A DNA stretch of 30,372 bases. It comes from a virus. The stretch covers positions 1 through 30,372 of the IMG/VR virus record IMGVR_UViG_3300003690_000159. One strand, written 5' to 3'. A model generated the notes under the pieces. It was not told the DNA's origin and made no database searches. It worked only from the letters and a program-made list of their open reading frames with translations. The position numbers were made by a program, and so were the translations under genes. Positions 1-30,372 of this stretch are shown here, in pieces; the stretch's first letter is position 1, and each line of letters starts with the position of its first letter.

Positions 1-486
1 AGCTTGGAGAGTAAGTGTAACTTCAATATTAGTCTCTATTTCGGCTGGGTTTCCTCCTAGCCTAACAAATTCTAAATCTTTAATTTTAACACCACCATCG
101 CGCAGACTCGGGCTCAATATATTCTTTGGGTCGGCATTCAAAGTGTGATTATAGTAGTCGCTTGCTAATATAGGGTAATCTATTTCATTATCGTCGTCAT
201 CAACTATTGTCTTAAAAATTTGAATATATGGCTGAAGAGCCAAATTCTGATATATATCTGGTAATTTTAAAATATCTAATGTCTTCTTCTTCATCAAAGA
301 GTTGATTACAGCATTTGGATTCCCCCTTACTTTTTGCACAGCAACAGGAGGAGGGCCAGAAGGAACCTTGCCATCGGCAAGCGCATCTTGATCAAATTGT
401 CTTCCGCTTTGATCAATCACATCTTTTATATTCGACAAAAGAAAGCATTGTGCTTTCCATTCTAATGATTGACTGTCTTGTGACAT
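1..486 (-). CDS. Partial baseplate-region protein (N-terminal 162 residues)
   Basis: An open frame runs from an ATG at 486 to the window edge with no stop, so the gene continues beyond base 1. The start is MSQDSQSLEWKAQ. A Pro-rich stretch (PSGPPPVAVQ) follows, then a region ending in EIETNIEVTLTLQ, which looks like alternating beta strands. The start lies 6 bases after the stop of the gp53-like gene, so it belongs to the same operon of tail and baseplate genes. The ending KIKDLEFVRLGGNPAEIETN resembles the strand pattern of the two tube/baseplate-like proteins upstream, which also end with a beta segment. I do not recognise a named family. The baseplate role is inferred from position only. 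Confidence 0.6.
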   Translation of the reverse strand, partial: MSQDSQSLEWKAQCFLLSNIKDVIDQSGRQFDQDALADGKVPSGPPPVAVQKVRGNPNAVINSLMKKKTLDILKLPDIYQNLALQPYIQIFKTIVDDDDNEIDYPILASDYYNHTLNADPKNILSPSLRDGGVKIKDLEFVRLGGNPAEIETNIEVTLTLQA

Positions 487-492
487 AGTAAA

Positions 493-843
493 TTATAAGT
501 ATTTTAATACCATTTCTATCGGCGTAGGAACTTTAACAATTTGCCCTCTTCGGAGGTGCCCTTCGGTGGGTGCGTCATTATATAATGCAATTACCCACCA
601 CATTTCGGGTCGACCATAATATTTATCAGCTAATTTGTAATATCTATCGCCAGTTTTCCAAATATGGTGTACTTCATTTAAAGTTCTTTTTTGTGCTGTA
701 GATACTCTAGAAATTGTAGGTGTTGAAAGTTGTTTTAAAAAATTAATTTTCTTGCGACGGAAAATATCTCGATATTCGCGATGGCTATTCATAAATCTTA
801 TGCGCCCTGCGTATCGTTTTAAATTGCCATTGTTCTTTGCCAT
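493..843 (-). CDS. LysM-type baseplate wedge protein, gp53-like
   Basis: This 116-residue protein has a basic N-terminus (residues 1-45, rich in R and K) and a C-terminal LysM-like fold. Residues about 60-116 contain HHIWKTGDRYYKLADKYYG, then MWWVIALYN and a terminal VKVPTP motif. That order (a 'GD..Y.LA..YYG....WW.I...N' core, then a 'V..P' end) is the signature of LysM-like tail proteins such as T4 gp53 and P2 gpX, which fasten the baseplate. A ribosome site (GAGGTG) lies upstream of the ATG at 843. It sits between tube-initiator-like genes and another baseplate gene, which fits. The LysM fold is fairly sure; the equivalence to gp53 is inference. Confidence 0.7.
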   Translation of the reverse strand: MAKNNGNLKRYAGRIRFMNSHREYRDIFRRKKINFLKQLSTPTISRVSTAQKRTLNEVHHIWKTGDRYYKLADKYYGRPEMWWVIALYNDAPTEGHLRRGQIVKVPTPIEMVLKYL

Positions 844-886
844 TAGAAAAGCACCTCAGAAATAAATAGATTTAAAATAGAATTTT

Positions 887-1870
887 CTATTCTGTACTTT
901 CAGCCACGGTATTGCATCCTGCTGGAAGTTCCTCCCACCCTTCGCAGTCGTAACCGCTTGCAGGAGCTTCGCCCTCCTCAGATGTCTGGTTTACGTTTGC
1001 TTCGTCTGCCTCGCGTCGGATACGATCGGCTTCAGCCGTATCTTCTGCCAACCGGGCTGCATTTTCTTCCTCAGCCTGAGCTTGAGTAATCCCCCACTCA
1101 TCGGGCCCGCCGTGGGGTGGGAACTCCGCGCTAGGTTCTGACTGGCAATATTCCGCAGCAGAAATAGGTCCAGTTCCATGGGGCCAATCTCGCCCATCAT
1201 TTGGTGCCCAACCAAGGGAACCTTCGACTCTCTTAGCACCGCCGAAGCCAAGGGGCTTGTCATGAACCATAATAAATGAAAGTGTAACATCAATTTGTTT
1301 TGGAAGAATTTCTCCTACTTTGTCATGATAAACATATTCTAATGGATACGTGTCTGCAAGTGCTTTAAGCTCTGCTCCAACTGCATCTTGTTCATAAAAA
1401 CCGGCTTCAAAATTTATATTCATATTAAAATTAGAAATATATACCAATTCGTCTCTTATTAAGCTGCCAAATTTAATTTTAAAAAGCTTTCCGCCGAGCA
1501 GTCGAAATCTTTTTAAATCTGCCATCTCAGAAGATGCTACACTAATTACGTCATAATTGCCATGGACAGTTTTCGCAAGAAGAGTGGTGTATTGTAAATT
1601 AAGTACAGCTTCTTGAACATTTTTTGCTGGCAACGTAAATTGCATATCTATAGTCTTTCCCGTTCCAGCATATGACCACTTTTTATTAAGAGTGCCAAAA
1701 GTTTCTTCTGATGCCCAACGACCATTATATTTTTCTGAATAAGACGTTAAAAATATATTCGTATCTACAGTTTGAGGCGTCTCCTGCACCCAAGTAATGA
1801 CAAGAGGGGCATATAAGTCCTTCAGTGGACCCATTTCTGTAAATAAATGTGGGATAGTTACATTAGCCAT
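887..1870 (-). CDS. Baseplate/tail-tube-initiator-like protein with acidic C-terminal tail
   Basis: This is a 327-residue protein. Residues about 1-215 appear to form a beta-rich domain, with segments such as FKIKFGSLIRDELVYISNF and LPKQIDVTLSFIMVHD. The last segment matches YPKKIDIDIACETIIE in the next upstream gene, so the two proteins look like paralogues. From about residue 215 the protein changes to a low-complexity tail: Gly/Pro-rich, then an Ala/Glu-rich helix (QAQAEEENAARLAEDTAEAD), then an acidic end with two cysteines. The tail DNA is richer in GC than its surroundings. By position, after the tape measure and before gp53, it could correspond to T4 gp48 or gp54, the proteins that nucleate the tail tube on the baseplate. 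That assignment rests on context and not on a recognised motif. Confidence 0.55.
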   Translation of the reverse strand: MANVTIPHLFTEMGPLKDLYAPLVITWVQETPQTVDTNIFLTSYSEKYNGRWASEETFGTLNKKWSYAGTGKTIDMQFTLPAKNVQEAVLNLQYTTLLAKTVHGNYDVISVASSEMADLKRFRLLGGKLFKIKFGSLIRDELVYISNFNMNINFEAGFYEQDAVGAELKALADTYPLEYVYHDKVGEILPKQIDVTLSFIMVHDKPLGFGGAKRVEGSLGWAPNDGRDWPHGTGPISAAEYCQSEPSAEFPPHGGPDEWGITQAQAEEENAARLAEDTAEADRIRREADEANVNQTSEEGEAPASGYDCEGWEELPAGCNTVAESTE

Positions 1871-1887
1871 TATTGATGTTCAATCCT

Positions 1888-2529
1888 TTATGTTTTAAGA
1901 TATTTGGGGAAGTGCAATGGGACAGGTGTATTTTGAGGGTGCTGAGCCTCGTCGTACCAAGTTTCACTTAACCCCACTTCAATTATTGTTTCGCAAGCTA
2001 TATCAATATCAATTTTTTTTGGATAAATTTCGTCTTCATTACTTGAAATCACCCCTTGTTCCAAATCTAAATTATAGTCTATACTCTGGATGACACACAA
2101 AAGCCCCACTCCATCGTTTACACTATTATTTAAAAAGTTTAAACCATGAACTCTTATAAATGGTTTTCCAATAATTCTATTTTGATTATCTAAAAGTGGA
2201 TAAAGCATTGAAATAAGTAAATTTATATTCTGTGCGTTGTGTCTTGCTTCTTCTATAGAACCATTAAATACTGAAAAGGTAAAATTAACGGTTCTACTTG
2301 TGCCCTGGTGGCGTATTGTAGGATCCATTCTGTTATAACCGTGTTCTTCGACATATTTTGGTTTGTGATTATCGCTAAATGATTGAAGAATGGCTGGAAA
2401 TTGAACGGAATGTCCTGTGGGCACATGCTTAAAGCGTAATTTATAGCTTTTTTCGTTGGCGCGTGCAACGGAAGAGACATTCGCATGCTCACCTGAATAT
2501 ATTAATCTAGCTTCTGCTGGGATTGCCAT
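1888..2529 (-). CDS. Baseplate/tail-tube-initiator-like protein
   Basis: This 213-residue protein starts MAIPAEARLIYSGEHAN. It has a beta-rich core with INLLISMLYPLLDNQ and KPFIRVHGLNFLNN. The segment YPKKIDIDIACETIIEVG resembles the LPKQIDVTLSFIMVHD segment of the downstream 327-residue protein. It sits 7 bases after the tape measure gene and 17 bases before its apparent paralogue, in the place where contractile phages encode proteins that link the tube to the baseplate. A role like T4 gp48/gp54 is inferred from order and fold pattern only. No catalytic or metal-binding motif is visible. Confidence 0.55.
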   Translation of the reverse strand: MAIPAEARLIYSGEHANVSSVARANEKSYKLRFKHVPTGHSVQFPAILQSFSDNHKPKYVEEHGYNRMDPTIRHQGTSRTVNFTFSVFNGSIEEARHNAQNINLLISMLYPLLDNQNRIIGKPFIRVHGLNFLNNSVNDGVGLLCVIQSIDYNLDLEQGVISSNEDEIYPKKIDIDIACETIIEVGLSETWYDEAQHPQNTPVPLHFPKYLKT

Positions 2530-2536
2530 GTCTTAA

Positions 2537-4717
2537 CTATCTCCCAGAAACATTTCTAAGCGGCTTACTTCCTGGTGCTCCAAAATGTTCATTGATAGCT
2601 CTCCCAACCTCTCTTCCGTCCATCTCTATTACCGCATTTCCAGAAGCTTTAATGGCACTAATAACTTGATCCATTTTTTTACTAAGGTTATTAACGGCTA
2701 AAACGACTTCTTTCGATCCCTGGCTACCTTGTCCTCTCGCGAGTGCTTTTGTGTTCGCATTATTGATAATGGCTGAACCGGGAGGCGGCACTATCATTTC
2801 AGGTCCGGCTTCTCCAGCAACATTGAATAGGGGTCCACCTGGGTATGCGTCGGTTCCTTCTTGGAAAGCCCCCATAAGCCCACCGATGGCACCTCCTATT
2901 CCGGCACCCCAGGGGCCTAGGAAAGAACCCATCATCGCGCCTGAGGCGGCACCTGATAGAATGCCTCCTGCCTTTTGCCGTGTACTTCCTTCTTCTGCCC
3001 CATATGCGAGAGCTTGTCCAGCTAGCACCCCTCCGAGGGCAAGCCCCGCTCCTTTCGGAAATCCACGGCCCCCAGCACGCGGAGCAGGGGCGGGGGCGCG
3101 AGTTCCGAATGGAAGCCCCATTTGAGTACCCATGCCGGGTTGAACTGGTCCAGTGAACCCAGCGGCAGCATTCGCACTTTTTGCTGCGGTATTTCGATGG
3201 ACTGCTGCTGTTAGTCTCCCCCATGCCGCTGTCTCCGCTATAAGTGCCACTTTGGTTGCAACAAGTTTGATGAGGAACTTTGTGCCGAAAGCTACCGCAG
3301 CTATTGTAAGAATCTTGATGATACCGGGCGCATCATTTAATAAGCCATTCATAAATCTGAGTGCTGTAACTAAACCAGTCATGAGAGGCTGCACGGCAAT
3401 TGCAAATTCCGCCATCATAATTTTCAACTCTTCGGCAAAGCCTCTACCTGCCGCCATTAGCTCGTTCATTTCGTCTTGGGTTAGGTTGTGTCGCTTCATG
3501 GCATCTGTTGCTGTATTGGCGGCTTCTTCGCCCTGAACCATTGCCCTAACTTGCTCAACGCTTAAGCCCATTGCATTTGCGATGGCTCTTTGTTGAAACA
3601 CATCCAAAGTCTCAAAATCCCCAACGGATGCTTGTAATTGTTCAGACATTAGTTTTGCAAATGCATCCGGTCCTTCCATTTGTGCCTGGAGCATTTGCAT
3701 TGTATCGAACATTTGAGTTCCCAATACCGCATTTAAACGTCCTGCTGCCCCTGCTGCTGCGTCAAATGTCATAAATTGTTCTGAGATGCTAATAAGCTCG
3801 CTGATTTCCAATCCTGTATTCTTTGATTGAATTTGCAAATTCTTAAAAATTTCTGTGGCGTTAGCTCCAAAAGCAGCTAATTTTGGTAATGCAGCAGCTA
3901 AATCAGCAGCGGCTCCTCCCAGGTCCTCCCCTAGCGCATGTGCCGTGGCAATAACCTGCTTCTCCATGTCGAGTGCTTGATCTGCTGTCAGTCCCAGAAC
4001 CTTTGTTCCCTTTTGAAGAATCTGTGATGTGGATGCTGTGGCCACACCAAACTTTTCAAATTGAGCAGTTGTTTCTGCGATTGCGGCTCGTTGAGTTTCT
4101 GACATTAATCCAAATTCTGAAAATGTATTAATTAATGTTTTATATGTCTCGCCCAGTTCTCCAATCGTGATTCCGAGATTTCTGTTGCTTTGCTCCAACT
4201 TTCTTAATTCGACATTATATTCGCCACCGGCTCCAATAGATTTATTAAGCGCGGCGGTCTGCGAATCGATTTCTTTCGTCATTGCGATAGTGCTTTCAAC
4301 GACTTTTCTGGCAATTGAAACGCCGATATTTAAACCTGTGAAGGTTTTTTCGAATCGATCGGCAAGCTTCTTTTGAATCTTGTCTAAGCCGCCGCTCTCG
4401 GTAGCCAACTTCGCGAAAGAGCCAATTAAGGTGTGGGACGCATCCTCCACACCCGTCATCGTCTTAAAAGCACGTTTTAAGGAGATATCAAATTGCGTCC
4501 CTGCGTCGGAGACTTCTATGAGCACCTTTTTCATCTGTTTCAGAAGTACGTTGGAATTGGAGACGGCTTCAGGGAGGTTCTCCTTGAAGTGCTTCGTCAT
4601 ATCCTCAACCTGCTGTTTGAATGACTTCAGCTTTTCCTCGGGAAGCTCCATCTCCCGTAGTTGACGCAGGGCTGCCTCTAATTCTTTAATGTGCTGTTCT
4701 GGTGTTTTTTCAGCCAT
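2537..4717 (-). CDS. Tail tape measure protein
   Basis: This 726-residue protein sets tail length and is threaded through the tube. Residues 1-150 are charged and helical (coiled-coil type). The middle is Ala/Gln-rich helix. A hydrophobic stretch (IIKILTIAAVAFGTKFLIK) lies near residues 460-485. A glycine-zipper region (GGILSGAASGAMMGS and GAGIGGAIGGLMG) lies near 585-620. At 635-647 is the GEAGPEMIVPPPG motif, typical of tape measure C-termini. At roughly 1.5 Angstrom per residue the tail would be about 110 nm, close to T4. It follows the chaperone-like genes, as tape measures usually do. In T4 terms it takes the place of gp29. The sequence is too divergent for me to claim direct homology. 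Confidence 0.85.
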   Translation of the reverse strand: MAEKTPEQHIKELEAALRQLREMELPEEKLKSFKQQVEDMTKHFKENLPEAVSNSNVLLKQMKKVLIEVSDAGTQFDISLKRAFKTMTGVEDASHTLIGSFAKLATESGGLDKIQKKLADRFEKTFTGLNIGVSIARKVVESTIAMTKEIDSQTAALNKSIGAGGEYNVELRKLEQSNRNLGITIGELGETYKTLINTFSEFGLMSETQRAAIAETTAQFEKFGVATASTSQILQKGTKVLGLTADQALDMEKQVIATAHALGEDLGGAAADLAAALPKLAAFGANATEIFKNLQIQSKNTGLEISELISISEQFMTFDAAAGAAGRLNAVLGTQMFDTMQMLQAQMEGPDAFAKLMSEQLQASVGDFETLDVFQQRAIANAMGLSVEQVRAMVQGEEAANTATDAMKRHNLTQDEMNELMAAGRGFAEELKIMMAEFAIAVQPLMTGLVTALRFMNGLLNDAPGIIKILTIAAVAFGTKFLIKLVATKVALIAETAAWGRLTAAVHRNTAAKSANAAAGFTGPVQPGMGTQMGLPFGTRAPAPAPRAGGRGFPKGAGLALGGVLAGQALAYGAEEGSTRQKAGGILSGAASGAMMGSFLGPWGAGIGGAIGGLMGAFQEGTDAYPGGPLFNVAGEAGPEMIVPPPGSAIINNANTKALARGQGSQGSKEVVLAVNNLSKKMDQVISAIKASGNAVIEMDGREVGRAINEHFGAPGSKPLRNVSGR

Positions 4718-4729
4718 TTATTGATGTTC

Positions 4730-5029
4730 CTATTTAAACGGCCAAATAATGCCTGTGTCTTTTTCAAATCCCTTAACGGCTCTTTGGAGAGCGTGCTTAT
4801 TATTCAGCGTGGTTGGATTATTGAGTCCGTGTCTTTTCATAGCACGAAGATATTTGGCTTCATGTCCAAGGGCTTTTTCAAAAGACTTTATTTGCGAGGA
4901 TGTTCCCACAACATTAAGAATAGTTTCAACAGCCCCTCCAAACATAGCAAGCCAGCTTTCATTTAAAAGTCCTTGCTCTTTAGCATTCAAATTAATTTCA
5001 ATTGCCACTAAATCTTTTGCTTTTTTCAT
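4730..5029 (-). CDS. Conserved-looking 99-residue protein before the tape measure
   Basis: A small soluble protein that starts MKKAKDLVAIEINLNAKEQ and ends KGFEKDTGIIWPFK. It is mostly helical and lacks a signal peptide, membrane segment or cysteine pair. Its start overlaps a 15-codon frame by ATGA and its stop is 12 bases before the tape measure start. It lies between a terminator hairpin and the tape measure. Position suggests a small tail-assembly factor or a tape-measure partner. I do not recognise the family. Confidence 0.7.
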   Translation of the reverse strand: MKKAKDLVAIEINLNAKEQGLLNESWLAMFGGAVETILNVVGTSSQIKSFEKALGHEAKYLRAMKRHGLNNPTTLNNKHALQRAVKGFEKDTGIIWPFK

Positions 5030-5073
5030 AAGATAATGTATTCCCTATATATGTCTTCTTTAATTAGTTCCAT
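5026..5073 (-). other. Possible 15-residue leader frame (MELIKEDIYREYIIL)
   Basis: An ATG at 5073 directly follows the T-run of the terminator and opens a 15-codon frame. Its TGA overlaps the ATG of the 99-residue gene (ATGA at 5029-5026). It could be a leader that couples translation to the next gene, or simply chance. No clear ribosome site precedes it. Confidence 0.2.
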
Positions 5074-5109
5074 AAAAAAAGAAAATTGGGCGAGTTGCCC
5101 AATTTTCTT
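5074..5109 (-). terminator. Rho-independent terminator after the gp26-like/chaperone region
   Basis: On the minus strand a 13-bp perfect stem (arms 5097-5109 and 5079-5091; core AAAATTGGGC) with a 5-base loop is followed by an unbroken run of seven T (5080-5074). The 5' arm begins in the stop codon of the small frame ending at 5108. It probably separates that short transcript from the 99-residue and tape measure genes, or attenuates into them. Confidence 0.8.
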
Positions 5110-5311
5110 AATAGGGAGAGCGGCTTTTGGCTTTTCTCTGTTGTGTTCTTGTTGCCTCAGCTTCGTCTTCAAAATGCTTTATAAGTCTGTTAACAAACCA
5201 AGTTCGCAGTCCGATAGGAAGATTATAAGCTTCAGCAAAACTCCAATTTCCATGATGTGTTAATAAAAAGAACTGTTCATAAACATTCTCTATATATTTA
5301 TCAGTTAGGCC
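5108..5311 (-). CDS. Small tail-chaperone-like frame with no canonical start; possible frameshift extension
   Basis: The frame encodes about 67 residues with a protein-like core: NVYEQFFLLTHHGNWSFAEA, then YNLPIGLRTWFVNRLIKHFE, then a basic tail. It is open from 5383, where it overlaps the end of the gp26-like gene, to a TAA at 5108. It contains no in-frame ATG, GTG or TTG before the core; only CTG and ATA/ATC are present. The gp26-like gene ends GAC TTT TTT TGG CCT AAC TGA, a run of seven T at 5312-5318. A +1 (or -2) slip on that run would read straight into this frame and give a longer fusion protein. Position just before the tape measure gene matches where phages encode paired tail-assembly chaperones. 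Initiation at a rare codon, or a sequencing error in the T run, are alternatives. Confidence 0.6.
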   Translation of the reverse strand, partial: GLTDKYIENVYEQFFLLTHHGNWSFAEAYNLPIGLRTWFVNRLIKHFEDEAEATRTQQRKAKSRSPY

Positions 5312-6161
5312 AAAAAAAGTCCGTTGTAAACGGCACCTCCAGTTCAGCCTGATAGTTACACGATGAACAGGAAAATAACTGATTTAAATCTACATTGGGT
5401 GTTACGTCTTGCAAACAATTACGAACATGTCTTGCATCCATAGCTGGCATGCTATCAACAAAATTATTAATTTCTGAACGATCTGTAACTCCATTAACTG
5501 ATACAAAAAGCCTTTTTACAAGATCGGTTGCCGTTGAATCTGGGAGCTTTAATTTTGCTACCTTTTGCGCTGCTGCGGCTAAATAATTTTCGTCTGCTCC
5601 CGTTAGAAGTCTAAATTCGATTTCAAAACCTGTCTTAGGAAGCGTACACAAAAATGTGCCGTCTTCAGTTATTCTTATATCATCAGGAATATCATCACCT
5701 GTAACTCCTACTTCATCTAAATTAAATGTGTTCTCAGATGCAGTGCTGCAATTGGGACATGTAACGTTTGTTACATACTCAGAGCCATAGCCAGAAATTC
5801 TAGCAGCTAGGATAAGTGCATTTTTATCGCCTAATAACATATCGCTAATTTTAATTTGTTTATTGAGCAAAAGGTTTTCCAACAATCTATCAATGGCAAT
5901 CCCTTTTCGCAGGAGAGCCCTAGATGTTAAGATATCCTCATCTTTAGCTGTCATAAAACGAACTTCAATTGTTTCTTGATTATGCAGGGGATGATCGGAC
6001 GGATAATATTTGCCACCTGATGGCAATTCTACGAACTCTGTGGGAGTGACGTATGATAATGTTTGCGGAGGAGCAGTTGGCTCCTCTACGGGAGGTTGTT
6101 CCTCCGGTGGGGTCGCAGGGGCAGCTTTGGCTGTTGCTCTGCGACTACTATTTCTTGACAT
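5301..6161 (-). CDS. Baseplate hub assembly / tail chaperone protein, T4 gp26-like (T4_baseplate family)
   Basis: This 286-residue protein has a Pro/Glu-rich N-terminus (1-36), then a conserved stretch VELPSGGKYYPSDHPLH with RFMTAKDEDILTSRALLRKG (about 44-86) and GDKNALILAARISGYG (111-126). It then has a zinc-ribbon half CPNC (135-138) and a second half CSSC (265-268). It ends in FFWPN. This order matches the T4 base plate protein family (gp26) that acts in hub and tail assembly. A perfect sigma-70 promoter and an AGGTG ribosome site precede the ATG at 6161. The gene ends in a seven-T run and overlaps a second frame with no start codon (see 5108-5311), so it may produce both a short and an extended product. 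Family placement is by recalled motifs. Confidence 0.75.
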   Translation of the reverse strand: MSRNSSRRATAKAAPATPPEEQPPVEEPTAPPQTLSYVTPTEFVELPSGGKYYPSDHPLHNQETIEVRFMTAKDEDILTSRALLRKGIAIDRLLENLLLNKQIKISDMLLGDKNALILAARISGYGSEYVTNVTCPNCSTASENTFNLDEVGVTGDDIPDDIRITEDGTFLCTLPKTGFEIEFRLLTGADENYLAAAAQKVAKLKLPDSTATDLVKRLFVSVNGVTDRSEINNFVDSMPAMDARHVRNCLQDVTPNVDLNQLFSCSSCNYQAELEVPFTTDFFWPN

Positions 6162-6179
6162 TTACACCTCGGTAAAGAT

Positions 6180-6208
6180 ATTATAACTCTATCTTAATTA
6201 TTTGTCAA
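6180..6208 (-). promoter_or_regulatory. Perfect-consensus sigma-70 promoter
   Basis: On the minus strand TTGACA (6208-6203) and TATAAT (6185-6180) are both exact and separated by 17 bases, the ideal spacing. It lies in the 69-base gap between the tail tube stop and the gp26-like start, 18 bases upstream of that ATG, so the leader would be very short. It would let unmodified host RNA polymerase transcribe the baseplate/tape-measure genes. Confidence 0.8.
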
Positions 6209-6230
6209 ATAATTTTTTAAATTTATTTTA

Positions 6231-6812
6231 TTAGCCAGTTGCATATTGTGAAGCATGCTTCGTCCAGGTTGCCCAATCATATCTTAATGTTAGAGTTATT
6301 TCAACCATGTCTTCAGATTCATATGAGTGAGAACCAAAGTTAACTTCTGTGATAAAAGGATTGTGCAATGTCCACTCACCAAGTTTATATGTTACTCTAG
6401 CTTGCTCAGGGTCTAAACCACTTGCACCAAGATTCTCGGGATTTGTACCCAATTCTGTAATTCTAACTTGCCCTAGTGCAGAAACAGCAGACTTTTTAGT
6501 AATAGTTTCACCTACTGCGGTATTAAAATTGTTAGGAACTGCATACCCAATGTCTGCTAGATATTGATATAATTTCTCAGTAGTCCCTGGCTTAACTGCA
6601 TCAACAAGTGCAATAGTGACTGTATTCCATGTTACCCTGCCAGGATAATAAAAAGTATGATTAAAGAAAGCATGAGTCGTTTCACCAACTGTATAGCTGG
6701 GCCTATCTGCTGTCTTTACAGCAAATTGCAGACTTTCTTCCCCTGGTTGAATATCTACTAGAAATCTAAACTGTCGTTTAGGCTCTAAATTTGCGTCATT
6801 CCAAAAACTCAT
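6231..6812 (-). CDS. gp19: Tail tube protein, T4 gp19-like
   Basis: This 193-residue protein polymerises into the inner tube of the contractile tail. The N-terminus (SFWNDANLEPKRQFRFLVDI) and the strands FAVKTADRPSYTVGETTH and HTFYYPGRVTWNTVTIALVD are typical of gp19. The C-terminal segment EWTLHNPFITEVNFG followed by EITLTLRYDWA is the conserved strand pair of the family. Its length (T4 gp19 is 163) and its position right after the sheath gene agree. The start at 6812 has an upstream GGGAGAAC ribosome site. A 49-base gap separates it from the sheath. Confidence 0.93.
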   Translation of the reverse strand: MSFWNDANLEPKRQFRFLVDIQPGEESLQFAVKTADRPSYTVGETTHAFFNHTFYYPGRVTWNTVTIALVDAVKPGTTEKLYQYLADIGYAVPNNFNTAVGETITKKSAVSALGQVRITELGTNPENLGASGLDPEQARVTYKLGEWTLHNPFITEVNFGSHSYESEDMVEITLTLRYDWATWTKHASQYATG

Positions 6813-6861
6813 TTATATTGTTCTCCCTATTCTAAATATTCCCTTAATCATTAATTTATCG

Positions 6862-9801
6862 TTAATCTTCAAAAGAAGCTCCAGTATTTGTGACTATAAA
6901 ATCAAGTGCAATAAATTCAATTGCGCGTGCTGGCTTCAAGTAAATTCTTGCATACATGATGTTCCTATCAATTAGATCGGCAGTCGTTGTTCGGCTATCA
7001 AGGATTACCTTGTAGTCTGTTAATCCGAGACGTGCTTGGATACTATTCAAGAATGGATTTACCTTGTTCAAGAATCGATTCCAGGTTGATTCAACATTCT
7101 GATCGAAGAGCAGACGAGAAGCAATTCTTGAAATTTCTTTCTTCGTATAAATCATTAAACGACGGACATTAATTCTGTCAAGCGCTGAAGGAGTTACCTG
7201 AAGTGTCTTTTGTCCAAAGATTACAATTCCTTCTGCGGGGAATGTCGCAATTGGATTAATATTAGCCTCATAAAGACTATCCCTATCCTTCGAGCGCAAG
7301 CGTTCGCGAACCTGAAGTACAGGCAAACCTGCTGAGCCTTCAGTTAAACCACCGCGAGTAAATCCAGCGGGGGCGAACCAAAGTTCAGACTTCCTTGCTG
7401 CACTTGAGAACGTGCCTAGTGCCACCACAGAAGGGGGCATCCATAGGAAAGAATCGCTCATAGAATCTCTAATCTGGACCCATGGATAATATGTACACCC
7501 ATAGCTTGAATTAATCTTTCTATTTTGCAGGTTTGTAACTGCATCTGATACGCTGCCAAGATTGTCACCAAGGCTGTTTGTATTCTCGGTATCTGTGCGA
7601 TAGCCAGTGTCTAGATCGATAACTGCAAGGGAATCGCCCCTAGCTTCACAAACTTCAATCATGTGCGAAGTAATTGGCTCTTTGTAGATACCGGGCATCG
7701 CCATCAGGTTATATTCTACTCTTTCAGGATCTGCTACTGTATCAATAGCCCTTCTTGCAGAGTAATATGTGTAACTTGTAGTATCACTTGTTCCCATTCT
7801 TGTATTATTAAATGGTTCTTTCTCAACGATGTTTACGCCGTCAAAGCCGCCATACAGAGGTACTGTAAATCTGTCATAGCCCCGATCGAGAATTTCTGTG
7901 TACGAAGAACTTGCTGCGGTTGCAGATTGGTTGTTGGCTCTGGAGCCTGATATCCATGTAGCAGTTCCTCCACTGCCGCTCATCGTAAGATCATCAAGAG
8001 TAAAGATATAAGAATACTCTGTATTTCCCGCTTTGCTGAAGCTGTCGAGATTAGATGGAAGCATTCTCACCAAATCTGCATAACTTTCGTTATGCCTTGT
8101 GCTGTCCAATCGTGTCGAGTCTGCTCCAAAGTAAGCTTCCGTAGCATCTGCAAGATCTCCACTTGTAGCGTCTCTTCGTAGCGGAATAGAAGGATAATGA
8201 AAGCTTCCTGTGAAAGCAAATATTTCTTGGCCTGTTGCTGGGGTTCCGCCTGTTCGAGCGGCAGGAGCTATACTTGGACCGGTGACATCTAAAAATACGG
8301 TGGCGGGTGCCATAGTGCCAGTGACTGCGCCCGCTTTGGGAACAGAGCCGCCGCCTGCGATCCAAACACTATTTGGTGCGGAACCACCTCTAAGATAATC
8401 TCTGCTGTCAGTGGGTCCAGTCCCGCCGCCTACACTCAATGGCCTAAGTGGTCCGAAGGAACCGAAGGGTAGAAGTCTAGCATCTGTCGCGCCGCCATCA
8501 ACATCGCCATCCATTTCAACTCGAATATACTTCGATGCATTTGGATAAGTCCCATGAATACGATGATATCTCTTGACATCATCCCATACAAGATTTTGAT
8601 CACCAATAACTCTGGCGACATAGCGAGGAGAGTTGGGGTTTAGATTAACAGCGCTAAACTGTTCTAAAATAACTGGTACATTATCGTTGTCTCTCGCACT
8701 TCTGACAAGAACTGTAAATGAGCCGTAAGGTTCAAATTCGTTTGTGGACGCCTTAATGTCTTTAATAGAAATCTTAAGGGTAGCTTGCTCTCTTTCGCCT
8801 GCATCTAAAGTATAGAATTTAAAAAGTTTAGGCATATTTGTAACGTCGAAACCAATATAACTACTGTTTAAATCCTGCCCTATAAGCCATGGTGTCTGTG
8901 CTGCCTGGAATCCTTGGCGCATGTTAGCATAGGAGGTAGAGCCACTATCAAGCCCCATGATGCAGCCCCATGATGCCCCTGCTGAGCCTGATGCCGTGTC
9001 TGCCACAAATCTTTCATAACTTTGTCCGAGCCAATAACTTTGCTGATTAGCAGTTCTGGTAATATTGCTATTAACTAATGTTGGGTTTGTATTAAATACC
9101 TTTCTGATATATTTGGCTGAAGACGGTGCAAAATTAAACGCCGTTCTTTTAATTACACCATTGCTGTCATCTGTAATTATCGCCAGAAATTCATTGCCGC
9201 CAGCGCCTGCGGCAGTAGAAGACTTAATCAATGCCGCTGATGCTGTAAGCGACGTGGAATCATCTCTGCTCGTTCCAGAAAGAACAATAGAGCCTTTGTC
9301 TAAATACCAAACTGCTGCTAACGCGCCACTAACATGTGATGATACCGATGCCGAAGGAAATATAAAAAGTCCATATGCGCCACCATTTGTCGCCATAGAA
9401 GTGTCATTAGAAGACTCATTGCCATTATCTAGTTCTGTTCTCCAGCCTGCTTCGCCAGAGCCGCCAGCAGACACTTCGCCACTTTGTGCGCCAAGAAGAC
9501 GAACAACTGTGCAAGCATTGGTGTTTCTTAAATAAGCCTGTGCTGCATAAGCTGCATATGTGGGAGCCGTATAATTGCCGTCTCGCCAAACATCGCCGCC
9601 TTGACCTCCAGGGATTGGGTTTCCAAATATTTCAACAAACTCTGAAAAAGAGTTTACTTTGACAGGGCGCATAGCGGGCCCTTTCTCTGTTCTACCAATA
9701 ACAACCGGTCCCATTTCATCAGGAGTGGCTGGTAATTGGGAATTATCAATCTCATTGATGAATATCCCTGGTGAAACAAATTTAAAAGACTTAACTGGCA
9801 T
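6862..9801 (-). CDS. gp18: Contractile tail sheath protein, T4 gp18-like
   Basis: This 979-residue protein forms the outer contractile sheath. Residues 1-60 (KSFKFVSPGIFINEIDNSQ, then GPVVIGRTEKGPAMRPV) are the conserved N-terminal arm and domain. The C-terminal about 200 residues are the most conserved: INVRRLMIYTKKEISRIASR, a helix with WNRFLNKVNPFL, and MYARIYLKPARAIEFIALDF before the end TNTGASFED. T4 gp18 has 659 residues, so about 320 extra residues lie in the middle. They are Ser/Gly/Ala/Thr-rich (about residues 110-650) and are probably surface domains inserted in the protruding part. A GGAGAATC ribosome site precedes the start. The downstream gene is the tube, as in T4. Confidence 0.95.
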   Translation of the reverse strand: MPVKSFKFVSPGIFINEIDNSQLPATPDEMGPVVIGRTEKGPAMRPVKVNSFSEFVEIFGNPIPGGQGGDVWRDGNYTAPTYAAYAAQAYLRNTNACTVVRLLGAQSGEVSAGGSGEAGWRTELDNGNESSNDTSMATNGGAYGLFIFPSASVSSHVSGALAAVWYLDKGSIVLSGTSRDDSTSLTASAALIKSSTAAGAGGNEFLAIITDDSNGVIKRTAFNFAPSSAKYIRKVFNTNPTLVNSNITRTANQQSYWLGQSYERFVADTASGSAGASWGCIMGLDSGSTSYANMRQGFQAAQTPWLIGQDLNSSYIGFDVTNMPKLFKFYTLDAGEREQATLKISIKDIKASTNEFEPYGSFTVLVRSARDNDNVPVILEQFSAVNLNPNSPRYVARVIGDQNLVWDDVKRYHRIHGTYPNASKYIRVEMDGDVDGGATDARLLPFGSFGPLRPLSVGGGTGPTDSRDYLRGGSAPNSVWIAGGGSVPKAGAVTGTMAPATVFLDVTGPSIAPAARTGGTPATGQEIFAFTGSFHYPSIPLRRDATSGDLADATEAYFGADSTRLDSTRHNESYADLVRMLPSNLDSFSKAGNTEYSYIFTLDDLTMSGSGGTATWISGSRANNQSATAASSSYTEILDRGYDRFTVPLYGGFDGVNIVEKEPFNNTRMGTSDTTSYTYYSARRAIDTVADPERVEYNLMAMPGIYKEPITSHMIEVCEARGDSLAVIDLDTGYRTDTENTNSLGDNLGSVSDAVTNLQNRKINSSYGCTYYPWVQIRDSMSDSFLWMPPSVVALGTFSSAARKSELWFAPAGFTRGGLTEGSAGLPVLQVRERLRSKDRDSLYEANINPIATFPAEGIVIFGQKTLQVTPSALDRINVRRLMIYTKKEISRIASRLLFDQNVESTWNRFLNKVNPFLNSIQARLGLTDYKVILDSRTTTADLIDRNIMYARIYLKPARAIEFIALDFIVTNTGASFED

Positions 9802-9845
9802 TATGAAGATTCTCCTTGCAACGCTTCAACGAACTTCAATAGACT

Positions 9846-9851
9846 ATTATA
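9846..9851 (-). promoter_or_regulatory. Possible -10 element upstream of the sheath gene
   Basis: The 141-base gap 9802-9942 is the largest in the window. It holds an exact TATAAT on the minus strand at 9851-9846 within an AT-rich run of alternating TA, about 45 bases before the sheath ATG. No good -35 box is seen at 16-18 bases. No terminator is visible in this gap. It is a weak promoter candidate only. Confidence 0.3.
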
Positions 9852-9942
9852 GATATATATATTCCTATTATCGTAAGTAAATAGTTAAATAAAAGACGAA
9901 AGTCCAAAATAACTCAGGGCTCTTATTATAAATCTTATGCCA

Positions 9943-10857
9943 CTAATCTCTATAGAATGGGACATTGCCGCTAATATGGAAAACCTCTGGAATGTCTCCA
10001 AGTATGACATGTTCTCTTGGAAGCTTAACTTCTACTGCATTTTCTCTTTTAATAAGCTTGGGCCCATCTTGATTCTTGTCTGCTCCTATGATATACCCAA
10101 GCACTCTAAATGTAATTTCCGTTTGATATCCGCGAGCATCTGTCATTAAAGAACCAGCATTATTTTCCAATGCATACTCAGAATCCATAAATACTTCGAA
10201 TCTATGTCCATCTTTTTTGACAACAAAATAATTTATTCCGCCTGGACTTGTCATAAAAGGTGTTATAATATCATTAATTTGTTGCTGATATTCTGTTTGA
10301 ACCACCAATTTATAATTGATATCAAGATAAATTGGCATTGGCATTGTAATAGTTTGATATACAACCTTGTCATTTGCTCTTGGAAAATTTGATTGTCCTG
10401 TCCCAACAGAATTTAAAATAAGCCTCTTCGAATCAGCATTTGCAAAATTAGCTGTTTTATCTTGTTTTATTTTCCTGGCAACAGTTATAGTATTATCAGT
10501 TGTAATAGGAGCGTATAAAGTGGCTCGTTTGGTAATATCTTTTGCAATAGATGTCCTCTCAAGAGACATAAGGGGATAAATTAAAAATCCATTCTTATCT
10601 CGCAAATCTTTATCATGCTTTATCTGATATGCTCTTTCTGCTCCTGTCCAAATAAGGGGAACCTTTGTCCAGCCTTTATTTGTTGTGCAAAATATATTTA
10701 ATATGTCGTCAATGTGATCAAAAAGGGCACGATCTATAGTTTCTATAGTCGAAGGCATGAAAGGAATTTCTTGCAAAGGGGATATGTCTTGCTTTTCATC
10801 TGTTATAGAATCGGATAGAATATAATCCTTATCATATCTTTTGCGCTTACGAGGCAT
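9943..10857 (-). CDS. Tail completion/terminator protein, gp15-like
   Basis: This 304-residue protein begins with a basic patch (MPRKRKRYDKDY). Its overall pattern matches T4 gp15, the hexamer that caps the tail. After an early helix with DHIDDILNIF comes a strand WTKVPLIWTGAERAYQIK, then FLIYPLMSLERTS. Later segments are MPMPIYLDINYKLVVQTEYQ with QQINDIITPFM, then a FEVFMDSEYALEN strand and a final TEITFRVLGYIIG. The gene overlaps the upstream neck gene by 11 bases and precedes the sheath, where T4-like phages place gp15. Length is close to T4 gp15 (272). The assignment rests on pattern and order, without a recognised signature motif. Confidence 0.65.
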   Translation of the reverse strand: MPRKRKRYDKDYILSDSITDEKQDISPLQEIPFMPSTIETIDRALFDHIDDILNIFCTTNKGWTKVPLIWTGAERAYQIKHDKDLRDKNGFLIYPLMSLERTSIAKDITKRATLYAPITTDNTITVARKIKQDKTANFANADSKRLILNSVGTGQSNFPRANDKVVYQTITMPMPIYLDINYKLVVQTEYQQQINDIITPFMTSPGGINYFVVKKDGHRFEVFMDSEYALENNAGSLMTDARGYQTEITFRVLGYIIGADKNQDGPKLIKRENAVEVKLPREHVILGDIPEVFHISGNVPFYRD

Positions 10858-11341
10858 CGAACAGTCCCTCCCTTGAATAATAACAAGTGGCTACAATTTC
10901 AAATCTGTGTTCTGCTTGTCCAAACAAATCCCGAGCCCAATTTATATCTGTTATCTCATATAAATAATCGCCATATAAAACAAAGTCTCCTTCACGAACC
11001 CACAGATCTTGATCTTCAACTAAACGTCGTTTGTGAAAATAAATTGTAATTGAACTAGATTTGTCCAATCCTGACGGGTCATCTGCTTTTGTTGCAACGC
11101 TTTCAAAATCAACGAGAGCATAGATGCGGATTGGTGGCAGAAAGCTTTTTTGAAGTGCTTCACCATATAAATTATTATAATTTGTTGTCTGCAAATCAAT
11201 AGGATAATAAATAATTTGCTGCCCAATGACGCGCTCAATTAATTCATCATTAACTTGTTTTACAAGATCTCTTTCTTTCTTGCCAAAAAACAACGGAGGA
11301 GGAGGGCTTTTAGGCTGCGACCATTTATTATCTTCTGACAT
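10847..11341 (-). CDS. Neck / head-closure protein, possibly gp14-like
   Basis: This 164-residue protein has a Pro-rich start (PKSPPPPLFFGKKERD), then QQIIYYPIDLQTTNYNNLYG and FLPPIRIYALVDFES. Its C-terminal half (VREGDFVLYGDYLYEITDIN, then FEIVATCYYSREGLFD) reads as a beta-barrel typical of head-tail closure proteins. It lies 13 bases after the gp13-like gene and overlaps the gp15-like gene. In T4 order this is the place of gp14 (256 residues), so it is shorter than T4's. The role is inferred from order and fold pattern. Confidence 0.55.
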   Translation of the reverse strand: MSEDNKWSQPKSPPPPLFFGKKERDLVKQVNDELIERVIGQQIIYYPIDLQTTNYNNLYGEALQKSFLPPIRIYALVDFESVATKADDPSGLDKSSSITIYFHKRRLVEDQDLWVREGDFVLYGDYLYEITDINWARDLFGQAEHRFEIVATCYYSREGLFDAS

Positions 11342-11354
11342 GCTTTATGGTATC

Positions 11355-12644
11355 CTATCCAACGAAAATATAATTTGGTACGGCTGTGTTAATGCCAGTG
11401 GAAGCTTCAACAATCTCCTTATCAGATACAACAAGCGAATGATAAGTAAGAACATCAAGCGTTTCTTTAAGTTCTGTTCTTAGCTTGTCCTGCTCCGTTA
11501 TACCTTCTGAAATAAGGGCTGCCCCATTGAGTGTTACAGACTCGCCTGGAATGGGGATTGATGCAAACTTGGATCGTATTTGTCCTAATATTTCTTTTGT
11601 GAGCGCTAACGCAAATCTTCGGATCCATTGTTTGCCAATGGCATTAATATTATTATACGGTATATTATCAAATGGAAGCGTATTCATATTATTGACACCA
11701 TCAGTGCCAATGGTGCGATCGGCATTCTCGCTCCATGGATCATCGACAATTCTAAAAGTAACCCAATAATTTGATGGGCTACTTTCCACAGGAGCAGGAT
11801 ATATTCTTAAGTGATTGTTTTTAATCTCATAAGAATAGTGCGAATTTCTAGTATAAATTGCATCTTCGAACGCCATTGCTTGTGCTTTGTTTTGCCACGT
11901 AGGCACAAGCTGAAAAGTGGTATCATCAGCATATTGTCCGTAATTGGCTAAATTGCCAACAGTATTCAGTCCTCCATAATATCCATAAAATCTCCACATT
12001 GCTTGAGGGGTTTTATAATAAACTCTATTAATAATTACTTTTTTGTTTCCCACTTTTCCAGCAAAAGAAACAGGGCTTCCTGTGCCATCGTCCTTATTAT
12101 CAGCAGCAGCCCCTGAAATGATAGTTTGTAAATCATAATCTTGCTGATGTTTAATCGAAGAAAATGAAGCAGAATATTCTGTGGTAGTACCTCCAAATCC
12201 AGCTTCTGCTGACATTCCATCAGCAACTCTTCGAGAATAGTCAAAAGAGAATCTGGGATATTTAAGACTTACATGGGTGCCTCCCAGACTGGATGAAAGA
12301 TCTCCTGATTTTATATTGCCATCGTGATCAAAAGTTCCTGTTGTTGCCCCAAGAGTATCAGAAAGAATGTTTTTCGACTGATGAAGATTAACTAAATATG
12401 AATATTCTAGAACAGCTTCTTCATATGACGCATAAACATTTCCAACTGTCAATTCAATGTCTAAGACATCGCCTCCAAGCTTTTTATATGTATATGCTAC
12501 TTGATTTGCTGCGCCTGACAAAAAATCAGCCGAATAACTATACATCCCAAATGGTAACGTGCTTGATACATCGGCAGCAGAACCTGTTGCTGTTAATGTT
12601 ATTGCGCTTACAGTGCTTTCTGGTGAAAGGGTGGGTATCGCCAT
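11355..12644 (-). CDS. Neck protein, gp13-like
   Basis: This 429-residue protein has a Ser/Thr/Ala-rich N-terminal half (residues 1-250). Its C-terminal portion has the features I associate with gp13-type neck proteins of marine T4-like phages: a helix IGKQWIRRFALALTKEILGQ, then SIPIPGESVTLNGAALISEG, a charged helix with EQDKLRTELKETLD, and the last residues NYIFVG. gp13 helps close the portal after packaging. It is the first gene after the capsid terminator, with a GAGGAGAG ribosome site, and begins the neck genes. T4 gp13 has 309 residues, so this one is longer at the N-terminus. Moderate confidence. Confidence 0.6.
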   Translation of the reverse strand: MAIPTLSPESTVSAITLTATGSAADVSSTLPFGMYSYSADFLSGAANQVAYTYKKLGGDVLDIELTVGNVYASYEEAVLEYSYLVNLHQSKNILSDTLGATTGTFDHDGNIKSGDLSSSLGGTHVSLKYPRFSFDYSRRVADGMSAEAGFGGTTTEYSASFSSIKHQQDYDLQTIISGAAADNKDDGTGSPVSFAGKVGNKKVIINRVYYKTPQAMWRFYGYYGGLNTVGNLANYGQYADDTTFQLVPTWQNKAQAMAFEDAIYTRNSHYSYEIKNNHLRIYPAPVESSPSNYWVTFRIVDDPWSENADRTIGTDGVNNMNTLPFDNIPYNNINAIGKQWIRRFALALTKEILGQIRSKFASIPIPGESVTLNGAALISEGITEQDKLRTELKETLDVLTYHSLVVSDKEIVEASTGINTAVPNYIFVG

Positions 12645-12680
12645 GGAATAAATCTCTCCTCAACCTAATTAGTTGAACGA

Positions 12681-12721
12681 TAAAAGAAAACCCCGCCATT
12701 TAAATGACGGGGCTTCTTTTT
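12681..12721 (-). terminator. Rho-independent terminator after the major capsid gene
   Basis: An 11-bp stem (arms 12702-12712 and 12691-12701, CCCCGTCATTT against AAATGGCGGGG on the minus strand) is followed by TTTTCTTTT and preceded by AAAAAGAAG. One position is G-U on the minus strand but C-A on the plus strand, so it acts best on the minus strand. It lies about 20 bases after the stop at 12742 and should end the capsid transcript. Confidence 0.88.
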
Positions 12722-12741
12722 GCCACTTTATAGTTGAGTGG

Positions 12742-12870
12742 TTATACCAAATCAACTACAATGACGATTCCATACATGTCAGGACGAACCATCTTCTTAC
12801 CGTAGCGCGTCATGACTCCCTTGCGGGGCACGAAGTCTTCGGTTCCGAAGATAGTAGGCGTGACTTGTAG
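12742..12870 (-). pseudogene. C-terminal remainder of the major capsid protein in another frame
   Basis: The frame offset by one base from the capsid gene encodes LQVTPTIFGTEDFVPRKG, then VMTRYGKKMVRPDMYGIVIV and stops at 12742. This is the conserved C-terminus of gp23-type capsid proteins (compare T4 'TPLRG...NFQPVMGFKTRYG'). In the capsid frame itself the protein runs out at 12797 with an unrelated basic tail. The expected segment of about 35-40 residues between them (of the 'VYVDPYF...VGYKG...GYVYAPYV' type) is missing. The gene therefore looks interrupted by a deletion that also shifts the frame. A sequence assembly error is as likely as a real mutation. Confidence 0.75.
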
Positions 12871-14359
12871 CTCCTGTCTTAACTGCACCAACTGTGCCTC
12901 TACTGTCATCACCTGTGATGTTGGCACGGAATCCAGCCGTGAACTCAAGGATGTTAGCAACTTCAGGTCCACAGACCAAGAAGTTTGCTCCACCACGCAG
13001 AGTCTTACGGTGAATCTGGGCTGAAACATCATTGATTGTTTCAATGAGGGTTTCATACCATTCGGAAACAGTACCCGTGAAGTCAGGAGTAGATGTCGTT
13101 GCACCAACCTCCTGTCCGTTCAGTCTGTTAACGAACCTACCAGCCGCACGTGACCAATAGTACCTACCAGCAGCCGCATGTTCGACAAGATCCTCAAGGA
13201 TCTCGCGATCAATCTCAAGAGCAATTTGCTCAGAGAGGATGCTAGTTAGCTCAACCTCGGCATCCAAATTGTGATAGGCGTTAAGATCCTGCCCCAATTC
13301 GGGTGTCCACTTGGCTTTCAGCTTCTTGGTTATTGCGGTAATAGCCACAGAGTCGACCTTGATGTCGATTTCTGGGATAGTAGTCTGATTCTCAAGACCC
13401 CATAGCGGATCACCCACTACAGAACCAATCCCATCAGGATTACCAGCCAGGAAGTCATCATCAATTGGGAACGCAACTGAAAGTGATTCAGCATTGTCAC
13501 CAGCATCTCCACCTGGAGCGGCGTTGAGGGACAACTGGGTAATACTAAGTGTATTAGAATGGAAGAAGAACAGAAGTTCATCTACGTTATCTCCAGTCTG
13601 CCACAAACCACCATTAGTACCAGATACAGCAGTCAAACGACGAGCCTGTGAACCGGAATTCGGTGTTACGGTAACTGCAACCAAGTTTCTCATGTTAATC
13701 TGCGCAGACGCAGTGAGATTCATAGCACCAATGGCTACGTTGGTTGTACCAGAAGTAAAGTCTGGATCATAACGACAAAGCTTGTCGCCAACACCAGCAG
13801 CCCACTGGGAATTACCTGTACCACCAAATGTACCGGACATAACAGCACGAAGCGTAACTGTAACTGAACTTGTAGGCGAAGAATAGCCGTTGTTCAAGTT
13901 ATAGAAGCTATCTTCTGCGGAGTCGCCTGAAAGGCTAACACCACCAGTTATCTGATGCGCTACTACACCACCACCATATAGTGATTCTTCTGACTCATAT
14001 CCAAGACGAGCACCAGTATCGCTAGATACCGTGAAGTCGAGGAAGAAAATGAGTCCAGATGGCAAACTCATTGGTTGTACAGAAACCAAATCATTTGCAA
14101 TCAATCCGCCGAATACGCGGCGGACAATTGGAAAAGCAACTGCGGCAAAGCCTTCTACGTCACCTTGAGCCATTTGAGAGTTCTCACGGAGAAGCTCCTT
14201 GGCTTGGTTTTCGAGTAAGCGTGCCATATTTGCCCTTGTTCGGTCACTTTCAAGACCTTCCAAAAGGCCTGTTCGCTCCCACTTCGCAAGTAGGGCTGAG
14301 CCCTCCTTGCTTAGATCGCGCGAAACAATGCCTTCTGTTAATTTATTTAAAATAGACAT
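12797..14359 (-). CDS. gp23: Major capsid protein, T4 gp23-like (C-terminus frameshifted)
   Basis: This 520-residue frame encodes the shell subunit, with an HK97-type fold. The N-terminus is a helical delta domain (1-60) containing the LRE motif at 57-59, a plausible prohead-protease site. Next comes FAAVAFPIVRRVFGGLIAND, typical of gp23, and SVQPMSLPSGLIFFLDF. The C-terminal half includes LKAKWTPELGQDLNAYHNLD, with ELTSILSEQIALEIDREILE and FLVCGPEVANILEF, all characteristic. After TVGAVKTGATS the frame loses its family sequence and ends in an unrelated tail (HAYYLRNRRLRAPQGSHDA). The true C-terminus lies in the other frame. The gene sits 3 bases after the scaffold gene and is the last of the capsid operon. 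Confidence 0.93.
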   Translation of the reverse strand: MSILNKLTEGIVSRDLSKEGSALLAKWERTGLLEGLESDRTRANMARLLENQAKELLRENSQMAQGDVEGFAAVAFPIVRRVFGGLIANDLVSVQPMSLPSGLIFFLDFTVSSDTGARLGYESEESLYGGGVVAHQITGGVSLSGDSAEDSFYNLNNGYSSPTSSVTVTLRAVMSGTFGGTGNSQWAAGVGDKLCRYDPDFTSGTTNVAIGAMNLTASAQINMRNLVAVTVTPNSGSQARRLTAVSGTNGGLWQTGDNVDELLFFFHSNTLSITQLSLNAAPGGDAGDNAESLSVAFPIDDDFLAGNPDGIGSVVGDPLWGLENQTTIPEIDIKVDSVAITAITKKLKAKWTPELGQDLNAYHNLDAEVELTSILSEQIALEIDREILEDLVEHAAAGRYYWSRAAGRFVNRLNGQEVGATTSTPDFTGTVSEWYETLIETINDVSAQIHRKTLRGGANFLVCGPEVANILEFTAGFRANITGDDSRGTVGAVKTGATSHAYYLRNRRLRAPQGSHDALR

Positions 14360-14362
14360 AAT

Positions 14363-15340
14363 TTATTTCACCTCCTTAATAATGTTATTAATGCCTGCTA
14401 ATGCTCTCATCCGATCAAAAGCCGGATTTTGAACTTTAGCTTCTCTCCTGCGAGAGAATGTTGTTGAAGGTTTCTCCACAACTTCGCGCAGTGACTTCGG
14501 AGCACCCTTTGTACTTTTGGCTCCCACTGCGCTTTGAAGCGTTTCATAAATAACCTTCGCTTCGTCTACAGAATCGGCATTAGAAATAGATTCGACAATT
14601 TTAGTTTTTTGTCGCTCATTCAAGGAGGCACTATTCAGTACCCGATTTGTGTAAAGTAATTTAGCATTTGAAAGATTTACTTCTTCCATATGCTCTTTAA
14701 GATTTAAAACTGTTTTTTCTAACTTTTTATTGTGAGCTTTTAATTTTTCCACTTGCTCTCGATACATATTAAGTTCTTCTCTTGCCTTTTCGAGAACTTC
14801 ATGTTCTTCTGATAACTCATCGTCCTTAAGGGCGGCTAATTGCACTTCTTGCCCTTCAAGATTTCTTGCTGTTGGAGTGGTGCGCCCACCAAGTCCTTGG
14901 TCGGGAATTCCGACATCGACTTTTAGTTCTTCTGCCAGAGCATTAAGAATTGCTTCATCAAGTTCAACTTCGTCTTCAATCTCTTCTTCAAGTGCATCAG
15001 CAAGTTCTTCATGAGTTTCTTCTGCTTCTGTGACACCTTCTTCATCTAAGGCACGCTCTAGCGCTTCTAAGTCTAGACGAACCATAATTGGCTCTTCGCC
15101 CTCTTCAACAGAATAAGGTACTTCACCCATAACAGGGCTAGCTTCTGCGGGCTCATCTTCTAAGCCACCAACTCCAAGATCGAGTGGATCAAGCTCTCCG
15201 ACAGGTTGCTCTAAAAGAGATTGCACAGCTTCCTTAACTTCAGCAGAATATTTTTCAATTATTGTTGTCTCTGCATTTTTCATAGCTGCCTCTTTGAGCG
15301 CTTCCGCATCAATTATAGCTTGTTCGAGCAAAGTGGACAT
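14363..15340 (-). CDS. gp22: Prohead core scaffold protein, gp22-like
   Basis: This 325-residue, very acidic helical protein should form the internal scaffold that is digested by the gp21 protease. Residues 1-50 are helical. Residues 60-140 are Glu-rich (LEALERALDEEGVTEAEET and ADALEEEIEDEVELDEAIL). Residues 175-250 form a coiled coil (LEKAREELNMYREQVEKLKA and NKKLEKTVLNLKEHMEEVN). The C-terminus is basic and ends in MRALAGINNIIKEVK, matching the family pattern. It is directly upstream of the capsid gene, as in T4. The GAGAGGTATC ribosome site is present. Length is close to T4 gp22 (269). Confidence 0.85.
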   Translation of the reverse strand: MSTLLEQAIIDAEALKEAAMKNAETTIIEKYSAEVKEAVQSLLEQPVGELDPLDLGVGGLEDEPAEASPVMGEVPYSVEEGEEPIMVRLDLEALERALDEEGVTEAEETHEELADALEEEIEDEVELDEAILNALAEELKVDVGIPDQGLGGRTTPTARNLEGQEVQLAALKDDELSEEHEVLEKAREELNMYREQVEKLKAHNKKLEKTVLNLKEHMEEVNLSNAKLLYTNRVLNSASLNERQKTKIVESISNADSVDEAKVIYETLQSAVGAKSTKGAPKSLREVVEKPSTTFSRRREAKVQNPAFDRMRALAGINNIIKEVK

Positions 15341-15361
15341 AGATACCTCTCCATTACAAAT

Positions 15362-15511
15362 CTAGTTAGTCACAATTAAATAGTGTTCTAAAACACTAAA
15401 TGCCAGAAATTCAATATCAATCTCGTCGTATTGTGGTTTATTAAAGTTTGCTGAGTTAGTTATTGCCCGAACCTGAAATAAATGGCTTGAATAAATCAAA
15501 TTCCCAAACAC
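15362..15511 (-). CDS. Possible small protein overlapping the fibre-like gene
   Basis: A 49-codon frame, offset by one base from the end of the fibre-like gene, runs from a GTG at 15511 (or TTG near 15499) to TAG at 15362. Its C-terminal part, ANFNKPQYDEIDIEFLAFSV followed by LEHYLIVTN, has balanced protein-like composition. It fills the 115-base gap before the scaffold gene. No strong ribosome site precedes the possible starts, so it could depend on translational coupling with the fibre gene or on a frameshift. A chance open frame is possible. Confidence 0.4.
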   Translation of the reverse strand: MFGNLIYSSHLFQVRAITNSANFNKPQYDEIDIEFLAFSVLEHYLIVTN

Positions 15512-16631
15512 TTGTTATAAATACGTCATTGAAATTCGCAGCAGTGGATTCAAGCTCAATACCAACTGTGCTTCCTGCTGAAGCACTAAATGAGCCTGTT
15601 TTGTTTGCAGGCGAGCCGCCCTGCCCGCCGCCCATGTCAATGGAATCTTCAAAGTTGAAAATGATCGGTCTGTTGCTATTTGGTTTTCCTGGGGCTGATG
15701 CTGTTGCTTGGCCAATTGACCCTTGTGTATACTGAGTCCCACCAGTTGTACCATAACCAAGAATACTACCTGTGTGGAGGCGAAGAACGCACCTAGTGGT
15801 ACTAGCAAAATTAGATGATGCCATAATTACTCTTATAAGTCTCGTATCATATGGCACTATCCACACCAATGCAAATGAAGGGTTCGCACCTTCATTTAAT
15901 GTGCCTGCCATGGGAATGAATCGCGCATTTCGCGATCCTAAATTAAAAGCGTGGTTCATAACATGAATCTGCTTGCCCAGCATTCTGCCACCATCGCCTT
16001 TGGGGCCATGTTGATTATCGATTGTAAAGACGGGCGTGCTTCCACTGAATATCTTAAATGAGCCTGTGGTGTTAACTGTGTCGATAGAGCTAGGAGCTGA
16101 CCCGGATCTGCCACCGAATAATACGTTGCCTTGAATTGTAAGTCCGCTTCCTGACACAAGCGAACCAGTGATATCGCCTGCGATAATGATGTTGTTTTTA
16201 AGATATACACTGCCTGTGACTCTATGATGATCAGTTGATTCTGTTCCTCCAACTTTGCTTGATCCTGATAGGCTGAAACTGCCTGAGACGCCAAGATTGC
16301 CTTTCACAGATGTATTATCTGCGCCTGTATCATTAAATGTGGCATTGCCCAAAAATGTGGCATCGGCCGAAACGGACACTGCTCCTGTCACACTGAGCAA
16401 GGAGCCATTAAATCTTAAATTGCCTTCAGCATTAATACTATCAGCGCTTACGGCTGTGACTATGCGATCCGCGGCACCATTAGTGAACTCTGTAACCGCG
16501 TCTGAGCCACCACCCGATGCGGTTATAACCGTTGTGCCATCTGCCGATAAACCTAGATAGCTCCCCGGACCTGCAAGTGAGCCACTTGGAGATTGGGATA
16601 AATCAATAAATACCCATGAAAACTCGCCCAT
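15456..16631 (-). CDS. Fibre-like virion surface protein
   Basis: This 391-residue protein is rich in Ser, Gly, Thr and Ala. Residues 70-210 hold short repeated strand motifs of the 'V.G...SG.A.F.GN' type (for example SVSADATFLGNATF and LTIQGNVLFGG), suggesting a beta-solenoid or trimeric fibre shaft. From about residue 225 (GPKGDGGRMLGKQIHVMNHA) it becomes a more globular C-terminal domain ending VWEFDLFKPFISGSGNN, like a tip or receptor-binding head. It shares the 'LTVTG/SVTGS' strand style of the next upstream fibre-like gene. Its place inside the capsid operon suggests a head-attached fibre or decoration instead of a tail fibre, but that is inference. Confidence 0.65.
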   Translation of the reverse strand: MGEFSWVFIDLSQSPSGSLAGPGSYLGLSADGTTVITASGGGSDAVTEFTNGAADRIVTAVSADSINAEGNLRFNGSLLSVTGAVSVSADATFLGNATFNDTGADNTSVKGNLGVSGSFSLSGSSKVGGTESTDHHRVTGSVYLKNNIIIAGDITGSLVSGSGLTIQGNVLFGGRSGSAPSSIDTVNTTGSFKIFSGSTPVFTIDNQHGPKGDGGRMLGKQIHVMNHAFNLGSRNARFIPMAGTLNEGANPSFALVWIVPYDTRLIRVIMASSNFASTTRCVLRLHTGSILGYGTTGGTQYTQGSIGQATASAPGKPNSNRPIIFNFEDSIDMGGGQGGSPANKTGSFSASAGSTVGIELESTAANFNDVFITSVWEFDLFKPFISGSGNN

Positions 16632-16722
16632 TAACTATAGAACTCCACAATATACGTCTACAATATAAATAGAGTATAAATCATGTTTTAGGATTTCTTA
16701 TTTTACTCATGAATAAAATGGA

Positions 16723-17502
16723 TTATCCTACAATGCTCTCGAAGGCACCAGCAGGATCGAAATATAATAATATGTCGGTTGTGCCATTTCTGTCAACACA
16801 ATACCCAACTGTTCTTCTAAAGTCTCCGTCTACCGCTGTTCCAGTGAAGTGCATCTTCCCAGCAGAAGCTGAGGAGATATAAAGAGGTGCCCCGGCATTG
16901 CCTATTGGACCATCAATTGCTGCTGCTGGCATCCTAATGAACCCTTTAGTAAACATTGCGTGTGTCGAAGAGTTACCCCCAAGAGCAATAGCCACAAGGC
17001 CTTTAGCTGCCTTTGGGTTGGCCGAGTGGGCCGCCTCCCAGCCGCCCGCATAACCTAAATAGTACAAGCCTCCTTGGACGGTGGGGGTGCTCCCTATTGA
17101 TAGAACAAAGCCACCCATGTCGTAATTCGCACTATATTGAGTTGTGTACTTAGCAGAACTAGAATCCATCTGAGATAATGTTGTCAATTCGCCCTTATGG
17201 TTCGTAGCTGTTGTTGGAGCGACACCAATTGTAACTCGATTAACAAGCTGGAATGATTTCTCATCTTCGAACCATTTAATTGTGCCGTCGTTACTGTTGG
17301 CATCAAAGTTTAATGCGATGTCAGTATCGGCACCTGTTCCAAGAGTTATCGTATTACTCGACAGTTTCAGAGTGCCATCGGTAGCAATTTCACCGACTGT
17401 GGCTTTGCCACTAATTGTAACATCGCCAGTGACTGTTAAGTCGCCGTCAAGATCATTGCGTCCTGCTGTAAATTCGCTGCCACCGCCGCTTCCAAATCCC
17501 AT
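16723..17502 (-). CDS. Fibre-like virion protein
   Basis: This 259-residue protein has a flexible glycine-rich start (MGFGSGGGSEFTAGRNDLDG). It then has a strand repeat (LTVTGDVTISGKATVGEIAT, then LKLSSNTITLGTGADTDIAL) of the type seen in phage fibres. The C-terminal half is globular, with GKMHFTGTAVDGDFRRTVGY and a terminal LLYFDPAGAF strand. The N-terminal strand motif matches that of the neighbouring 391-residue protein. It is a likely surface or decoration protein of the virion. The 91-base gap after it (16632-16722) holds no convincing signal beyond weak AT-rich inverted repeats. Confidence 0.6.
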   Translation of the reverse strand: MGFGSGGGSEFTAGRNDLDGDLTVTGDVTISGKATVGEIATDGTLKLSSNTITLGTGADTDIALNFDANSNDGTIKWFEDEKSFQLVNRVTIGVAPTTATNHKGELTTLSQMDSSSAKYTTQYSANYDMGGFVLSIGSTPTVQGGLYYLGYAGGWEAAHSANPKAAKGLVAIALGGNSSTHAMFTKGFIRMPAAAIDGPIGNAGAPLYISSASAGKMHFTGTAVDGDFRRTVGYCVDRNGTTDILLYFDPAGAFESIVG

Positions 17503-17522
17503 CTAAAAACTCCTCTTATTAA

Positions 17523-17939
17523 TTAATCGGTTACACCCGATCCTGTAAGTGTAAACATTCGGGCAACATCAATTTGAGTTAACTCTGCAACTACTCTATA
17601 TTCCGCAAGTCCACTATTAGTAGATGGGCACGAAATATAAATCTCTTTACATTTCACATTCATGGTAATTGAATCTTCATTAGAATCAAGCTCAACATAG
17701 TGAAAGCCGTCTACGATTCTTCCCGATGCCGATGCAGCAAAATGCACTCTAAGGCTTCCACTGGAAGCGGGGGTATGATTAATTACTGTTACACTTCCTG
17801 CGACCATGGGAAATATATATTTAACCTGATCTCCTGGCAATAATGCTTTAGAACCAGTAATCCATGGTATACCTGATACTTGGTATGAACCAACATTATG
17901 TAACCCTGCTTTATAGTGGCTAAGAGGATCTGAACCCAT
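17523..17939 (-). CDS. Small virion surface/decoration-like protein
   Basis: This 138-residue protein begins MGSDPLSHYKAGLHNVGSYQ, then VSGIPWITGSKALLPGDQ and VKYIFPMVAGSVTVINHTP. A beta-sandwich pattern continues with LRVHFAASASGRIVDGFHYV and MNVKCKEIYISCPSTNSG. Alternating hydrophobic strands and the absence of helices suggest a small jelly-roll or Ig-like head decoration protein. It sits between the bS21 gene and the fibre-like genes, 20 bases before the next. No named family is assigned. Confidence 0.55.
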   Translation of the reverse strand: MGSDPLSHYKAGLHNVGSYQVSGIPWITGSKALLPGDQVKYIFPMVAGSVTVINHTPASSGSLRVHFAASASGRIVDGFHYVELDSNEDSITMNVKCKEIYISCPSTNSGLAEYRVVAELTQIDVARMFTLTGSGVTD

Positions 17940-17980
17940 TTTTAATAAACTCCTTCCATTTTCTTATAATTAGTACCCAA

Positions 17981-18181
17981 TTACCTCTTTTTTCTCGATA
18001 ATTCTCTCAATCTACGAGAGTTTTTTTCTCTTTTTACTTCAGAGGGTTTTTTATATCTTTGTTTTTTTTTGAATTCTTCAAGTATGCCTGCTTTTTTTAC
18101 TTTTCTTGTGAACCTTCTAATTAATCTTTCGGGTGGTTCATTCCTGCGCGGGCGCACACTAATATTAACTGCTTTGCTCAT
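17981..18181 (-). CDS. rpsU: Ribosomal protein bS21 (virus-encoded)
   Basis: This 66-residue basic protein has the whole bS21 pattern: a strand VNISVRPRRNEPPERLIRRF, then TRKVKKAGILEEFKKKQRY, then a basic helix with KKPSEVKREKNSRRLRELSR. E. coli bS21 has '[39 protein letters not shown]' in the same order, so the family call is strong. bS21 sits on the small subunit near the anti-Shine-Dalgarno region and helps mRNA binding. Phages are known to carry bS21 genes; its role is presumed to be adjusting host translation. It is tightly packed between the gene ending at 18189 (7-base gap) and the decoration-like gene. A GAGGAT ribosome site precedes the ATG. Confidence 0.93.
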   Translation of the reverse strand: MSKAVNISVRPRRNEPPERLIRRFTRKVKKAGILEEFKKKQRYKKPSEVKREKNSRRLRELSRKKR

Positions 18182-18188
18182 TATATCC

Positions 18189-18605
18189 TCACTTGATCAT
18201 GCGCGACCAATTCTTATTCGCGCCGCCAAATAATTGTGAAACATCTACACCAGGATCTGATGGGTTCATTCCAGACAGAGGCGATGTCTGATCAGGTTCA
18301 TGGGAGGACGGAGAGGTGCCCTCAAAAATATCTACACCATTATAAGAGTCGTTGCCAATTACATCTAGCATCCTCTTTCTTGTTTCGTGCAACTTTTGTC
18401 GCGTCCTCTCTGCTTCGTGCTCATTGTCAATGCTCTGTTGTGTAGTCTGGGCAACATCCTGCTTTGAGGTAATAATCGTTCTACCGCCAAGCCCTTGCGC
18501 GACTTCAGAAACAATATTAGATAAAACACCCTCTTCAAATATCACTTCTTTAATGCACTCTTTTATTAGAGGTTTTAAAATTTGTTTTAATTCTGATTTT
18601 TTCAT
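18189..18605 (-). CDS. Unrecognised 138-residue protein with KKSELKQ N-terminus
   Basis: The first 35 residues (MKKSELKQILKPLIKECIKE, then VIFEEGVLSNIVSEV) form a positively charged amphipathic helix followed by an acidic helix. The middle is a charged coil (HEAERTRQKLHETRKRMLDV). The tail is Pro/Ser/Asp-rich and ends FGGANKNWSRMIK. 'I-F-E' and 'L/I-x-E' sites such as DIFEG resemble the cut sites of T4 gp21, the gene just upstream. It may therefore be a processed internal head or prohead core protein. That is inference; I do not know the family. Gaps are 5 bases to gp21 and 7 to bS21. Confidence 0.65.
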   Translation of the reverse strand: MKKSELKQILKPLIKECIKEVIFEEGVLSNIVSEVAQGLGGRTIITSKQDVAQTTQQSIDNEHEAERTRQKLHETRKRMLDVIGNDSYNGVDIFEGTSPSSHEPDQTSPLSGMNPSDPGVDVSQLFGGANKNWSRMIK

Positions 18606-18610
18606 TTCAA

Positions 18611-19222
18611 TTACTCATCATTATTATCTATGAGAATCTCGTTTAAGGCACGATTAATTTTATCTGCTCTGGTAAAGACGTTTGGCTCATTGCCCTCTGT
18701 CATCATAAAAGCGCCCGTTGTTGAAGGTTCAGAAACAAAATCAAAACATATTAATTGGAAATCATCTTCAACAATTGTTTCTCCTTGCGCTTCATGAACG
18801 GAGCCCATGCCGCGTGAAGAAATACCAAGGCTTATGCCAGAATTAACAAGTTCTTTTAAAATTTTACCAGATGGTGTATTTAAAACTTGCACCTTGCCCA
18901 TAACAGCATCACCATCCCACCAAATTTCTGTTACAAGATGACACGCAGCCGATAAATTAATAACAGCGGAGTCCGGGTGATCTAGTTCCCCCAGAGCCCT
19001 TCTTTCACGGACAAGCTTATCGTAATTTTTGACTTCGCGTTCTAAAATAGAGCGACTATAACGACGACCATTACCATTTAGATGGTCTGCCCTTTGCATT
19101 ATGCCTGTCAAGAATAAAGCATTTTCCTCGCGTACCAATCTTTTTTCTTCTTCAGTGAGAAGATCTTCACATTTACCATTAGGACAAAGCTCATAATATT
19201 CTGTCAATAATAGCTTACTCAT
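18611..19222 (-). CDS. gp21: Prohead core protease, T4 gp21-like
   Basis: This 203-residue serine protease processes the scaffold and capsid proteins. Motifs match gp21: NGNGRRYSRSILEREV (49-64), the catalytic-histidine motif GELDHP (His82), and the catalytic-serine motif ISLGISSRGMGSV (Ser135/136). The C-terminus is DFQLICFDFVSEPSTTGAFM and an acidic tail. T4 gp21 uses His85 and Ser140 and has 212 residues, so spacing and length agree. The ribosome site AAAGGATC precedes the ATG. The downstream genes include the scaffold and the capsid, both substrates in T4. Confidence 0.93.
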   Translation of the reverse strand: MSKLLLTEYYELCPNGKCEDLLTEEEKRLVREENALFLTGIMQRADHLNGNGRRYSRSILEREVKNYDKLVRERRALGELDHPDSAVINLSAACHLVTEIWWDGDAVMGKVQVLNTPSGKILKELVNSGISLGISSRGMGSVHEAQGETIVEDDFQLICFDFVSEPSTTGAFMMTEGNEPNVFTRADKINRALNEILIDNNDE

Positions 19223-19267
19223 AATTAAGATCCTTTACAACACCTGCGAACTGGCTGTAATCTCCAC

Positions 19268-19576
19268 TTATTTGTCCAAATATTTATGTTCATGTTTAAC
19301 TCCATTGTCTCCAAATAAAGTATTCAGAACGTATGAGGTTCCCGATGAAAGCCAACTTAGAATAAATAAATTAGCGATAGAATACTCAAACGTAAATAGT
19401 TCTGTATACCTATTAATTCCAAATAAAAATGCACCTACCCAGAAGCCCATGCACATTGGACAATGGAATAATTCTCCCAGTTTACCAGTCTCTGGTCTAA
19501 TAGAGTCAAGTACCTTGCCATATACTAAAATTTGTGTTAGGCCATGAGCGGCTAACACAAAATATAATAGTTCCAT
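19268..19576 (-). CDS. DUF1360-like membrane protein
   Basis: This 102-residue protein has three hydrophobic segments (ELLYFVLAAHGLTQILVYG; GFWVGAFLFGI; IANLFILSWLSSGTSYVL) with a short loop carrying RPETGKLGELFHCPMCMGFW. The 'GKLGEL..CP.C.GFW.G' motif with a CxxC pair is characteristic of the DUF1360 membrane family. The role is unknown. It lies 2 bases after the 179-residue gene and 45 bases before gp21, in the head module, although nothing about it looks like a head protein. The C-terminus is charged (KHEHKYLDK). Confidence 0.7.
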   Translation of the reverse strand: MELLYFVLAAHGLTQILVYGKVLDSIRPETGKLGELFHCPMCMGFWVGAFLFGINRYTELFTFEYSIANLFILSWLSSGTSYVLNTLFGDNGVKHEHKYLDK

Positions 19577-19578
19577 TA

Positions 19579-20118
19579 TTACACTCTATATAATATACTT
19601 GTTCCATATGGACCACGAATCCAGCCCGGTCTGATTGAGCCTTTAACCGGCTCTTCGGGAACCTCGCCAAGAGCCGTGCTATCATCATCATTAGGATTAG
19701 TTATCCAATTATCCATAGCACGCTCAAATTCTTCAACATATTCATAGTGAGGCTTTTCTTCTTGTAAAAACTTGTCAATCCCCAAAAGAGCAACCTGTAT
19801 CATGTCTATATTTTCATTTAAATACATGTGCCCTTCGATAGAACCATAAACAAAACCAGATCTAATACTATCTGGCTCTATAATTCCCTCTTTCCTTAAA
19901 AGCATAAAAAGTCTATTCTGTGTCTCATATACTTCGTCAGTGGGGATATCCTTTGCCAAGGCTAATATTTTATTACTTTCGGGCATAATGATAATATCAA
20001 TCTCTGGATGATCATAAACTAACAATTCCTCGCCTAAAGTTTTGCGAACATTGATATGGATTTCTTTTTGAATTCCGATCTTATCTGGAATCTTGGGAAT
20101 GGTAACTGTGATTGCCAT
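19579..20118 (-). CDS. Unrecognised 179-residue protein of the head module
   Basis: The start is MAITVTIPKIPDKIGIQKEI. A middle part EIDIIIMPESNKILALAKD is followed by TDEVYETQNRLFMLLRKEGI. It ends with an Asp/Pro-rich spacer and SIRPGWIRGPYGTSILYRV. No membrane or metal motif is visible. The start overlaps the stop of the upstream gene (TAATG). It lies between portal and prohead protease genes, where T4 carries the small core genes 67 and 68. Equivalence to those is only a positional guess. Confidence 0.65.
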   Translation of the reverse strand: MAITVTIPKIPDKIGIQKEIHINVRKTLGEELLVYDHPEIDIIIMPESNKILALAKDIPTDEVYETQNRLFMLLRKEGIIEPDSIRSGFVYGSIEGHMYLNENIDMIQVALLGIDKFLQEEKPHYEYVEEFERAMDNWITNPNDDDSTALGEVPEEPVKGSIRPGWIRGPYGTSILYRV

Positions 20119-20954
20119 TATGTACTAATCTCTTGTGCCAAATTTTGAATTTTCAAAACCTTTTTAATCATTGCGATATCAATTGGTAAGTCCTTGAAAC
20201 TTTCTAACATGGAAATAACGTTTTGAGTAGAACGTGCCATATCAGCATCGTTCTTAATTTCATTATCTGTAAGCGCCTCTTTAAGCAATCCGTGAAGACG
20301 CGATAACTCTTCGTTTAAATATATTTTAATATCAACGCCATTATCAATAAACGAAAAAATATACCTATTTAACAACTCTTTTTGTTCTTTTAAAAAGGTA
20401 TTCGAATATGTGTCATTAAATTTTTCAACAAATGTTTTAAAAATCAAGTTATCAATTGGCTGCATCTTTTTTTGTTCTTCATTGCTTCGTGAAGCTGTGA
20501 GACTTGCTATAATCTTTGTTTCTAACAATACATTTGTTTTTACTTTATGTGCGCTAGTATCAGAGTTAAAAAATTGAGAAATTGTGGCGAGGCTTTTATA
20601 GTTTGGAACAAAATTTGAGTATACGCCCTTGGATAAAGTTTGATTAATTTGGTTTATTAGTTGCCCTTGTCGTATATAAACATCATCCTTATTAAGCTGG
20701 TTGTGCGCTTCGCGAACTTGAAATAATAATTTTTCGGCTGTATATGGCTCAATATCATCAGTTTCTAATAGTGCTTTATACAGTTCCAACTCCTTTGCCA
20801 AAACAGAATTCGAATTAAAATTCTTTTTTAGAATAGCTAAAACTTTATTTTTTTGCTGTTCGTCTTGTGACACAATGGCTTTAGTAGCCTCTCGTATAAG
20901 GATTTCATATAAAAATGCTGTATTTCTTTTTTTATTATGTCGGTTTTTACTCAT
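20118..20954 (-). CDS. Unrecognised helical protein after the portal
   Basis: This 278-residue helical protein begins with a basic segment (MSKNRHNKKRNTAFLYEILI). Further helices contain ATKAIVSQDEQQKNKVLAIL and TFVEKFNDTYSNTFLKEQKE. It lacks cysteine or metal motifs and a signal peptide. It overlaps the portal gene by 8 bases and the next gene by one, so translation is coupled. It might be an internal head or core protein. Function is not recognised. Confidence 0.65.
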   Translation of the reverse strand: MSKNRHNKKRNTAFLYEILIREATKAIVSQDEQQKNKVLAILKKNFNSNSVLAKELELYKALLETDDIEPYTAEKLLFQVREAHNQLNKDDVYIRQGQLINQINQTLSKGVYSNFVPNYKSLATISQFFNSDTSAHKVKTNVLLETKIIASLTASRSNEEQKKMQPIDNLIFKTFVEKFNDTYSNTFLKEQKELLNRYIFSFIDNGVDIKIYLNEELSRLHGLLKEALTDNEIKNDADMARSTQNVISMLESFKDLPIDIAMIKKVLKIQNLAQEIST

Positions 20955-22845
20955 CTGTGTTACCTAAACTACTGCTTTCCAGTTCAGTAATTAGTTTCTT
21001 AATTTCTTGTTTTACCTCAAATATTTTTCTTTCTTCTGAAGTATCTTGATACTTGCTAGACTCTTGATACATACCTGCTTTTCTGAACTCATCTCCAATA
21101 GAAGAAAGATGATGTAATGTTTCGTATCCCACGCCACCTGGGTTATTTGTCCTGGGTGTGTTTACTTCAACGCCTCGGGCTTTACTGCGGGCATGGCGCT
21201 TTCTTGGTCCACTATTACCTCTATATCTTTGATCGTCACGTTTTCCAGGGGCGGCCAATAATACATCTTCCTCGGCTTCTTCTCCACCAAGTTCTTCTCC
21301 ACCAAGTTCTTCTCCACCAAATTCTTCCTCGAATTCTCCACCTAATTCTCCACCGAGTTCTCCACCTAATCCTCCAGGTGCTCCAGCAGCAGCTTCAGCA
21401 ATAGAAGTGGCTTCAGCTTCTAACAACGCATCAAATCGTTTATCATAAAACATCTCGCGCTGATTTCTAATATACTCTTCTTCCGAAAGGTTAAATAGGC
21501 GATCCGCGATCCAGCGCCTGCTAAAGAATCCTTCTGTAGCTGCCCCGGCAATATCAAATTTAGTCTTCCAATGTTCAAGCTCTTGAAGTTCCGCGATCTT
21601 AGATGGGTTATTAAGAGAAAGCTTAAATCCAATTAAATCTGCACCTTTATATCCAAGTGTATATAAATGAATAATTCCTATTTTTTCTAACTCTGTAATG
21701 ATTGATCTTTGCAATCTTTGAATTGTTCTCGCAAAACGAATATCTTTTTGTGCAAGTGTTGTTTTGTCTTCATCGGCACCTTCGCCTCTTGAAAGATAAG
21801 ATTGCGGTACTTTTAATGCAGAAAATAGTTTATCTCTTAAATATTTAACATCATCGATATCGCCAGTATAAGCACCCCCTGACAAGGTTTCGACCTTAGA
21901 AGAGACGCCCCCACGGACAGGAATAAAATAATCTTCTTCCGTGCTCAGTGGATTATAACGCAAATCAACGCGACCCGTGCTAGCATCCACTACTTGATTA
22001 CGCTTCATTTGTGTCATGACTCGTTGCATATATTGTTCTACATCTTGAGGGGCAATATTGCCAACATCAATATAAAAAACTCGACGCTCAGGAGAACGTA
22101 CAATACGATATGCCATCATGGCATCTTCCAGAAGAACTAATTGACGGAATATTCTTCGGGCAGGCTCAAGAATTGAGGTGCCATAAGGAGCGTATTTATC
22201 ATTGCCCAAAATTCTAAAATGTGCAATCTGCCAATTTTCAAAAGTTAAACCGCCAGAGTTCCATTGGAACTGAACATATTTTGGATTGTCTTTATCTTCC
22301 CCTTCTAGGCGTTCAACTTCGTGCGTTGGAAGTCCAATTGCTGATTGTACACCAAGCTTGTCATCAATATCTAAGTAAAGAAAGAAGTCGCCATATTTAC
22401 ACATACCACGACACCAACCAAATAAATTAAATTCAATATTCAACACACTATGATATAACTCATCTAATGCTGATTTAATTTCTTCGTTATGGCATTTGAT
22501 ATTAAGAAGCGGTTGCAAGTCACTAGAGGTTGTCATTTCATCGGCATAAATATCAAGGGCTGAGGCAATCTCGGGAGTATACTCCATTTGTTCAAAGTCT
22601 TGATATCTCTCTGCCCTAAGCTGATTTGCCATAATGGCTGTGCTTAGCTGATCAAACGGATTATAGCTAGCCTTTTTAAAACTCAATCCACCAGCAGATT
22701 GAAACTTAAATTTGTCCAGTTGTCTCCGAGAAAGTCTCCTGCTTGTTTGAGTGCGATAATTAACAATCGGACCGGACAATAACCGAGTTAGTTGCTTGAA
22801 TAAAGCAGATTCAGAGTTTTTAACATTTTTCTTATTATTAGCCAT
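20947..22845 (-). CDS. gp20: Portal protein, T4 gp20-like
   Basis: This 632-residue protein forms the 12-mer DNA channel and terminase docking site. Recognisable portal segments are FEQMEYTPEIASALDIYADE (about 85-104), FGWCRGMCKYGDFFLYLDID, WQIAHFRILGNDKYAPYGTS followed by ILEPARRIFRQLVLLEDAMM, YRIVRSPERRVFYIDVGNI, and VKYLRDKLFSALKVPQSYLS with ADEDKTTLAQKDIRFART. T4 gp20 has 524 residues. The extra length is a C-terminal tail beyond about residue 485 holding a Gly/Glu repeat (residues about 490-523) and a basic stretch. The gene is 3 bases after the terminase gene, so the packaging genes are one unit. Confidence 0.95.
   Translation of the reverse strand: MANNKKNVKNSESALFKQLTRLLSGPIVNYRTQTSRRLSRRQLDKFKFQSAGGLSFKKASYNPFDQLSTAIMANQLRAERYQDFEQMEYTPEIASALDIYADEMTTSSDLQPLLNIKCHNEEIKSALDELYHSVLNIEFNLFGWCRGMCKYGDFFLYLDIDDKLGVQSAIGLPTHEVERLEGEDKDNPKYVQFQWNSGGLTFENWQIAHFRILGNDKYAPYGTSILEPARRIFRQLVLLEDAMMAYRIVRSPERRVFYIDVGNIAPQDVEQYMQRVMTQMKRNQVVDASTGRVDLRYNPLSTEEDYFIPVRGGVSSKVETLSGGAYTGDIDDVKYLRDKLFSALKVPQSYLSRGEGADEDKTTLAQKDIRFARTIQRLQRSIITELEKIGIIHLYTLGYKGADLIGFKLSLNNPSKIAELQELEHWKTKFDIAGAATEGFFSRRWIADRLFNLSEEEYIRNQREMFYDKRFDALLEAEATSIAEAAAGAPGGLGGELGGELGGEFEEEFGGEELGGEELGGEEAEEDVLLAAPGKRDDQRYRGNSGPRKRHARSKARGVEVNTPRTNNPGGVGYETLHHLSSIGDEFRKAGMYQESSKYQDTSEERKIFEVKQEIKKLITELESSSLGNTDE
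21277..21376 (-). repeat. Gly-Glu coding repeat in the portal tail
   Basis: Tandem, slightly diverged copies of a 12-15 base unit (minus strand: GGT GGA GAA GAA CTT) encode GGLGGELGGELGGEFEEEF and GGEELGGEELGGEEAEED. The copies nearest 21277-21320 are almost identical. This is a hinge-like acidic linker in the portal C-terminus. Confidence 0.85.
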
Positions 22846-22848
22846 TTT

Positions 22849-24438
22849 TTATCCTTTGTAAAGCCAGCCAAATTCTTGGATCATCTCTCTTGCCTGCTCT
22901 TCTTTGTTTTTAAGATCCATATCGCTTCGGTAGCCTTCTTGTCCTTTAATTTGAGTATTTAATTTTGTTGAGGCGACAAACATAGAATCAACAAAGACAT
23001 CTCTATATTGTTGTTCTAGTTTGTTTATTTCGAATGCTGTGTCTCTAACCCAGCAGCCAATCGCAAGAGCCATTACCAGATCATCATTATAGCTTCTCAT
23101 GGCTTCTGGCCTACCATGGTTCCAAATAAAAGTTTTTAATTCGTTGTACATCCTAGATGAATATATTGTAATTAGTTTATTTCTAATGAATTCTTCCAAT
23201 TTTGCAATGATTAAGGGGCGCGTCTTTGAAGTTGTAGAAAATCCAGCAACTGCATTAGACATATGTTCTCCTTGTAATTGCTCAATATATTCATGTGTTG
23301 ATTTAATAGAATAATATAAATTATTGTATTGTAGTTCTTGTAATTTTGACAGAATAGTAAATCCAACAGAATTATTTTCAACAACAATCATGGCATTATT
23401 ATATTCATGCCCTATGCTATTAGTCATATCAGCAAACACATCTGGTGTTGGCTTCCCCTGGTACTCTGCCACAACTTCCGCTGTCTCTAGTTTAATAACG
23501 TGAAGTGTGGAATTATCTTTACCATCGCCACGGGCAACATCAGCCGAGAGCAAATAATTACAACCATCTTGTGCCTTCTCCCATATCCAAAAGTTACGAT
23601 CAAAACCTGTTTTATATTGAGGCTCTTTAATTGTTGTTTCTATCCACTGTAGATCATCTGGATGAATAACTGTCTCACCAGACATATTAAAATTACATTC
23701 TAACTCTTGTGCAATTTGCCTCCGAGACATATTTTTAGTCTCTTTCTCAAACCATTCCTGATCTCTATCTGGGTGTTGGTCCCAGAGAAGCACAGTTGGG
23801 AAAAAATCATTTTGCCCTTGCGTTGAATCAATATATGCTTGATGAAACCAATTCCCAACGCCATTGGGGGTTGATAGCGCAATGCATCGCCCCCCGGTTG
23901 ATAAAGTCGGATATAGTCCTGTCCATAACTCATCTAATCCGTCAACATGTGCTGCCTCATCAACCACCAAAAGCGAAAGTGCTTCAGAGCGTCCAGCATC
24001 ACTAGAGGTTGAAGAAGCTTTAATTTCTGAGCCGTTAGACAAAACAAATGAGGCTCGATTGTCAATTGTGATATTGGCTATTTGTAGCCATGGCGGCAGA
24101 TTTTTAATGATATGTTTTACCTTTTTAACGAGGTTTGCCGCAGTTTGAAATTTAGTAGCGATTACAAGAATATTTTTATTTCTATGAAACATCATTAGCC
24201 ACACAACATAAGCAGCGGTTGCTGTTGAAATGCCTAACTGTCTTGCCTTTAATATAACATTAAAACGATGATCGTTAAAGTTTCTTAATAACTCTTCTTG
24301 AAAATCATAGAGCTTAAATGGAATTAATCCTTTTAGAGGGTGGGCAATTTTTGCATAACTGTTAATAAAATAAACTGGATCTTTGCCACTTTTAAGTACC
24401 TCTTTTAATATTTCATTTTTTGTAAGCTCAAACGACAT
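22849..24438 (-). CDS. gp17: Terminase large subunit, T4 gp17-like
   Basis: This 529-residue protein is the packaging ATPase and nuclease. The ATPase has Walker A KARQLGIST (64-72, the T4-style variant), Walker B LLVVDE (156-161) and coupling motif ALSTPNG (187-193). The nuclease has the RNase-H-type acidic residues in SADVARGDGKDNS (Asp300), IVVENNSVG (Glu354) and NDDLVMAL (Asp452/453). Length fits T4 gp17 (610) less its extended ends. The next gene is the portal, as needed for a packaging complex. No small terminase (gp16) could be identified in the window. Confidence 0.97.
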   Translation of the reverse strand: MSFELTKNEILKEVLKSGKDPVYFINSYAKIAHPLKGLIPFKLYDFQEELLRNFNDHRFNVILKARQLGISTATAAYVVWLMMFHRNKNILVIATKFQTAANLVKKVKHIIKNLPPWLQIANITIDNRASFVLSNGSEIKASSTSSDAGRSEALSLLVVDEAAHVDGLDELWTGLYPTLSTGGRCIALSTPNGVGNWFHQAYIDSTQGQNDFFPTVLLWDQHPDRDQEWFEKETKNMSRRQIAQELECNFNMSGETVIHPDDLQWIETTIKEPQYKTGFDRNFWIWEKAQDGCNYLLSADVARGDGKDNSTLHVIKLETAEVVAEYQGKPTPDVFADMTNSIGHEYNNAMIVVENNSVGFTILSKLQELQYNNLYYSIKSTHEYIEQLQGEHMSNAVAGFSTTSKTRPLIIAKLEEFIRNKLITIYSSRMYNELKTFIWNHGRPEAMRSYNDDLVMALAIGCWVRDTAFEINKLEQQYRDVFVDSMFVASTKLNTQIKGQEGYRSDMDLKNKEEQAREMIQEFGWLYKG

Positions 24439-24457
24439 CTAATCATGTTTTAATATA

Positions 24458-24970
24458 TTATTTATTTTTTCCTAGAGATATAAAATCTCTAATTGATTTA
24501 TCTAACCTGTCTTCCGATGGATCTCCAACGGCAGTTACATCATCTAATCCGCCAATTTTATAATATCTATAGGCAGTGGCAAATACACGAATTTTGGAAG
24601 TGTTTTGTACCATCACATTTACATCGCTATCTGCGGTTAAAGAAAGCGAATTTCCAGTAACTTTTTTATATTCCTTCTTTAAGAAATTCGCAATATTTTG
24701 AATCATCTCTTCAATCTCTGCTTCAATATCTCCAGCATAAACATCTTTAAGCTTTATCTCGCTTTGATAGTTGATGCACAAAAGATTACCATAAAATTTA
24801 ACACCAAAGCCATCCATGACACGAGAATCAATAATGGGATCTCCCTCTTCTCTTTTCAGTCCAATTTTACGTTCTTCGCCATCAAGAGAATATTTTTTAT
24901 CTTGCGCACCATCATATACATTTGCTGCCGCCTGTGAAATTCCTCTTACGATCTCTAATGCTGTTGCCAT
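24458..24970 (-). CDS. Unrecognised 170-residue protein before the terminase
   Basis: This begins MATALEIVRGISQAAANVYD with helical character and continues DSRVMDGFGVKFYGNLLCIN, then IEAEIEEMIQNIANFLKKEY and VFATAYRYYKIGGLD. No zinc or membrane motif is visible. Its ATG directly follows the TAA of the upstream gene, and the terminase follows 19 bases later. That position could house a small terminase or an unrelated structural protein, but nothing in the sequence shows a DNA-binding helix-turn-helix. I do not assign a function. Confidence 0.65.
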   Translation of the reverse strand: MATALEIVRGISQAAANVYDGAQDKKYSLDGEERKIGLKREEGDPIIDSRVMDGFGVKFYGNLLCINYQSEIKLKDVYAGDIEAEIEEMIQNIANFLKKEYKKVTGNSLSLTADSDVNVMVQNTSKIRVFATAYRYYKIGGLDDVTAVGDPSEDRLDKSIRDFISLGKNK

Positions 24971-25366
24971 TTATTTATTTTCTCCTTTTTTGGGACGCCA
25001 CCCTGTTTTCCAGCGCTCTTCCCTATTTTCAACCCACTGAACATAGCATTTAAAACAACAATCATACTTATTCATGTATACATCGTCTTGTCCGCTAAAA
25101 GAATAAACGTCACATACCTGACAAACTCTATTGCTATCCTTATTAAGTAGTTTTTTCGAGATTAAAAAACCTTCAATTTCAATTTTTTCAGACTTTTCTA
25201 AATTTGTTCGTACTTTTTGAGACAAAAGTTTAATTTGTTCTAAATATTGCTTTTCTTTTTCTTCGTCCCAATAGCGCTGAGGGTGCTGAACTGCCTCTTC
25301 TCCATATTTTTCTATTATAGCGTTCTCAACTTGAATAATATAATTAGGATCTTTGTGTTTTTTCAT
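24971..25366 (-). CDS. Small zinc-finger protein (131 residues)
   Basis: A start at MKKHKDPNYIIQVENAIIEK (25366) is preferred because it overlaps the stop of the upstream gene as ATGA; a longer frame starting at 25441 would lie wholly inside that gene. The N-terminal part is helical and charged. The C-terminal 45 residues contain CQVCDVYSFSGQDDVY, DCCFKCYVQWVENRE and RWKTGWRP, with two CxxC pairs that probably bind zinc, then a Trp-rich end. It could bind nucleic acid or protein. The function is unknown. Confidence 0.75.
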   Translation of the reverse strand: MKKHKDPNYIIQVENAIIEKYGEEAVQHPQRYWDEEKEKQYLEQIKLLSQKVRTNLEKSEKIEIEGFLISKKLLNKDSNRVCQVCDVYSFSGQDDVYMNKYDCCFKCYVQWVENREERWKTGWRPKKGENK

Positions 25367-25824
25367 TGTGCTATGTCTATTGCGGCATAAAATATTCCAA
25401 TAGAGGCAGCAGTGCCAAGAACGAAACCACCGATTGCCCACCAGTGATTATTTTTATTTGGCTGCTCAAGAGCCATGTCTCTATACATTTCCATTTCCTG
25501 ATCTTTAACTTCGAAAAGCAAAATCATTCTCTCGTTCTGTGAATTATAACTAGCCGCTAAGTTGTCAATTTGTAATTGATATCTGGCGTCGAGCTTAGCA
25601 AGTTCATACTCGACTCGTAAATCGCAATCAGACATAGAGAACTGATGTTCAGTAATTAGTTGTGCTGTTGCAGCAGGATTAAACAATGTTCCATCAAATG
25701 GTGCAGCATCGCCTTCTGATAAGTGAGTATACATTGGCTCTTCTTGATCCGAGTCTTGAGCAAAGACAGGAGCAGGAAAAAGTAAACTAAAAGTTAATAT
25801 TGGTGCAAGAATTTTATTTAACAT
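25363..25824 (-). CDS. Signal-peptide, coiled-coil, C-terminal membrane protein (spanin-like candidate)
   Basis: This 153-residue protein has a cleavable-looking signal peptide (MLNKILAPILTFSLLFPAPV, then FAQ; AxA-type cut after residue 22). An APFDGTLFNPAATAQLI motif (41-57) follows, then a helix/coil (70-120, with MEMYRDMALEQ). A C-terminal membrane segment WWAIGGFVLGTAASIGIFYA (128-147) ends it. One cysteine lies at 67, away from the signal end, so it is not a typical lipoprotein. The topology of a signal plus coil plus C-terminal membrane helix resembles u-spanins. It overlaps the upstream coiled-coil membrane gene by 11 bases. A lysis role is inferred from topology only. Confidence 0.65.
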   Translation of the reverse strand: MLNKILAPILTFSLLFPAPVFAQDSDQEEPMYTHLSEGDAAPFDGTLFNPAATAQLITEHQFSMSDCDLRVEYELAKLDARYQLQIDNLAASYNSQNERMILLFEVKDQEMEMYRDMALEQPNKNNHWWAIGGFVLGTAASIGIFYAAIDIAQ

Positions 25825-26224
25825 ATTTAAATCCGAATTCGCCTTCTAAGCGGCGGTTTAGTTCCTCTGTATCATTATAATACGAATCTATAAGAGTTTT
25901 TATTTTAGCTCTTTTCTGAAATGTTAGGGCATCGAGTTCTGATTTATATTCATGATCCAGGTGTACCATTATCTCGTTGTATGCTTCGAGTGCCTTATTT
26001 CGTTCTTCCAATTCGTCCTGATAGGTTCTATCAATGATACCAATCTGTTCTTTATAACTCTCTATTGTTTTGCTAAGAACCTTTTTGTGTGCATTTATAT
26101 TTTTTTTAGCCACAACCCAAATAACAGCAGTCCACAAAGCCAACAACGCAAGTTTCCAGTGATGCTTGCACCATACCCAAGCTTTTTGCAAAAATGCCGA
26201 AACTGCTAACCACGATAAGTTCAT
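25814..26224 (-). CDS. Membrane-anchored coiled-coil protein (i-spanin-like candidate)
   Basis: This 136-residue protein has a single N-terminal membrane segment (WKLALLALWTAVIWVVA, about 23-39) followed by a long charged coiled coil (YKEQIGIIDRTYQDELEERN, KALEAYNEIMVHLDHEYKSE, up to about residue 125). This is the shape of Rz-type i-spanins, but also of other anchored coils. Its ATG overlaps the stop of the 64-residue gene (ATGA). It overlaps the next gene by 11 bases, as nested or overlapping spanin genes often do. Confidence 0.6.
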   Translation of the reverse strand: MNLSWLAVSAFLQKAWVWCKHHWKLALLALWTAVIWVVAKKNINAHKKVLSKTIESYKEQIGIIDRTYQDELEERNKALEAYNEIMVHLDHEYKSELDALTFQKRAKIKTLIDSYYNDTEELNRRLEGEFGFKYVK

Positions 26225-26415
26225 TCGAAATCTCCATATTTATAAGCTCTCATAACGTCTACAGCGCCTTGTGTTCCGATATATACCATTGCAATTAAGC
26301 CCCATGTCTCCGAAGCCAAATCGGACCAAAGCATGAGCCCTGTTGCTGTTAAAAATGTGAGTAGCTTACGAGATATTAATTTATGTAAACACTTGTCTAA
26401 TAATCCTTTGTTCAT
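26221..26415 (-). CDS. Small membrane protein (holin-like candidate)
   Basis: This 64-residue protein has a basic start (MNKGLLDKCLHKLISRKLLT) and two hydrophobic stretches: LTFLTATGLMLWSDLA (19-34) and WGLIAMVYIGTQGAVDVM (38-55). A short charged tail follows. Two short membrane segments, small size and its place at the head of two coiled-coil membrane genes fit a holin or pinholin. No endolysin is next to it, so the assignment is tentative. A strong ribosome site (AAGGAG) precedes it. Confidence 0.55.
   Translation of the reverse strand: MNKGLLDKCLHKLISRKLLTFLTATGLMLWSDLASETWGLIAMVYIGTQGAVDVMRAYKYGDFE
26237..26244 (-). promoter_or_regulatory. T4-type late promoter-like TATAAATA
   Basis: The only exact TATAAATA on the coding strand that I found is at 26244-26237, inside the end of the 64-residue gene and 12 bases before the ATG of the coiled-coil gene. 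Transcription would start next to a GGAG ribosome site. AT-rich coding DNA can produce this by chance. Confidence 0.2.
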
Positions 26416-26436
26416 TATTTGTTTCTCCTTTTATAA

Positions 26437-29400
26437 TTATTGGCTGACATATGCAAACCCATTATTCTTTTCTATATTAATTATCACATCAACACAATCT
26501 TTTAAAGAATCGAGGTGAGAAATTAAAATTACAGTCTTAAAATATGATTTAACCATATCTAATATTCTAACAAAACCTTCTAAATTCTCTGCATCCAATG
26601 CGGTTCCAGGCTCATCAAGAATAAATATATTAGACTTTGGTAGATTGCTAACCTGCAAGAGCGCGAGTCGAATCGCCATGGAGGCAATCGTCTTTTCGGC
26701 ACCAGAGCCCATTTCGATTGGTCTGGGCTCATGCTTTGGATGCTTAATATAAACGTTTAAACGTCTGCCATCATTCTCGAATAAGACTTCAAAGTCTACA
26801 ATATTTGCCAATACCTTTGCGATTTCTTCATTAATTGTTGGTAGCTTCTTTTTAATAATATCATAAGAAATACCACTTGTATGCATACACCGCATAAATA
26901 AGTCATATGCAGAATATTCCTCTCGTAACTCTGCTAATTCATTTTTTTGTTCAATTAAGTTTTGCAGTTTCTGCTCATAAGAGCCATGAGAAATATATAA
27001 CTCATTTAGCTCTTGTTGACATTTATCGAACTTTTTCTCTATTTTTGTAAGCGATGTGATATATTGTTTTCTGTTTGCAACAAGCTGTCCCAAATTTTCA
27101 ATTGCTTCTTTGTTTTGTTCATATATTGTAATCTCTTTTTCTAAATTCTCAATTTCATGTTTGAACACTTCCAGCTTTGATAAGTTATTTTGTATTTCCA
27201 AATCGGAAACAGAAATATGATGTTCAACTTGCTGTTGTCTGTCAACCAATAAGCTATACTTGTTTAGATAGTCGTTGAGTTTATCGACATCAAGTTCATA
27301 TATTTCCTCCAAAAGTTGCACGCTTTGCTTGCGAAGGTCGGTAACTTCTGTCACCATATCTGGTAGTTTGTCTTTTGCCTTGTGAGCATCACAAATAAAC
27401 TTACAAGTTGGGAATGAATCTCCACATGGGACTTCTTCAAGAAGTCCAACCTTCTTTCTATGAGTATTAATGTCTTTATTGCTGTTTGATAAAAGATTCA
27501 AAAGTTCTTCATACTCTTCGTTTTTATCATCTACATTCTTTTTCTGGTTTCGTAAATTTTCAATATCATAATCTTGTAGAAAGCTGTTTAGCTTTTCGAT
27601 GATGCCTTTATTCTCATCATTTGTTTCAATGATATCTTTATTTTCTTTAATAAGTTTCTGAACTTCGCTTTTCTTTTCTGCGAGCATATTATTTGTTGCA
27701 TCAATATTAATAATATCTATCGGAATAGAGTCTATCTTATTTTCTATCTCGGTTAATAATATATTGGCATCTGAAATCTGCTCTTGATACGCAGAACATT
27801 CCTGTGTATGTGTGTCAATGTTTTGTTGGCTTTGTTCTATTTCTTGTCGTGCAATGTCAATCTCGTCATCGTATTCTCTTCCCTCAAGCCGCTTAAGTGC
27901 TCCGCGCAAATCCGAAGCGTCATCTTTTGCCATCTTAAACTTCATGTCAAAAATTTCGAGATCAAGAAACTTGGCAAGGATTTCCTTGCGTCGTGTTGAT
28001 CCTTCCTTAATAAACGTTAAACTATCCAACTGAGATGCCATCGAAGTGAGCAAAAAATCATCTAGGGTGCCGAACATCTTGCGAATATTCTTATCTGTGT
28101 CATTGCGGGTTAATCCATTATGGCTCACAACTTCATTTGTAATGGCATTAACTTCATAAAATTCAACAGTTGTCTTTGCTTCCTGAGTTTCCTCCCCCTT
28201 GAGCTTCTTAATATACTTTTCACTTTCACGCTCAATTACAAACTGTTTATCGCCAATAGAAATTCCTATCCTCCCAATGCCTCTCTCCTTGTTCTGGTTA
28301 ATAACGTTAAGATTCTTCCGTTCATTTTTCGAGGTGGAGTTGAACAGCGTATACAGGGCAGCATCCACTATGCTCGACTTACCTGAGTAGTTTTTTCCGA
28401 AGATTCCTATAATACCACTGAGGTTGGTAAAGTCTATGGAGTTTTTCTCACCATAATTAAACAGGTTGTCCCACTCAAACGAATTAAGTTGCCAGTTAAT
28501 ATTTCGGGCAACCTCTTCGTTCTCCTCAACTGCTCTATTATATTTTAAGTTGAGCTTTGAAACCCTGTCTATAACATCATCCTCAACTTCATATTCTTTC
28601 AAAAATTCTTTAATTAATTTCTTCTGAACCGTGAGATCGCGGAGATTTTCTTTTATAAAGTCATCATGATGCTTCGCAATATCAACTGCTCGCTTCATCT
28701 TGTTAAGTGGAAGATTGTTATTAGAAACCATACGAAGACGAGCACCCTGCGGAATATTAATACCCTTTGGCATTCTACCCTTTGGTGTTAGCTCGATTGT
28801 AATAAATGGTTTGGGATTTTTTAACTCAATATGTCGGACATTAAAGATATCCTTATTTTCAATTTCCCAAATCAAAAAACCTTTATTATTTGTTTCACCA
28901 TGATTTTGTTGAACGGTACTTCCACAATAGCGTATGCGTCCTTCAAAGTCAAGTGCCTGTGCTTTATGAATATCGCCCAGTAAACCAAAGTCAAACTTAG
29001 TAAAAATATTTAGCTCATGCTCTCCGTGCTCCATTACCCAGCCGATGTCGGTCTTGCAATTACTTATCGATCCATGATAAAGAGCAATGTTTATCTTATT
29101 CAAATCTGTCGGCTCAACCCAATTGTCCTCATCAAAGACGGAAAGAATATTAAAACACAGATTATCATCAACATGATACTCGCCAGAATTCTTAAAAAAA
29201 TGAATATCTGGATGCTCTAATGCTTGAATTATCGGAGTAATCGCATCTTGGCGGCTACTGTTCTTTAAATTGCCATCATGATTACCTGGAACCATTATCA
29301 ATGGGGCGATATCTGCCAAGCTCTTGATAAAGTCCGTAGCGAGTTCAAAATATTCTGGCGATAACTGTGTTTTAGTATGTGCCAAATCTCCGCAATGAAC

Positions 29401-29520
29401 AATGTAATCTGGTTTCTCTTCTTGAAGAATAGAGAACATTTCTGCGAATATCTTGCGATATTCATAATGATATTTTAGATTTTTAATATGCGTATCAGCA
29501 ATGTGCGCAATCTTAATCAT
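26437..29520 (-). CDS. Natural fusion of Mre11/SbcD-type nuclease (gp47) and Rad50/SbcC-type ATPase (gp46)
   Basis: One 1027-residue frame carries both subunits of the DNA-end processing complex. Residues 1-240 are a calcineurin-like phosphoesterase: DTH (9-11), CGDLAH (43-48), GNHD (79-82), YHG (148-150) and LGDIHKA (181-187). Residues about 250-345 are a linker/capping region. Residues 345-1027 are a Rad50 head with Walker A GIFGKNYSGKSS (372-383), a coiled coil, an apex with C699, C706, C710 (EVPCGDSFPTCKFICDAHK), a returning coil, ABC signature EMGSGAEKT (936-944), Walker B FILDEPGTALDAE (966-978) and switch SH (1001-1002). All catalytic motifs are intact. T4, E. coli and eukaryotes use separate genes. 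It precedes a lysis/head operon and follows primase. Confidence 0.95.
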   Translation of the reverse strand: MIKIAHIADTHIKNLKYHYEYRKIFAEMFSILQEEKPDYIVHCGDLAHTKTQLSPEYFELATDFIKSLADIAPLIMVPGNHDGNLKNSSRQDAITPIIQALEHPDIHFFKNSGEYHVDDNLCFNILSVFDEDNWVEPTDLNKINIALYHGSISNCKTDIGWVMEHGEHELNIFTKFDFGLLGDIHKAQALDFEGRIRYCGSTVQQNHGETNNKGFLIWEIENKDIFNVRHIELKNPKPFITIELTPKGRMPKGINIPQGARLRMVSNNNLPLNKMKRAVDIAKHHDDFIKENLRDLTVQKKLIKEFLKEYEVEDDVIDRVSKLNLKYNRAVEENEEVARNINWQLNSFEWDNLFNYGEKNSIDFTNLSGIIGIFGKNYSGKSSIVDAALYTLFNSTSKNERKNLNVINQNKERGIGRIGISIGDKQFVIERESEKYIKKLKGEETQEAKTTVEFYEVNAITNEVVSHNGLTRNDTDKNIRKMFGTLDDFLLTSMASQLDSLTFIKEGSTRRKEILAKFLDLEIFDMKFKMAKDDASDLRGALKRLEGREYDDEIDIARQEIEQSQQNIDTHTQECSAYQEQISDANILLTEIENKIDSIPIDIINIDATNNMLAEKKSEVQKLIKENKDIIETNDENKGIIEKLNSFLQDYDIENLRNQKKNVDDKNEEYEELLNLLSNSNKDINTHRKKVGLLEEVPCGDSFPTCKFICDAHKAKDKLPDMVTEVTDLRKQSVQLLEEIYELDVDKLNDYLNKYSLLVDRQQQVEHHISVSDLEIQNNLSKLEVFKHEIENLEKEITIYEQNKEAIENLGQLVANRKQYITSLTKIEKKFDKCQQELNELYISHGSYEQKLQNLIEQKNELAELREEYSAYDLFMRCMHTSGISYDIIKKKLPTINEEIAKVLANIVDFEVLFENDGRRLNVYIKHPKHEPRPIEMGSGAEKTIASMAIRLALLQVSNLPKSNIFILDEPGTALDAENLEGFVRILDMVKSYFKTVILISHLDSLKDCVDVIINIEKNNGFAYVSQ

Positions 29521-29532
29521 ATTTCCTCTTAT

Positions 29533-30372
29533 TTAAATACTAGCAATAGCGTTCTCTAAAAAATAATCCATTTCTTGAACGCGCTTAGCATTTTGTTTTC
29601 TTATGGCAAATTCACTTTTGCTCATCTCGCCAATATCTTGATATCCACTTGTGTCTATTTTAAAAACTTCCAAGCCATAAGTCAAAAAAAGTTTCATAAT
29701 TTTACTTTCTTTTTCTTGAGCATCAGGATCAAGTGCAAGAAATACTGGAGTATCGTTTTGGGCTATTTTCATAAAAAGTTTAGAATTTGGACGTAATGTG
29801 GAACCAAGTAGCGGTACAGCATTTGGACCAGCGACGATGGCATCAAATATGCCTTCTGTTAATACCAAATCACTATCCCATTCCAAATAAAGTTCATTAA
29901 AAATAATGTCTTTAGACACAGGAGGATTTAAATACTTGAAAGAATCTGGAGAAAGGCTTCTGGCTATAAAATAATTTAAATTTCCATTTTTATCGAAAGA
30001 GGGCACAATAATGCGATTTGCATATCCGCCTTCTATGCAATATCCTATTTTCCAATATAGAATATCTTTCTCTATAATACCACGTTTTTTAAGATAATTC
30101 AATGCTGGGAGTGTCGATAATGTTTTGCCATTACTTAATGAAACAAACCCACTTGGTAAAGTAACTATTTGCGAATCTGCTTGTCTAATGGGCAATTCTG
30201 CGAATAATTCATCGAATTCAGTAATATCGATTCGATTTGTAAGCTTATCCCATTCTTGTAATTGTGTAAATGTTCCAAATCTGCGAACAAGGCGACGAAT
30301 ATCTCTGCCTATTGTCTCGCAGATCCAGCATTTATAAACATTTTTTTCTACGTTGACGGAAAGCTTCTTTTT
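29533..30372 (-). CDS. DnaG-like DNA primase, partial (N-terminus outside the window)
   Basis: The frame is open to the right edge, so the gene begins upstream. The first visible residues contain CWIC (15-18) in KNVYKCWICETIGRDIRRLV, the second half of the zinc-binding domain. A short N-terminal catalytic region follows. The TOPRIM fold shows VLTEGIFDAI (Glu at about 173) and FLALDPDAQE (DxD at 215-217). These catalyse RNA primer synthesis. A TTG at 30195 could be a start but would delete the zinc domain, so the longer frame is preferred. The stop is 12 bases from the nuclease-ATPase fusion, in one replication and repair unit. Confidence 0.85.
   Translation of the reverse strand, partial: KKKLSVNVEKNVYKCWICETIGRDIRRLVRRFGTFTQLQEWDKLTNRIDITEFDELFAELPIRQADSQIVTLPSGFVSLSNGKTLSTLPALNYLKKRGIIEKDILYWKIGYCIEGGYANRIIVPSFDKNGNLNYFIARSLSPDSFKYLNPPVSKDIIFNELYLEWDSDLVLTEGIFDAIVAGPNAVPLLGSTLRPNSKLFMKIAQNDTPVFLALDPDAQEKESKIMKLFLTYGLEVFKIDTSGYQDIGEMSKSEFAIRKQNAKRVQEMDYFLENAIASI

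Follow-up and report, generated by a model that had tools for sequence, protein, structure and literature searches.

The window analysed here, the whole 30,372-nucleotide stretch of the IMG/VR virus record IMGVR_UViG_3300003690_000159, raised the question of whether a virus carries Mre11 and Rad50 (SbcD and SbcC) joined in one polypeptide, and what such a protein would do for it. The gene in question occupied positions 26437–29520 on the minus strand, which also carries the primase, terminase and portal genes described below, and formed an unbroken frame of 1027 codons plus a stop that began with ATG and was preceded, 5–8 bases upstream, by GAGG (29525–29528), an RBS-like sequence read directly from the DNA. 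Pfam placed Metallophos at residues 2–165 and AAA_23/SMC_N at residues 346–1018, and PHROGs assigned the same single chain to the SbcD-like phrog_100 (residues 1–444) and the SbcC-like phrog_77 (230–1027). The frame, the Pfam domains and the PHROGs assignments together confirmed the reading in the earlier note of a phosphoesterase followed by an SMC/Rad50 ATPase, with Mre11 first, and the residues it had named (D9/H11, D45, N80/H81, H149, H185, Walker A, the signature, Walker B, and the cysteines C699, C706 and C710) were all at the positions it had given.

Of the 273 relatives that a first IMG/VR scan yielded, the best 80 were fetched; each held one long frame of about 1030–1080 residues that spanned both domains or was cut by a contig end, and the fusion was conserved among them at 51–79% identity. 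In close pairs, fourfold sites were near saturation and head protein identity was still 80–90%, so that conservation of the fusion at 51–79% identity excluded chance. After further scans the family set held 181 distinct fusions of full or nearly full length, including the window copy and that of Microcystis phage Mel-JY01, and the two-domain order proposed earlier as something to search for was present in all 181. On twelve contigs of 83–204 kb the fusion was the sole Mre11/Rad50, with no separate gp46/gp47 pair; a check with phrog_100 gave the same result for nine large contigs and Mel-JY01, and one contig carried an additional small phosphoesterase of 233 residues. A scan of genome contigs gave 11 loci, all of them in MAGs, mostly on short contigs and several with phage-like neighbours, and a cellular origin was rejected as no clear cellular gene was among them.

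Several other loci departed from this pattern. A WOR-3 MAG chromosome (CP070664.1, locus L113, 4962–7055) carried a 76%-identical truncated fusion, covering residues 1–604, with masked bases and genes for a primase and a RuvC-like protein nearby, which would fit either a prophage remnant or a chimeric assembly. In a 484 kb phage (LR756508.1, L107, 3665–4579), an endonuclease ORF, HNH-like in PHROGs and with a TnsA-like N-terminal match in Pfam, split the Mre11 domain just after GDIHKRQ; a group I intron at this site was rejected, as Rfam gave no match. A 735 kb phage (LR756501.1, L108) encoded a fused Mre11-Rad50 of 1202 residues together with a separate SbcC-like ORF of 618 residues elsewhere. 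The more distant 951-residue fusion of Xanthomonas phage phiXF1 (L109, 3857–6712), annotated as "hypothetical protein", had a CPTC hook and a GDLH nuclease motif.

The Mre11 nuclease domain (residues 1–232, positions 28825–29520) contained D9, H11, D45, H48, N80, H81, H149, D183 and H185. The earlier note had called it a complete phosphoesterase, which held for the residues it listed; the domain was not quite canonical, as the GHxH motif read GDxH (GDIH), with D183 at the position of the His206 ligand of P. furiosus Mre11 and every other ligand of the Mn-binding set present. D183 was invariant in 181/181 sequences, and H48, which replaces the third Asp of GDxxD, was found in all 173 sequences that had a residue at that position. 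The remaining metal-binding and catalytic residues were invariant or nearly so in the family alignment.

The nuclease domain was followed by a capping domain (residues 239–283, positions 28672–28806), truncated in the window copy as judged from the AlphaFold2 (AF2) model and the alignment of relatives, and by a C-terminal helix-loop-helix (residues 296–334, positions 28519–28635), predicted at helices 296–310 and 314–334. For structure comparison, the Mre11 part was modelled on a close relative, L002, rather than on the window copy. The L002 model showed a nuclease fold with a capping domain and a helix-loop-helix; its nuclease and capping domains matched S. aureus SbcD (7dog_A) with a Z of 25.6 and an rmsd of 3.7 over 276 residues. 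The alignment with T. maritima Mre11 (3tho_B) spanned residues 2–357, through the helix-loop-helix, with a Z of 25.1 and an rmsd of 10.9 over 312 residues. E. coli SbcD also aligned through the helix-loop-helix, and 3tho_B and 6s85_B were among the matches that spanned it; the large rmsd of some of these alignments arose because the domains move. The suggestion that the linker at residues 240–345 includes the Rad50-binding end of Mre11 was therefore upheld by the predicted helix-loop-helix and by the alignment of this region of L002 with solved Mre11 and SbcD structures. As the helix-loop-helix ended at residue 334 and the first Rad50 strand began at 342 in the model, only about seven residues (335–341, positions 28498–28518) tethered Mre11 to Rad50.

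The Rad50 half began with an N-terminal ATPase lobe (residues 342–545, positions 27886–28497), delimited by Pfam, AF2 and structure matches. Walker A was GKNYSGKS (residues 375–382, positions 28375–28398), the signature GSGAEK (938–943, positions 26692–26709) and Walker B FILDEP (966–971, positions 26608–26625). The full ATPase set was present, with G380/K381/S382, the Q-loop Q497, S939/G940/E942 of the signature, D969/E970 of Walker B, the D-loop D976 and the H-switch H1002, and these motifs were invariant in the family. Residues 343–1027 matched E. coli SbcC (7yzo_D) with a Z of 31.6 and an rmsd of 3.4 over 351 residues, and the structure search also aligned them with archaeal Rad50. AF2 modelling of the whole window protein, built with 62 relatives, gave a mean pLDDT of 83.9 and a pTM of 0.49; a pTM of that size does not establish how Mre11, heads and coil lie relative to one another, and their arrangement is left uninterpreted. 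The closest viral structures were full-length fusions of NCLDV (for example, Tupanvirus A0A6N1NVE8, E 8.5e-61, 1307 columns); the best matches were fusions of Tupanvirus, Harvfovirus, Yasminevirus and Catovirus, followed by Tenacibaculum phages pT24/PTm1 and Listeria phage LMTA-57.

One feature set the window copy apart from its family. At about residue 285 it was without 23 residues (69 bp) of the capping domain that were present in 180/180 aligned relatives, the window being alone in this among the 181. The junction, VDIAKH^HDDFIKENLRD, lay at positions 28666–28671; L002 and L003 read AKHRFKPESITFLNRALGNRS..DDFIKENLRD at the gap, and the window read AKHHDDFIKENLRD. From the capping helix to NLRD there were 13 residues in the window versus 33–37 in the relatives, and the missing piece contained the last capping-domain strand (E290–295 in the L002 model). 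Residues 285–289 were the sole part of the window model with a pLDDT below 50, and an exact search for the junction in other virus contigs returned none. Either the virus has truly lost these codons in frame or the assembly is faulty here; in both cases the question of the fusion is untouched.

Whether the gap disables the protein bears on how this particular copy is read. Loss of a capping strand kept in every relative would favour an inactive protein; yet the loss of 69 bp preserves the reading frame exactly, the rest of the gene is intact and conserved, and the gap may be a fault of the assembly that is not in the virus, so a defective copy is doubtful. The odd linker gap could also be taken to suggest that an assembly or consensus error had joined separate gp47 and gp46 genes into one frame, the worry raised in the earlier note. 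That explanation is hardly credible and was rejected for the fusion, as the same fusion was unbroken and without the gap in all 180 of the other sequences, which came mostly from separate virus contigs of many samples and included that of the isolate Mel-JY01; the worry was thereby answered as far as the fusion is concerned, whereas the gap itself may still be an assembly fault. An Mre11-Rad50 fusion with its two parts in operon order was thus supported as genuine.

A true fusion gene could still yield the usual two subunits as its working form, through protease cleavage or an internal start, and the models did contain a flexible, low-confidence stretch between the capping domain and the helix-loop-helix. 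Against this, a separate Rad50 made from an internal start was ruled out, as no ATG, GTG or TTG lay between residues 307 and 385 of the window fusion, and the helix-loop-helix, the tether of only about seven residues and the Rad50 start were conserved among relatives, making a two-subunit form very unlikely. Somewhat less remote, though still unlikely, is a mainly structural DNA tether with weak or altered nuclease activity. The Asp at the His206 ligand position throughout the family, the same change in Mimivirus R555 (PMC3175470) and the incomplete capping domain of the window copy would accord with such a role, and GDxH at a metal ligand suggests that metal use and activity may differ. However, the other metal-binding and catalytic residues were invariant or nearly so, which argues for selection on catalysis, and the ATPase motifs were invariant as well.

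The reading we prefer, with a probability of roughly 85%, is that the gene product is a one-chain viral Mre11-Rad50 nuclease that processes and tethers DNA ends for recombination-dependent replication. Its nuclease and ATPase activities, dimer geometry and replication role are deduced from the features above, from the gene surroundings and from the precedent of T4 gp46/gp47 in recombination-dependent replication (PMC3175470). Two chains would together correspond to the M2R2 complex, with the Mre11 domains pairing and each Mre11 helix-loop-helix resting at the base of the Rad50 coiled coil of either its own chain or the partner chain. ATP would open and close the Rad50 heads, and the coil tips would join via a metal hook. 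Ends of phage DNA would be trimmed and tethered so that UvsX/RecA could start recombination-dependent replication, with the neighbouring primase and RuvC-like resolvase acting alongside. The proposal that fusion fixes the stoichiometry at 1:1 was not supported, since the separate proteins already assemble as 2+2 and fusion does not alter the ratio.

The gene neighbourhood was that of a T4-like phage. A DnaG-type primase (29533–30372; Pfam, PHROGs), cut by the contig end, lay directly upstream of the fusion, and the window also carried a T4 gp20-like portal (20947–22845; Pfam, isolate comparison), a terminase large subunit (22849–24438; Pfam, PHROGs), and T4-like head and sheath genes. The nearest isolates by portal were Mel-JY01 (44%) and Flavobacterium phage immuto (41%). 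Among the 60 loci with enough flank, a crude motif search placed a primase upstream of the fusion in 49, and in most of these the two genes overlapped or lay no more than about 30 bases apart. The same search placed a RuvC-like resolvase ahead of the primase in at least 36. Resolvase, primase and fusion formed a conserved operon in which the genes often overlapped or nearly touched, as in L003 (4492–5988). RecA/UvsX was present in seven of nine large contigs and in Mel-JY01. In immuto (L106, 3838–5542) the fusion was absent and a PD-(D/E)XK exonuclease stood in the same slot right after the primase, a possible functional replacement. Between the fusion and the terminase of the window (24971–26224) were three small genes with no family match, one with a signal-peptide-like start and a C-terminal hydrophobic segment and another overlapping it; they possibly have lysis functions.

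The arrangement itself was not new. Yoshida, Claverie and Ogata described Mre11/Rad50 fusions in 2011 in Mimivirus R555, a Bacillus phage, plasmids, bacteria and eukaryotes, and reported R555 homologues to be abundant in marine viral fractions, on scaffolds that carry phage primases; many were argued to be phage-borne (PMC3175470). A second report of such fusions was not found in open-access papers. R555 and its marine (GOS) homologues share with the window family the single chain with Mre11 first and a region of capping and helix-loop-helix length between the domains, the spacing in R555 being compatible with a helix-loop-helix (PMC3175470). R555 also has GDxxH for the bacterial GDxxD and an Asp for His206, giving GDxH for GHxH (PMC3175470), as at H48 and D183 here, and its metagenome homologues have a primase neighbour, as the window fusion does. 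In contrast, R555 is 1351 residues long against 1027–1060 in the window family, which is carried by a T4-like tailed phage; the apex of the window fusion is CX6C. The best full-length structure matches were Mimiviridae-type proteins, such as that of Tupanvirus, and the window family and R555 may descend from one fusion event or from independent ones. The marine reads of the 2011 study probably sampled the family to which the window fusion belongs.

Other systems were alike in part. T4 and cyanophages such as P-SSM2 have Mre11 before Rad50 (gp47/gp46), a gp20-like portal and a presumed role in recombination-dependent replication; they differ in having two genes with small ORFs between, a CPTC hook and a GHxH nuclease motif. 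E. coli SbcD/SbcC and archaeal and eukaryotic Mre11/Rad50 share all domains and ATPase motifs, with structure matches at Z 20–32, but are separate subunits with a canonical CXXC zinc hook and GHxH (see also PMC3175470). Mel-JY01 (PP395634, WWT39521.1) has a fusion, annotated merely as "AAA domain containing protein", with a primase upstream and a related T4-like portal; its fusion differs in being 30.7% identical, with a CXXC(C) hook and a DNA methylase downstream.

The apex of the coil varied in kind across the family. In the window it was CGDSFPTC (residues 699–706, positions 27403–27426), with C699 and C706 forming a CX6C hook in the alignment and the AF2 model rather than the CXXC of the zinc hook. 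The earlier note had described the apex as C-x6-C-x3-C; the departure from CXXC stood, but the conserved motif was CX6C and the type of hook varied within the family. The third cysteine, C710, was rejected as a ligand, as it was Cys in only 12/181 sequences. The CX6C pair would presumably bind zinc. Relatives had CXXC, CX7C and CXC at the same place: of the 181 sequences, 128 had CX6–7C, 38 had CXXC in EYDPDCKFCCENKFV and the like, 8 had CXC in GCKCL and 7 had a short CXXC. The unfused SbcC of Moorella phage MTATph1 had a similar wide-spaced hook, VPCNDKLKPSC, indicating that wide spacing is not tied to fusion.

Hook type changed between otherwise similar proteins. The window and L004 were 74% identical overall and both flanks of the apex matched, yet the tip differed (about 11 versus 14 residues), and switches were seen at the apex of L004, L032, L045, L056 and L213, with the flanking coil retained. 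The tree of the heads required 16 hook-type changes, at least 14 of them forced by well-supported branches; trees from Mre11, the Rad50 heads and the coil without the hook required 15, 16 and 16 changes (14, 14 and 11 forced), all being quick trees with SH-aLRT support only. One hook type has thus given way to another at least 11–14 times by replacement of the tip, while the coil on either side was retained. Whole-coil recombination was rejected as the cause, as fourfold sites were near saturation and the coil was more diverged than the heads in only some pairs (L016/L045, L032/L023 and the same-hook pair L039/L056) and not in window/L004. Since coil trees without the hook still needed 16 changes, the exchanged piece seems small, and the hook seems to be an exchangeable cassette of about 11–14 residues among phages whose proteins are otherwise 70–90% identical. 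Distant branches carried such similar versions of the EYDPDC..CCEN cassette that we consider exchange more probable than several independent origins.

Neither CX6C hooks nor turnover of the hook in Rad50 was found reported in open-access papers. An engineered hook-to-hinge swap has been made in yeast, and the natural swaps agree with it (PMC6969161). As a tentative explanation, which we regard as possible rather than probable, unlike hooks may fail to pair, which would allow self-recognition against the Rad50 of a co-infecting relative, or the swaps may tune the stability of the hook.

The 2011 study could only infer a phage location from short reads; the loci described here showed that the abundant R555-like marine fusion genes belong to genomes of T4-like phages, where they have a primase and a RuvC-like resolvase as neighbours and stand in for gp46/gp47. 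At about 1050 residues, a single-chain Mre11-Rad50 also lends itself well to structural studies. The exchange of hooks is the part that specialists might not expect. In these phages the clasp has been swapped repeatedly while the remaining machine is unchanged, and the turnover of the hook is a natural experiment on the debated purpose of the Rad50 hook.
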